Assembly (NCBI RefSeq): GCF_001646785.1
Contig: NZ_LRRH01000066.1
Location: 1 to 52,777 of the forward strand
Origin: Rhodococcus phenolicus
Lineage (GTDB): Bacteria; Actinomycetota; Actinomycetes; Mycobacteriales; Mycobacteriaceae
Direction of reading: 5' to 3'
Length of the DNA: 52,777 nt
Made by a program: the position numbers and the translations under genes. The notes below the pieces were generated by a model, which was not told the origin of the DNA, did not search any database, and saw nothing but the letters and a program-made list of their open reading frames with translations. This document shows positions 1 through 52,777 of the stretch, one piece after another; within the stretch, counting starts at the first letter, position 1, and every line of letters starts with the position of its first letter.

Positions 1-60
1 GCTGCGCTCTGCTCGGCTGCGCTCCGCTCCGCTGCGCTCTGCTCGGCTGCGTTCTGCTCG
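1..60. repeat. Four tandem 15-bp units encoding AEQ/AER pentapeptides
   Basis: The first 60 bases are four consecutive 15-bp units of the form GCTGCGCTCTGCTCG with one to three substitutions. They continue beyond the left edge. Read on the minus strand they encode AEQNA, AEQSA, AERSA and AEQSA inside the truncated coding region. Confidence 0.9.
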
Positions 61-809
61 GTTCCGGCCTCGGCCGGGTCCCGCTCGGCTGCGGGCGAGC
101 GGTGGGTTTCCGGCTGCGGGGCCGGCACAACGTCCGCGACCGGCGGAGCGACGTCATCGGCCGGGCCTTGTGCGGCCGGGGCCGCCGGCTTCGCCGAAGC
201 CGCTTCGGGGGCGACCGCGGGCTTGGAGAAGAGAGAGTTCGACCCGGGCTGCGGTGCGACCGGGACGGCGGCGGTGGGCATTTCCCACGGCTTCAGCCCA
301 CCGCGCGCCGGCTCGGCAGGCTGCACGGGCCCGGTAGCCGGAGGCGGTTCGGGAACCTCGTCCGGCCGGGCAGCCTCGGTCGGTTCCGCAGGCCGGTCGG
401 TCTCGGCGGGCGGGGCCGGCACGGCGGGCCGCTCCTGCGCGGTCGTGTCGGGGAGGGCGTCGCGAACACCCGGCTCGGGGACGTCACCCGCGGGAATCCC
501 GGTGGTGTCGGCGTCGCCGGATGTCTCCCGTTCCGTTTCCGGTGAAGTGCGCAACGGGGCCATGGAGGCGAATCGGTCGGTTGCCCCCGAGGCAGGTTCC
601 ACCCGGTCCGGGGCGGCCGACGCGTCGGGGCCCGGTTCCCGGAGCTCCGTCGTGTTCCCGTCCGAGCCCGCACCCGGTGCCGTGGTGGCGGCCGCGTCCG
701 CCGCTTCGACCTCGCCGGCCGTTTCCGGCGTCTTCCGCGTGTCCGGCTCGGTGGGATGAACCGCACCGCTGGTGTCCTTGCGGTCGTCCGTCCCGTTGTT
801 ACCGCTCAC
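1..809 (-). CDS. Long low-complexity acidic/Pro-Ala-rich protein, N-terminal part (runs off the left edge)
   Basis: I do not recognise this gene. An open frame runs without a stop from a GTG at 809 to the window edge (at least 269 codons). The GTG has a strong ribosome binding site, GGAGGGA at 815-821, read on the minus strand. The visible part starts VSGNNGTDDRK and is rich in Ala, Pro, Glu, Asp and Thr. It has no hydrophobic segment and no recognisable domain, so it is probably a disordered N-terminal region of a larger protein whose folded part lies outside the window. A short conserved-looking island (GGLKPWEMPTAAVP) sits near residues 180-195. The last 20 visible codons are a pentapeptide repeat of the AEQSA/AERSA type. 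It lies downstream of fadA2 on the same strand but is separated from it by a terminator-like hairpin. Reality of the frame is well supported; function is unknown. Confidence 0.7.
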   Translation of the reverse strand, partial: MSGNNGTDDRKDTSGAVHPTEPDTRKTPETAGEVEAADAAATTAPGAGSDGNTTELREPGPDASAAPDRVEPASGATDRFASMAPLRTSPETERETSGDADTTGIPAGDVPEPGVRDALPDTTAQERPAVPAPPAETDRPAEPTEAARPDEVPEPPPATGPVQPAEPARGGLKPWEMPTAAVPVAPQPGSNSLFSKPAVAPEAASAKPAAPAAQGPADDVAPPVADVVPAPQPETHRSPAAERDPAEAGTEQNAAEQSAAERSAAEQSA

Positions 810-914
810 CCGTGTCCCTCCGGTTGTGGGCACCCCCGGCCGGGTGCACCTCGCCATACCAGATTAAGGGCCAGGTCGGACGGACCCGGATTCGAGCCGG
901 TCGGAACGGTCCGG

Positions 915-971
915 GAACGAGAAAGACCCCGCGTTGCCACCAGGTCGGGGGTCAGGCAGCAATGCGGGGTC
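915..971 (-). terminator. Rho-independent-like terminator after fadA2
   Basis: Inverted repeat with 13-bp arms at 925-937 and 959-971 (GACCCCGC... / ...GCGGGGTC, 12 of 13 paired). On the minus strand it is followed by TTTCTCGTT. It lies about 70 bp beyond the fadA2 stop, between fadA2 and the left-edge gene on the same strand. Confidence 0.7.
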
Positions 972-975
972 GATA

Positions 976-1010
976 GGTCTATCGACACGCTCTCCCGCGT
1001 GTTACAGACC
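976..1010. other. Second stem-loop in the fadA2 3' region
   Basis: Nested complementary segments: GGTCT 976-980 with AGACC 1006-1010, and ACACGC 985-990 with GCGTGT 997-1002 around a six-base loop. It sits between the fadA2 stop and the terminator hairpin, so a fadA2 transcript would end in two tandem stem-loops. Confidence 0.5.
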
Positions 1011-1039
1011 TTCCGGAATTTTTTCGTCCGGCTCTTTCG

Positions 1040-2362
1040 TCATGCTTCGAGGATCGCGGTGACGCCCTGCCCGCCGGCCGCGCAGATCGAGATCAGACCC
1101 CGCACGGGCTTGCCCGTCTCCGCCTTCTTCTCGTGCAGCATCTTGGCGAGCGACGCGACGATGCGGCCGCCGGTCGCGGCGAAGGGGTGCCCCGCCGCGA
1201 GGGAGGACCCGTTGACGTTGAGCTTGCTGCGGTCGATCGAACCGAGCGGGGCGTCGAGCCCGAGCCGGCCCTTGCAGTACTCCTCCGACTCGAATGCCTG
1301 CAGCGTCGCGAGCACGACGGACGCGAACGCCTCGTGGATCTCGTAGTAGTCGAAGTCCTGCAGGCTCAGCCCGTTGCGCTTCAGCAGACGCGGAATCGCG
1401 TAGGTGGGTGCCATCAGCAGGCCGTCGCCGCCGTGGATGTAGTCGACCGCTGCGGTCTCGGAGTCCACGAGGTACGCGAGGACGGGCAGGCTGCGGGCGG
1501 CGGCCCATTCCTCGGTGGACAGCAGCGCCGCGGACGCACCGTCGGTGAGCGGCGTGGAGTTGCCCGCGGTCATGGTGGCGTCGCCGAGCTTCGTACCGAA
1601 CACCGGCTTCAGTGTCGAGAGCTTCTCGACCGACGAGTCGGGGCGGAGGTTGTCGTCGCGGGTGAGACCGAGGAACGGGGTGACGAGGTCGTCGAAGAAC
1701 CCGCGGTCGTACGCGGCGGCCATGTTGCGGTGGCTCGCGGCGGCCAGTTCGTCCTGGTCGGCGCGGGCGATCCCGAATTCCTTCGCGGTGATCGCAGCAT
1801 GCTCGCCCATCGACAGTCCGGTGCGGGGTTCGCCGTTGCGCGGGATCTCGATGCCCAGCATCGACGGGCGCACGTTGCCGAGCAGCTTGATGCGGTCGCC
1901 GGTGGAGCGCGCCCGGTTCAGCGACAGCAGGAACTCGCGCAGTTCGTTGTTGACGCCGATGGGCGCGTCCGAGGTGGTGTCGACACCGCCGCCGATGCCG
2001 GCTTCGATCCGCCCGGCGGCGATGGCGTCGCCGACGGAGACGATCGACTGCAGGCCCGTGCCACAGGCCTGCTGCAGGTCCCACGCGGGAGTGTAGGGGC
2101 TGAGGGCGCTGCCCAGCACGCATTCGCGGATCAGGTTGAAGTCGCGGCTGTGCTTGAGGACCGCACCGCCGACGACGGCGCCGAGCTGCTCTCCCTGCAG
2201 GTTGAACCGGCTGACCAGGCCGTCGAGGGTCGCGGTGAACATGTCCTGGTTCGAGGCGCGGGCGTACTTGCGGTCGGACCGGGCGAACGGGATGCGATTG
2301 CCGCCGAGGACCGCGACGCGGCGCGACGAGCGCGAAGTGGTGGAACGGGCTTTGGTGGTCAC
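1040..2362 (-). CDS. fadA2: Acetyl-CoA acetyltransferase / beta-ketothiolase (FadA2-like)
   Basis: Thiolase, 440 aa, the same length I recall for M. tuberculosis FadA2 (Rv0243). It condenses or cleaves acetyl-CoA/3-ketoacyl-CoA in fatty-acid degradation or synthesis. The acyl-enzyme cysteine is C100 in [10 protein letters not shown]. The C-terminal thiolase signatures are present as [14 protein letters not shown] (His base) and [10 protein letters not shown] (second catalytic Cys). The start is GTG at 2362 with GGGAG about 8 bases before it. It is transcribed divergently from fabG4-htdX, as in mycobacteria, across a 108-bp region holding a 16-bp palindrome shared with the nearby tetR promoter, so the thiolase and the reductase/dehydratase pair are probably co-regulated. 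Confidence 0.93.
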
Positions 2363-2409
2363 GTGATCGTCTCCCGGTGTGCTGGTGGATGCGAACTCTG
2401 GCTACTATT

Positions 2410-2425
2410 CTTACTCACGAGTAAG
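2410..2425. promoter_or_regulatory. Palindromic operator in the fadA2/fabG4 divergent promoter
   Basis: CTTACTCACGAGTAAG, a 16-bp palindrome with a two-base centre, midway between the fadA2 start (2362, minus) and the fabG4 start (2471, plus). The same pattern CTTACYC-NN-GAGTAAG occurs before the tetR gene at 5392-5407. I infer it is the binding site of that TetR protein. Confidence 0.7.
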
Positions 2426-2470
2426 TTGTTGTCGACACCGCATGACTTCCGAACCAGAGAAGGTGGAATC

Positions 2471-3817
2471 GTGGCCGAAACCAAGGGTGCACCCAAGCTC
2501 TACGCCCAGTTCATCACGTCCGCACCCGGAGCTTTCCTCGCCAAGCAGTTCGGGTTGCCCCAGCCGGAGAAGCTCCGTCGCTACCAGCCGGGTCAGCCGG
2601 CCCTCGCCGGTCCGGTGCTGCTCGGCGGCAACGGCCGCCTCGTCGAGCCGATCCGCGCCCTGCTGAGCGACTACGTCTTCGCCGAGCCCTCCGAGAAGAA
2701 CTTCGGTGCCCTCGTGTTCGACGCGACCGGCATCACCGACGCCGCCGGGCTCGAGCAGCTGTTCACGTTCTTCCAGCCCGCCATCAAGGGCCTGGGCCCC
2801 AGCGGCCGCGTCGTCGTCCTCGGCACCACGCCGGAGGAAACCGGCTCGGTCGACGAGCGCATCGCCCAGCGCGCCCTCGAGGGCTTCACCCGCAGCGTCG
2901 GCAAGGAACTGCGTCGCGGCGCGACCGTCCAGCTCGTGTACGTCTCGCCGCAGGCGCCCGCCGGACTGTCCGGTGTCGAATCCACCCTGCGGTTCCTGCT
3001 CTCGGCCAAGTCCGCGTTCGTCGACGGCCAGGTCGTGCGCATCGGCGACGGCGAGGCCACCGCACCCGAGTCGTGGGACAGGCCGCTCGCCGGGAAGGTC
3101 GCGGTCGTGACCGGCGCGGCCCGCGGTATCGGCGCGACCATCGCCGAGGTCCTCGCCCGCGACGGCGCGACCGTCGTCGCCGCGGACGTCCCCGCAGCGG
3201 GCGACGCGCTGTCGCAGACCGCCAACAAGGTCGGCGGCACGTCGCTCGCTCTCGACGTCACCGCCGCCGACGCCGGCGACAAACTCGCCGCGCACCTGCT
3301 CGAACGCCACGGCGGCGCCGACATCATCGTGCACAACGCCGGCATCACCCGCGACAAGCTGCTCGCCAACATGGACGAAGGCCGCTGGAACTCCGTGATG
3401 GCGGTCAACCTCATCGCCCCGCAGAAGATCACCGATGTGCTCGTCGCGAAGGGCGCACTGAAGGACGGCGGCCGCGTGATCGACGTGTCGTCGATCGCCG
3501 GCATCGCCGGCAACCGCGGCCAGACCAACTACGGCGCATCCAAGGCCGGCGTCATCGGCCTCGTGCAGGCCACCGCGCCCGTGCTGGCCGAGAAGAACAT
3601 CACCATCAACGCCGTCGCACCCGGCTTCATCGAGACCGCGATGACCGCCGCGATCCCGCTCGCGACCCGCGAGGGCGGCCGCCTGATCAGCTCGCTGAAT
3701 CAGGGCGGCGAGACCGTCGACGTCGCCGAGACCGTCGCGTGGTTCGCGAACCCGGCGTCGAGCGCTGTCACCGGCCAGGTCGTGCGCGTGTGCGGCCAGT
3801 CCATGCTGGGGGCGTAG
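2471..3817 (+). CDS. fabG4: 3-oxoacyl-ACP/CoA reductase, high-molecular-weight FabG (FabG4)
   Basis: Long FabG of 448 aa. Residues 1-205 form an extra N-terminal domain typical of HMW FabG4; residues from about 208 form the SDR Rossmann domain. Visible SDR motifs are TGAARGIG near residue 213, HNAG near 288, the serine in DVSSIAG near 339 and YGASK (Y353-K357). It reduces 3-ketoacyl thioesters, by analogy with Rv0242c using NADH. The open frame extends far upstream, but the GTG at 2471 gives the expected N-terminus [14 protein letters not shown] and follows an AGAAGG-type ribosome binding site. The stop is immediately followed by the htdX ATG, so the two are translated from one mRNA. Reductase plus dehydratase plus the divergent thiolase suggest one acyl-chain module. 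Confidence 0.93.
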
Positions 3818-4675
3818 ATGGCCGTCATCGAACTCGACTCGGTGCCGTCGATCCTCGACGTCTACTCCCGCGCCGTGGTCTCGGCGCTGCCGGTGATCGG
3901 CGCGTCCGGCACGTCGCTGCCCGACGACACGCTCCTGCTGCGCGGCGTACGCGTCGATCAGGGCAACCTCGCCGAGTACGCGAAGGTATGCGGTCTGCGC
4001 TTCGGCGACACCCTGCCGATGACCTACCCGTTCACGCTCGCGTTCCCCGTCGTGATGAAACTGATGGTGTCCAAAGGCTTTCCGTTCGCCGCCATGGGCT
4101 CGGTGCACGCGGAGAACGTGATCGAACAGTTCCGGCCGATCTCGGTCACCGAGCCGCTGGACATCCGGGTACACGCGGAAGACCTGCGCGAGCACCGCAA
4201 GGGCATGCTCGTGGACGTCGTCACCGAGATCTCCGTGGGCCGTGAACCGGTCTGGCGGCAGACCTCGACGTTCCTGCACCAGCAGCGCACGTCGCTGTCC
4301 GGCGCCCCCAAGCCGGAACCGGAACCCGAACAGATCCCGACCGTGCCGACGTCGACGCTGCGGGTGGAGCGGAAGACGATCGATCGGTACGCGGCCGTCT
4401 CCGGTGACCGCAACCCCATCCACGTCTCGACGCTGGGCGCCAAGGCATTCGGCTTCCCGCGCACCATCGCTCACGGGATGTGGAGCGCCGCAGCGGCGCT
4501 GCGGGCGGTCGAGGGCCGCCTCCCGGGCAAGGTCACCTACGCGGTGCGGTTCGGAAAGCCGGTGCTGCTGCCGGCCACGGTGAATCTGTACGCACAGCAC
4601 GTCGCGGACGGCTGGGATCTGTCCCTGCGGCATCCGACCAAGCGGTACCCGCACCTGAGCGCCACGTTGCGCTGA
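3818..4675 (+). CDS. htdX: MaoC-type (R)-3-hydroxyacyl dehydratase (HtdX-like)
   Basis: 285 aa with the double-hotdog layout of the hydratase 2/MaoC family (HtdX, Rv0241c, is about 280 aa). The catalytic hotdog is C-terminal: SGDRNPIHVS near residue 193 gives the Asp and His of the hydratase-2 motif and is followed by FGFPRTIAHGMW. The N-terminal half is a degenerate hotdog. It dehydrates (R)-3-hydroxyacyl thioesters, the step after FabG4. Its ATG abuts the fabG4 stop codon with no gap, so translation is coupled. A hairpin terminator follows, facing the convergent tetR gene. Confidence 0.92.
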   Translation: MAVIELDSVPSILDVYSRAVVSALPVIGASGTSLPDDTLLLRGVRVDQGNLAEYAKVCGLRFGDTLPMTYPFTLAFPVVMKLMVSKGFPFAAMGSVHAENVIEQFRPISVTEPLDIRVHAEDLREHRKGMLVDVVTEISVGREPVWRQTSTFLHQQRTSLSGAPKPEPEPEQIPTVPTSTLRVERKTIDRYAAVSGDRNPIHVSTLGAKAFGFPRTIAHGMWSAAAALRAVEGRLPGKVTYAVRFGKPVLLPATVNLYAQHVADGWDLSLRHPTKRYPHLSATLR

Positions 4676-4701
4676 GGCCGGATACGGCACACCGACTTCG
4701 G

Positions 4702-4736
4702 GCGGACCGGGGCGCGATGGGGGCGTCCCGGTCCGC
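4702..4736. terminator. Hairpin between convergent htdX and tetR
   Basis: Perfect 10-bp arms GCGGACCGGG (4702-4711) and CCCGGTCCGC (4727-4736), extendable inward by several pairs. It lies in the 78-bp gap between two convergent genes, so it can serve both strands. There is no clear T-run. Confidence 0.55.
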
Positions 4737-4753
4737 TCGATCGTTCTGCCGGG

Positions 4754-5362
4754 TCAGCCGTGCTGGTCGGTACGCTTGCGGCCGGCCAGGCCGCGCCACG
4801 CGAGATTGTCCAGCAGATCGGCGGCCTTGGCGACGTCGATCTCCCCGCCGGCGATACGGTCGGCCACCGCCTCACCCGCGCCGACCAGAGCGACCGCCAT
4901 GATGGTGAAATCCATGTCCGGTTCGGGCTCGCGCGTACTCGATTCGAGCAGATGCGCGGTCAGTTCGATCAGCCGGTCGCGGCTGCTGCGCACCTGGCTC
5001 GCGAAGGCCTGCTGCGCGAGCGCCTGGCGGTACAGCACCATCCACGAATGGCGATGCTCGTCGACGAACCCGAGGAACGACTCGAGCGCAACCCGCAGCT
5101 GCGCGCGCGGCGGCAGGGTGGGATCGCCCGCCGGAGCCAGAGCCTCGACGAACCGCTGCCCCTCGCGGCCGATGCACGCGGCGAACAGTTCGTCCTTCGA
5201 GCCGTAGTACAGGTACAGCATGGGCTTGGAGATCGCCGCGCGCGCGGCGATCGCGTCCATCGAGGTCTCATGGAACCCGTTCTCGGAGAACACCTCCACG
5301 GCGGCATCGAGCATCTGCTGTTCCCGCACCGCGCGAGGCAGTCGCTTGGTACCGCCGGCCAT
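4754..5362 (-). CDS. TetR-family transcriptional regulator (Rv0238-like)
   Basis: 202 aa. The N-terminal TetR DNA-binding domain spans residues 12-58 (REQQMLDAAVEVFSENGF, then the helix-turn-helix ending KPMLYLYYGSKDELF), and the rest is a helical ligand-binding domain. The start is ATG 5362 with GGAGG about 6 bases upstream. It occupies the position of Rv0238 in the mycobacterial order. The palindrome CTTACCCTAGAGTAAG lies 30-45 bp before its start and recurs in the fadA2/fabG4 promoter. I infer that it represses itself and the acyl-chain module, and that an acyl-CoA is a plausible ligand. It is convergent to htdX. Confidence 0.9.
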   Translation of the reverse strand: MAGGTKRLPRAVREQQMLDAAVEVFSENGFHETSMDAIAARAAISKPMLYLYYGSKDELFAACIGREGQRFVEALAPAGDPTLPPRAQLRVALESFLGFVDEHRHSWMVLYRQALAQQAFASQVRSSRDRLIELTAHLLESSTREPEPDMDFTIMAVALVGAGEAVADRIAGGEIDVAKAADLLDNLAWRGLAGRKRTDQHG

Positions 5363-5391
5363 GTGTCCTCCATACTGCTCGGGTAGCGCTC

Positions 5392-5407
5392 CTTACCCTA
5401 GAGTAAG
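5392..5407. promoter_or_regulatory. Palindromic operator before tetR
   Basis: CTTACCCTAGAGTAAG, the second copy of the CTTACYC-NN-GAGTAAG palindrome. It lies 30-45 bp before the tetR ATG, where it would overlap the core promoter and allow autorepression. Confidence 0.7.
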
Positions 5408-5445
5408 GAGCCGGGGTGGTCCGACGGATTCCGATTCGCCGGAAA

Positions 5446-6624
5446 TCAGCAGGCGAGTACGCCCTTGGCCCGCGCGACCGTGCGCACCGCGTCGTCCACC
5501 CGCGCCGCCGGCAACGCACCCGACTGCACGGACTGCTCGAGGTGATCGAGCACCTCGGGCACCTGATCGGTCGTCAGCCACAACGCCTGATCGACGCCGG
5601 CGGTCAACGCGGCCGCCACGGCCTCGGCGATGCCGTAGTTGTCCGTGATCGCGCGCATCCCGGACAGATCGTCGGTGAAGATCACCCCGTCGAACGGCGG
5701 CGCACCGTAACCGGCGCCGTCCCGCAGCAGCTGCACGGCCGCGGGACTGATGCTCGCCGGCAGCCCGTCGGTCAGGCCGGGCACGTCCAGGTGGCCGATC
5801 ATCACCGCCACCCCCGAGGTGACGAGCTCGCGATAGGGCACCAGATCGACCTGCCGCAACTGCTCGAGCGGCGGCGCGACCACCGAGCCGGTGTGCGAAT
5901 CACCCGACGCCGAGCCGTGGCCCGGAAAGTGCTTGAGCACCGGCAGGATTCCCGCATCACGCAGACCCCGCGCATACGCGTCGGCGTACTGCACGACGAC
6001 CTGCGGATCGTCGGAGTAGGACCGGTCGCCGATCACGTCGTCGTCGGGCCGGTCTGTCACGTCGACATCCGGCGCGAAATCGACGGTGATGCCCAGATCC
6101 CGCAGTTCGCGTCCGCGCTCGAGCGCCATCGCGTAGGTCTCGTCGACGGTCATCGTCTGTGCCGTCACCCGTGCCGACGGATCCTCGCCGAGAAGCTCGC
6201 CGACCCGCGAGACGCGGCCGCCCTCCTCGTCGATCGTCACCATCAGCGGCAGGGGGCTCTGCGCGGCAACCCGAGGGATCTCCCGGTTCGCCAGCATCGA
6301 CGCGTCGGTCCAGCTGCCGACGAAGATTCCGCCGATCTGCTCCGACTGCACCACCGCGAGCGCATCGTCGGTGCCGGTCACCCCGACGTTGAGCAGCTGC
6401 GCGAGCTTCTGCCGCAACGTCAGCGACGCGAGCAGATCGTCCCCGCACACCGGCGCGGGTGCCGGCGCCGACGACGACTCAGTGATGGTCGCGGGGGCCG
6501 CCGACGTCGAGGCCACGGTCTCGCTGCCGGAGGTCACCGAGACGCCGGGCGAGTCGTTCCCGCCGCAGCCGACCACTGCTGTCGCGGCAGCGAGCACGAC
6601 GACGAGGCTGTGACGAATACGCAT
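5446..6624 (-). CDS. lpqI: Lipoprotein beta-N-acetylglucosaminidase, GH3 family (LpqI/NagZ)
   Basis: 392 aa exported glycoside hydrolase family 3 enzyme that removes N-acetylglucosamine from muropeptides in cell-wall turnover. A lipoprotein signal peptide ends VVGC with the lipidated Cys at residue 20, so the enzyme is membrane anchored outside the cell. GH3/NagZ catalytic motifs are present: KHFPGHGSASGDSHTG holds the histidine of the mobile acid/base loop and IFTDDLSGM holds the nucleophile Asp. I chose ATG 6624 over an in-frame GTG at 6630 because TACCGT lies 8 bp before the ATG with no ribosome binding site, the usual leaderless arrangement. Same order relative to tetR and aftD as Rv0237 in M. 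tuberculosis. Confidence 0.92.
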   Translation of the reverse strand: MRIRHSLVVVLAAATAVVGCGGNDSPGVSVTSGSETVASTSAAPATITESSSAPAPAPVCGDDLLASLTLRQKLAQLLNVGVTGTDDALAVVQSEQIGGIFVGSWTDASMLANREIPRVAAQSPLPLMVTIDEEGGRVSRVGELLGEDPSARVTAQTMTVDETYAMALERGRELRDLGITVDFAPDVDVTDRPDDDVIGDRSYSDDPQVVVQYADAYARGLRDAGILPVLKHFPGHGSASGDSHTGSVVAPPLEQLRQVDLVPYRELVTSGVAVMIGHLDVPGLTDGLPASISPAAVQLLRDGAGYGAPPFDGVIFTDDLSGMRAITDNYGIAEAVAAALTAGVDQALWLTTDQVPEVLDHLEQSVQSGALPAARVDDAVRTVARAKGVLAC

Positions 6625-6632
6625 GAACACCG

Positions 6633-6638
6633 ACGGTA
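6633..6638 (-). promoter_or_regulatory. Leaderless -10 box of lpqI
   Basis: TACCGT on the minus strand, 8 bp before ATG 6624, with no Shine-Dalgarno sequence in between. Confidence 0.5.
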
Positions 6639-6725
6639 GCCGACCCTCGCACAGTCGACTCCCACAGCCCGCCGGGAACGGTAGTGTGCACCTCGAGCAG
6701 CCGGTTTCGACCCAGGGGGTGTGAG

Positions 6726-7193
6726 ATGCCCGCAGATCTGATCCTCATTGCCTACGACGGTTCCGAGAATTCCAAGCGCGCCGTCGAATACGCGGGCCGC
6801 TTCCTCGAATCCTGCCGGGCCGTCGTCGTCACCGCATGGGAACCGATGGTCCGCCAGGCCGCACGGATGTCCGGACTGTCCGGGGTCATGCAACCCGAGT
6901 GGGTGCCCGACGAGGACACCGAGGACGTCGCTCTCACCGATGCGAAGGTCACCAACTCCGAAGGTCTCGAACTGGCCCGCTCGGCGGGACTGCACGCCGA
7001 AGGGCGCACCCTCGAGATCGTCAACGCGGTGTGGACCTCGATCATCGAGGCCGCCGACGAACTCGACGTCGACATCATCGTCACCGGGACCCGTGGCACC
7101 ACCGGTCTGCGGTCGCTGCTGCAGTCCTCGGTCGCCGACCACGTCCTGCGCCACAGTCACCGGCCGGTGCTGATCGTCCCGCCGGGACGCTAG
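6726..7193 (+). CDS. Universal stress protein (UspA family)
   Basis: Single-domain Usp of 155 aa, beginning MPADLILIAYDGSENSKRAV with the expected first strand and Asp13-type nucleotide contact. The C-terminal nucleotide loop TGTRGTTGLRSLLQSSVADH resembles the ATP-binding G-2x-G-9x-G(S/T) motif, but Gln-Ser replaces the last Gly, so binding may be weak or altered. It ends with the family-typical HRPVLIVP. The start is ATG 6726, preceded by AGGGGG with good spacing; the open frame begins earlier. It stands alone between lpqI (divergent) and the repeat array before entC. The specific role is unknown. Confidence 0.88.
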   Translation: MPADLILIAYDGSENSKRAVEYAGRFLESCRAVVVTAWEPMVRQAARMSGLSGVMQPEWVPDEDTEDVALTDAKVTNSEGLELARSAGLHAEGRTLEIVNAVWTSIIEAADELDVDIIVTGTRGTTGLRSLLQSSVADHVLRHSHRPVLIVPPGR

Positions 7194-7224
7194 GCAATAC
7201 CGCGGGTGGAGTCGCCGCGCCCCG

Positions 7225-7306
7225 GCGCGGTGGCATGGGCGCGCCACCGGCGCGGTGGCACGGGCGCGCCACCGGCGCGGTGGCACGGGCGCGCCACCGG
7301 CGCGGG
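7225..7306. repeat. Three tandem 25-bp self-complementary repeats
   Basis: Units at 7225-7249, 7250-7274 and 7275-7299, nearly identical (one base differs in the first), plus a partial fourth to about 7306. Each unit contains GGTGGC and GCCACC separated by 8 bases, so each can fold as its own hairpin. The array fills most of the gap between the uspA stop and the entC start and ends just before a TATCGT box. It could be a terminator cluster or a binding array. Confidence 0.9.
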
Positions 7307-7326
7307 GCGATATCGTCGAGCCCACC

Positions 7327-8409
7327 ATGGACGGTTTCCTGCTCTCGCGCACCGATCGCACCCTCCGCACCACCGGAACCCGACGCCTGTACGACACCCC
7401 CGCCGCGGCGTCGCGGGCACTGCAGCGCGACGAGGCCGATCTGATCGTCGGCGCCCTGCCCTTCGACCCGGAACGCCCGCCGGCGCTGATGCAGCCCGAA
7501 GAGATCACCGTCACCGACGGGCCGTGGCACCCGCCCGCCGATCTCGGGGCGCTGCCTCCGGTGCGGGTCGTCGCGCAGAACCCGCAGCCGCGCATCCACG
7601 TCGCCCGGGTGCGGGCCCTGGTCGCCCGGCTCGAACTCGGCGAGTTCGGCAAGGTCGTCGCGGCACGATCGGTGTCGCTCGGCTCGGACGAGCCGCTCGA
7701 TCCCCTCGCGGTCGCCGCGCGCATGGTCGCCCGGCACCCGACCGCCGCGACCTACGCCGTGGACCTCAGTGCCGCCGGCGAACGCTACTGGGGACACACC
7801 CTCGTCGGCGCGACCCCCGAGGTTCTGGTGAGCCGGCGCGGCAGCACCGTCACCTGCCGTCCGCTCGCCGGAACCGCCGCCCGCTGCGCCGAACCCGCCG
7901 ACGACGAAGCCGCCGGCCGGGAACTGCTCGCGTCCGCGAAGAATCTCGCCGAGCACGCGTACGTCACTGCGTGGATCCGCGACCGTCTGGGCCCGCTGTG
8001 CACCGACCTCGACATCGGCGAGACGCCGGTGCTGACGAGCACCCCCGACGTGTGGCACCTGGCGACACCGATCACCGGGACCCTGCGCGACCCGGCCACC
8101 GACGCCCTCACCCTCGCGACGGTGCTGCATCCGACCCCCGCCGTCGCCGGTACCCCCACCGAGGCCGCGCTGGCCACGATCCGTTCCGTCGAGGGGGATC
8201 GCCGCTTCTACGGAGGTGCGGTCGGCTGGTGCGACGCCGCAGGTGACGGCGACTGGCTGGTCGCGATCCGCTGCGCGGAGATCAGCTCCGACGGGCTGCG
8301 CGCGCTGGCGTGGGCGGGTGGCGGGATCGTCGCCGATTCCGACCCCGACGCCGAACTCGACGAGACCACCGCGAAATTGCGGACACTGCTCGGGGCACTG
8401 GAGTTGTAG
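7327..8409 (+). CDS. entC: Isochorismate synthase (EntC/DhbC/MenF family)
   Basis: 360 aa chorismate-utilising enzyme converting chorismate to isochorismate for siderophore-type (salicylate or dihydroxybenzoate) or menaquinone precursors. Family motifs are clear: FGKVVAARS (the Lys that activates water), HTLVGATPEVLVSR (the acid Glu), HPTPAVAGTP and GGGIVADSDPDAELDET near the C-terminus (Mg-binding region). Its length fits the monofunctional EntC type, and no siderophore genes are adjacent, so the pathway cannot be fixed here. The start is ATG 7327; TATCGT lies 10 bp upstream and there is no ribosome binding site, suggesting a very short leader. The promoter region is occupied by the 25-bp repeat array. 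Confidence 0.9.
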   Translation: MDGFLLSRTDRTLRTTGTRRLYDTPAAASRALQRDEADLIVGALPFDPERPPALMQPEEITVTDGPWHPPADLGALPPVRVVAQNPQPRIHVARVRALVARLELGEFGKVVAARSVSLGSDEPLDPLAVAARMVARHPTAATYAVDLSAAGERYWGHTLVGATPEVLVSRRGSTVTCRPLAGTAARCAEPADDEAAGRELLASAKNLAEHAYVTAWIRDRLGPLCTDLDIGETPVLTSTPDVWHLATPITGTLRDPATDALTLATVLHPTPAVAGTPTEAALATIRSVEGDRRFYGGAVGWCDAAGDGDWLVAIRCAEISSDGLRALAWAGGGIVADSDPDAELDETTAKLRTLLGALEL

Positions 8410-8437
8410 CGCGCAGCACACGCTGTGACGCGGGTGA

Positions 8438-8443
8438 TACCTT
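8438..8443 (+). promoter_or_regulatory. Extended -10 candidate for the DUF2613-aftD operon
   Basis: TACCTT preceded by TGA (TGATACCTT), giving a leader of about 55 bases before the DUF2613 ATG. Assigned only from its similarity to actinobacterial -10 boxes. Confidence 0.35.
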
Positions 8444-8503
8444 GACGCGGTGTGAAACGGCGCGGGAATCTCCCACGCCGACGTCGACGATGGGGAGATG
8501 GGC

Positions 8504-8677
8504 ATGGCGAAGTTCCTTGGACCCGGCCTGGGCAGTGCTGTGATCGGCGCCGTCCTCGGGGCTGCAGCAGTTTTCGGTGTGACCGCCGCGGTGCAGGACA
8601 ACACCCGCCCGGACATCGACCGCAGCGGCAACGCCGATTCGTCCCTCCTGAACCAGGTTGAGTACGGCAGCCGCTGA
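8504..8677 (+). CDS. Small membrane protein, DUF2613 (Rv0236A-like)
   Basis: A 57-aa protein beginning MAKFLGPGLGSAVIGAVLG, with one hydrophobic segment at residues 8-30 and a polar tail ending NQVEYGSR. The length and sequence pattern match the DUF2613 protein that precedes aftD in mycobacteria (Rv0236A, 57 aa by my recollection). An ATG at 8498 is also in frame, but the GGGGAG at 8492-8497 is correctly spaced only for ATG 8504. Its last 20 bases overlap the aftD frame, indicating coupled translation. Function is unknown; the fixed position suggests it assists AftD in the membrane. Confidence 0.85.
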   Translation: MAKFLGPGLGSAVIGAVLGAAAVFGVTAAVQDNTRPDIDRSGNADSSLLNQVEYGSR

Positions 8678-11600
8678 CGGCGCCGGCAACGCTGCGAGTT
8701 CACGCACTTCCTCCGGCGTGACGGCCCTGCACGATCCGGGGCCGTCCGCCGAACCCCTGTCACGTCGGTGGTTGTTCGCGGCCGCCGTGGTGGCGTTCGT
8801 ATCGGCGTTCGCACAGGCTCCCGGCCTCATCGTCGCCGATACCAAGTACGACCTGACGCAGAACCCGCTGGGGTTCCTGGCCCGCGCCTCCCATCAGTGG
8901 AGCAGCGTCGCGCCCCTCGGCCAGGTCCAGAACCAGGCGTACGGCTACTTTTTCCCGCACGGCACGTTCTTCGCGGCCGGCCAGATCCTGCACATTCCTC
9001 CGTGGATCACGCAACGGGTCTGGTGGGCGCTGCTGCTGATCGCCGGGTTCTGGGGCATCGTGCGGCTCGCCGAGGCACTGGGCGTCGGCAGTCGCAGTTC
9101 CCGGGTTCTCGCAGCGGTGGTCTTCGCGCTGTCCCCGCGGGTCCTGACGACCCTCGGTTCGATCTCGTCGGAAACCCTGCCGATGATGCTGGCCCCGTGG
9201 GTGCTGTTGCCCGTGGTCCGGTACACACGCGGCGATTCCGGGCGCTCGGCCCTGCAACTCGCCGCGCAGTCCGCGGTCGCGGTTGCCCTGATGGGGGCGA
9301 TCAACGCGGTCGCGACCGCCGCGGCATGCCTCGTCGCCGGCGTGTGGTGGCTCGCGCACCGACCCAACCGAACGTGGTGGCACTTCACGATCCGGTGGAT
9401 CCCGTGCTGCGTCGTCGCGGTGCTGTGGTGGATGGTGCCGCTGCTGCTGCTCGGCAAGGTCAGTCCGCCTTTCCTCGACTTCATCGAGTCGTCCGGTGTC
9501 ACCACCGAGTGGACGTCGCTGGCGGAGATCCTGCGCGGCACCGACAGTTGGACACCGTTCGTCTCCCCCGAGCGCATCGCCGGGGCGGTCCTCGTGACCC
9601 AGCCCGCCGCGGTGCTCGTGACGGGTCTACTCGCCGCCGCCGGCATGGCCGGTCTCGCGATGCGGTCGATGCCGGGACGTGGGCGGCTGACCCTGATCCT
9701 GTTCGTCGGGGTCGCCGGGCTGGCCGCCGGCTACGTCGGTGAACTCAGCTCGCCGTTCGCCGATCAGGTGCGCCTGTTCCTCGACTCCGGTGGGGCCGCG
9801 CTGCGCAATGTCCACAAACTCGAGCCCCTGGTCCGGCTGCCACTGGTCCTCGGCCTCGCTCACCTGCTGCGGCGGGTGCCGCTGCCCGGGTCGGTGCCGT
9901 GGGCGCGTGCCCGCAACGCCTTCGCCCATCCCGAACGGGACCCGATGGTCGCATTCACCACGCTGATCCTGGTTGCCGTGACCCTCGCGACGTCCCTGGC
10001 GTGGACCGGCAAGCTCGCACCGCGCGGTGCCTACGACGAGGTGCCCGGGTACTGGAACGACACCGCAGCCTGGCTGGGCGAACACACCTCCGACCGCGGT
10101 GAACGCGCCCTGATCGTGCCGGGCGCCCCGTTCGGCAGCCAGATCTGGGGTCTGACCCGCGACGAACCGATCCAGGCCCTGGCCGAATCACCGTGGGTGT
10201 CCCGGGACGCGGTGCCGCTGGTGCCGCCCGGCGCGATCCGCGCACTCGACTCGGTGCAGCGGCTCATCGCCGACGGCCGACCGTCGGACGGCCTCGCCGC
10301 GACGCTGCTCGGGCAGGGCATCGGCTACGTGGTCGTCCGCAACGACCTGGATCCGGACACCTCCCCCGCCGCGCGCAGCGCGCTGGTGCACCGCGCGCTC
10401 GACGGTTCCCCCGGGCTGGTGCGGGTCGCCGAGTTCGGACCGGACATCTACCGCGAACTCGGCGAGGACTTCGTCGCGGACGCCGATCTGCAGCCGCGAT
10501 ACCCGGCGATCGAGATCTACCGCGTCGATCTTCCGGACGCCGCGCCCGTGGGCCCGTATGTCGTCGACGCCGCGTCGCTGCCGCGGGTGCAGGGTGGTCC
10601 CGAATCGCTGCTCCAGCTCGCCGACGGCGAACCGCCGATCCCCGGCCCGGTACTGCTCGCCGCCGACGCCCGGCGGGCCGGCCTGCCCGTCGACGCGGTG
10701 ACCGTCACCGACACCCCCACCGACCGGGAAACCGACTACGGACAGGTCGACTACCACTCGTCGGCGATCCGGGCCGAGGACGATCCGCGTCGCACCCACA
10801 ACCTGGTCCCGGACTACCCGGTCGCCGAGACCGACCTCGTCCGCGCCGAGTGGGAGGGCGCGCACATCGGGGTGTCCAGCGCCGCGTCCGATGCGACGCA
10901 GCTCGGCGGCACCTCGCCGGGCAGTGGACCGGCCGCCGTCGTCGACGGCGACCCGACCACCGGCTGGCACAGCAACGGCCTCGAATCCGCGGTCGGTCAG
11001 TGGCTGCAGATGGATCTCGACACCCCGATCGAGGCCGGCATGCTTCATCTGACGACGAGCCCCGGCGCGCTCGGGTCCCCCGTCAAGTGGCTGGAGCTGG
11101 AAACCGACCGCGGCACCACCGCCGTCCGGGTCGAGAAGCCCGGCCGCGAACAGACGATCGCGTTGCCGCTGGGCACCACGACGTGGATCCGGATCACGGC
11201 CACCCACACCGACGACGGCACGGCCGGCAGCCAGTTCGGGATCTCCGAGGTCGCGGTGGACGACTTCACCGACCGCGAGAATCCGCAGCGCATCGACATC
11301 CGCCGCCGCGTCGTGCTGCCGCCGGTTCCGGACGGCGCCGAGGTGACCGGCTGGAACCTGAGTCAGGAGTTCCCCGGCCGCGGCAGTTGCGTCGACACCC
11401 CGGACCGGGTGCGGTGCGCCCGCGGACTGGCGACGTCCGCGGAGGAACCGAACACGTTCACCCGCACCCTGTCGGTGCCTGCGGACACCGAGGTGGTGCC
11501 GCAGGTGCGGGTGCGGATGCGTCCCGGCCCGGCCGCGGAGGCGATCGCCGCGCAGCCGGATCGGGTCACCGCGAGTGGTCCCGCCGACGTCGTGGACCTG

Positions 11601-12989
11601 TCCGGATCCGCGTTCGCCGCGACCGACGGCGATCCGCGCACGTCCTGGACCGCGCAGGAATCCGCCCTCGAGCCCGGCGCCCCACACCCCACCCTCACCC
11701 TCGAGCTGCCGTCGCCGGAACTCGTGACCGGCCTCGACGTGGCCGCGAGCGTCGGCGACCTGCCGGTGGCACCGACCCGGATCGCGGTCAACCTGGGCAA
11801 CGGACCGCAGGTGCGTGACGTCGACCTCGGTGACGACACACCCTCGGCCCGGGTGGAATTGGAACCGCACGTCACCGACCGGATCGTCGTGAGCCTCGTC
11901 GCGTGGCCCGACGTCCTCGACCGCACGATCCTCGGATTCGCGAAACTCACCCCACCGGGTCTCGCCGAGATCACCGTGCTCGGGTCCGGGCCGGACGGGC
12001 CGCTGGGACCGCAGGATCCGATCGCCGGCCGGACCGTCACGGTCGGTTGCGACAGCGGGCCCGTCGTCACGGTCGGCGACCGCGCCTACCGCACGTCGGT
12101 GACCACGACGGTCGGCGCCCTGGCCGCCGGTGAGGAGATCCCCGCGACGCTGTGCGACGCCGGCTCCGTCACGCTGCCGGGGGGCCGCGTGCACGTCGAC
12201 GTCGAGCCGGGTACGGCGTTCGTCGTGTCGAGCGTGCACCTGCCCGTCCCGGGGGCCGCACCGCCGGTGCCGGAACCGGCCGAGCTCGACATGGGCACGT
12301 GGACCGAGGACCTGCGCGAACTCGACGTGCCCGTCGCCGGCACCGACCGGATCGTGGTGGTGCCCGAGAGCACCAACGTCGGCTGGGTCGCGACCGCGCC
12401 GGACGGCAGCGAACTGACACCGGTCGTGGTCGACGGCTGGCAACAGGGCTGGATCGTGCCGGCCGGAACCGGCGGCACCGTCACCCTCGCGTTCGCGACG
12501 GACCGCTGGTACCGCGCCGGGATCTTCGGTGGCCTGCTGCTGTTGATCCCGTTGTTCGCGGCGGCCTGGTGGCCGCGGCGACGTCGGCCCCGGGAACTGC
12601 CCGGGCCGGCTCCGCGGCCCTGGGACAGCACCCTCGCCGGGCTCGTCGGCGTCGTCGCGGTCGCGACGGTCGCGGCGGGTGCGGTCGGGGCGGCTGTCGC
12701 CCTCGCCGGGGCCGCAGCGGTCGGTGTGATCATCGCGCGCCGGGGCGAGGGCACTGTCTCACGGATCCTGGTGGGGACGACCGGCGCAGCGACGACGGTC
12801 GCGATCGCCCTGCTGTCGACGGGGCCGTGGCGAGCGCCGGGCGGGTACGTCGGCCACTCGTTCCTGATTCAGTTCGCGGCGCTCGTCGGGCTGGTCGCGC
12901 TGGGGCTCGCCACCGTGCCGCTGTCGCCGCGGTTCGCCCGCGTCCTGCGGTGGAACTCGCGGCGGGCCGGTTCCTCGACGAGCGCGTAG
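8658..12989 (+). CDS. aftD: Alpha-(1->3)-arabinofuranosyltransferase AftD
   Basis: Very large GT-C membrane glycosyltransferase of 1443 aa that adds arabinofuranose to arabinan of arabinogalactan/lipoarabinomannan, using decaprenyl-phospho-arabinose on the outer membrane face. Residues about 35-430 hold multiple transmembrane helices. A long extracytoplasmic part follows, with two discoidin-like carbohydrate-binding modules recognisable by VVDGDPTTGW near 762 and ATDGDPRTSW near 988. The C-terminus (about 1295-1430) returns to transmembrane helices. The start used is TTG 8658, which overlaps the DUF2613 gene; a GTG at 8718 is an alternative. The 3' end overlaps the convergent acyltransferase gene by 121 bp. 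Context matches Rv0236c. Confidence 0.92.
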   Translation: MSTAAADGAGNAASSRTSSGVTALHDPGPSAEPLSRRWLFAAAVVAFVSAFAQAPGLIVADTKYDLTQNPLGFLARASHQWSSVAPLGQVQNQAYGYFFPHGTFFAAGQILHIPPWITQRVWWALLLIAGFWGIVRLAEALGVGSRSSRVLAAVVFALSPRVLTTLGSISSETLPMMLAPWVLLPVVRYTRGDSGRSALQLAAQSAVAVALMGAINAVATAAACLVAGVWWLAHRPNRTWWHFTIRWIPCCVVAVLWWMVPLLLLGKVSPPFLDFIESSGVTTEWTSLAEILRGTDSWTPFVSPERIAGAVLVTQPAAVLVTGLLAAAGMAGLAMRSMPGRGRLTLILFVGVAGLAAGYVGELSSPFADQVRLFLDSGGAALRNVHKLEPLVRLPLVLGLAHLLRRVPLPGSVPWARARNAFAHPERDPMVAFTTLILVAVTLATSLAWTGKLAPRGAYDEVPGYWNDTAAWLGEHTSDRGERALIVPGAPFGSQIWGLTRDEPIQALAESPWVSRDAVPLVPPGAIRALDSVQRLIADGRPSDGLAATLLGQGIGYVVVRNDLDPDTSPAARSALVHRALDGSPGLVRVAEFGPDIYRELGEDFVADADLQPRYPAIEIYRVDLPDAAPVGPYVVDAASLPRVQGGPESLLQLADGEPPIPGPVLLAADARRAGLPVDAVTVTDTPTDRETDYGQVDYHSSAIRAEDDPRRTHNLVPDYPVAETDLVRAEWEGAHIGVSSAASDATQLGGTSPGSGPAAVVDGDPTTGWHSNGLESAVGQWLQMDLDTPIEAGMLHLTTSPGALGSPVKWLELETDRGTTAVRVEKPGREQTIALPLGTTTWIRITATHTDDGTAGSQFGISEVAVDDFTDRENPQRIDIRRRVVLPPVPDGAEVTGWNLSQEFPGRGSCVDTPDRVRCARGLATSAEEPNTFTRTLSVPADTEVVPQVRVRMRPGPAAEAIAAQPDRVTASGPADVVDLSGSAFAATDGDPRTSWTAQESALEPGAPHPTLTLELPSPELVTGLDVAASVGDLPVAPTRIAVNLGNGPQVRDVDLGDDTPSARVELEPHVTDRIVVSLVAWPDVLDRTILGFAKLTPPGLAEITVLGSGPDGPLGPQDPIAGRTVTVGCDSGPVVTVGDRAYRTSVTTTVGALAAGEEIPATLCDAGSVTLPGGRVHVDVEPGTAFVVSSVHLPVPGAAPPVPEPAELDMGTWTEDLRELDVPVAGTDRIVVVPESTNVGWVATAPDGSELTPVVVDGWQQGWIVPAGTGGTVTLAFATDRWYRAGIFGGLLLLIPLFAAAWWPRRRRPRELPGPAPRPWDSTLAGLVGVVAVATVAAGAVGAAVALAGAAAVGVIIARRGEGTVSRILVGTTGAATTVAIALLSTGPWRAPGGYVGHSFLIQFAALVGLVALGLATVPLSPRFARVLRWNSRRAGSSTSA

Positions 12990-14059
12990 CTCACCGACGC
13001 GACCGCGAGGCTCAGGACGAGGGTGACCGCGAGCACGAACCAGAAATGGCCGTGGAACGGCAGGAGACCGAACACCGGGAACACGATCGACAGCACGGCG
13101 AGATGCCAGATGAAGATGCCGTAGGACCAGCGTCCGACGGCCAGCGCGACCGGCGACGCCAGGATCCGGTGATTGCTCAGGGGCGCGAGGACCAGCGGCG
13201 CCAGCAGTGCCGCGCTCATCACGGCGCCGAGCAGGATCTTGCCGTTGTACTGCCACGGTTCGAGGTCGGTGAGTCCTTCCGGGCCACCCAGCGGGGTCGC
13301 GGCGAGCGCGAACGCGGTGACCGCGATCGCGGCCATCAACGCGCGGTGCGCCGCCAGACGATGCACCCACGTCCCGGTCACGGTGGCCAGCTCGGCGAGC
13401 AGCACCCCGGCGCCGAACCACGGCAGGTACCCGGGCAGCCAGTTGTCGTGGTGGATGTGCTCGGGTGTGGCGACCGGCAGCCACACCCACGCGAAGCTCA
13501 GCGCGCACGCCGCCAGGATCACCGGAATCCGGAACCGCGCGGCGTCCCCGCGCAGCCGGCACAGAGCGAACGCGAGCAGCGGCAGCAGCAGATAGAACGC
13601 GACCTCCACGGACAGGCTCCACATCTGGGTGAGCCCCTCGGTGAGGGTCAGCGGCACGAACACCTGCACCAGTGTCAGGTTCGCCGCCCATACCTTCCAG
13701 CCGCCGCCGGCACCGGGCAGCAGGAGAAGTACCAGGCACACGACGGTCCAGTAGGCGGGCAGGATGCGCACGGCACGGGAGATCAGGTAGCGGCCCGTCG
13801 GTTGCGCGACACCGTATCCGCGGGCAGCGGCGGCGTGGGGGCGCCACAGCAGGAAGCCGGACAGGGCGAAGAACAGCGCGACCGCCAGATCGAACCGGCC
13901 CCACACGCGGCCGATCACCGGATCGTGCACCGCACCGGTCTGGAACGCGACATGGGTGATGAGGACACCCACGGCGGCGAAGCCACGCATGCCCTCGAGA
14001 GCTGGCAGGAAGCCGGTCGCGCCACGGGGTGGTGTACCGGTCTCGGGTCGGCTGGTCAT
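12869..14059 (-). CDS. tmaT: Membrane acyltransferase 3 family protein, TmaT-like (trehalose monomycolate acetyltransferase)
   Basis: 396-aa multi-pass acyltransferase-3 protein. Conserved features are FLPALEGMRGFAAVGVLITH near residues 18-37 with the catalytic His, the loop SGFLLWRP, WSLSVEVAFYLLLP and a late YGIFIWHL helix. In Corynebacteriales the protein at this locus (Rv0228; TmaT in Corynebacterium) acetylates trehalose monomycolate before MmpL-dependent export. I transfer that role by synteny and family, not from specific residues. The start is ATG 14059; an in-frame TTG at 14068 is possible. Its C-terminal tail after SYALVEEP overlaps the end of aftD on the other strand. It is divergent from pgfA. 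Confidence 0.82.
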   Translation of the reverse strand: MTSRPETGTPPRGATGFLPALEGMRGFAAVGVLITHVAFQTGAVHDPVIGRVWGRFDLAVALFFALSGFLLWRPHAAAARGYGVAQPTGRYLISRAVRILPAYWTVVCLVLLLLPGAGGGWKVWAANLTLVQVFVPLTLTEGLTQMWSLSVEVAFYLLLPLLAFALCRLRGDAARFRIPVILAACALSFAWVWLPVATPEHIHHDNWLPGYLPWFGAGVLLAELATVTGTWVHRLAAHRALMAAIAVTAFALAATPLGGPEGLTDLEPWQYNGKILLGAVMSAALLAPLVLAPLSNHRILASPVALAVGRWSYGIFIWHLAVLSIVFPVFGLLPFHGHFWFVLAVTLVLSLAVASVSYALVEEPARREFHRRTRANRGDSGTVASPSATSPTSAAN

Positions 14060-14254
14060 TGTCGACAAGTGTGCCCGGGCGACACGCGGTCCCGGAACCC
14101 CGGGTTGTTCCGCGATCCGGACGTACGCCCCAGGCCGTTCGGCTGTTAGTGTCTGGGCTCACGTGGTGTCCGCAGTGTCGTGCACCAGACGATCCGTGCA
14201 GCCCGGCTGCCGGTGGGGGTACTCGATGACAACCGTTGAGTGAGGAGAGACAGC

Positions 14255-15499
14255 ATGGCTGAGCGTTCGGGCTCGGGCCGGAAACTTGCGCTGGTGTTGG
14301 TGGGCCTGGGGACGTTCCTCCTGGCGATCGCGCTGCTGGTGCCGACCTACACCGTGGGCAAGCTGAAGAAGACGCCGCTGGATCTCGAGGTCACCACGGT
14401 GGCCGAGGGTACCGGCGACATCCTGAATTCCAGGGCGCTGCTCGCCGGCAAGGCGCAGGTCGACACGAACGTGCCGATCGTCGCGCAGCGGTTCGTCACG
14501 GTCGAAGACCCTTCCGATGCGGACATCATGACGCTGCAGGCCGGTCAGACCGTGCGTCGCCTCGACATGCAGGGCGACACCGGACTGGTGTCCGCGACCG
14601 TCGACCGTCTCACCATCGACCGGGTCACCTCGATGCCGGTGTCGAAAGACGAGTACCCGAACCGTGTGAGCACGATCCAGACCTCGGCCACCGCCCCTCC
14701 CACCGAGATCGACAACCGTGAGGGACTGCAGTACAAGTTCCCGTTCGACGTCGAGCAGAAGAGCTACCCGTACTACGACATCAACGCGCGCGAGAACTAC
14801 GACATCGCATACCAGGGCGAAGAAGAGATCGGCGGCGTCAAGGTCTACCACTTCCAGCACACGGTCGATCCGGTCGACCTGTCGAAGGCCGATCCGTCGA
14901 ACCCGTCGTACAAGCTGAGCCTGCCCGCTGCCACGTGGGGTGTCGAGGGCGGCGACCAGCCGGTCACGATGGTGCGCTGGTACACCAACGTTCGCGACCT
15001 GTGGGTCGACCCGGTCACCGGCGTCGTCGTCAAGGGCCAGGAACAGCAGTACCAGTACTACGCCCGTGAGGCCGACAAGCCCGAGGTGACGGTTCTGAAG
15101 GTCACCCTGCCGTTCGACCAGGACACCATCGAGTTCCAGGTCGAGCAGGCCAAGGACGGCCAGGACCAGCTGTCGACGTTCGGCCGCACCGTCCCGATCA
15201 TCCTCGGCATCCTCGGTGCTCTCTCGCTGATCGCGGGGATCGTCCTCGGCCTGCGCGGCGGCAAGGGCGGTACGCCCGCCGCGGCGGCCGGTGGTCCGGC
15301 TCCGGCCGGTCCGGCCGACGCCACCCCGTCGGGTCCGGCGCACGCCGCTCCGACCCAGCGCGACTGGACCACGGACGATACGCAGGTGATCCCGCGGACC
15401 GAGGCGGGACAGACCCCGCCGCAGCAGCGGGACTGGACCACCGACGCGACCCAGGAGATCCCGACGACGGATCTGCGCAAGCCGCCGACGGAGAAGTAA
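14255..15499 (+). CDS. pgfA: DUF3068 (PorA-family) membrane protein, PgfA-like
   Basis: 414 aa. One N-terminal transmembrane helix (about 8-32), a large extracytoplasmic DUF3068 domain, a second helix (about 312-340), and a cytoplasmic Ala/Pro/Gly-rich tail. The family member at this position in mycobacteria (Rv0227c/MSMEG_0317, PgfA) is a polar growth factor linked to MmpL3 and trehalose monomycolate traffic; I assign it by synteny and topology. The tail contains two copies of QRDWTTDxTQxIP, about 22 residues apart. ATG 14255 is preceded by GAGGAG with 6-base spacing; a GTG at 14240 is less likely. It is followed by a strong hairpin facing the convergent flippase gene. Confidence 0.85.
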   Translation: MAERSGSGRKLALVLVGLGTFLLAIALLVPTYTVGKLKKTPLDLEVTTVAEGTGDILNSRALLAGKAQVDTNVPIVAQRFVTVEDPSDADIMTLQAGQTVRRLDMQGDTGLVSATVDRLTIDRVTSMPVSKDEYPNRVSTIQTSATAPPTEIDNREGLQYKFPFDVEQKSYPYYDINARENYDIAYQGEEEIGGVKVYHFQHTVDPVDLSKADPSNPSYKLSLPAATWGVEGGDQPVTMVRWYTNVRDLWVDPVTGVVVKGQEQQYQYYAREADKPEVTVLKVTLPFDQDTIEFQVEQAKDGQDQLSTFGRTVPIILGILGALSLIAGIVLGLRGGKGGTPAAAAGGPAPAGPADATPSGPAHAAPTQRDWTTDDTQVIPRTEAGQTPPQQRDWTTDATQEIPTTDLRKPPTEK

Positions 15500-15517
15500 C
15501 CGTCGCAGGTTCACCGC

Positions 15518-15551
15518 GAACGCCCGGCCGGGATCTTCCGGCCGGGCGTTC
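15518..15551. terminator. Strong bidirectional hairpin terminator
   Basis: Perfect 14-bp arms GAACGCCCGGCCGG / CCGGCCGGGCGTTC around the loop GATCTT, between the convergent pgfA and flippase-like genes. Confidence 0.75.
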
Positions 15552-15587
15552 GTGTTCCGCCGATCGCGCCCCGGGGAAACGGTCCGT

Positions 15588-16808
15588 CTACGCGCCCCGG
15601 ACGGCGGGTCCGGCCGCGCGTACGGCGAGCACCGCGACCACCGCGGCGGTGACCGCGGCGACCGCGACGGCCACCGCGACGAACTGCTGCACCGTCGAGG
15701 CCACCGTCGTCATGAGCACTGCCTCCACGGCCAGGCCGATCCACGCGACCCCGGCCAGGGAGGTGCGTTCACTCGCGATCGCCGACAGCAGACCACCCTG
15801 CAGGACGGCCAGGCACGCCCCCTGCAGCGCGAACGCCCACAGCAGCGACTGCACCGGTGCGTACGCGTCGCCGACGAGCAGCGGCACGAGCGGGGCACAC
15901 AGCGCGGCGCCCGCCACGAGCACCGCCCCGAGACCGACCAGCACCGTCAGCGCCGAGCGGACCGCGGCGCCGGACCGGGCCGGGTTGGCCATCTGCGGGT
16001 ACAGGACGACACCGACGGCCTGCGGCAGCCAGAACGCGACCTTCGTGGCGACCGCACCCAGCGCGTAGAGGCCGGCCGCGTCGGCGTCGAGCACCATGCG
16101 GGCGAGCAGCAGATCCAGCGACGTCATCGCGATCAGGGCGAGCTGCACCTGGGAAGCGCGCAGCACCGCGCCGATCCCGGGAGTGCTCGGCGAATCCCGT
16201 TCCGGCGCAGCGTCTCCGCGCCCCACGATCATCGCGGCAACCGCGGCGACGATCCCGGTGCCGACCGCGCCGGCCAGCAGGGCCGCACCCGGCCCGCCAC
16301 CGGCGGCGAGCACCGCGACCGCGGGAGCGACCTTCGCGACACCCGCAGCGGCCAGCACGACGCTGAGCGCGGCGAACCGGCCGCGACCCTGCAGCAGCCC
16401 CTGCTCGGCGGCGAGGAGAACCAGCAGCGGTGCCGTGACGAGCGACCCGAACGTCCCGGCCACGCTCGTGTCCAGCGCCCACGCGACCACCGGCACCAGC
16501 CCGACCGCGAGCACGGCCGCCAGCGCGGCACACCGATAGCCGAGACGCCGCAACTCGGCGGCACCGCTGCCGTGCACGGTTTCCCGCGCCACCACCGTCT
16601 GCAGGGCCAGCGCCGGCACCGCAAGGACGAGCTGGGCGGCGAGCAGGCTGGCGAACTCGCCGTAGCCGGCCGGACCGAGCCAGCGGCTCGCCGGCAGGTG
16701 CAGCAGGTACGACGCCAGATTGGCGGTCATCGCACCGACGGTCACCATCGTCATCCCGGCGACAGCGGAACCGGTGGCCGCCGGGCGCGGCATCTGGGGT
16801 CGCGGCAT
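15588..16808 (-). CDS. Wzx-like lipid-linked glycan flippase (MOP/polysaccharide biosynthesis family)
   Basis: 406-aa integral membrane protein with about 12 hydrophobic helices and almost no soluble loops. The start has the family pattern of polysaccharide exporters: a first helix, then a WLGPAGYGEFASLLA segment near residues 44-58. This phrase and the paired six-helix repeats fit the MOP superfamily (Wzx/MurJ-like), which moves lipid-linked sugars across the membrane. The substrate is unknown; the neighbours AftD, a GT-C-like protein and a GT4 enzyme suggest a cell-envelope glycan. Start ATG 16808 with AAGGA 7 bases upstream. It is divergent from the GT-C-like gene, 41 bp away. I do not recall this gene in the M. 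tuberculosis version of the locus. Confidence 0.78.
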   Translation of the reverse strand: MPRPQMPRPAATGSAVAGMTMVTVGAMTANLASYLLHLPASRWLGPAGYGEFASLLAAQLVLAVPALALQTVVARETVHGSGAAELRRLGYRCAALAAVLAVGLVPVVAWALDTSVAGTFGSLVTAPLLVLLAAEQGLLQGRGRFAALSVVLAAAGVAKVAPAVAVLAAGGGPGAALLAGAVGTGIVAAVAAMIVGRGDAAPERDSPSTPGIGAVLRASQVQLALIAMTSLDLLLARMVLDADAAGLYALGAVATKVAFWLPQAVGVVLYPQMANPARSGAAVRSALTVLVGLGAVLVAGAALCAPLVPLLVGDAYAPVQSLLWAFALQGACLAVLQGGLLSAIASERTSLAGVAWIGLAVEAVLMTTVASTVQQFVAVAVAVAAVTAAVVAVLAVRAAGPAVRGA

Positions 16809-16837
16809 CCGCCCATCCTTACACCCGCGCCGGGCCG

Positions 16838-16843
16838 TATTCT
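16838..16843 (+). promoter_or_regulatory. Leaderless -10 box
   Basis: TATTCT ends 6 bp before ATG 16850, and there is no ribosome binding site. Confidence 0.5.
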
Positions 16844-16849
16844 GCGCGC

Positions 16850-18580
16850 ATGGTCAGGCCGGTGTCGTTGCGTTCCGTCGTGCCGGTCGTCTACAGCCTC
16901 GCGCTGGCGGTCGCGGTGCTCGGTCCGTTGCTGTTCTCCCCCGGCCACCTGCTGTTGCGCGACGCGGTGAGCACCCCCCGGTCGTTCCTCACCGATTCGG
17001 CGCTGGGCATCACCGATGCCGCTGCCCGCGCGGTGCCGCAGGACGCACTGCTCGCCGTCGTGACCGTCCTCGTCGACGGTGGTACAGCGGTGGCCGCGCT
17101 GCTCGTTGCGGCGCTGGGGGCGGCGGGCTGGGGCGCGGCACGTCTGACCGCGACGCTGCTGCCGGACCGCGCGGGGCTGCCCGCACAGCTCGTCGCGGCG
17201 ACCGTGGCGGTGTGGAATCCGTACGTCGCCGAGCGGCTCCTGCAGGGCCACTGGAGTCTGCTGATGGGATACGCGGCGCTGCCCTGGGTGGTGTGCGCGG
17301 CCGTCGCGGTGCGCGAAGGACAGCGATGGGGCTGGTGGGCGCTGGCGGCGTGGCTCGCGGCGGCGGGCCTGACACCGACGGGTGCGTTACTGGCGGCGCT
17401 CACGACGCTGGCGGTGCTCGCGGCACCGGGCGGCACCACCGGGAGATGGCCGCGCGTCGCGGGCGGGGTGGCGCTGAGCGTCGCCGCGTCGGCGCCGTGG
17501 CTGGTCGCGACCGCGGTGTCGGGCGGCGGCTCCGGTGCCGACCCGGCCGGGGTCGCCGCGTTCGCGGCGCGCGCCGAGCCGTGGCTCGGCACGCTCGGAT
17601 CACTCGCCGGGCTGGGCGGAATCTGGAATGCGGACGCGGTGCCCGGGTCGCGGACGACACCGTGGGCGCTCGCCGGCACGGCGGCGCTGCTGGTCGTCGT
17701 CGCGTGCGGGCTGCCCGCGCTGTGGCGACGACGGGAACCGGTGACGGTGACGCTGGCGGTGCTCGCCGCGGTCGCGGTGCTGGCCCCGGCGCTCGCGGCC
17801 ACCCCTGCCGGCCTGGAGACGGGCGAGTGGTCCATGCTGCACGTGCCCGGCTCCGGGCTGCTGCGCGACACCCAGAAGTGGGTCGCGGCGGCACTTCCGC
17901 TGTATGCGCTCTCCGCCGGCGCGGGCGTCGGATGGCTGCGGGCCCGGGTCGGGGGACGGGAGCGTGCGTGGGCGACCGCGGCGGTGGTCGTCGTACTGGT
18001 CGCCACTCCCGATCTGGTGTGGGGTGTCGGCGGCGAGATGCGGCCCGTGCGGTACCCGGCGGGGTGGCAGCAGGTCGCCGGGATCGTGACAGCGGACGAC
18101 GGGGATGTGGCGGTGCTCCCGGCCGGTATGTTCCGGCGGTTCGGGTACAGCGGCCGCGCGGCGGTGCTGGACCCGGCGCCGCGGATGCTGCGCGCCGACG
18201 TGTTGCAGACCGGGCAGCTGATTGTCGCCGGGGGCACGGTCGCGGGTGAGGGCCGCCGCGCCGGCGAGGTCGAGGCGTTGCTGCTGGGCGGCACGGACCC
18301 GGACGAACTGGCCGCGCGCGGCGTCGGGTGGGTACTGGTCGAGCACGGCACGCCCGGTGAGCTCGGTGACTCCCGGCGCACCCTGGATCGGCTCGAACTC
18401 GTGCACACCGATGCCGATCTGAGCCTGTACCGGGTGCCCGGCGTGACCGGGGAAACCGCCGATCGCGGTGCGGCGGTCGCCGCGCACGTGCTGTGGGCGC
18501 TGCTACTGACCGGCGGCGCTGTGGGCGGGCTCGCGGTCCGGCTGCGTGGGCAGACCCGCGCTGCGCGGGAACAGACCTGA
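16850..18580 (+). CDS. Large polytopic membrane protein, Rv0226c-like (probable GT-C fold)
   Basis: 576 aa with roughly 11-13 transmembrane helices from residue 10 to about 400, then a soluble extracytoplasmic-looking domain (about 400-540) and a last helix. Residues such as WNPYVAERLLQGHW after the third helix and the overall layout resemble GT-C membrane glycosyltransferases, but I see no definite catalytic DxD/ExD motif in the expected first loop, so the activity is unproven. It corresponds by position to Rv0226c. Translation probably starts at ATG 16850 on a leaderless transcript. The 3' end overlaps the convergent GT4 gene by 78 bp. A role in envelope glycan assembly is inferred from neighbours only. 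Confidence 0.78.
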   Translation: MVRPVSLRSVVPVVYSLALAVAVLGPLLFSPGHLLLRDAVSTPRSFLTDSALGITDAAARAVPQDALLAVVTVLVDGGTAVAALLVAALGAAGWGAARLTATLLPDRAGLPAQLVAATVAVWNPYVAERLLQGHWSLLMGYAALPWVVCAAVAVREGQRWGWWALAAWLAAAGLTPTGALLAALTTLAVLAAPGGTTGRWPRVAGGVALSVAASAPWLVATAVSGGGSGADPAGVAAFAARAEPWLGTLGSLAGLGGIWNADAVPGSRTTPWALAGTAALLVVVACGLPALWRRREPVTVTLAVLAAVAVLAPALAATPAGLETGEWSMLHVPGSGLLRDTQKWVAAALPLYALSAGAGVGWLRARVGGRERAWATAAVVVVLVATPDLVWGVGGEMRPVRYPAGWQQVAGIVTADDGDVAVLPAGMFRRFGYSGRAAVLDPAPRMLRADVLQTGQLIVAGGTVAGEGRRAGEVEALLLGGTDPDELAARGVGWVLVEHGTPGELGDSRRTLDRLELVHTDADLSLYRVPGVTGETADRGAAVAAHVLWALLLTGGAVGGLAVRLRGQTRAAREQT

Positions 18581-19720
18581 GACCCGTCGCCCCTCGGCCG
18601 TCGCGGTGAGCACGTCGAGCACGCCCTCACCTGTTGCCGCCCAGGAGAATTCGCCGGCGCGGACCCGGGCCTTGCCTCCGAGGTCGCGGCGACGGTCGGC
18701 GTCGTCGAGCAGTTCGGCGACCGCCTCGGTGAGCTCGGGCGGGGAATCGACGAGCAGACCGGTGACCCCGTCGATCACCGAATCGGTCAGGCCCTTCGAG
18801 CTGCGGTAGCCGACGGTGGGGACACCGTGCTGGGCGGCTTCGACGACGGCGAGCCCCCAGCCCTCCTTGCGGGACGGCATCACGTGCACCCACGCGCGGG
18901 CGAGCAGGTCGTGCTTGCGGTCCTCGGGGACGTGCCCGTGGAAGGTGACCGCGTCGGTGATACCGAGGTCGGCGGCGGCGTCCCGCAGGTTCTGTTCCCA
19001 CCATCCGCCACCTATGACGTCCAGGTGCAGGCCGGGCACGCGCTCGCGCAGCGCGGCGACGGCGGCGAGCGCGTCCTCGATCTGCTTGTGCGGCACCAGC
19101 CGCGAGAGCACGCAGATGCTCGGGTGGGCGGTCCGGGTGTGGTCGTCGCCGGGTTCGACGGTCGCGGGAACGGGGTCGATGCCGTTGCGGACCACGGCGA
19201 TGCGGTCGTGTTCGACCCCGAGGGTGCGCAGTTCGTCGGCGGACGGGAGCGAGACGGTGAGGTACTGGTTGCGGCGGTGCACCCGCGGCGAGAGTGTCGA
19301 TTCGATCCACCAGCCGAGGCGGGCCATCACGCGTCCGGCGACGGGCCACTGCTCGCGGTGGCAGTGGTGCACGAGCACCGTCGAGGGCGCGCCGGCGACG
19401 AACCGCGCGAAGAACGGGATGCCGTTCTGGGTGTCGATTACCGCGTCGGGACGCAACCCGCGCAGCGGTCCGAATCCGAGGCGGCCGGCGGCGATCGCCG
19501 CGAGCGCCCGCGGATAGACGGTGAGGCGGCCACCGCCGCGGCTGATGGTGATGCCGTCGACGGTTTCGCGTTTCGGGGCGCCCGGGTAGGCGGCGGTGCG
19601 GAAGGTGACGGCCACACCGCGAGCAGCGAGCTGGGCACCGACCTGTTCGAGGTAGCGCTCGCTGCCACCTCCCTGCGGGTGCCCGCTGTCACGCCAGCAG
19701 AGCAGCAGAACCTCCCGCAC
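18503..19720 (-). CDS. GT4-family glycosyltransferase (Rv0225-like)
   Basis: 405-aa cytosolic retaining glycosyltransferase with the GT-B two-domain fold. The N-terminal domain carries GHPQGGGSERYLEQ (acceptor/donor loop after strand 1). The C-terminal nucleotide-sugar domain has LSRLVPHKQIEDAL, MPSRKEGWGLAVVEAAQHG (the E-x7-E motif of GT4) and GVPTVGYRSSKGLTDSV. Substrates are unknown; position and family match Rv0225, next to Rv0226c. GTG 19720 is preceded by GAGGGGGG at 7 bases. The conserved domain ends near residue 385, and only a non-conserved tail overlaps the neighbouring gene. Confidence 0.88.
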   Translation of the reverse strand: MREVLLLCWRDSGHPQGGGSERYLEQVGAQLAARGVAVTFRTAAYPGAPKRETVDGITISRGGGRLTVYPRALAAIAAGRLGFGPLRGLRPDAVIDTQNGIPFFARFVAGAPSTVLVHHCHREQWPVAGRVMARLGWWIESTLSPRVHRRNQYLTVSLPSADELRTLGVEHDRIAVVRNGIDPVPATVEPGDDHTRTAHPSICVLSRLVPHKQIEDALAAVAALRERVPGLHLDVIGGGWWEQNLRDAAADLGITDAVTFHGHVPEDRKHDLLARAWVHVMPSRKEGWGLAVVEAAQHGVPTVGYRSSKGLTDSVIDGVTGLLVDSPPELTEAVAELLDDADRRRDLGGKARVRAGEFSWAATGEGVLDVLTATAEGRRVSGLFPRSAGLPTQPDREPAHSAAGQ

Positions 19721-19791
19721 GTGGCGACCCCCCTCGGATTCGGTTCGCCCGCGACCCGGGCGAACGTGCGTGCTGCGACTGTATCGGGGAA

Positions 19792-19806
19792 CACACTAAC
19801 GGTGTG
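19792..19806. promoter_or_regulatory. Palindrome upstream of the GT4 gene
   Basis: CACAC-TAACG-GTGTG, 15 bp, about 72 bp before the GT4 start codon. Possible operator; no partner is known. Confidence 0.3.
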
Positions 19807-19814
19807 ATCGCTCG

Positions 19815-19842
19815 GTACCCGGCGGGGGTTACCGCCGGGTAC
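19815..19842. terminator. Hairpin after the MFS gene
   Basis: Perfect 11-bp arms GTACCCGGCGG / CCGCCGGGTAC with a six-base loop, 20 bp beyond the MFS stop on the minus strand. No T-run. Confidence 0.55.
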
Positions 19843-19861
19843 GGGCACGGCACGCGCGGGA

Positions 19862-21160
19862 TCAGCGTGCGATCGAACCGGTGTGCGCGGGTTCGGGCGC
19901 GTCGGCGGCGCCGGGAAGATCCGAGCGGCTGTTGCCGAGCACGAGAATCAGGCTCGCCGCGGCGACCGCGGCGCCGGCCAGGAACAGCACCGGATATCCG
20001 ACACCGGGCAGGGCCTGCACGACGATCGCGAGTACCGCGGGCACCGCGAATCCGAGGTAGGTCAGCGAGTAGAACACCGCGGTCAGGCCGGCGAGGTCGT
20101 CGGGCCCGGCGATGCGCTGGATCTCCTGCAGACCCGACACGAGCGCCAGTCCGTAGCCGCAGCCCAGGATCGCGGATCCCGCGATCGCGAGCGGCACCGT
20201 CAGCCGGTCCGCCGCGACCGCGCCGGCCGCCATGCCGACGACCAGAACGATCAGCGCCACCACCACGGCCCGGGCACTGTGCGGGGTGTCGATGCGGCGA
20301 CCCAGTGCCTGGATCCCGAATCCGCACCCCAGCGCGACGACGCACAGCAGCGCCGAGAACGCGACGGGTTTCCCGCCGGAGCGGTCCGCCATCAGTGCGG
20401 GCATCACGGCGTAGGCGCAGCTCGCGGCACCGAACACCCACGGGGCGACCGGAGCGATGACCATCCGGAACCGCCGGTGCGCGGCGGCCGGGATCTTCAG
20501 GTCCTCGATCAGCGGACGACGCTCCCCAGACGGGGTCGCGGCACGTGTTTCGGGGGCGGCGGCGACCGCGAGTCCGGCACCGAGCGTGATCATCAGGTGC
20601 AGGATGTAGGCGAGGCCGCTCGGCCACGGCGCCCATTGCGCGAGCACACCGGCGGCGCCGGCGCCGATCGCGAATCCGGCGGTCAGGCTCATCGCCGCGC
20701 GGCGGGCGCCCGATCCGACGGCCGCGCGGATGTCCCACGGCCCTTGCGACAGTTCCTTGACCCAGCTGCCGCCGACCGCCATGCCCAGGCCGAGGGCGAT
20801 GCCGCTGAGGATGCGGCCGAGGACGAGCAGCACCGCGCTGTCGGCGCCGAACGCGAGCACGATCGAACCCGCCGCCGCGACGAACGGCGCGGGCAGCATG
20901 AGCGGCCGGCGGCCGAGCCGGTCCGACAGGGGCCCGCCGAGCAGCAGCGCGGGCACGATGCCCAGGACGTAGGCGAACAGGAAGACGTCGACGACGACCG
21001 GTGAGTATCCGTGGTCGAGCCGGTACATGACGAGCAGCGGCGTGAATTCGTTGCCGCCCCACGCGACCGCGAACATCGCCGCGGCGACGAGCGCCCAGGG
21101 CGCGATCCGCCGCCGGGACGCCGCCGATTCCTCGGTCTCGTTGTCCGTTTCGACGCTCAT
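19862..21160 (-). CDS. Major facilitator superfamily transporter
   Basis: 432 aa, 12 predicted helices. The MFS motif A is present after helix 2 as GGPLSDRLGRRPLM near residue 78, and an RILSG segment in helix 4 supports the family. It begins with a charged cytosolic stretch (SVETDNETEES). ATG 21160 overlaps the stop of the GntR gene (ATGA), so the regulator and transporter form one operon and the GntR protein probably controls the transport substrate, which cannot be read from sequence. This pair is not part of the conserved envelope order I recall for mycobacteria and looks like a local insertion. Confidence 0.85.
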   Translation of the reverse strand: MSVETDNETEESAASRRRIAPWALVAAAMFAVAWGGNEFTPLLVMYRLDHGYSPVVVDVFLFAYVLGIVPALLLGGPLSDRLGRRPLMLPAPFVAAAGSIVLAFGADSAVLLVLGRILSGIALGLGMAVGGSWVKELSQGPWDIRAAVGSGARRAAMSLTAGFAIGAGAAGVLAQWAPWPSGLAYILHLMITLGAGLAVAAAPETRAATPSGERRPLIEDLKIPAAAHRRFRMVIAPVAPWVFGAASCAYAVMPALMADRSGGKPVAFSALLCVVALGCGFGIQALGRRIDTPHSARAVVVALIVLVVGMAAGAVAADRLTVPLAIAGSAILGCGYGLALVSGLQEIQRIAGPDDLAGLTAVFYSLTYLGFAVPAVLAIVVQALPGVGYPVLFLAGAAVAAASLILVLGNSRSDLPGAADAPEPAHTGSIAR

Positions 21161-21819
21161 CGCGCCTCGCCTCCGTTCGTGAGCGGCAGTCCGTGGACGC
21201 GTCGCATGTGGATGTCGTCGGCGGCCGCGAATCCGTCGGCGTCGCCTGCCTCGACGAGGCCGACGAGCCCGGTGTGGTCGTCGATGATCGAGTTCAGCTG
21301 CAGCGGATCGCGGACCAGCGACCGCGCGGTCATGCGTCGCTGGCGTTCGCGCAGCCCGACGTAGAAGTCGACGAGCAGCGGATTGCCGGCGGCTCGGACG
21401 ATCAGGCCGTGGAAGTCGGCGTCGAGCCCGCTGAACACGGTGACGTCGCCGGTGCCTGCGGCCTCACGCTGCGCGTCGAGGTTGGCACGCAGAGCGCGCA
21501 CGAGTTCGGTGCGGGCAGCGCCGGAACCGCGGGTGACGACCCGGACCGCGTCGGCCTCGAGGAGCAGCCGGGCCGCGACGACGTGTTCGGCTTCGCCGTC
21601 GGCCACGGGTACGACCAGCGCGCCGCGTTTCGGATACAGCCGCATCCAGCCTTCGGTTTCGAGGCGCAGGAACGCCTCGCGGACCGGGGTGCGGCTCGTT
21701 CCCATCTCGGCGGCGATCTCGCCTTCGCTGATCAGTTCGCCTCCGGGCAGGGCGGCGGACAGGATCCGCTCCTTGACCTCGCGGTAGACCTGCTCGGCCG
21801 CTGAATGCAACTTAGACAC
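21157..21819 (-). CDS. GntR-family regulator (FadR subfamily)
   Basis: 220 aa. The N-terminal winged helix (residues 7-72) contains VYREVKERILSAALPGGELI and GTSRTPVREAFLRLETEG, the GntR signature. The C-terminal all-helical FCD domain has the metal-ligand pattern with DADFHGLIVRAAGN and DDHTGLVGLVEAGD. It is the first gene of an operon with the MFS transporter (ATGA overlap). The start is GTG 21819; AT-rich TATAAAT lies just upstream with no ribosome binding site, pointing to a leaderless mRNA. It is divergent from the methyltransferase gene. Confidence 0.88.
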   Translation of the reverse strand: MSKLHSAAEQVYREVKERILSAALPGGELISEGEIAAEMGTSRTPVREAFLRLETEGWMRLYPKRGALVVPVADGEAEHVVAARLLLEADAVRVVTRGSGAARTELVRALRANLDAQREAAGTGDVTVFSGLDADFHGLIVRAAGNPLLVDFYVGLRERQRRMTARSLVRDPLQLNSIIDDHTGLVGLVEAGDADGFAAADDIHMRRVHGLPLTNGGEAR

Positions 21820-21840
21820 AAGATGTATTTATACGCTATG
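21812..21840 (-). promoter_or_regulatory. Promoter and imperfect palindrome at the GntR start
   Basis: TATAAAT precedes GTG 21819 by about 7 bases. An imperfect 13-bp palindrome, ACACAAGATGTAT (9 of 13 symmetric), covers the start codon, where an autorepressor could bind. Confidence 0.35.
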
Positions 21841-21892
21841 CGAACGAGTTCGTCGCTCTCGGGGGGTGGTCGGTGCCGCTCGCCGGCCCCAT

Positions 21893-21898
21893 TAAGCT
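21893..21898 (+). promoter_or_regulatory. Leaderless -10 box of the methyltransferase gene
   Basis: TAAGCT ends 8 bp before GTG 21907; no ribosome binding site. Confidence 0.45.
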
Positions 21899-21906
21899 GG
21901 CGTCTC

Positions 21907-22686
21907 GTGTCCGACACTGCCCCGTCCCGCGTCGCCGGGCGCTTCGCCCGCCGCGCGACGCTGCGCCGTTCCGTCGGCCTGCTCGGCAGCTTCCGGTTCG
22001 AACAGACCGCGCCCGAGGTGTTCTACGGCGGCGTCGCCCGCGACACCGTGGACCTCATCGGCGACCTCCATGCCGGCCTGACCGGCCGGGACCTGTCCGG
22101 CACCACCGTCGTCGACGTCGGCGGCGGTCCCGGCTACTTCGCCGAAGTGTTCGACGCCGTCGGCGCCCGGTACGTGCCGATCGAGCCGGATCCGTCCGAG
22201 ATGCACGCCGCGGGCCTGCAGGTGGGCGGTTCGATCCGCGGGTCCGGCCTGGCGCTGCCGGTGCGCACCGGGTCGGTGGACGTGTGCTTCTCGTCGAACG
22301 TGGCCGAACACGTCGCGCAGCCGTGGGTGATGGCCGACGAAATGCTCCGCGTCACCCGGCCCGGCGGCCTGATGGTGCTGTCCTACACGCTCTGGTGGGG
22401 CCCGTTCGGCGGTCACGAGACCGGGCCGTGGCACGCGTTCGGTGGCGAGTACGCGGCCCGGCGCTACGCCCGGAAACACGGCCGGGAGCCGAAGAACCGC
22501 TACGGCGTCTCCCTGTTCGAGGTGGGTTGCGCGGACGGTCTGCGCTGGGCGCGCAGCACCCCCGGCGGTGAGCTGCTCGCCGCGTTCCCCCGCTACCACC
22601 CGCGCTGGGCATGGTGGCTCGTGAAGGTCCCGGTGGTCCGAGAGTTCCTGGTCAGCAACCTCGTGCTGGTGCTGCGGCGGAACTGA
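21907..22686 (+). CDS. Class I SAM-dependent methyltransferase (Rv0224c-like)
   Basis: 259 aa. The SAM-binding motif I is VVDVGGGPGYFAEVF near residues 65-80. Motif II/III is seen in DVCFSSNVAEHVAQPWVMADEMLRVTRPGG. The C-terminal part is basic and Trp-rich. The open frame extends upstream, but GTG 21907 gives a start (VSDTAPSRVAGRFARRATLRRS) like that of the mycobacterial homologue at this locus and follows a TAAGCT box at leaderless distance. The substrate is unknown; its constant place beside Rv0225/Rv0226c-type genes suggests an envelope lipid or glycan. Confidence 0.85.
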   Translation: MSDTAPSRVAGRFARRATLRRSVGLLGSFRFEQTAPEVFYGGVARDTVDLIGDLHAGLTGRDLSGTTVVDVGGGPGYFAEVFDAVGARYVPIEPDPSEMHAAGLQVGGSIRGSGLALPVRTGSVDVCFSSNVAEHVAQPWVMADEMLRVTRPGGLMVLSYTLWWGPFGGHETGPWHAFGGEYAARRYARKHGREPKNRYGVSLFEVGCADGLRWARSTPGGELLAAFPRYHPRWAWWLVKVPVVREFLVSNLVLVLRRN

Positions 22687-22720
22687 CATCGTGACGCGGG
22701 CACCGCGCACGGTCGCCCGC

Positions 22721-22726
22721 TACTGT
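22721..22726 (+). promoter_or_regulatory. Leaderless -10 box of the ROK gene
   Basis: TACTGT ends 8 bp before ATG 22735; no ribosome binding site. Confidence 0.5.
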
Positions 22727-22734
22727 CGAGCGCC

Positions 22735-23619
22735 ATGACCGCACTCGCTCTCGATGTCGGCGGCACCAAACTCGCCGCCACCCCCGTCGGTGACGACGGC
22801 ACCCCGCTCGCCCCGCTGAGCGTCCCGACCCCGCCGGCCGGTGTGTGGGACGCTGCGGTGGCGCTGCTGCGCCGCGCCGCGGGCGACCGGACGATCACTG
22901 CGGTCGGGATCGCCAGCGCAGGCCCGGTCGACACCACCGCGGGCACCGCCTCGCCCATCAACATCGCCGAGTGGGCGACCGGTTTCCCGCTGGCCGACGC
23001 GGTGCAGGCACTGTTCCCGGACGCGCGGGTCCGGCTGATCGTGGACGGCGCGGCCGCCGCCCTCGGTGAGCAGCGGCACGGCGCGGGACGCGGCACCGCG
23101 GACCTGCTGAGTGTGGTCCTGTCCACCGGGATCGGCGGCGGACTCGTCCTGGACGGCCGGGTCAGGACGGGTCGTTCCGGCAACGCCGGACACGTCGGGC
23201 ACATGACCTCCGCCTTCGGCGTCGACCAGTGCGCGTGCGGCGCGACCGGCTGCATCGAGACGGTCGCGAGCGGCCCGGCGACGGTGCGCTGGGCGCGCAG
23301 GCACGGCTGGACGGGTACCGACGCGGTCGCGCTGTGCGCCGACGCGGCCGCCGGGAACCGGACCGCGGCCACCGCACTCGAACGCGCGGGCACAGCCCTC
23401 GGCCAGATCCTCGCGTCGGCGGCAGCGCTGACCGATGTCGGCCTGGTAGTCGTCGGCGGCGGATTCGCGCAGGCCGGGCCGCCGTTGTGGGGTCCGATGC
23501 AGGCGGCGGCGACACGGTACGCGCGGTTGTCGTTCCTGCACGAGCTGCGAATCGTGCCGGCCGAGCTGGGTTCGCTCGGCACGCTCACCGGCGCGGGAGT
23601 GCTCGCAATCGAGCCCTGA
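22735..23619 (+). CDS. ROK-family sugar kinase
   Basis: 294 aa. The N-terminal phosphate-binding motif ALDVGGTKLAA (residues 4-14), the second phosphate loop STGIGGGLVLDG, and the zinc/ROK signature GHVGHM...CACGATGCIE identify a ROK kinase rather than a repressor, since no helix-turn-helix precedes the domain. The catalytic Asp is retained in LIVDGAAAALGE, although the usual N-D-A-N reads V-D-G-A. It phosphorylates a hexose such as glucose or N-acetylmannosamine; the substrate is not determinable. Expressed from its own leaderless promoter. Confidence 0.88.
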   Translation: MTALALDVGGTKLAATPVGDDGTPLAPLSVPTPPAGVWDAAVALLRRAAGDRTITAVGIASAGPVDTTAGTASPINIAEWATGFPLADAVQALFPDARVRLIVDGAAAALGEQRHGAGRGTADLLSVVLSTGIGGGLVLDGRVRTGRSGNAGHVGHMTSAFGVDQCACGATGCIETVASGPATVRWARRHGWTGTDAVALCADAAAGNRTAATALERAGTALGQILASAAALTDVGLVVVGGGFAQAGPPLWGPMQAAATRYARLSFLHELRIVPAELGSLGTLTGAGVLAIEP

Positions 23620-23675
23620 CCGTCGCGCAGATGCGAAATACTTCTCGGGAGGTCGCAACCCGGACGGGGAGCCCG

Positions 23676-24569
23676 ATGACACCCTTCCAGCGCTACATCG
23701 CCGAGGAGATCGCCGTCGACCACGCCGACGGCCTGCTGTCACGTCGGGAGGCGCTGCGTCGGCTGGGCCTGCTCGGCATCGGCCTGGCGGCGGCGTCGTC
23801 GCTGCTCGCGGCGTGCGCACGGGACGAGTCACCGCCGAGTACCGGGCCGGGCACCCCCGCGGCGCCGCCCCCGGGTTCCGCCGACACGGTTCCGACTCAG
23901 GAGATCACCTTCCCGGGTCCGGACGGCCGCACGATGCAGGGGGCGTGGGCCGACGCCGCCGACGCTCGCGGGGGTGTTCTGGTCATACACGAAAACAAGG
24001 GCCTGAACGATCACATCCGCTCGGTCGCCGGACGTTTCGCCGGTGCGGGCTACTCCGCGCTGGCGATCGACCTGCTCTCCGAAGAGGGCGGCACCGCGTC
24101 GTTCGCCGATCCGGCCGCGGCGACCGCAGCGCTGAGCGCCGTGCCGCCGGAACGGTTCACCGCCGACATGAAGGCCGCGGTCGGGGAACTGTCCCGGCGG
24201 CTGCCCGGCCTGCCGCTCGAGGCGGTCGGCTTCTGTTTCGGCGGGGGGATGACCTGGCTGCTGCTCGCTTCCGGTGAGCCGCGCCTGGCCACCGCGGTCC
24301 CCTTCTACGGGCCGCTGCCCGAGGGCGCGGACTTCTCCGGGTCGCGGGCGGCGGTACTCGCGATCTACGCGGAGAAGGATCAGCGGGTCAACGCGACGCG
24401 GGATGCCGCGACCGCGGCGCTCGAGCGGGCCGGGCTCGTCCACGAAGTGGTGACCTTCACCGGGGCCGACCACGCGTTCTTCAACGACACCGGACCGCGG
24501 TACGACCCGGCAGCCGCGGCGGAGGCCTATCGGCTGGTCCTGGAGTGGTTCGAGCAGCATCCCACCTGA
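23676..24569 (+). CDS. Exported dienelactone-hydrolase-family protein with Tat lipoprotein signal
   Basis: 297-aa alpha/beta hydrolase of the DLH family. Catalytic Cys in GFCFGGGM, Asp in IYAEKDQRVN and His in ADHAFFND reproduce the DLH Cys-Asp-His triad. The N-terminus carries a twin-arginine-like stretch (SRREALRRLGLLG) and a lipobox LLAAC, so the protein is probably exported folded and lipid-anchored. This differs from classical cytosolic dienelactone hydrolases of aromatic degradation. ATG 23676 is chosen because MTPFQRYIAEE matches the family start and GGGGAG precedes it. An ATG at 23631 is in frame. The natural substrate is unknown. Confidence 0.85.
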   Translation: MTPFQRYIAEEIAVDHADGLLSRREALRRLGLLGIGLAAASSLLAACARDESPPSTGPGTPAAPPPGSADTVPTQEITFPGPDGRTMQGAWADAADARGGVLVIHENKGLNDHIRSVAGRFAGAGYSALAIDLLSEEGGTASFADPAAATAALSAVPPERFTADMKAAVGELSRRLPGLPLEAVGFCFGGGMTWLLLASGEPRLATAVPFYGPLPEGADFSGSRAAVLAIYAEKDQRVNATRDAATAALERAGLVHEVVTFTGADHAFFNDTGPRYDPAAAAEAYRLVLEWFEQHPT

Positions 24570-24606
24570 TCCCGCATGCCGGTCCCGGGACTCCCTTCCG
24601 TAAACC

Positions 24607-24620
24607 TGAAACGTGTTCTA
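24607..24620. promoter_or_regulatory. KstR-like operator before the phosphotransferase-aldehyde dehydrogenase operon
   Basis: TGAAACGTGTTCTA matches every fixed position of the published KstR motif TNNAACNNGTTNNA. It lies about 45 bp before the GTG at 24663. KstR is the TetR repressor of sterol catabolism in Rhodococcus and Mycobacterium. From memory, the M. tuberculosis homologue of the downstream aldehyde dehydrogenase (Rv0223c) is in the KstR regulon. Confidence 0.65.
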
Positions 24621-24662
24621 GTGTTCTAGGTCACTGGAGCGGGATACCGAAGGGAGGCTCGG

Positions 24663-25787
24663 GTGACCATCGATCCGGACGACACCACCCATCACGCCGA
24701 AGTTGCCCGTCCGCACGATTCGCGTCGCGATCCGCAGCAACTCCGCGACGACCTGCAGCGCTGGCTCGCCGCCCGCGTCCAGGATCCGCGGGTGGACAAC
24801 GTGCACTCCCCGGCCGCGAACGGCATGTCCAGCGAGACCCTGCTGTTCGACGCCACCTGGGACGGCGACACCCACCCGCTCGTGGCGCGCATCGCGCCGG
24901 CGGACACCGCCGTGCCGGTGTTCCCCACCTACGATCTGGATGCCCAGTTCCGGGTGATGCGCGCCGTCGCCGAGCACACCGACGTTCCGGTCCCGGCCGT
25001 CCTGTGGTCCGAACCCGACGACGGGCCGCTCGGCGCACCGTTCTTCGTGATGTCCCGCGTCGACGGCCTCGTCCCCCCGGACGTCATGCCCTACAACTTC
25101 GGATCGTGGGTCACCGAGGCGGACGACGCGCAACGCGCGGCGATGCAGGACGCGGCGGTCGGCATCCTCGCGCAGATCCACGAACTTCCTCCCGGCACGG
25201 CAGGTCTCGGCGTCACGACCGACGCGACCCGCGCGGTGCGCACCCACATCGACCGGCAACGCGCCTACTACGAGTGGACCACCCGCACCGGCCCGCGCTC
25301 ACCGCTCATCGAGCGTGCCTTCACCTGGCTCGGCGAACACGTACCGGAAGATCCTTCTCCGGCCGTGGTGTGCTGGGGCGACGCCCGCATCGGCAACATC
25401 CTGTTCGACGATTTCCGCCCCGTCGCCGTCCTCGACTGGGAACTGGCCACCGTCGGCGCCCGCGAGATGGACCTGGCGTGGATGACGTTCCTGCACAGGT
25501 TCTTCGAGGACATCGCCGCGTCGGCGAACCTGCCCGGACTGCCCGGGTTCCTGCGCCGCGACGATCTTGCCTCCGCGTACGCGGCCCGCACCGGGCACAC
25601 TCCGCGGCACCTCGATTTCTTCACCTGCTACGCCGCGGTGCAACACGCAATCATCATGCTGCGCATCCAGACTCGCGCCGTGCACTTCGGGCAGGCCGAG
25701 CAGCCGGACGATCCCGACTCTATGATCCTGCACCGCGCGACCCTGGAGGCGATGCTCGACGGCACCTACTGGCAGGCCCTGACGTGA
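24663..25787 (+). CDS. Phosphotransferase, APH/ACAD10-like family
   Basis: 374 aa protein-kinase-like fold of the aminoglycoside-phosphotransferase superfamily. The catalytic loop reads VCWGDARIGNILFD and the metal-binding loop VLDWELATVGAREMDLAW. Trp replaces the His of the usual HGD motif, as I have seen in the ACAD10/11-linked branch that acts on small metabolites such as 4-hydroxyacyl-CoA rather than drugs. The start is GTG 24663 with GGGAGG at 6 bases. It precedes the aldehyde dehydrogenase by 31 bp and shares a KstR-like operator, so a role in sterol or fatty-acid side-chain metabolism is more likely than antibiotic resistance. Confidence 0.82.
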   Translation: MTIDPDDTTHHAEVARPHDSRRDPQQLRDDLQRWLAARVQDPRVDNVHSPAANGMSSETLLFDATWDGDTHPLVARIAPADTAVPVFPTYDLDAQFRVMRAVAEHTDVPVPAVLWSEPDDGPLGAPFFVMSRVDGLVPPDVMPYNFGSWVTEADDAQRAAMQDAAVGILAQIHELPPGTAGLGVTTDATRAVRTHIDRQRAYYEWTTRTGPRSPLIERAFTWLGEHVPEDPSPAVVCWGDARIGNILFDDFRPVAVLDWELATVGAREMDLAWMTFLHRFFEDIAASANLPGLPGFLRRDDLASAYAARTGHTPRHLDFFTCYAAVQHAIIMLRIQTRAVHFGQAEQPDDPDSMILHRATLEAMLDGTYWQALT

Positions 25788-25818
25788 GTTCGCTCAACAA
25801 GTTACGAGGAAGAGGAAG

Positions 25819-27267
25819 ATGACCGACTACGACAAGCTCTTCATCGGCGGCCGGTGGGTCGCACCGTCGACGGACGAGAAACTCGAGGTGTTCTCCCCGG
25901 CGACGGAGGAACGCGTCGGCTCGGTCCCGGTCGCCGGGCCGAAGGACATCGACGCCGCGATCGCGGCCGCCCGCACCGCGTTCGACGAGGGGCCGTGGCC
26001 GCGCACCGCGCCCGCCGAGCGAGCCCAGGTGATCGCCAAGGCCGCCAAGCTGATCGAGGAACGCTCCGCGGAGATCACCGCGAAGCTCACCGACGAGATG
26101 GGCCAGCCCCCGGCGTCGGTGCAGATGATGCAGATGACGTCTGCGCTGGGCACCCTGAACTACTACGCGAGTGCCGCCGAGTCGTTCCCGTGGGTCGACG
26201 AGCGTTCCGGCTCGTTCGGCCGCACCCGCGTCACCCGCGAGGGTGTCGGTGTGGTGGCCGCGGTCGTCGCGTGGAACGTGCCGCTGTTCCTCGCCGCGAA
26301 CAAGCTGGGCCCCGCCCTGCTCGCCGGCTGCTCGGTCGTGCTCAAGCCCGCCCCCGAGGCGCCGCTGACGATCAACATGGTCGCCGAGATCTTCGCCGAG
26401 GCCGGTCTGCCGGAGGGCGTGCTCTCGATCGTGCAGGGCGGCGCCGAGACCGGGGAGTACCTGGTGTCGCACCCCGACGTCGACAAGGTCACGTTCACCG
26501 GGTCGACCGCGGTCGGCAAGCACATCGGCGCGATCGCCGCGCAGAACCTCAAGCGCTGCTCGCTCGAGCTCGGCGGCAAGTCCGCCGCGATCGTGCTCGA
26601 GGACGCCGATCTGGATTCGACGATCGCGATGCTCGTGATGTCCGGGCTGATGAACACCGGGCAGGCGTGCGTCGGCCAGACCCGCATCCTCGCTCCGCGT
26701 TCGCGTTACGACGAGGTCGTCGAGAAGATCGTCGCGACCGCCGCGTTCTTCCCCGTCGGCCTGCCCGACGATCCGGCCGCCCAGCTGGGCCCGCTGATCT
26801 CGGCGAAGCAGCGCGACCGCGTCGAGGGTTACATCGAGCAGGGCAAGAAGGATGGTGCCCGCCTGGTACTCGGTGGTGGCCGCCCGGCCGGCATCGAGAC
26901 CGGCTACTACGTCGAGCCCACCGTGTTCGCCGATGTCGACAACTCGATGACCATCGCCCGCGAGGAGATCTTCGGCCCCGTGCTGTGCGTCCTGCCGTAC
27001 GACTCGGTCGACGAGGCGATCAAGATCGCCAACGATTCGGACTACGGTCTCGCCGGCTCGGTGTACACCACCGACGTCGAGAAGGGCCTCGAGGTCGCCG
27101 CGCAGGTCCGCACCGGCACCTACGGCATCAACTGGTACGCCTTCGACCCGGGCTCGCCGTTCGGCGGCTACAAGAACTCCGGCATCGGCCGCGAGAACGG
27201 CCCCGAGGGCATCGAGGCGTTCTGCGAGCTCAAGTCCGTGCTCTACCCGCCCGGCTACCAGGGCTGA
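25819..27267 (+). CDS. NAD(P)-dependent aldehyde dehydrogenase (Rv0223c-like)
   Basis: 482 aa, full-length ALDH superfamily enzyme oxidising aldehydes to acids. The general-base Glu is in LELGGKSA, the nucleophilic Cys in NTGQACVGQT, and the cofactor loops VTFTGSTAVGK and PWNV-like AWNVPLF are present. ATG 25819 follows a purine-rich GAGGAAGAGGAAG. It is second in an operon with the phosphotransferase. By position and family it matches Rv0223c. The KstR-like site ahead of the operon suggests an aldehyde from sterol breakdown, but the substrate is not readable. A 42-bp perfect inverted repeat follows the gene. Confidence 0.9.
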   Translation: MTDYDKLFIGGRWVAPSTDEKLEVFSPATEERVGSVPVAGPKDIDAAIAAARTAFDEGPWPRTAPAERAQVIAKAAKLIEERSAEITAKLTDEMGQPPASVQMMQMTSALGTLNYYASAAESFPWVDERSGSFGRTRVTREGVGVVAAVVAWNVPLFLAANKLGPALLAGCSVVLKPAPEAPLTINMVAEIFAEAGLPEGVLSIVQGGAETGEYLVSHPDVDKVTFTGSTAVGKHIGAIAAQNLKRCSLELGGKSAAIVLEDADLDSTIAMLVMSGLMNTGQACVGQTRILAPRSRYDEVVEKIVATAAFFPVGLPDDPAAQLGPLISAKQRDRVEGYIEQGKKDGARLVLGGGRPAGIETGYYVEPTVFADVDNSMTIAREEIFGPVLCVLPYDSVDEAIKIANDSDYGLAGSVYTTDVEKGLEVAAQVRTGTYGINWYAFDPGSPFGGYKNSGIGRENGPEGIEAFCELKSVLYPPGYQG

Positions 27268-27275
27268 CCAGCACG

Positions 27276-27317
27276 ACGAGTGGGGCACCCCGGCCGCGGC
27301 CGGGGTGCCCCACTCGT
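27276..27317. terminator. Very strong bidirectional hairpin terminator
   Basis: A perfect 21-bp + 21-bp inverted repeat centred at 27296/27297 (arms start ACGAGTGGGGCACCCC), between the convergent aldehyde dehydrogenase and katG genes, 9 bp from each stop codon. Confidence 0.8.
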
Positions 27318-27325
27318 ATCCGGGT

Positions 27326-29545
<2,220 letters not shown>

Positions 29546-29989
29546 TCACGGCTGTGGCCGTGAAGGCGATGGAGGAGAACAGTCGGGGCACAACCCCCAG
29601 TAGACGACCTCGGCCTCGTCGACGACGAAGCCGCTCGGGTCCGAGGCCGTCAGGCACGGGGAGTCGCCGACAGCGCAGTCGACGTCGGTAATCGCTCCGC
29701 ACGAGCGGCACACGAGATGGTGGTGATTGTCGCCGACCCGCGTCTCGTAGCGGGCGACGAAACCGGACGGCTGGATACGCCGGATCAGACCGGTGGACGT
29801 CAGCGCGTGCAGCACGTCGTAGACGGCCTGGCGGGAGACCTCGGGCAGCACGTCGCGCACCGCCCCGAAGATCGTGTCGGTATCGGCGTGCGGATGCTCG
29901 TGGACCGCTTCGAGCACCGCGACCCGCGGTCGGGTCACGCGCAGCGCTGCGGTACGTAGTTGCTCTACGTACTCCGGCGTAGAGGGCAC
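29546..29989 (-). CDS. furA: Ferric uptake regulator-type redox repressor FurA
   Basis: 147-aa Fur protein, close in sequence to mycobacterial FurA. It has the winged-helix segment LPEVSRQAVYDVLHALTSTG, the regulatory metal site DNHHHLVC and the structural zinc cysteines CRSCG and CPDC. It represses itself and katG. Three reasons favour GTG 29989 over the upstream GTG 29998: it aligns with the known start (S-x-P-[DE]-Y-x-EQLRTA), CATAGT ends 7 bp before it, and the upstream GTG would lie inside that -10 box. The mRNA is then leaderless, as reported for mycobacterial furA. Confidence 0.95.
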   Translation of the reverse strand: MPSTPEYVEQLRTAALRVTRPRVAVLEAVHEHPHADTDTIFGAVRDVLPEVSRQAVYDVLHALTSTGLIRRIQPSGFVARYETRVGDNHHHLVCRSCGAITDVDCAVGDSPCLTASDPSGFVVDEAEVVYWGLCPDCSPPSPSRPQP

Positions 29990-29995
29990 GCCACC

Positions 29996-30035
29996 CACTA
30001 TGACGTACTTTTCTGGAATCAGTCGCGAATTCGCG
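29996..30035 (-). promoter_or_regulatory. furA promoter with FurA-type operator
   Basis: Reading the minus strand: a perfect palindrome CGCGAATTCGCG (30024-30035), then ACTGATTCCAGAAAAGT (30007-30023), which resembles the AT-rich FurA box of mycobacterial furA promoters, then the -10 CATAGT ending 7 bp before GTG 29989. Confidence 0.65.
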
Positions 30036-30050
30036 CTTTCGCCTCCGGGC

Positions 30051-30085
30051 GATGGGAACCGTCCTTCCGGATATCGATTCCCATC
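30051..30085. terminator. Inverted repeat after cysE
   Basis: GATGGGAA (30051-30058) and TTCCCATC (30078-30085), 8-bp perfect arms with a 19-base loop, about 20 bp past the cysE stop on the minus strand. Weak terminator candidate. Confidence 0.4.
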
Positions 30086-30106
30086 ACCCGAAGAGGGAGG
30101 AACGGC

Positions 30107-30691
30107 TCAGATGTACATCGCGGGATCGATGTAGGTCGTCGGATCGACCAGCGGTTCGTGTTGTTTCCGCGTCCGGGACCGGATCGTCGCGGGAATGCCC
30201 GTCGCGATCGAGTCCGGCGGCACGTCCCGCGTGACGACGGCGTTCGCGCCGACGGCACTGTCGTCACCGATGACGATCGGGCCGAGCACCTTCGCGCCGG
30301 CACCGATCGTGACGCGATTGCCGAGCGTGGGGTGACGCTTGGCCTTCTCCATCGAACGGCCACCGAGGGTGACGCCGTGATAGAGCATCACGTCGTCACC
30401 GATCTCGGTGGTCTCCCCGATCACCACACCCATGCCGTGGTCGATGAAGAACCGGCGGCCGATTGTCGCGCCGGGATGGATCTCGATACCGGTGAGGAAA
30501 CGGGTGAACTGCGCGAGCATCCGGGCCGGACCGCGCAACGCGGGTTTGCCCCACATCCGGTGCGCGAGCCGATGCGACCAGATCGCGTGCAGTCCCGAGT
30601 AGACGATCGCGTTCTCGACGTCACCGCGCGCGGCCGGGTCGTGCCCGCGCGCGGCGACGAGATCCTCCCGGAGGGTTCGCAGCAGACTCAC
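30107..30691 (-). CDS. cysE: Serine O-acetyltransferase CysE
   Basis: 194 aa, short form of the enzyme that makes O-acetylserine from serine and acetyl-CoA, the first step of cysteine synthesis. The hexapeptide-repeat left-handed beta-helix is clear ([59 protein letters not shown]). The catalytic His-Asp region is FIDHGMG. GTG 30691 begins 7 bp after the cysK stop; the open frame extends further but would overlap cysK. It forms an operon behind cysK, whose product uses its reaction product. The very C-terminal TYIDPAMYI is an Ile-ended tail, the form that inserts into CysK in the cysteine synthase complex. Confidence 0.94.
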
Positions 30692-30698
30692 CGTGCAC

Positions 30699-31634
30699 TC
30701 AGTCCCGGATGTGCTCGAACAGCGGGGTGGAGATGTAGCGCTCACCGAAGTCGGGAACGACCACGACGATCAGCTTGCCGGCGTTCTCGGGCCGCTTCGC
30801 GATCTGGAGTGCCGCCCACACGTTGGCGCCGGCGGAGATACCACCGAGGATGCCCTCGTCGGTGCCGAGGGCACGGGCGGTGTCGACGGCGTCGGAGAAC
30901 TCGACATCGACGATCTCGTCGTAGATGTCGCGGTCGAGGACCTCCGGCACGAAGTTGGCGCCGATGCCCTGGATCTTGTGGGGGCCGGGGTTGCCGCCGG
31001 TGAGGATCGGCGAGTCGGCGGGCTCGACACCGACGATCTTCACGCCCGGCTTGCGGGACTTGAGAACGCGGCCGACGCCGGTCAGGGTGCCGCCGGTGCC
31101 GATGCCGGCAACGAAGATGTCGACCTCACCGGCCGTGTCGTTCCAGACCTCTTCGCCGGTGGTGCGCTCGTGGATCTCGGGGTTGGCGGGGTTGCCGAAC
31201 TGGCGCGCAAGCACCGCGTTCTCGGTGTTCGCGACGATCTCCTCGGCCTTCGAAACCGCACCGGCCATGCCCTCGGCACCGGGGGTGAGCACGATCTCGG
31301 CGCCGTACGCGCGCAGCATGACGCGACGCTCGGTGGACATCGTCTCCGGCATCGTCAGGATGACCTTGTAGCCGCGAGCCGCGCCGACCATGGCGAGCGC
31401 GATACCGGTGTTGCCGCTGGTGCCCTCGACGATGGTGCCGCCGGGCTTCAGCTCACCGGACTTCTCCGCGGCGTCGATGATCGCCACACCGATACGGTCC
31501 TTGACGCTGTTGGCCGGGTTGTAGAACTCGAGCTTGGCCGCGACCGTCGCGCCGAGGCCGTCGGTCAGCCGGTTGAGCTTGACGAGGGGGGTGCGCCCCA
31601 CCAACTCGGTGACGTTGTTGTAGATCCCGCTCAT
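30699..31634 (-). CDS. cysK: O-acetylserine sulfhydrylase (cysteine synthase A)
   Basis: 311-aa PLP enzyme making cysteine from O-acetylserine and sulfide. Pyridoxal Lys in [11 protein letters not shown] (about residue 45), substrate loop [11 protein letters not shown], phosphate loop [10 protein letters not shown] and the active-site SPILTGG region are all present. ATG 31634 is preceded by GGAGGA. First gene of the cysK-cysE operon, close to Rv2334-Rv2335 in make-up although this operon sits elsewhere in M. tuberculosis. Confidence 0.96.
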
Positions 31635-31823
31635 AGCCGATCCTCCTCCCGGCCGCGGCGCGACCGGCTCTCGTATGCGATCGTCCTATTGCACCATCCG
31701 CCGGTCCGACCGCTTCACCTGGGGAGTTCGAATCAGGGTGACCGGAACCCGAGGGCGCGGCACCGTTGAGTTCCCCGTGACCGGCCACCGCCGAAACCCC
31801 GGTCCCGTCGAAGCGCTCCGCCG

Positions 31824-31829
31824 TACCGT
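31824..31829 (+). promoter_or_regulatory. Leaderless -10 box of the cation efflux gene
   Basis: TACCGT ends 6 bp before ATG 31836; no ribosome binding site. Confidence 0.45.
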
Positions 31830-31835
31830 TCCGGT

Positions 31836-32807
31836 ATGTCACAACCGCACGCGCACGACGTTACGGAGACAACGGACCCCGACCGGGAAAGCACCCTCAC
31901 GGTGGCCCTCGCGTTCGGCGCGAACCTTGCGATCGCCGTCGCGAAAACCGCGGCCGCCGCCATCACCGGCTCGGCATCGATGGTCGCCGAAGCCACCCAC
32001 TCCTGGGCCGACACCGGCAACGAGGTCCTGCTGCTCATCGCGAACCGGCGCTCCCGCCGCCCGGCGGACCGCGCACACCCGCTCGGCTACGGACGCGAAG
32101 CCTACATCTGGTCCATGTTCGCGGCCCTCGGATTGTTCGCCCTCGGCTCCGGGGTGTCCATCACCCACGGCATCCAGGAACTGTTCCATGCCGAACCCGC
32201 CACCGACTACGGCGTCGCGTACACGGTCCTGGGTATCGCATTCATCCTCGAGAGCATCTCGTTCCGGCAGGCCTATCGGCAGGTCCGCGCAGAAGCCGCA
32301 TCCGCCGAGCGTGACCTCCTCCAGCACGCCCTCAACACGTCCGACCCGATGGTGCGAGCGGTGTTCGCCGAGGACGCCGCCGCTCTCATCGGCCTCGTCA
32401 TCGCATTCACCGGTGTCCTCCTGCACCAGATCACCGGATCCCCCGTCCCCGACGCCATCGGCTCCATCCTCGTCGGCATTCTCCTCGGCGTGATCGCGGT
32501 GATCCTCATCGACCGCAACCGCCGCTTCCTCATCGGTGAGGAGGCCTCGCCGCAGCTGCGGCTCGCGGGCCTGCAGGCCGTCCTCGACCTCCCCGAGATC
32601 GAACGCGTCACCATGCTGCGGATGGACTACGTCGGTCCGCGTCAGGTGTATCTCGTCGGTGCCGTCGACCTCGTCGGCGACAAGGCCGAACACACCGTCG
32701 CCGACCAGCTCGACCGCTGCGAGAAGGCCCTCGAAGCGAATCCGCACATCCGCAAGGCCGTGCTGTCGCTGTCCACCCCCGGCGATCCCTCACTCACTCC
32801 CCTGTGA
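31836..32807 (+). CDS. Cation diffusion facilitator (CDF) family metal exporter
   Basis: 323 aa, six transmembrane helices and a cytosolic C-terminal domain (residues about 225-323). The helix-2 metal site is HSWAD in ATHSWADTGNE; the helix-5 site reads AEDAAALIG, with Glu-Asp in place of the common HxxxD, as in the divergent SLC30A9/Rv2025c-like branch. It exchanges Zn, Co, Mn or Fe for protons; the metal cannot be assigned. ATG 31836 with a leaderless -10. It is divergent from cysK and ends 112 bp before a strong terminator shared with pckA. Confidence 0.9.
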   Translation: MSQPHAHDVTETTDPDRESTLTVALAFGANLAIAVAKTAAAAITGSASMVAEATHSWADTGNEVLLLIANRRSRRPADRAHPLGYGREAYIWSMFAALGLFALGSGVSITHGIQELFHAEPATDYGVAYTVLGIAFILESISFRQAYRQVRAEAASAERDLLQHALNTSDPMVRAVFAEDAAALIGLVIAFTGVLLHQITGSPVPDAIGSILVGILLGVIAVILIDRNRRFLIGEEASPQLRLAGLQAVLDLPEIERVTMLRMDYVGPRQVYLVGAVDLVGDKAEHTVADQLDRCEKALEANPHIRKAVLSLSTPGDPSLTPL

Positions 32808-32918
32808 GCGGTCCGTCCACCCGCCCCTTTCGCACGAACCGTTCGGTTCGCGCCGCCGGGAGCGGGCGTCGCTGGTTGCGCGTGTCGGCCGGTTGTGACA
32901 CCGCCCCCCGAAACGAAC

Positions 32919-32956
32919 GAAGGGAACCTTCGACCGGATGGTCGAAGGTTCCCTTC
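32919..32956. terminator. Strong bidirectional hairpin terminator
   Basis: Perfect 17-bp arms, GAAGGGAACCTTCGACC (32919-32935) and its complement (32940-32956), with loop GGAT, between the convergent CDF and pckA genes. The minus-strand side continues into GTTCGTTT. Confidence 0.85.
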
Positions 32957-32973
32957 ACCGTGAAGCAGGAGAA

Positions 32974-34806
32974 TCAGCCGAGGCGCTGCTTGAGGGCCTC
33001 GAACTCGTCGCGGATGCCCGAGGGCACCTTCTCACCGAGGAACTCGAACCACTCGGCGATGCCGTCGATCTCGGCCTTCCACTCGTCGACGTCGACCTTC
33101 AGGGCCTCGTCGACGTCGGCCGCGTCGACGTCGAGGCCGTCGAGGGTCAGGTCGGCGGCGGTCGGGACGTAGCCGATCGGGGTGGACTGCGCGTCGGCCT
33201 TGTGCTCGATGCGGTCGACGATCCACTTCAGCACGCGCGAGTTCTCGCCGAAGCCGGGCCACAGGAAGCGGCCGTCGTCGCCGCGACGGAACCAGTTCAC
33301 GTAGAAGATCTTCGGCAGCTTCGCCGAGTCGGCGTTCTTACCGAGCGTGATCCAGTGGTTGAGGTAGTCGCCGGCGTTGTAACCGAGGAACGGCAGCATC
33401 GCCATCGGGTCGCGACGCACGCTGCCGACCTTGCCCTCGGCGGCGGCGGTCTGCTCGGACGACAGGGTGGCACCGAGGAACGTGCCGTGCTGCCAGTCGA
33501 AGGACTCGCTGACCAGCGGGACCGTCGTCTTGCGGCGACCACCGAACAGGATCGCGGAGATCGGCACACCCTGCGGGTCGTCCCACTCGGGAGCGAGGAT
33601 CGGGCACTGCGACATCGGGGTGCAGTAACGCGAGTTCGGGTGGGCGGCCTTCGTGTCGGACTCGGGGGTCCAGTCGTTGCCGAGCCAGTCGGTCAGGTGA
33701 GCGGGGGCGTCGCCACCGATACCCTCCCACCAGATGTCACCGTCGTCGGTCTTCGCGACGTTGGTGTAGATGGTGTTGCCGGCCTCGATGGTGTGCATCG
33801 CGTTCGGGTTGGAATCGGCGCTGGTGCCGGGCGCGACACCGAAGAAGCCGAACTCCGGGTTCACGGCGTACAGGCGGCCGTCCTCACCGAAACGCATCCA
33901 GGCGATGTCGTCGCCGAGGGTCTCGGCACGCCACCCCGGGATGGTCGGCTGGATCATCGCGAGGTTGGTCTTGCCGCACGCCGACGGGAACGCCGCGGCG
34001 ACGTAGTACGCCTTGTCCTCGGGCGAGATCAGCTTGAGGATGAGCATGTGCTCGGCGAGCCAGCCCTCGTCGTGGGCCATCGCGGACGCGATACGCAGCG
34101 AGTAGCACTTCTTGCCGAGCAGCGCGTTGCCGCCGTAGCCGGAACCGAAGCTCCAGATCTCGCGGTCCTCGGGGAAGTGGGTGATGTACTTGGTGTCGTT
34201 GCACGGCCACGCCACGTCCTGCCGGCCGGGCTCGAGCGGTGCGCCGACGGAGTGCAGGGCCTTCACGAACGGACGGTCCGTGCCGAGCTTCTCGAGCGCC
34301 GCGGTACCCATGCGGGTCATGATGCGCATGGACACGACCACGTATTCGGAGTCGGTGAGTTCCACGCCGAGCTTCGGGTCGTCGGCTCCGAGCGGGCCCA
34401 TGCAGAACGGCACGACGAAGAGCGTGCGACCGCGCATGCTGCCGCGGTACAGCTCGGTCATCGTGGCGCGCATCTCGGCCGGGTCGACCCAGTTGTTCGT
34501 CGGGCCGGCGTCGATCTCGTTCTTCGAGCAGATGTACGTGCGGGACTCGACGCGCGCGACGTCCGACGGGTCGGAGTTGGCGAGGAACGAGTTCGGCTTC
34601 TTCTCGTCGTTCAGACGCGTGAAGGTTCCGGCCTCCACCAGCTGGGTGGTCAGCCGATCCCATTCCTCATCGGAGCCGTCGGCCCAGACAACACGATCCG
34701 GCTCGGTGAGCTCGGCAACCTCCTGGACCCAGGCAAGCAACTCGGCATGCTGGGTCGGGGGCTTGTCGTCGGTTCCGTTGAGACCGGGAATGGTCGCTGA
34801 GGTCAT
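32974..34806 (-). CDS. pckA: Phosphoenolpyruvate carboxykinase (GTP)
   Basis: 610-aa GTP-type PEP carboxykinase, converting oxaloacetate and GTP to PEP in gluconeogenesis; needed for growth on fatty acids or sterols. The P-loop with the hyper-reactive cysteine is [12 protein letters not shown] (about residue 275), the second nucleotide motif is GDDIAWM, and [12 protein letters not shown] and NHWITLGKN are conserved substrate regions. ATG 34806 has AGGAG 6 bases upstream; the TTG just before it is not needed. The 273-bp region upstream is the longest gap in the window and contains several inverted repeats. It is downstream of the degenerate-GTPase operon, in the same relative order as Rv0209-Rv0210-pckA. 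Confidence 0.97.
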
Positions 34807-34920
34807 CAAACTCTCCTGGGGTGTGCCCGGAACCGGATCCCGCCTCCGACCTGCACAAATGCACGCAGAAACCAGTGGCAGACCCGGGATTCCCCTCTCG
34901 GCAGGGGTACCACCCGATCC

Positions 34921-34987
34921 CCTCCGTGGCCGAACGGAGGAAACGAGCGCCGGAAGTCCTATTCATAGAGGTTAACGCCGGACTTCC
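34921..34987. promoter_or_regulatory. Inverted repeats in the pckA upstream region
   Basis: In the 34807-35082 gap: CCTCCGT/ACGGAGG (34921-34940) forms a 7-bp hairpin in the presumed leader. GGAAGTCC (34952-34959) and GGACTTCC (34980-34987) form a perfect 8-bp dyad enclosing 20 AT-richer bases that hold the best -10 candidates (TAACCT or TATGAAT, minus strand). This looks like an operator around the pckA promoter. The rest of the gap shows nothing I can assign. Confidence 0.4.
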
Positions 34988-35082
34988 AGGAGGGGGGAAT
35001 CGGGTCCGGTCGGAAATGTCACAGAAACGATTCAGACGGCGCATCCTACCGAGAATGTCGTGGCCCGAACCCGCGATTCATC

Positions 35083-35409
35083 TCACTCCCGGCCCAGGTT
35101 TCCGGCGTCCACGCGCAGCCAGCGCGGTGTCCCGTCGGGTTCGCGATGGAACTCCCACACCCCGAACTCGCCGTCGTCGGCGATCGCGGTGAGGCGGTCG
35201 GCACTGCCGTCGTCGTCCAGGTCCGTCGCGACGACCAGCGCCGACGGCGACGACAGGGTGACTGTATCGAAGGCGCCGTCACCGTCGAGGTCCGCGGTCG
35301 GACTCGCGGCATCCGCCAGGGCGGCGACGGCGATCGGGTCGAACGGCGTGCCCGAGGCGAATCCCTCGGGTTCGGGCTGCCAATCGGGAATCAGGGAACT
35401 CTCCACCAT
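35083..35409 (-). CDS. Small acidic protein with two DxDxDG calcium-loop-like repeats
   Basis: 108 aa, no signal peptide or membrane segment. Residues about 40-75 contain ADLDGDGAFDTV and TDLDDDGSADRL, two EF-hand/dockerin/VCBS-type acidic loops that usually bind calcium, followed by WEFHREPDGTPRWLRV. ATG 35409 is preceded by GAGGAGG with ideal spacing; the longer open frame upstream overlaps another gene. It is the last of three genes in a minus-strand operon, 38 bp after the second degenerate GTPase-like gene. The function is unknown; I recall similar small actinobacterial proteins annotated only as DUFs. Confidence 0.75.
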   Translation of the reverse strand: MVESSLIPDWQPEPEGFASGTPFDPIAVAALADAASPTADLDGDGAFDTVTLSSPSALVVATDLDDDGSADRLTAIADDGEFGVWEFHREPDGTPRWLRVDAGNLGRE

Positions 35410-35447
35410 CCGTGCCTCCTCGTCCGTGCCCGCGTGTTTCCGGGTTC

Positions 35448-36863
35448 TCACAGGGTTGGACGCGCCGGAAGCACCCGCGGTTCCCCCGTCCGGGGCCGGT
35501 TCGGCCGGTCGAGGGAGGCCAGGTCCCGGCGGCAGGCCTCGAGCCGGACGTTCCGCTCCCCGAGGCGACGGCGCAGTTCCTCGTCGAGCGCGGCGATCCG
35601 ATCGTGCAGCGCCGATACCCGGGCGGTGTGCTCGGCCGCGACGGTCGCGGCCGCCCGGGCCTCGGCGTCGACGACCCGGGCGAGCACCCACGCGTCCAGC
35701 TCGGCGCGGATCTCGGTGAGTTCGTCGGTCACCCAGCGCCGCGCGCGGTCGCGGGCGGCGATCCGGCGCCGGACCCGTACCAGCCACCACGCGGCACCCA
35801 GGCCGGCCACGAGGGTGATCGGCACCGTCGCCACGTGTGCGGCGGGGACCGCTTCGAGCGGGAAGGCCAGCAGCCGGCCCAGCCCGGCACCCGCGGACGC
35901 GCCGAGCACCACTGTGAGCCGATCCTCGACGGTGCCGGTGGCCGGCGGCATCGGTACCGGACTTCGCTGCGGCGCGGTGCCCGGCTCGCCGAGCCGGGCG
36001 GTCACGATCGCCGACACCCGGTCGCGCAGGGCCCGCACCGCTGCGGCGAGCAACTCCGGGGCCTGCTCGGGATCGGTGTCCACGGCGTCGCGGACCGCCG
36101 CGGCGGTGGCCCGCACGCCGGCGGCCACCTCCTGCAGCAACTCGAACCGGGCACGCTGCAGGTCGCCGCGGACCCGGCCGGCCGGGTCCGCGGGCGCAGC
36201 CGTCCGCTGCACGAGCCGCGCGCGCTCGGCGCGCAGCGCTGCTCCGTCGTCGGCGCGCAGCCCTTCCACGGTCTCGGCGATCACGGCGCGCGTCCGCGCG
36301 ATCACCGCCGACCGCGCGACGGTCCCGATGTGCGCGGCCGCGGTGGCGGCACGCAGCATCTCGTGCAGGTCGACGATGCCCGACTCGAGCCGCAGCACGT
36401 GCCCGGCATCGCCACCGATCTCACGGGCGCGGGCCGCGGCGGTCGCGGCGACCGGCAGGATCGCCACCTCGGGCAGGCTCGCGTGCCGCTGGAGCAGCGC
36501 GACATCGGCGTCGAGAACACCACGCCATCCGGGATAGCGGTCGATGCCGGTGAGGGCGCACACCACACGCGCGGCGCCCTGCGCGGCGGACTCGAGCACG
36601 GACAGTTCGGTGCGGCCGACGAACGCGGACGCGTCGAGAACCAGGAGCACGACCGCGGCGGACCCGTCGCGCACGTACTCGACGTCCGGTCCTCCGGTCT
36701 CCCGGCACAGTTCCTCGAGTTCCCCGATGAGCTCGTCCTCGCCGGAGCCGGGCACCGCGGCGACCCGGACCCGCGGTGCGGGCGTCGTCCCGTGCAGACG
36801 CGCCCATCCGTCCGGATTCCATCGGCGCACCACGTCGTCCGCAGCGGCGGCCGGTTCGGTCAC
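35448..36863 (-). CDS. Degenerate dynamin/GTPase-like membrane protein (Rv0210 position)
   Basis: 471 aa. Residues 25-165 read like a G domain without its chemistry: strand VRVAAVPG with GSGEDEL where GxxxxGK(S/T) should be, AVVLLVLDAS, ALTGIDRYPGW where dynamins have TKxDLYPxW, and LPVAA in place of the G5 SAK. Residues 170-300 are long helices; about 310-350 form a hydrophobic hairpin (LGASAGAGLGRLL and VPITLVAGLGAAWWLV) that could enter the membrane; the rest is charged coiled helix. This order (G domain, stalk, membrane hairpin, helix) resembles bacterial dynamin-like proteins. GTG 36863 overlaps the previous stop (GTGA). The gene order around it equals Rv0209-Rv0210-pckA. Function is unknown. 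Confidence 0.75.
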   Translation of the reverse strand: MTEPAAAADDVVRRWNPDGWARLHGTTPAPRVRVAAVPGSGEDELIGELEELCRETGGPDVEYVRDGSAAVVLLVLDASAFVGRTELSVLESAAQGAARVVCALTGIDRYPGWRGVLDADVALLQRHASLPEVAILPVAATAAARAREIGGDAGHVLRLESGIVDLHEMLRAATAAAHIGTVARSAVIARTRAVIAETVEGLRADDGAALRAERARLVQRTAAPADPAGRVRGDLQRARFELLQEVAAGVRATAAAVRDAVDTDPEQAPELLAAAVRALRDRVSAIVTARLGEPGTAPQRSPVPMPPATGTVEDRLTVVLGASAGAGLGRLLAFPLEAVPAAHVATVPITLVAGLGAAWWLVRVRRRIAARDRARRWVTDELTEIRAELDAWVLARVVDAEARAAATVAAEHTARVSALHDRIAALDEELRRRLGERNVRLEACRRDLASLDRPNRPRTGEPRVLPARPTL

Positions 36864-37456
36864 CGGGGACCCAGCGTGTCGAGCGCGTCCTCGATCACGT
36901 CCCGCGCGGGCGGCGTCGCGGCGATCCCCGCGACCGTCCGGGCCAGCTCGTCGTCGCGGCGACGGCGGGCGCGCTGCAGCCGCGCGGCGACCGCGGCGGC
37001 GAGGGCCTCGGTGTCCGAGACCGGGAGCACCGGCGTCCGCAGTTGCTCGGCAACCGCGGTGAGCGCCGCGCCGGGGTCCGCGAGCTGCTCGGTACCGGTG
37101 AGCACCACGACGACGCGCCCTGCCTCGGCACGGGCGATCGTGGTCCGGTCCACCGGGTGGATCGCGTGCGGAGGGCACCGGACGGCGGTCACCTGGACCA
37201 CGACGTCGCCGTCGACGACCGGATCGGGGCGGCCCGGCACGTCCATTTCGAGGTGTTCGACCGTGTAACCGGCCGCCGATTCCACGGGGGCGAGATCCCG
37301 GCCTCCGCTGCCGGCGCGCTCGACGACCTGCACGGTCAACGGCCGGTCCCGAGCGCGTAGCGCCGCGTGCACAGCGCGGCCCGCAGTCGCGTCGATCCGC
37401 TCGACGCGCTGCGCCAGCGCATGCCACCCGTCGTCGAAATCCCCCACCACGAACAT
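36860..37456 (-). CDS. Degenerate GTPase-like partner protein (Rv0209 position)
   Basis: 198 aa, no membrane segment. After an N-terminal helix (GWHALAQRVERIDATAG) it shows the same fold pattern as the next gene product but shorter: strand LTVQVVERAGSGGRDL (loop lacking the P-loop Lys), VVVQVTAV, VVVVLTGTEQL (where T/N-K-x-D would be) and TPVLPVSD, then a helical tail. I read it as a paralogous pseudo-GTPase half that pairs with the 471-aa protein. ATG 37456 is used; GTG 37450, 6 bases after a GGGGG run, is a good alternative. It is the first gene of a three-gene operon and divergent from trmB. Shorter than Rv0209 as I recall it. Confidence 0.7.
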   Translation of the reverse strand: MFVVGDFDDGWHALAQRVERIDATAGRAVHAALRARDRPLTVQVVERAGSGGRDLAPVESAAGYTVEHLEMDVPGRPDPVVDGDVVVQVTAVRCPPHAIHPVDRTTIARAEAGRVVVVLTGTEQLADPGAALTAVAEQLRTPVLPVSDTEALAAAVAARLQRARRRRDDELARTVAGIAATPPARDVIEDALDTLGPR

Positions 37457-37471
37457 CCCCCGAAATGTCCC

Positions 37472-37494
37472 CGACAACCGTGGACGGATTGTCG
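37472..37494. promoter_or_regulatory. 23-bp nearly perfect palindrome in the trmB/pseudo-GTPase divergent promoter
   Basis: CGACAA-CCGT-GG-ACGG-A-TTGTCG, one bulged base. On the minus strand it contains GACAAT preceded by TGC, the likely -10 of the pseudo-GTPase operon, and ends 15 bp before ATG 37456. It can act as an operator or as a 5'-terminal RNA hairpin. Confidence 0.5.
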
Positions 37495-37590
37495 CAGACG
37501 AGGCGCCCGGCGGCAGCGGACCTGAGAAAACCCTGTGGTCACACCAGTCCCTTCTGTCACGCACTCCCGAGATACGCGACAATGGGTGCC

Positions 37591-38331
37591 GTGAACGAAG
37601 CCGATCAGCACACGACCGAGACGCCGGAACAGCGCCCGACGCGAGGAAACCGCCTCTACCCGCGGGTGACGAGTTTCCGTTCCCGTCGCGGCTCGCTGAC
37701 CGAGCCGCAGCAGGAATCGTGGGACCGCCAGTGGCCCCACCTCGGCCGCGACGTCGGCGACGACCTGCTCGACCTCGACGGCTGGTTCGGCCGCAGCGCC
37801 CCGACCGTCCTCGAGATCGGCTCGGGCACCGGTACCGCCGCGGTGGCGATGGCCCAGGCCGAACCGCACGTCAACCTGATCGCGATCGAGGTCTACAAGC
37901 CCGGCATCGCCCAGACGCTGCAGCGCATCGAACGCACCCTCGGCACCGAGCAGCCCGTGCACAACCTGCGGATCCTGCGCGGCGACGCCGTCGAGGTGCT
38001 CGAGCACATGGTGGCGCCGGAGTCCCTCACCGGTGTGCGGGTGTTCTTCCCGGACCCGTGGCCCAAGGCCCGCCACCACAAGCGGCGCCTGCTGCAGGGC
38101 CCGACGTTCGCGCTGATCGCGAGCCGCCTGAAGCCCGGCGGGGTGTTGCACGTGGCCACGGACCACGCCGAATACGCCGTCGCGATCGAAGAGGCCGGCA
38201 ATGCCGAACCCCTCCTCGCACCGGTCGACTGGGACTCGCCGATCAGCCACGAGCGGCCCGTCACCAAGTTCGAGAACAAGGCTCACCAGGTGGGCAGCGC
38301 CATCACCGAGCTGATCTGGGGGAAGATCTGA
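37591..38331 (+). CDS. trmB: tRNA (guanine-N7-)-methyltransferase TrmB
   Basis: 246 aa, methylates G46 of tRNA with SAM. Motif I is VLEIGSGTGTAAVAMAQAEP, motif II region LIAIEVYKPGIAQTL, and the family signature FPDPWPKARHHKRRL is intact, as is the C-terminal TKFENKAHQVG. GTG 37591 is chosen because GACAAT ends 7 bp before it (leaderless layout); ATG 37582 is in frame and cannot be excluded. First gene of trmB-NYN-mmpL3, the same order as Rv0208c-Rv0207c-Rv0206c, with 2-bp and 11-bp gaps, so a tRNA-modifying enzyme is co-expressed with an essential mycolate exporter. Confidence 0.95.
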   Translation: MNEADQHTTETPEQRPTRGNRLYPRVTSFRSRRGSLTEPQQESWDRQWPHLGRDVGDDLLDLDGWFGRSAPTVLEIGSGTGTAAVAMAQAEPHVNLIAIEVYKPGIAQTLQRIERTLGTEQPVHNLRILRGDAVEVLEHMVAPESLTGVRVFFPDPWPKARHHKRRLLQGPTFALIASRLKPGGVLHVATDHAEYAVAIEEAGNAEPLLAPVDWDSPISHERPVTKFENKAHQVGSAITELIWGKI

Positions 38332-38333
38332 GC

Positions 38334-39026
38334 ATGAGCCTCGACGAAGATATGTCCGCCCCGTCCGATTCGGCGGCGACGACAGGCGGCAACCCGCACC
38401 GGCGCGTGCTGCTCGTGTGGGATGCGCCGAACCTCGACATGGGGCTCGGAGCGATCCTGGGCGGCCGTCCCACCGCGGCGTACCGGCCCCGGTTCGACGC
38501 GCTCGGCCGCTGGTTGCTCAGCCGCACCGCCGAACTGTCCCGTTCGACCTCGGCAAGCCTCGAACCCGAAGCGACGGTGTTCACGAACATCGCGCCCGGC
38601 AGCGCCGACGTCGTCCGCCCGTGGGTCGAGGCGCTGCGCAACGTCGGTTTCGCGGTGTTCGCCAAACCCAAGATCGACGAGGACAGCGACGTCGACTCCG
38701 ATATGCTGCGGCACATCGAGCTGCGGCACAGCGAGGGCCTCGCCGGTGTGATGGTGGCTTCCGCGGACGGGCAGGCGTTCCGCGAACCCCTGGAGGAACT
38801 CGCCAACGCCGGCATCGCGGTCCAGGTGCTCGGGTTCCGCGAACACGCCAGCTGGGCGGTCACGTCCGAGATCCTCGACTTCGTCGATCTCGAGGACATC
38901 CCCGGCGTGTTCCGTGAGCCGCTGCCGCGCGTCAGCCTGGACATGCTCCCGGACGAGGGTGCCTGGCTGCAGCCGTTCCGACCGCTTTCCGCCTTGCTCG
39001 TCGGGCGCAAGAGCGTCGCCGAATAG
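38334..39026 (+). CDS. NYN-domain (PIN-like) putative nuclease, Rv0207c-like
   Basis: 230 aa. The NYN core starts at residue 24 with VLLVWDAPNLDMG (first acidic residues), continues with SDVDSDMLRHI and MVASADGQAF, and ends in a C-terminal extension rich in Pro/Leu. The conserved aspartates of PIN-like RNases are therefore present, so RNA cleavage is plausible but the target is unknown. ATG 38334 is 2 bp after the trmB stop with GGGGAAG upstream, and mmpL3 begins 11 bp after its stop. The fixed linkage to mmpL3 across mycolate-producing bacteria suggests a link to MmpL3 expression or tRNA/RNA control. Confidence 0.88.
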   Translation: MSLDEDMSAPSDSAATTGGNPHRRVLLVWDAPNLDMGLGAILGGRPTAAYRPRFDALGRWLLSRTAELSRSTSASLEPEATVFTNIAPGSADVVRPWVEALRNVGFAVFAKPKIDEDSDVDSDMLRHIELRHSEGLAGVMVASADGQAFREPLEELANAGIAVQVLGFREHASWAVTSEILDFVDLEDIPGVFREPLPRVSLDMLPDEGAWLQPFRPLSALLVGRKSVAE

Positions 39027-39037
39027 GAGACTTTCAC

Positions 39038-42000
39038 GTGTTCGACCGCTGGGGAGAGCTCGTCTTCCGCGCCCGTTTCACGGTGATCGCGGTGATGGTC
39101 GCCGCCTTGCTGGGGCTGGCCGGATACGGGCTCAGCCTGAACGACCATCTCAGTCAGGGCGGCTGGTTCGACCCCGGCTCACAGTCGGTCGCGGCCGCAG
39201 AACTGGCCGACAGCACCTTCGGTCGTGACACGAGCGGCGACGTTCTCGTGCTGTACACGGCACCCGAGGGCAAGACCGTCGACGACCCCGCATTCGCCGC
39301 GCAGGTCAAGGACAGCCTGAACACGGTGCTCGCGGACCATCCCGACGAGATCCTCAAGATCAACGGCGCCTACTGGCCCACGAACGGCGCACCCGCACTG
39401 CCGGCGCTCGCCGACGAGTCCCGCCAGCACGCGGTCGCGTCGATCGCGCTCGTCGGCGACGACGACACCGCGCTGACCAACAACTTCCGCGAGATCAAGG
39501 ACTCGTTCGCCATCGACGGCGTCGAGGTGCAGCTCGCCGGTCTGCAACCGATCGCCGGTGCCCTCAACGACACGATGGCGAACGACATCCACCGCATGGA
39601 GATCCTTGCGATCCCCGCCGTCGGCATCCTGTTGTTCTTCGTCTTCGGGGGTGTGATCGCCGCGTCCCTGCCGCTCATCACCGGTGGCCTCACGATCATC
39701 GCCGCGAACGGCATCGTCCGGTTCATCACCAACTTCGCCGAGGTCAACGCGTTCGTCGCCCCCGTGGTGTCGCTCATCGGCCTCGGATTGGCGATCGACT
39801 ACGGCCTGTTCATGGTGTCCCGATTCCGTGAAGAACTCGCCGAGGGCTACGAGACGGCCGCCGCAGTCCGGCGCACGGTCATCACCGCCGGACGCACCGT
39901 CGTGTTCTCGGCGACGATGGTGATCACCAGCCTCGGCGGCCTGCTGCTGTTCCCGCAGGCCTTCCTCAAGTCCGTCGCATACGGCGCGATCGCCGCGGTC
40001 TCCCTCGCCGCCTTCACGTCGATCACGCTGCTCCCCGCGATCTTGAGCATCCTCGGCAAGCGCATCGACAAATTCGGCTGGAAACGGTTCGGCCAGATCC
40101 AGTCGAACGAGCAGATCGAGGAAAGCCTCATCGGCCGCCTCACCCGCTGGGTGATGCGCAACCCGATGAAGGTCGCCATCCCCACCGTCGTCGGCCTCCT
40201 CCTGCTCATCATGCCGCTGACCGGCATCAAGTTCGGCGGCATGAACGAGACGCTTCTCCCGCCCGACAGCGCCACCCGTGTCGCGCAGGAGAAGTTCGAC
40301 GAACTCTTCCCCGGACAGCGCGCCGAGCCGATCAAGCTCATCGTGGAAGGAGCCCAGGGCGGCGCCCTCAACGAGGTACGACGCGCCGCGAGCGACGCGC
40401 CCGGCCTCGTCGAAGAATTCAAGATCTCGGGGCCCGAGAAGGACGGCGTCCGCGTCCTGACCGCCGGATTGCAGAACCGGGCCGACGCCAACCCGACACT
40501 CGACTATCTCCACGCCATCGAATGGCCCGACGGGGTCACCGTCATGATCGGCGGCACACCCGCCCTCGAGTACGACTCGATCGTCGCGCTCCTGGACACC
40601 CTTCCGCTCATGGTCGTGATCGTCGTGACGTTGACGACCCTGCTCATGTTCCTCGCCTTCGGCTCCCTCGTGCTGCCGATCAAGGCCGCGCTCATGAGCG
40701 CACTCGGCCTCGGATCCACCCTCGGCATCCTCACCTGGATCTTCATCGACGGCCACGGCTCGACCCTCGCGAACTTCACCCCCGGCCCGATCTTCTCGCC
40801 GATCCTCGTGTTGATCATCGCGATCATCTACGGCCTGTCCACCGACTACGAGGTGTTCCTGCTCTCGCGGATGGTCGAGGCCCGGTCGCAGGGTGCGAGC
40901 ACCACCGAATCCATCCGGATCGGCACTTCCCACACCGGGCGCATCATCACCGCAGCCGCGATGATCCTCATCGTCGTCACCGGTGCCTTCGCGTTCTCCG
41001 AACTCGTGCTCATGAAGTACATCGCGTTCGGCATGATCGCCGCGCTGATCATCGACGCGACCGTCATCCGCATGTTCCTCGTGCCCGCGACCATGAAACT
41101 GCTCGGCGACGACTGCTGGTGGGCACCCGCATGGATGAAACGCATCCAGGAGAAGATCGGACTCGGCGAACCGATCCTCGCCGACGAGCTGATGCCTCAG
41201 GACGTGCCCGAGCTCATCACCGTCGGCATGTTCGGCCCGGCCACCGTCGCCGCGACCGGAGCACATCGCCTTCCGCCGATGGTTCCCGGCATCGGCGCGT
41301 CGGACATGACCCAGCCGCTGCCCAAGATCGCAGCACCCCGCTCCTCCGCCGAACAACGCCGCGCCCGGGAGTTCCCGCCCGCACCGCGACGCCCCTCGCC
41401 CTCCCGCGCCGGCCGGGTGCCCGTCCCCACACCGGATCGGCACCTCCGGCCCGCCCGGCAGAGCCCGGGACAGCCGCCGGTCGCGAACGGGACCGTCGCG
41501 CCTCCACCGCAGCACGGCCGAGCGGCACCACCGCAGCGCGAACAAGCGGCACCGCCGCAGCGCGGCCATACGGCCCCGCCGCAGCGCGAACAAGCGGCAC
41601 CACCGCAGCGCGAACAAGCGGCACCGCCGCAGCGCGGCCACACGGCACCGCCGCGACAAGCTCCGGTCCGGCACGACAGCGCCGAGGTCCGACGAGAGCA
41701 AGCGGCCCCGCCGCAGCCACGGCAGGCCCCGCCCGCCTGGTACGACAGCACCGCGCTCCAACGCAACCAGCCGCCCGCCCCGCCGCAGCGCGACCCAGCG
41801 GCACCGCCGCAGCGCGACCCAGCGGCACCGCCGCAGCGCGAACACGCGGCACCGCCGCAGCGCACCGACAGTGCCTCGTTGCCCCGCCGCACGCAGGCAC
41901 CGTCGGATCGGCCGATGCGTCCCGGCCCGCCGATGCCTCCGCCACCTCGCCAGGCAACACCGCTCCCCCAGCGGCAGGGGACGGACCAACCGCCGTTGCC

Positions 42001-42565
42001 TCGCCGGACCGCACCCGACCAGCGGCGTCCCGCGGAACCGCAGGCGCCGACATCGGTGCCCCAGTTGCCGCCGACGACCGTGTCACCGCACGGCCCCACG
42101 GGCCTGCCTCACGTGTCGGCCACGATCGTCCCGCCGCTGCCGCCGCGTGACGTTCAGGGTTCGGCACCCGCGCCGGACCCGCAGTCCCCGACTGCGATCC
42201 CGCAGCTGCCGCGCCGTCAGCGCGGGACCGTGCCGCCGCCGCTGCCGCACCCGTTCGTGCGTCCGCAGGCACCGCAGCGGCCGCCCGCCGGTCCGGCGCC
42301 GGGGCCACGCCCGGAAGGGGCGCGCACCCGCGATCCGCAGGCGATCGAGAACTGGTTGTCGCAGCTGCGTCGTATGGCACCCGGCGCCGAACAACCACGC
42401 TCCTCGCGCCCGGCGCCGGCACCGCGGGAGCAGGATCCGCAGCTCGGCCGATACAGCGATCCGGATCCGGAGCGGTCCGGGCCGACCACCGGCCGGCACG
42501 GCGACGAGGACAACGCCGGGGGTATCAGCGTCAGCGAACTGATCGCCCGTCAGCGTCGCCCCTGA
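39038..42565 (+). CDS. mmpL3: Trehalose monomycolate exporter MmpL3 with extended repeat tail
   Basis: 1175-aa RND-family MmpL protein exporting trehalose monomycolate for the mycolate outer membrane. Residues 1-715 hold the standard core: 12 helices, two porter domains, and both proton-relay Asp-Tyr pairs, D254-Y255 (GLAIDYGLF) and D603-Y604 (GLSTDYEVF). The cytoplasmic tail from about residue 716 is 460 aa, far longer than I recall for M. tuberculosis MmpL3 (944 aa total). It is Pro/Gln/Arg-rich, with two blocks of PPQRxxAA octads, and ends NAGGISVSELIARQRRP. GTG 39038 has AGGAG 8 bases upstream. It is third in the trmB-NYN-mmpL3 operon. Confidence 0.95.
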   Translation: MFDRWGELVFRARFTVIAVMVAALLGLAGYGLSLNDHLSQGGWFDPGSQSVAAAELADSTFGRDTSGDVLVLYTAPEGKTVDDPAFAAQVKDSLNTVLADHPDEILKINGAYWPTNGAPALPALADESRQHAVASIALVGDDDTALTNNFREIKDSFAIDGVEVQLAGLQPIAGALNDTMANDIHRMEILAIPAVGILLFFVFGGVIAASLPLITGGLTIIAANGIVRFITNFAEVNAFVAPVVSLIGLGLAIDYGLFMVSRFREELAEGYETAAAVRRTVITAGRTVVFSATMVITSLGGLLLFPQAFLKSVAYGAIAAVSLAAFTSITLLPAILSILGKRIDKFGWKRFGQIQSNEQIEESLIGRLTRWVMRNPMKVAIPTVVGLLLLIMPLTGIKFGGMNETLLPPDSATRVAQEKFDELFPGQRAEPIKLIVEGAQGGALNEVRRAASDAPGLVEEFKISGPEKDGVRVLTAGLQNRADANPTLDYLHAIEWPDGVTVMIGGTPALEYDSIVALLDTLPLMVVIVVTLTTLLMFLAFGSLVLPIKAALMSALGLGSTLGILTWIFIDGHGSTLANFTPGPIFSPILVLIIAIIYGLSTDYEVFLLSRMVEARSQGASTTESIRIGTSHTGRIITAAAMILIVVTGAFAFSELVLMKYIAFGMIAALIIDATVIRMFLVPATMKLLGDDCWWAPAWMKRIQEKIGLGEPILADELMPQDVPELITVGMFGPATVAATGAHRLPPMVPGIGASDMTQPLPKIAAPRSSAEQRRAREFPPAPRRPSPSRAGRVPVPTPDRHLRPARQSPGQPPVANGTVAPPPQHGRAAPPQREQAAPPQRGHTAPPQREQAAPPQREQAAPPQRGHTAPPRQAPVRHDSAEVRREQAAPPQPRQAPPAWYDSTALQRNQPPAPPQRDPAAPPQRDPAAPPQREHAAPPQRTDSASLPRRTQAPSDRPMRPGPPMPPPPRQATPLPQRQGTDQPPLPRRTAPDQRRPAEPQAPTSVPQLPPTTVSPHGPTGLPHVSATIVPPLPPRDVQGSAPAPDPQSPTAIPQLPRRQRGTVPPPLPHPFVRPQAPQRPPAGPAPGPRPEGARTRDPQAIENWLSQLRRMAPGAEQPRSSRPAPAPREQDPQLGRYSDPDPERSGPTTGRHGDEDNAGGISVSELIARQRRP
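41510..41653 (+). repeat. Six tandem 24-bp units in the mmpL3 tail
   Basis: Six in-frame octads: QHGRAAPP, then QREQAAPP and QRGHTAPP in alternation with one doubled QREQAAPP (residues 825-872). DNA identity between units is high, suggesting recent slippage or duplication. Confidence 0.9.
41786..41857 (+). repeat. Second block of three 24-bp units in the mmpL3 tail
   Basis: QRDPAAPP twice and QREHAAPP once (from residue 917), the same octad type as the first block, about 130 bp downstream of it. Confidence 0.9.
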
Positions 42566-42574
42566 CGAGCCGCG

Positions 42575-42635
42575 TTCAGCTCAGCAATTTGCGCAGTGCG
42601 GCACCCAGTGGGTGCCGCACTGTCAGTGAGCTGAA
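42575..42635. terminator. Nested double hairpin after mmpL3, inside the DUF1707 gene end
   Basis: Outer arms TTCAGCTCA (42575-42583) and TGAGCTGAA (42627-42635), inner arms CAGTGCGGCACCC (42594-42606) and GGGTGCCGCACTG (42610-42622) with loop AGT; all perfect. It begins 10 bp after the mmpL3 stop and lies within the last codons of the convergent DUF1707 gene. Confidence 0.65.
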
Positions 42636-43214
42636 GTGCAGCTTGCCGGTCACCACCAGATGCAGAGGCCCGAACGGTGCCCCTGCCCGCACCTTCGAAT
42701 TGGTGCTCGACGCGACCATGTCGATGCCGTTGACGTCCGCGGTCGCTTCCGTCGGCACGATGAGGGTGACGGAACCGAGGTAGTCGTTCACATGGACGTG
42801 CACCACCTGGGTCTGCATCACCGCTTCGGTGAAATCGAGGACCACCGTCGACATCCGCGTGTCGATCTGCAACGAGGACGGCACCTCCCACCGCCCCTTG
42901 CGGGACAGGTTGGACATGCGGCCGCGGATCACCATCCCACCGGCGGCAGGCGACGTCCCGTGGATCGGGGACTGCAGCGACTGCGGCGGCACGTGCTGTG
43001 CCTGGATCTGCTGCAGATATTCCGGCCGCAACTGGATTCCCGGCAGATCGACGAGAACCTGATTGACGTCGCCGCGGGTCTTGGCTGCCAGCACGGTGTC
43101 CATGCGTTCCGTGAACTCGCCGAGGGAGAGCATCCCCTGCCCCACGGCCTGTTGCAGCAGCTGTCCGACGTGTTCCCGTTCGGCGTCCGATACGCGTAGA
43201 TCCCTCGAGTCCAT
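42576..43214 (-). CDS. DUF1707 (SHOCT-like) / LiaF-like domain protein
   Basis: 212 aa without transmembrane segments. The N-terminal DUF1707 domain (residues 1-60) has the signature RVSDAEREHVGQLLQQAVGQGMLSLGEFTERMDTVLAA. A linker follows, then a beta-rich C-terminal domain (about 110-212) like the cell-wall-active antibiotics response/LiaF C-terminal domain. Such proteins are usually thought to be sensors or modulators at the envelope; no role is established here. ATG 43214 is preceded by TACTGT at 7 bp with no ribosome binding site (leaderless). It is convergent to mmpL3; its last codons contain the mmpL3 terminator hairpin. Confidence 0.85.
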   Translation of the reverse strand: MDSRDLRVSDAEREHVGQLLQQAVGQGMLSLGEFTERMDTVLAAKTRGDVNQVLVDLPGIQLRPEYLQQIQAQHVPPQSLQSPIHGTSPAAGGMVIRGRMSNLSRKGRWEVPSSLQIDTRMSTVVLDFTEAVMQTQVVHVHVNDYLGSVTLIVPTEATADVNGIDMVASSTNSKVRAGAPFGPLHLVVTGKLHFSSLTVRHPLGAALRKLLS

Positions 43215-43221
43215 GCCCACC

Positions 43222-43227
43222 ACAGTA
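43222..43227 (-). promoter_or_regulatory. Leaderless -10 box of the DUF1707 gene
   Basis: TACTGT on the minus strand, 7 bp before ATG 43214; no ribosome binding site. Confidence 0.5.
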
Positions 43228-43260
43228 GGTGGCCGGTTCCGGTCCGTCCTGCGTCCCGCG

Positions 43261-43287
43261 TGTCGATCCGGCGCGATCCCGATCGTC
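43261..43287 (+). promoter_or_regulatory. ECF42-type promoter of the DGPF-sigma operon
   Basis: TGTCGA (43261-43266), a 17-bp spacer, and CGTC (43284-43287). This matches the promoter reported for ECF42 sigma factors in Streptomyces (TGTCGA at -35, CG[AT]C at -10). The ECF42-like sigma gene is second in the operon that follows, so it would transcribe itself. Confidence 0.6.
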
Positions 43288-43397
43288 ATCACGGTGAGGG
43301 GCCGAAATCGGTGCCCGGTGAATTCTCCGAGCCGCGGTGCGCGGACGGACGACTCGGCAGGATCGAGTCGGAGCCACGAGGGAAGGGGACGAGTCCC

Positions 43398-43775
43398 GTG
43401 CGATACACGATTCTGATGCACTACCCGGAGGAAACCGCCGCGTCGATCGGCGAGGAGACGATCGAGGCAGGCAGGCAGGCGTTCGCCGCCTATGCGGCAA
43501 CACTGCAGCAGGCCGGTGTCCTGATCGGCGCGGAGGTTCTCGCCCCGTCCGACCTGACGACCACCCTGACGATGGTCGACGGTGAACTGCGGGTGCAGGA
43601 CGGCCCGTTCGCCGACACGAAGGAGCAACTGGGCGGCACCGTCGTCGTCGACGTCCCGGACCTCGACGCGGCGATCGAGTGGGCCCGGCAGGCCCCGCCT
43701 CTCCACTGGGGTGCCGTGGAGATCCGGCCCGGAGCAACCCACACGGTCGGTGGCGTATGGACTCCGAACACGTGA
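43398..43775 (+). CDS. YCII-related DGPF-domain protein
   Basis: 125 aa ferredoxin-like-fold protein starting VRYTILMHYPEE, with the family-defining DGPFADTKEQLGG at residues 72-84 and a conserved WGAVEIRP near the end. DGPF proteins are encoded next to ECF42 sigma factors in many actinobacteria and proteobacteria; their chemistry is unknown. GTG 43398 follows a purine-rich GGAAGGGGACGAG. The stop overlaps the sigma-factor gene by up to 19 bp, giving coupled translation. Transcription probably starts about 100 bp upstream at the ECF42-like promoter. Confidence 0.9.
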   Translation: MRYTILMHYPEETAASIGEETIEAGRQAFAAYAATLQQAGVLIGAEVLAPSDLTTTLTMVDGELRVQDGPFADTKEQLGGTVVVDVPDLDAAIEWARQAPPLHWGAVEIRPGATHTVGGVWTPNT

Positions 43776-44977
43776 CAAGGCCGCAAGCGTGGGCCGCCGC
43801 CGAGCACGCGGCGCGCGGCTCGCGCGGACGGCTCGTCGCTCTGCTCGCGGCGCGCTCCGGCGACCTCGCACTCGCCGAGGACGCCGTGGCATCGGCGTTC
43901 GAGCAGGCTCTGCGGATCTGGCCCGAACAGGGTGTCCCGGCGAACCCCGACGGCTGGTTGCTCACCGTCGCCCGGAACCGGCAGCGCGACGTGTGGAAGT
44001 CGGCTGCGCATCGGACCACGGTTCCGCTCGAGTCGGTCCCGGACAGCGGCGTGGACACGACGTCCGTCCTCGACGACATCGATGCGGACGCCATCCCCGA
44101 CCGGCGGCTGGCGCTGCTGTTCGTGTGTGCTCATCCGGCGATCGCCGAGTCCGTGCGCACGCCGCTGATGTTGCAGACCGTCCTCGGATTCGACGCAGCA
44201 CAGGTCGCGTCGGTGTTCGCCGTCGCTCCGTCGGCGATGGCCGCGCGGCTGGTCCGCGCGAAAAGGCGCATCCGGGTCGCGCGGATCCCGTTCGTGGTCC
44301 CGGACCGTGCCACGATGCCCGAACGTATCCCCGCTGTGCTCGAAGCGGTGTACGGGTGCTTCACGATCGCCCGCACCTGCGGCGACCTCGCGATGGCATC
44401 CGAAGCACTGCATCTGGCGACGACACTCGCCGAGTCCGTCGACGAACCCGAGGCGTGGGGCCTGGCGGCGCTGGTCGCACTGTCGCTGAGCCGGGCCGAC
44501 GCGACCGACACGCCCTTCGTCCCGCTCGAGGAGCAGGACCCGGCGTCCTGGGACACCGTGCTCGTGGAACGCGGGGAGGAACTGCTTGGCCGTGCCTCGG
44601 CGGGCGGGCGGCTGGGGCGTTTCCAGCTCGAGGCTGCGATGCACGCGGTCCACGCCGCACGCCGGCACACCGGCGTCACGGATTGGCCCGCGCTGGACAC
44701 GCTGTCGCGCGCACTGGTCGAGGTGTCCCCGACGCTCGGCGCGCGGGTCGCGCGGGCCGCGATCGTGGGGCGGACCCGCGGCCCGGCCGCCGGCCTCGCC
44801 GTGCTCGACGCGATCGGCGGTTCGGCGACGGCCCGGTATCAGCCCTTCCACGCGGTCCGCGCCGACCTGCTCGCCCGGGCGGGTCGGGTCGACGACGCCC
44901 GCACGGCATTCGACCGTGCCGCGGAACTCACCGAGGACGAGGCGATCCGCGCCTGGCTCCGGGATCGGTCCCCGTGA
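43757..44977 (+). CDS. ECF42-type RNA polymerase sigma factor with TPR-like C-terminal extension
   Basis: 406 aa, much longer than an ordinary ECF sigma factor. Residues about 15-85 are region sigma-2 (GDLALAEDAVASAFEQALRIW, NPDGWLLTVARNRQRD) and about 115-170 region sigma-4. The remaining 230 residues are helical, Ala-rich and TPR-like, the extension that defines the DGPF-linked ECF42 group; there is no anti-sigma gene, so the extension is thought to regulate the factor. The start is either ATG 43757 or GTG 43772, the latter in a GTGA overlap with the DGPF stop. It is convergent to the response-regulator gene with a 9-bp gap. Confidence 0.9.
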   Translation: MDSEHVTRPQAWAAAEHAARGSRGRLVALLAARSGDLALAEDAVASAFEQALRIWPEQGVPANPDGWLLTVARNRQRDVWKSAAHRTTVPLESVPDSGVDTTSVLDDIDADAIPDRRLALLFVCAHPAIAESVRTPLMLQTVLGFDAAQVASVFAVAPSAMAARLVRAKRRIRVARIPFVVPDRATMPERIPAVLEAVYGCFTIARTCGDLAMASEALHLATTLAESVDEPEAWGLAALVALSLSRADATDTPFVPLEEQDPASWDTVLVERGEELLGRASAGGRLGRFQLEAAMHAVHAARRHTGVTDWPALDTLSRALVEVSPTLGARVARAAIVGRTRGPAAGLAVLDAIGGSATARYQPFHAVRADLLARAGRVDDARTAFDRAAELTEDEAIRAWLRDRSP

Positions 44978-44986
44978 GCGGCGCCG

Positions 44987-45652
44987 CTACTCCAGCCCCT
45001 GCTCGATCGCGTAGCGAGTCAGCTCGACGCGGTTGGCGAGCTGCAGCTTCCGCAGGGTCGCCTGGACATGGTTCTCCACCGTCCGGTGGCTGAGTGTGAG
45101 CTTGGCCGCGATCTGCTTGGCCGACAGTCCTTTCGCCACGTACCGGAGCACCTCGGTTTCCCGGTCGGTGAGCGTCGGGGGTGCGGGTGAGCGGCGGTCC
45201 GCCGTCGCCGACATCCGCCGGTACTCGCCGAGCACCAGGCCGGCCAGCCCGGGCGTGAACACCGCCTGGCCCGCGGCGGTCGCCGCGACCGCCTCCACCA
45301 GTTCCGCTGCCGAGGCGCTCTTGACGAGATATCCCGAGGCACCGGCCTTCACCGCTCCGAGCACGTCGTCGCGTTCGGACGACGCGGACAGCACGAGCAC
45401 CCGCGTCCCCGGTGAGGCGCGCAGCACCGCGACGGTGGCGTCGGTACCGCTGCCGTCGGGCAGCGACATGTCCATGAGCACCACGGCCGGCCGCACCGCC
45501 GCGGCACGTCGCCCGGCCGATCCGACGCTGTCGGCGCCGGCGACCACGCGGAAGCCCGCCGCGTCCAGATCGCGGGAGACGGCGTCGCGCCAGATGGGAT
45601 GGTCGTCGACGACCATCACGGTGACGGGGGCACGCGGGTCGGGTTCAGTCAT
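44987..45652 (-). CDS. NarL/LuxR-family response regulator (MacR-like)
   Basis: 221 aa. The receiver domain has acidic pocket D16-D17, phospho-acceptor D61 (VVLMDMSLPDGSG) and the conserved Lys in GYLVKSAS. The C-terminal LuxR helix-turn-helix (about 150-215) reads LTDRETEVLRYVAKGLSAKQ and SHRTVENHVQATLRKL. ATG 45652 overlaps the histidine kinase stop by 8 bp, so the two are made from one message and are a cognate pair. Targets cannot be read, but the kinase type and the neighbouring cyclase gene make envelope or membrane stress a reasonable guess. Confidence 0.92.
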   Translation of the reverse strand: MTEPDPRAPVTVMVVDDHPIWRDAVSRDLDAAGFRVVAGADSVGSAGRRAAAVRPAVVLMDMSLPDGSGTDATVAVLRASPGTRVLVLSASSERDDVLGAVKAGASGYLVKSASAAELVEAVAATAAGQAVFTPGLAGLVLGEYRRMSATADRRSPAPPTLTDRETEVLRYVAKGLSAKQIAAKLTLSHRTVENHVQATLRKLQLANRVELTRYAIEQGLE

Positions 45653-46802
45653 GAGGTACCACCCGCGGGATCCGGATCTCCCATTCGGTGCCCTCGCCGG
45701 GGGCGCTGTCGAGGACCGCGACACCCCCGAGCCATTCGGCCCGCCCGACGATCGACTTGGACACACCCATCCGTCCCTGCGCCTGTGCCTCGGCGAGCCG
45801 CCCCGCGGGGATGCCGTTGCCGTCGTCGCGGATGCTGAGGATCACTTCGTCGCCGAGGTCCTCGAGCAACACGTACGACCTGGCGCCGGGGCCGGCGTGC
45901 AGCGCGGTGTTGTCCAGAGCAGTCGCCGCGGCGGCGGCGAGCTCGACGGCGCGGGCCCGGTCGAGCAGGACGGGATCGGCGGGGGCGGAGACCGTCACGT
46001 TCGCGGCGGCTCGGGCGCGCAGCAGCGCGCGCAGATCCACCTGTTCCTCACCGCGGTCGACCCGGGTGTCCTGTTCCGAGATGAGCATCCGCAGCGCCGC
46101 CTCCTGTTCGCCGGCCAGTTCGGCCAGTTCGGCCGCCGCCCCGCCGAGCTCGTTCCCGCGCCGCTGAACCAGGGCGAGCACCTGCAGCACTCCGTCGTGG
46201 ACCTGCCGGGCGAGCCGGTCGCGTTCCTCGGTGGCGGCGGCCATGCGCACCGCGTGTTCGAGCTGCCGGTGGGCGCGCCGGGCGGTCACGGTCGCGAATC
46301 CCATCGCGACACCGACCGCGACGAGAACCGGTGCGGTCGCATCCCGCCACAGGTCGAGGTTGATCTGGTCACGCACGACGGCGCTCACGGTGGCCATCAC
46401 GAGTGCCGAGCACGTCCCGGCGGCGGGTCCGCCGAGCACCGCGGCGGACAGCACCGCGTTGGCGACCCAGAGCGTGGTCGGCAACGTCTGGTGATTGCTG
46501 TACCACTCGTGGTCGGCGACGAGCCGGGTCGCGGCCATGAGGGTGATCGCCACGACCTGGTCGAGTGCCACGACCTTCCAGCGCTGCGTCGAACCCCGGG
46601 ACAACAGGACCGCCGAGAGCGTCGACCAAACCGCGAGAAGGGCGATGAAGAGCCAGCTCAATCCGGGTTTCGTGTAGTACGCGACGGTCGAGAACTGGGA
46701 GCTGACCGCGTAGGCGAGGGTGACGAGTCGGAACACCTGCGACGCCCGCCACAGCGGCGCATCCGGATCGGCATTGCGCCGGTTTCGTCCGGTTCCTCCC
46801 AT
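45645..46802 (-). CDS. Sensor histidine kinase, MacS-like (DUF5931 + HisKA_3)
   Basis: 385 aa. The N-terminal sensor region (residues 20-175) has about six transmembrane helices with very short loops, like the DUF5931 domain of MacS-type kinases, suggesting it senses within the membrane. The dimerisation helix carries the phospho-accepting His near residue 200 in LARQVHDGVLQVLALVQ. The ATPase domain shows DNTALHAG and DDGNGIPAG, with a somewhat degenerate N box. ATG 46802 has GGGGGAG 8 bases upstream. It forms an overlapping operon with the response regulator and is divergent from the adenylate cyclase gene, sharing an intergenic region with a CRP-like site. Confidence 0.9.
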   Translation of the reverse strand: MGGTGRNRRNADPDAPLWRASQVFRLVTLAYAVSSQFSTVAYYTKPGLSWLFIALLAVWSTLSAVLLSRGSTQRWKVVALDQVVAITLMAATRLVADHEWYSNHQTLPTTLWVANAVLSAAVLGGPAAGTCSALVMATVSAVVRDQINLDLWRDATAPVLVAVGVAMGFATVTARRAHRQLEHAVRMAAATEERDRLARQVHDGVLQVLALVQRRGNELGGAAAELAELAGEQEAALRMLISEQDTRVDRGEEQVDLRALLRARAAANVTVSAPADPVLLDRARAVELAAAAATALDNTALHAGPGARSYVLLEDLGDEVILSIRDDGNGIPAGRLAEAQAQGRMGVSKSIVGRAEWLGGVAVLDSAPGEGTEWEIRIPRVVPHD

Positions 46803-46858
46803 TGCCGACGTCTCCCCCGATTCGATCGATCGAGCAGATCGTAGCGGCCCGGTGACGC

Positions 46859-46864
46859 GTTATA
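46859..46864 (-). promoter_or_regulatory. -10 candidate for the histidine kinase operon
   Basis: TATAAC on the minus strand, giving a leader of about 50 bases. The region upstream that would hold its -35 overlaps the CRP-like site. Confidence 0.4.
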
Positions 46865-46879
46865 CCGACCACGACGTGC

Positions 46880-46895
46880 TGTGACCGTGGCCACA
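46880..46895. promoter_or_regulatory. CRP/GlxR-like site before the adenylate cyclase gene
   Basis: TGTGA-CCGTGG-CCACA, nine of ten fixed bases of the TGTGA-N6-TCACA consensus. It lies 19-34 bp before the cyclase GTG, overlapping where a -35 would be, and also near the -35 of the divergent kinase promoter. Confidence 0.6.
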
Positions 46896-46913
46896 GTGGT
46901 TTGATTTGAAGTC

Positions 46914-48428
46914 GTGTTGAGGTCATATCGGGCTGTTGCGACGACTCTGCGTAGTCGCTGGCCCCTCTACATGGTCTCGATGTGTGCCTCGAATCTGTTC
47001 GGCGCCCTGCTGGTGTTCGCGTTCGTCCGCTACGGCATCCCGATCTCGGAATCCGAGAACATCATCGCGGACCGGGTCCGCAACTTCGCGGTGTTCGCCG
47101 TGTACCTCGCATTCGCGGGCGTCGTCAGCCTCACCGCCGCGGCCGTGATGCTGCGCTCGGTGGTGCGCTGGCAGTTGCGTGGCGGACCGCCGACGCGATC
47201 CGAGCAGATGGCCGCGCTGCACGCACCGTTGCGGCAGGCGATCGTGCACCTGGCGCTGTGGATCCTCGGCGGTGTGCTGTTCGTGTTCCTCACCGCGGAG
47301 GAGATGCCGTCGCTGGCAGTGGCGGTGGCGATCACGGTCGCGATGGCGGCGACGAGCACGTTCGGGTTCACCTACATGCTCGGCGAGCGGATCCTGCGGC
47401 CGGTGGCCGCGCAGGCTCTCAGCGAGGGCCGGTTCGATCGGACCATGGCGCCCGGCGTCGGTACGCGCCTGGCGATGACATGGGGCCTGGGCACGCTGAT
47501 GCCGGTTGCCGGCATCGTCCTGTTGTGCGTCACGCAGCTCACGTCGGAGATGGAGTTCTCGCCGGATTCGCTGTCGTGGGCGATTCTCGCGCTGTCGGTC
47601 ATGGCGATCGGGCTGGCGCTGGTGCTCTCGACGCTGACGTCGGCGCAGATCTCCGACCCGGTCAAGCAGCTGCGCTGGGCGATCGAGCGGGTACAGCGGG
47701 GCGCGACCGGTGTGCAGGTCGAGGTGTTCGACGGCAGCGAGATGGGCCGCCTGCAGGTCGGCTTCAACCGGATGATGGCCGAGTCCGACGAGCGGCGCCG
47801 GCTGCGCGAACTGTTCGGTCAGCACGTCGGCGAGGACGTGGCGCGCCGCGCGTTGCAGTACGGCACCGAGCTGGGCGGGGAGACCCGGTACGTGGCGGTG
47901 CTGTTCGTCGACATGGTCGGTTCGACCGCCACCGCCGCGGAGCGACCGCCGAGCGAGGTCGTGGACCTGCTCAACGAATTCTTCCGGGTGGTCGTCGACG
48001 TCGTCGACCGGCACCACGGTTTCGTCAACAAGTTCATGGGTGATGCGGCCCTGGCGATCTTCGGAGCGCCACTGGACCGGCCGGATGCGCCCACGGCCGC
48101 GCTCGCCGCGGCGCGCGAGTTGCGGTTCGCGCTCGACGAGATCACCGGCCTCGACATCGGTATCGGGGTGTCGGCGGGTCTCGCGGTGGCCGGCAACATC
48201 GGTGCCGCCGAGCGGTTCGAGTACACGGTGATCGGTGATCCCGTGAACGAGGCGTCGCGCCTGACCGAGCTGGCGAAGATGCGGCCGAGCCGTGTGCTGG
48301 CGTCGTCGAGTGCGCTGTACTTCGCCGACGACGACGAACGCGAACACTGGGCCCTGGGCGACGAGGTGCAGCTGCGGGGGCGTCGCCGGCTGACCCATCT
48401 GGCCTCACCGGTGGACTACCCCGAGTAG
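46914..48428 (+). CDS. Membrane-bound class III adenylate cyclase with HAMP domain
   Basis: 504 aa. Six transmembrane helices (residues about 18-250), a HAMP linker (about 245-300, ISDPVKQLRWAIERVQRG), then a catalytic homology domain (about 325-490). Both metal-binding aspartates are present (D333 in LFVDMVGST and D377 in FMGDAALAIFG). The adenine-specifying Lys is K373 (VNKFMGD), and the partner Asp and transition-state region appear in VIGDPVNEASRL. It should therefore be active, like the mycobacterial Rv1318c-Rv1320c/Rv3645 group. GTG 46914 has no ribosome binding site. The CRP-like site just upstream suggests feedback by cAMP-CRP. Confidence 0.92.
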   Translation: MLRSYRAVATTLRSRWPLYMVSMCASNLFGALLVFAFVRYGIPISESENIIADRVRNFAVFAVYLAFAGVVSLTAAAVMLRSVVRWQLRGGPPTRSEQMAALHAPLRQAIVHLALWILGGVLFVFLTAEEMPSLAVAVAITVAMAATSTFGFTYMLGERILRPVAAQALSEGRFDRTMAPGVGTRLAMTWGLGTLMPVAGIVLLCVTQLTSEMEFSPDSLSWAILALSVMAIGLALVLSTLTSAQISDPVKQLRWAIERVQRGATGVQVEVFDGSEMGRLQVGFNRMMAESDERRRLRELFGQHVGEDVARRALQYGTELGGETRYVAVLFVDMVGSTATAAERPPSEVVDLLNEFFRVVVDVVDRHHGFVNKFMGDAALAIFGAPLDRPDAPTAALAAARELRFALDEITGLDIGIGVSAGLAVAGNIGAAERFEYTVIGDPVNEASRLTELAKMRPSRVLASSSALYFADDDEREHWALGDEVQLRGRRRLTHLASPVDYPE

Positions 48429-48472
48429 TGCCGCCCGCAGCGAAGTGAGACCGGTCGCAGCAGGGCGTTGGA

Positions 48473-48478
48473 TACGCT
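48473..48478 (+). promoter_or_regulatory. Leaderless -10 box
   Basis: TACGCT ends 7 bp before GTG 48486; no ribosome binding site. Confidence 0.5.
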
Positions 48479-48485
48479 GATCCGC

Positions 48486-49631
48486 GTGGCGCCGCCTCGC
48501 GATGAACCACCCCGACCCGGCGTCGCGCCGCGTCGGGGCGGCTTCGCATGGGTGAAGTGGCTGCTCGGCGCCGCGCTGGTGGTGTTGCTGACCGTCGAGG
48601 CCGTCTACCTGTGGCCGACGCTGAGCGATTCGTGGCGGGCCCTGACGGAAATGCACTGGGGCTGGTTCGCGGCGTGCATCGCGGCCCAGGCCGCGGCGCT
48701 GAGCGGGTTCGCCGGTGTCCAGCAGCGCCTGCTCCACGCCGGCGGGGTCACCGTCGGGCATCTTCGCTCGGCGTCGGTGGTGTACGCGAGCACGGCCATG
48801 TCGGTGACCCTGCCGGCCGGGCCGGTGTTCTCCACGGCGTTCACTTACAAGGAGACGCGGCGCTGGGGGGCGACGCCGGTCGTGGCGTCCTGGCAGCTCG
48901 CGGTGTCCGGGGTGATCGCGACGGCGACTCTCGCCGCGGTCGGGGTGACCGGTGCCCTGGCGGTGGGTTCGCGGGTCAGCCCGGTCACGCTGGTACTGGC
49001 CGTCGCCGGTGCGTTCGCCCTGTTCTACGGGTTGCGTCACGTCGCGAGAAATCCGTCGTCGATCCAGGCGCTGGGCCTGTGGCTGATCCATCGCGTCAAC
49101 CGGATCGCGAAGAAGCCCGCCGAGACCGGGGTGGAGGCGTTCGAGCGGATCCTGGGCCAGCTCGAATCGGTGGAGCTGGGACGGCGGGATGCGCTGACCG
49201 CGCTGGGCTGGTCCGGAGTGCACCGGGTGTGCGACGTGGCGTGCCTGGGCCTGGCGTGCTGGACGGTCGGCGGCGATCCGTCGCTGCCGGGTTTGCTGAT
49301 CGCGTTCGCGGCGGCGAAGGCCGTGGCCAGTGTGCCGCTGGCCCCCGGTGGGCTGGGGTTCGTCGACGGCACGTTGATCGCGACCCTTACGGCGGCGGGG
49401 ATGAGCGCGTCGCAGTCGCTGGCGGCGGTGTTCGTCTATCGGGTGGTCAGCTTCGTGATCGTCGCGGTCGTGGGCTGGATCGTGATCGCGGTGCTGTACC
49501 GGTCGCATCGCATCGACGATGCCGAGCTGGATCTGGAGCGCGAGCATCGGGCGCGGTCGCTGCTGTCCCGGCGCCGCGATGCGGACCCGGACGACCAGCC
49601 GGAACGCGATCCCGATCGCACATCTTCGTGA
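48486..49631 (+). CDS. Integral membrane protein, UPF0104 / lysylphosphatidylglycerol synthase TM-domain family
   Basis: 381 aa with about eight transmembrane helices matching the flippase-like N-terminal module of MprF and the AglD/UPF0104 family. Landmarks are STAMSVTLPAGPVFSTAFTYK near residue 105 and the hallmark VPLAPGGLGFVDG near 290. There is no C-terminal aminoacyl-transferase domain, so it cannot lysinylate lipids by itself. Probably a lipid or polyprenol-linked transporter or accessory. GTG 48486 is used because TACGCT lies 7 bp before it; a TTG at 48468 is in frame. The charged tail (RRRDADPDDQPERDPDRTSS) is cytosolic. Its stop codon lies inside a perfect CRP-like site. Confidence 0.85.
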   Translation: MAPPRDEPPRPGVAPRRGGFAWVKWLLGAALVVLLTVEAVYLWPTLSDSWRALTEMHWGWFAACIAAQAAALSGFAGVQQRLLHAGGVTVGHLRSASVVYASTAMSVTLPAGPVFSTAFTYKETRRWGATPVVASWQLAVSGVIATATLAAVGVTGALAVGSRVSPVTLVLAVAGAFALFYGLRHVARNPSSIQALGLWLIHRVNRIAKKPAETGVEAFERILGQLESVELGRRDALTALGWSGVHRVCDVACLGLACWTVGGDPSLPGLLIAFAAAKAVASVPLAPGGLGFVDGTLIATLTAAGMSASQSLAAVFVYRVVSFVIVAVVGWIVIAVLYRSHRIDDAELDLEREHRARSLLSRRRDADPDDQPERDPDRTSS

Positions 49632-49642
49632 TCCACATCACA
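49627..49642. promoter_or_regulatory. Perfect CRP/GlxR-like site before yceI
   Basis: CGTGA-TCCACA-TCACA fits the mycobacterial CRP consensus [CT]GTGA-N6-TCAC[GA] at every fixed base. It overlaps the stop codon of the preceding gene and is centred about 77 bp before the likely yceI transcription start, a typical activator distance. Confidence 0.6.
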
Positions 49643-49646
49643 AGGT

Positions 49647-49708
49647 AGTTGCGCAATCAACCAATCGGTGTCATCGTTGACCACATCAGAAGTTGAAACT
49701 TCAATCAA
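49647..49708. promoter_or_regulatory. yceI promoter with repeated AGTTG...AATCAA elements
   Basis: AGTTGCGCAATCAA (49647-49660) and AGTTGAAACTTCAATCAA (49691-49708) are related. The second contains the palindrome TTGAA-AC-TTCAA (49693-49704). A -35 TTGACC (49677-49682) and a -10 around TTCAAT (49700-49705) place the palindrome over the core promoter, as for a MarR-type repressor. No regulator gene is adjacent. Confidence 0.45.
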
Positions 49709-49722
49709 TACGAGGAGTTGCC

Positions 49723-50280
49723 ATGACCACCGCCACCACCGCGACGTTCCCGGGCCTGACCGCCGGCACCTGGGCCATCGACCCCGTGCACTCGACCGTC
49801 GGCTTCACCGTCCGCCATCTCGTGGTCAGCAAGGTCCGCGGTAGCTTCCAGAACTTCTCCGGTGCCGTCACCGTCGCCGAGGACGGCACCGCCGCCGTGG
49901 CCGCCGAGATCGCCGTCGACTCGATCGACACCAGGAACAGCGACCGCGACGCCCACGTCAAGTCCGCGGACTTCTTCGACGCCGAACAGTTCCCCACCGC
50001 GTCCTTCACGTCCACCGGCGTCCGCAGCACCGGTAAGGGCTACGTCGTCGACGGCGAGTTCACCCTGCACGGTGTGACGAAGCCGGTCGAACTCGAACTC
50101 GAGTTCAACGGGGTGAACCCCGGCATGGGCAACGGCCCGGTCGCCGGCTTCGAGGCCATCACGGTCATCAACCGCAAGGATTTCGGTATCAGCATCGACA
50201 TGCCGCTCGAGGGCGGCGGCGCCGTCGTCGGCGACAAGATCACCATCACCCTCGAGATCGAGGCCGGCCTGCAGTCCTGA
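49723..50280 (+). CDS. YceI-family lipid-binding protein
   Basis: 185 aa, lipocalin-like beta-barrel. Family landmarks are GTWAIDPVHSTVGFTVRHLVVSK at residues 15-38, DSIDTRNSDRDAHVKSADFFD and FTLHGVTKPVELE, with the C-terminal KITITLEIEA strand. YceI proteins bind isoprenoid or amphiphilic molecules. There is no signal peptide, so this one is cytosolic. ATG 49723 is preceded by GAGGAG. The promoter carries a CRP-like site and a palindrome over the -10, so expression is probably under two controls. It is followed by a 14-bp-stem terminator. Confidence 0.92.
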   Translation: MTTATTATFPGLTAGTWAIDPVHSTVGFTVRHLVVSKVRGSFQNFSGAVTVAEDGTAAVAAEIAVDSIDTRNSDRDAHVKSADFFDAEQFPTASFTSTGVRSTGKGYVVDGEFTLHGVTKPVELELEFNGVNPGMGNGPVAGFEAITVINRKDFGISIDMPLEGGGAVVGDKITITLEIEAGLQS

Positions 50281-50322
50281 TCCACCTCCCGCCCCGGCGG
50301 CAGGATCCCCGGCCGCACGTCC

Positions 50323-50355
50323 ACCGAGCGCCGTCCATCCCGGACGGCGCTCGGT
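50323..50355. terminator. Hairpin terminator after yceI
   Basis: Perfect 14-bp arms ACCGAGCGCCGTCC / GGACGGCGCTCGGT with loop ATCCC, 43 bp after the yceI stop. Confidence 0.75.
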
Positions 50356-50368
50356 CGCGTGCGCGACC

Positions 50369-50374
50369 TACCCT
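50369..50374 (+). promoter_or_regulatory. Leaderless -10 box of the DUF3054 gene
   Basis: TACCCT ends 7 bp before GTG 50382; no ribosome binding site. Confidence 0.5.
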
Positions 50375-50381
50375 TGAACTC

Positions 50382-50762
50382 GTGAGAAAATACGCGCCGG
50401 CGCTGGTGATCGACATCGTCCTCGTCGTGGTCTTCGCCGCTCTCGGGCGTTCGAGCCACGACGAAACCCTGAACATCCCGGGGATCGCCACCACCGCGTG
50501 GCCGTTCCTCGCCGGGCTCACGGTCGGCTGGTTCGCCACCGCCGGGCTCTATCGCGAGAAGTTCGACGCGCGCGCCGCCGTCCCGACCGGTGTCCTGGTC
50601 TGGCTGTGCACGCTGGTCGTCGGAATGCTGCTGCGCGCGGTCACCGGGCAGGGCACCGCAACCGCGTTCGTCGTGGTCGCTACAATCTTCCTCGGATTGT
50701 TCCTGGTCGGCTGGCGGCTGATCGTCCGTGTATGGGCGCGCCGCGACGTCTCGACCCGTTGA
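50382..50762 (+). CDS. DUF3054 small membrane protein
   Basis: 126 aa with four transmembrane helices and the DUF3054 pattern: VIDIVLVVVFAALGRSSHDE in helix 1 with the polar RSSHDE, PFLAGLTVGW in helix 2, a central YREKFDARAAVPTGV loop and GTATAFVVVATIFLGLFLVGWR in helix 4. Function is unknown; widespread in actinobacteria as a single gene. GTG 50382 lies 7 bp after TACCCT, so the mRNA is probably leaderless. It is followed 64 bp later by the peptide transporter. Confidence 0.88.
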   Translation: MRKYAPALVIDIVLVVVFAALGRSSHDETLNIPGIATTAWPFLAGLTVGWFATAGLYREKFDARAAVPTGVLVWLCTLVVGMLLRAVTGQGTATAFVVVATIFLGLFLVGWRLIVRVWARRDVSTR

Positions 50763-50813
50763 CGCCGGCACCCCTGCCCCGCGAAATCTCCGCGCGTGCG
50801 CTGTTCCCGGTGG

Positions 50814-50826
50814 GAAAGTGACTTTC
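50814..50826. promoter_or_regulatory. GAAAGT-G-ACTTTC palindrome touching the POT start codon
   Basis: Perfect 6-bp arms around one G, ending directly before ATG 50827. It could be a translational or operator element or a chance match. Confidence 0.25.
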
Positions 50827-52293
50827 ATGAGTGACACAGCGGCACGCCCGGTCTCGCAGTCGGACCACCGGTTCTTCGGCCAGCCGCTCGCCCTGGCGAA
50901 CCTCTTCGGTGTCGAGATGTGGGAGCGATTCTCCTTCTACGGCATGCAGGGCATCCTGATCTACTACCTGTACTACTCGGCGGACGAGGGCGGGCTGGGA
51001 ATCAGCAAGGCCGCCGCGACCTCGATCGTCGGCGCCTACGGCGGCACCGTCTACCTGTCCACGATTCTCGGCGCCTGGATCGCCGACCGGGTCCTCGGCT
51101 CCGAACGAACCTTGTTCTACAGCGCCGTGATGATCATGTTCGGCCACATCGCGCTGGCGGTGATCCCCGGGCTGGCCGGTGTCGGTGTCGGTCTGGTCCT
51201 CATCGCGTTCGGCAGCGGCGGACTCAAGGCGAACGCGACGTCGCTGGTCGGCGACCTGTACGACGAACAGGACGAGCGCCGCGACGCGGGCTTCTCGATC
51301 TTCTACATGGGCATCAACCTCGGCGCCCTCGTCGGTCCGCTGCTCACCGGCTGGGTGCAGACCAACATGGGCTTCCACTACGGATTCGGGCTCGCGGCGA
51401 TCGGCATGGCCATCGGGCTGATCCAGTACTCGATCGGCCGCAAGCGGCTGGCCGGCATCGGCGCGACACCCCCGCACCCGCTGCCGGCGGCGCTGCGCAT
51501 GCGCGTCGCGGCCGTCGCGGCCGTCGCCGTGGTGATCATCGCGGTGGCCGCGCTGACCGGCCTGATCACGACCGGCAACATGTCGGATCTCGTCGTCACC
51601 CTGACGATCGTCGCGGCGGTCGTCTACTTCGTGATCATCCTGTCGAGCCGGTCCATCACGCCGGTCGAGCGCAAACGCGTCATCTCGTTCATTCCGATGT
51701 TCCTGGCGAGCGCCGCGTTCTGGTCGCTGTTCCAGCAGCAGTTCACGATGGTCGCGGTGTACTCGGACACCCGTCTTGATCGGAACCTGTTCGGCTGGGA
51801 CTTCCCGCCGTCGTGGGTGCAGTCGATCAACCCGGTGTTCATCATCATCTTCGCGGGTGTGTTCGCGGCCGCGTGGACGAAGCTGGGCCCGCGGCAGCCG
51901 TCGTCACCGATCAAGTTCGCGATCGGCACGATCATCATGGGCATCGCGTTCCTGTGCTTCATCCCGATGTCCGGAGGCGGGCCGAACAGCGCACCGCTGC
52001 TCGGCCTGGCGGGCATCCTGCTGTTGTTCACCTTCGCCGAGTTGTTCCTGTCCCCGGTGGGCCTGTCGCTGTCCACGAAGCTCGCCCCGAAGAACTTCCA
52101 CACCCAGATGGTGGCGTTGTTCTTCCTGTCGGTGGCCCTGGGCACGGCGATGGCCGGCACTCTGGCCAAGTACTACGACGAGAGCAACGAGGTGCCGTAC
52201 TACCTGTGGATCGGCGGCGCCTCGATCGTCGTCGGCGTCGTGCTGACCCTGATCTCGCCGTGGATCCGCAAGATGATGCAGGGCGTGCACTGA
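50827..52293 (+). CDS. Proton-dependent oligopeptide transporter (POT/PTR2 family)
   Basis: 488-aa MFS-fold transporter taking up di- and tripeptides with protons. The PTR2 signature EMWERFSFYGMQGIL (residues 27-41) carries the ExxER motif of the proton relay. The second signature FYMGINLGALVGPLLTGWV lies in helix 5. About 14 hydrophobic segments are present. ATG 50827 is used; GTG 50818 in frame is possible, and neither has a strong ribosome binding site. It is convergent with the partial TSUP permease gene, 19 bp apart. Confidence 0.93.
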   Translation: MSDTAARPVSQSDHRFFGQPLALANLFGVEMWERFSFYGMQGILIYYLYYSADEGGLGISKAAATSIVGAYGGTVYLSTILGAWIADRVLGSERTLFYSAVMIMFGHIALAVIPGLAGVGVGLVLIAFGSGGLKANATSLVGDLYDEQDERRDAGFSIFYMGINLGALVGPLLTGWVQTNMGFHYGFGLAAIGMAIGLIQYSIGRKRLAGIGATPPHPLPAALRMRVAAVAAVAVVIIAVAALTGLITTGNMSDLVVTLTIVAAVVYFVIILSSRSITPVERKRVISFIPMFLASAAFWSLFQQQFTMVAVYSDTRLDRNLFGWDFPPSWVQSINPVFIIIFAGVFAAAWTKLGPRQPSSPIKFAIGTIIMGIAFLCFIPMSGGGPNSAPLLGLAGILLLFTFAELFLSPVGLSLSTKLAPKNFHTQMVALFFLSVALGTAMAGTLAKYYDESNEVPYYLWIGGASIVVGVVLTLISPWIRKMMQGVH

Positions 52294-52312
52294 CACCCGC
52301 CGGGACTGACGA

Positions 52313-52777
52313 TTACCGCACCGCGAGCCACGCGGCGAGTCCGAACCCGGCGACCGCCACCGCGATCCGCAGCACGCCGGGCGGGATGCGCTTGACGACC
52401 GGCGGTCCGCACCAGCCGCCCGCGACCGTCCCGATCGCCATGGCGACGGCGGCGGGCCAGTGCACGGGACCGAACGCGGCGAAGCCGATCGCGGCGACCA
52501 GGTTCGCGACGCCGAGCAGATAGCTCTTGAGGATGCTGGCCCGCCAGATGCTCTCCGACGAGCACACGAGGATGAGTGCCAGGAAGATCACGCCGGCGCC
52601 CGCGCCGAAGTAGCCGCCGTACACGGCGACGACGAACACGGCCGCCGAGAAGGTCCGGGGCAGGTCACGGTTCCCGGCGAGAGCGCGGATCCGGGGCTGG
52701 AACAGCAACGCGAGCGCCGCCAGTGCCACCAGATACGGGACGATCGCCTCGAACGATCCCTCGGGCGCGGCCAGCAG
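52313..52777 (-). CDS. TSUP (TauE/SafE) family permease, C-terminal part (runs off the right edge)
   Basis: The frame is open to the window edge; at least 154 C-terminal residues are visible. Repeated amphipathic-hydrophobic segments with the TSUP landmark VYGGYFGAGAGVIFLALIL, then SILKSYLLGVANLVAAIGFAAFG and TVAGGWCGPPVVKRIPPGVLR, are typical of the C-terminal half of TauE/SafE sulfite/organosulfonate exporters. In-frame codons continue upstream of the GTG at 52729 with further hydrophobic sequence (PEGSFEAIVPYLVALAAL), so that GTG is not the true start. The substrate is unknown. Confidence 0.85.
   Translation of the reverse strand: MLAAPEGSFEAIVPYLVALAALALLFQPRIRALAGNRDLPRTFSAAVFVVAVYGGYFGAGAGVIFLALILVCSSESIWRASILKSYLLGVANLVAAIGFAAFGPVHWPAAVAMAIGTVAGGWCGPPVVKRIPPGVLRIAVAVAGFGLAAWLAVR

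Follow-up and report, generated by a model that had tools for sequence, protein, structure and literature searches.

A switchless dynamin-like gene pair of Rhodococcus phenolicus as a candidate membrane scaffold lacking a GTP cycle

Results

Genes at the locus

The window (the whole stretch of DNA analysed, 52,777 nucleotides of a Rhodococcus phenolicus contig) harbours three consecutive minus-strand genes, here called A, B and C, between pckA and the divergent genes trmB, NYN and mmpL3 (Table 1). The GTG start of B overlaps the stop codon of A (GTGA), as expected from the translational coupling proposed in a first-pass annotation of this DNA. That annotation made the gene group start at 37494; the minus-strand location of A, B and C was confirmed, but the interval included 38 bases upstream of A. 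We take the NYN-domain gene to be of the Rv0207c type, and A-B are presumably equivalent to Rv0209-Rv0210; the 80 titled mycobacterial loci used in this work hold no record titled M. tuberculosis. The mmpL3 tail (41507-41863) contains a 24-base tandem repeat (approximately 6 and 3.5 copies) encoding a proline-/glutamine-rich repeat.

Table 1. Position of the genes and motifs in the window.
Feature	Position	Strand	Description
Gene A	36860..37456	-	switchless pseudo-GTPase of 198 aa; leading gene of the pair
Degenerate P-loop of A, RAGSGGRDL	37292..37318	-	G in place of lysine
Degenerate G4 of A, LTGTEQ	37085..37102	-	xKx[DE] kept in 43/52 A sequences
Gene B	35448..36863	-	471-aa switchless dynamin-like protein with hydrophobic hairpin; GTG start
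Degenerate P-loop of B, AVPGSGEDEL	36729..36758	-	E in place of lysine
Degenerate G4 of B, TGID (in LTGIDRYPGW)	36540..36551	-	followed by RYPGW
Hydrophobic hairpin of B, residues ~312-362 (GASAGAGLGR...AAWWLVR)	35778..35930	-	predicted paddle-like membrane element
Gene C	35083..35409	-	108-aa DUF6802 protein; two DxDxDG loops
pckA	32974..34809	-	same-strand neighbour beyond C
trmB	37582..38331	+	divergent neighbour
NYN-domain gene	38331..39026	+	divergent neighbour; approximate start; domain name from the first-pass annotation
mmpL3	39038..42565	+	divergent neighbour

Fold and descent of proteins B and A

The B model (mean pLDDT 88.7) has a GTPase-like core and a domain order of G domain, neck/trunk helices, hydrophobic hairpin and long C-terminal helix. 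IniA and BDLP were the best Foldseek matches of this model, sharing the neck/trunk helices and the dynamin fold order. TM-scores were low because of different bending (0.21-0.28 for the eight matches with E of at most 0.001; rmsd as high as 49 Å), and the realigned structure list was headed by EF-Tu G domains. B gave nothing above the cut-off in Pfam and NCBIfam, including Pfam Dynamin_N up to E 1, and nothing useful in a PDB search with the single sequence; its best named relatives were proteins from R. zopfii and other Rhodococcus. With a profile built from 20 intact proteins, the window B was detected at 1.2e-53, the best of 349 ORFs, and a profile of switchless B relatives alone detected IniA at 1.6e-11. 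By the first of these values and the intact orthologues found at the same locus (L219, L224), B shares descent with intact bacterial dynamin-like proteins. The label "dynamin-like" is well founded for B on its top fold matches, its domain order and the intact-only profile, and the same fold and profile evidence excluded an unrelated membrane protein.

An intact G1-G4 GTPase domain was not found in B: the P-loop lysine is changed to E, G3 and the switches are deleted, and G4 reads TGID. An alignment of 18 B rows shows an invariant W113 just behind the degenerate G4, and intact orthologues read e.g. TKTDAYRGW or TKTDTYPGW in this region; the RYPGW of B is therefore a family remnant. Column conservation was higher in the hairpin (mean 0.65) than in the G domain (0.57), and its hydrophobicity and the model predict a conserved, membrane-inserting, paddle-like element. 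Outside the family, in a B-type protein of Actinomycetospora (P0039), the P-loop is likewise damaged (GRGRGE) and the G3 region shortened, which suggests an independent decay.

A GTPase-like core was also modelled for A (mean pLDDT 87.5), which consists mostly of this pseudo-G domain. Its fold matches were generic: CENP-M (PDB 4p0t, 4wau) was the top Foldseek match, with flavodoxins and other Rossmann-like folds below it. Nothing above the cut-off was found for A in Pfam and NCBIfam, and a profile of intact A proteins failed to detect the window A. The intact-only profile picked up family relatives of A (up to 6.4e-29). Built from 35 of these relatives, with the window's own genus excluded, a second profile detected the window A at 2.1e-19, the best of 349 window ORFs. 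Common descent of A with the intact dynamin superfamily therefore appears only via intermediates. A random ORF was ruled out by the presence of A in 17 other genomes of the genus and by dN/dS values below 1. Both proteins combine a GTPase fold with degenerate or deleted catalytic motifs and were rightly described as pseudo-GTPases.

Intact relatives of the pair

The B profile matched 92 of 150 genomes of the order, some of the matches being paralogues. A relative of A lay near B in 34 of 40 fetched loci, mostly upstream of it (search with a seed profile of nine sequences, one from the outgroup). Outgroup proteins were intact, most A having GR[IL]K[SA]GKST, DTPG and NKxD and most B having GExxxGKSS, DTPG and TKxD, and Pfam assigned Dynamin_N to both proteins of L051, where this was tested. 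A GrpE-like gene was present between A and B in 17 of the 19 outgroup loci (L044-L058, L067-L070), with a Pfam GrpE match of 2.1e-7 in L051. pckA was located within about 5 kb of B in seven of them (L045, L046, L047, L051, L052, L053, L070); neither trmB nor mmpL3 turned up in any of the 19 stretches (14-15 kb each). By itself, the actinobacterial dynamin - GrpE-like - dynamin operon may point to a connection between bacterial dynamins and a chaperone.

Within the window's own family, intact Dynamin_N pairs beside pckA occur in two genera (L219 and L224), and L224 has the complete order mmpL3-NYN-trmB / A-B / DUF6802 / pckA; intact and decayed pairs therefore share the same locus. A GrpE-like gene was looked for in L219 and L224 and was not found. 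By their sequence relationships, A and B are the remnants of an intact heterotypic pair of bacterial dynamin-like proteins.

Deletion of the switch region and order of motif loss

Between the P-loop lysine position and G4, intact B proteins have 147-154 residues and the alignable switchless B (52 of 56) have 53-74. The corresponding ranges for A are 153-195 residues in intact proteins and 49-92 in the alignable switchless ones (51 of 52); the intact ranges take in L219 and L224. A and B therefore each lost a stretch that carried switch I, G3 and switch II, of approximately 85 residues in B and 100 in A. Motifs were not alignable in four B rows (L212, L214, L247, L250), scored as switchless on the tree all the same, and in the A of L250. 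Rows left out were the A of L214 and L238 (wrong ORF), L249 (paralogue), L255 (duplicate), L042 (paralogous pair) and L066 (contig end).

In a PckA+TrmB tree of 67 loci, all 55 switchless loci included and three loci devoid of A-B formed a single clade of 58 (SH-aLRT 98), with L219 and L224 outside. On this tree, which is quick, weakly rooted, has a long branch for L216 and omits L237 (no pckA in the locus), the loss of the switch segment is one change: A and B were hit on the same branch, jointly or successively.

The remaining motifs were lost unevenly. The P-loop lysine was retained in 8 of 56 switchless B (2 unaligned), all eight with xKxD, and in 5 of 52 A, where arginine occupies the position in 38 of 52. 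xKx[DE] persists in 34 of the 56 B and in 43 of the 52 A. Natural variants retaining GKS together with NKID or TKID are represented by the R. tibetensis or Antrihabitans type. The lysine changed at least six times on the tree for B and at least four times for A; in the window, lysine and G4 are lost in both proteins. The likely order is loss of the GrpE-like gene, then of the switch segment in both partners, then of the P-loop lysine repeatedly, and finally of G4 in some lineages, including that of the window.

Retention of the pair

A B orthologue was present in 18 of 18 genomes of the window's genus, its own included, one copy being broken into pieces (L169/L170); all 17 other genomes carry A, one of them (L168) with a frame change. 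Of 31 genera sampled in the family, 26 showed the switchless pair. Of the others, two have intact pairs (g65, g71), two have lost the pair (g58, g60) and one has an unopened match (g68); g80 gave weak matches. In the mycobacterial genus g2, the B profile search found the gene in 13 of 13 genomes.

The mycobacterial sample comprised the best 80 of 171 loci, including several strains of one species and two loci on one M. palustre contig. Two peptide patterns in B served to fetch these loci, and since one of them takes in the beginning of the B P-loop (GP[WR]), the B motif counts come from a non-neutral sample; 13 g2 loci found without the P-loop pattern, some from the same genomes, agreed with the 80. 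A adjoined B on the same strand in 80/80 loci (upstream in 79), pckA was missing in one and trmB in five; contig ends truncate some, but not all, of these loci. The P-loop lysine was absent from 80/80 B and 78/78 alignable A, and xKxD was present in 80/80 B and 76/76 alignable A, with invariant K and D of NKxD and nearly invariant flanking P-loop glycines in both proteins. A fixed NKxD beside a missing lysine is the strongest hint that the nucleotide site is not simply dead.

An A-B fusion, suggested by a single open frame for both genes in L168 and L144, was rejected: the former has a frame change inside A, and in the mycobacterial L144 an unresolved base inside A brings A and B into one frame. 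The two M. palustre copies of the B locus (L119 and L120) are a duplication or an assembly artefact.

Pairwise dN/dS (NG86) was 0.10-0.42 for B (23 pairs), 0.21-0.85 for A (21 pairs) and 0-0.19 for PckA (23 pairs; partial gene in the window's genus). The sample consisted of nine own-genus pairs chosen by hand and 14 mycobacterial pairs, the first 14 of 1131 candidates without reuse, with B dS between 0.15 and 0.8. The pair is retained under purifying selection. A and B are adjacent, fast-evolving genes, for which a mirror-tree value carries no weight as a test; constraint is weaker on A, the faster-evolving of the two. The view that the pair is old and kept was borne out by the B genes of all 18 own-genus genomes, the A-B adjacency in every mycobacterial locus and the 26 genera with a switchless pair.

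Gene C

C matched DUF6802 (PF20615) at 7.8e-27 (93.7 bits against a Pfam cut-off of 27 bits) and is the sole DUF6802 match in its genome; no open-access paper on this domain was found. Its two DxDxDG loops are what C shows in common with calcium-binding EF-hand-like proteins. In most of the non-mycobacterial genera sampled, DUF6802 is part of the locus, also in the intact L219 and L224. It was absent from 80/80 mycobacterial loci, where the locus is therefore a two-gene set, and from 3 of 40 other family loci. Given these absences, DUF6802, and with it the calcium tuning first suggested for the pair, cannot belong to the mechanism in general. DUF6802-like ORFs (two in L048) adjoin the intact pair in the outgroup loci L048 and L049 (38-39 bits). 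In L251 (g58, devoid of A-B) a DUF6802 match of 42 bits lies beside pckA; C may therefore outlive the pair.

Linkage to mmpL3, trmB and pckA

In 40 family loci (L210-L248, L250) we found B in 40, A in 40 (in an unreliable frame in L214 and L238), trmB and pckA in 39 each, mmpL3 and NYN in 38 each and DUF6802 in 37. The B profile matched 116 of 121 family genomes at 1e-3, some matches (e.g. in g58) being intact paralogues. MmpL3 matched 112 of 121 at 1e-120, a threshold that genus g81 did not reach, though mmpL3 matches are present in both of its opened loci. Strict co-occurrence of A-B with mmpL3 does not hold: four loci of two small-genome genera (L251-L254; three g58, one g60) keep mmpL3-NYN-trmB while A-B was not found, and G175 (L219), with an intact pair, lacks an MmpL3 match at 1e-120. 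The pckA link of the pair reaches further than the mmpL3 link. The linkage to mmpL3 and trmB postulated at first is hence real within the family; a role with MmpL3 near mycolate export finds no support, given L251-L254 and the outgroup pairs without mmpL3.

Discussion

Proposed mechanism

The computations show descent, fold, deletion, order of loss and retention under purifying selection; beyond them, we propose a contact between A and B, membrane insertion and a scaffold function. The ancestor was an intact operon of DLP-A, a GrpE-like gene and DLP-B. Within the family, the GrpE-like gene was probably dropped first, the switch I/G3/switch II segment then disappeared from both partners on the same tree branch, and the P-loop lysines followed, with G4 in some lineages including that of the window. 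What remains is a coupled A-B in which B combines its pseudo-G domain with the helical neck/trunk and the predicted membrane hairpin, and A is mostly a pseudo-G domain. The two pseudo-G domains may still pair face to face, like the G domains of dynamin pairs, and their pairing would lock B into a permanently assembled, membrane-anchored scaffold or tether without a GTP cycle.

Most of the related bacteria sampled keep the pair, which therefore probably serves as a membrane scaffold that consumes no fuel. That A-B forms a GTP-cycle-free, membrane-anchored, heteromeric scaffold or tether is, in our estimation, evenly balanced between right and wrong. We give the same weight to the history behind it, namely that the family made a two-subunit dynamin switchless on one branch and kept it as a static, possibly nucleotide-locked membrane scaffold without GTP hydrolysis. 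Several results weigh against this reading: the failure of the intact-only profile on the window A, the generic fold matches of A, and the low TM-scores of B, with EF-Tu G domains heading its realigned list. The invariance of NKxD in mycobacteria also suggests that the guanine site may still matter, which would be needless in a purely nucleotide-free scaffold, and A evolves faster than B, as expected of a fading part. No function was assigned to the pair in the open-access papers found; two of those naming Rv0209 or Rv0210 gave SNP or interval listings in the parts available.

Alternative explanations

The description of the complex as nucleotide-free is unproven and not general, considering the lysine and xKx[DE] retained in part of the switchless proteins and the invariant mycobacterial NKxD; by their motifs, the pairs of many genera might bind nucleotide without hydrolysing it. 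The main rival of the GTP-cycle-free scaffold is accordingly a nucleotide-locked one, in which at least one subunit binds GDP/GTP permanently through the P-loop glycines and NKxD, without switching or hydrolysis, the nucleotide being a structural cofactor or a sensed ligand. This is possible, if clearly less probable than the scaffold without nucleotide cycle: it would explain the K and D invariant in 76/76 aligned A and 80/80 B of mycobacteria, the nearly invariant glycines and the xKxD of all eight lysine-keeping B, and has an analogue in the septin pseudo-GTPases (available part of PMC10731463), but the lysine is missing from every mycobacterial B and every alignable A, and the window proteins lack both motifs.

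Decayed paralogues often regulate active ones, and the pseudo-pair could join or poison IniA/IniC-type oligomers of the same cell. The genome does have an IniA orthologue (G000:C85, L071:4526-6349; 1.7e-176 to PDB 6j72), as well as another ORF of dynamin-like type (G000:C82, L072); these loci and A-B are on different contigs, though, and the joint retention of both decayed partners fits a complex of their own better, making this regulation unlikely. We consider still less likely the original reading of the pair as an accessory factor of MmpL3 and mycolate export. It draws on the divergent arrangement with trmB-NYN-mmpL3, its conservation in the family (trmB 39/40, mmpL3 38/40) and the naming of the neighbour Rv0207c as an MmpL3 binder in the interactome study (available part of PMC6656915). 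Against it stand the intact pairs of other families without mmpL3 at the locus, the persistence of mmpL3 where A-B is lost (L251-L254), the longer reach of the pckA link, and term counts in the available main text of the same study, which include neither Rv0209 nor Rv0210. Least probable, and by our estimate very improbable, is that the pair is a disappearing relic which persists through its operon position alone. A is short here and faster-evolving than B, has a frame change in one genome of the genus (L168), and the pair is lost in opened loci of two genera, but dN/dS is below 1 in 23/23 B and 21/21 A pairs and a switchless pair persists in 26/31 sampled family genera.

Comparison with known systems

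Dynamins are defined by their GTP cycle; here the cycle is removed from both members of a pair and the rest is kept. Should the scaffold interpretation be true, for which we see about as much reason to believe as to doubt, the switchless pair is a dynamin system working without GTP hydrolysis. Because sister genera still carry intact orthologues at this locus, what a dynamin can do without GTP is directly testable. The pair neighbours a major drug-target gene, mmpL3, and a link to this target is unsupported.

IniA of the mycobacterial IniBAC system (PDB 6j72, 6j73) resembles B in fold and domain order, with the sequence relationship of 1.6e-11. IniA is reported to mediate membrane fission and has a GTP-bound structure (PMC6715688), whereas B has no switch I, G3, switch II or P-loop lysine, and the genome harbours a separate IniA orthologue besides B. 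Adjacent dynamin-type gene pairs, as in A-B, are known from Campylobacter (Cj-DLP1/2) and Streptomyces (DynA/DynB); for A-B, the hetero-oligomer is a presumed one. The Campylobacter pair is described as tethering membranes and hydrolysing GTP jointly, hydrolysis requiring heterotypic G-dimerisation (PMC6104087), whereas A and B are both pseudo-GTPases; DynA/DynB are reported to stabilise FtsZ rings (PMC8748795). Human CENP-M (PDB 4p0t, 4wau), described as a GTPase relative incapable of binding GTP (PMC4080450), is like A a pseudo-GTPase; no close kinship is claimed, and CENP-M, unlike A, is a small-GTPase relative of the kinetochore. Septin pseudo-GTPases show repeated G-domain degeneration within a hetero-oligomer, as proposed for A-B; they have lost activity, some with substitutions in the pocket (PMC10731463), whereas in A-B the switch region was deleted from both partners.
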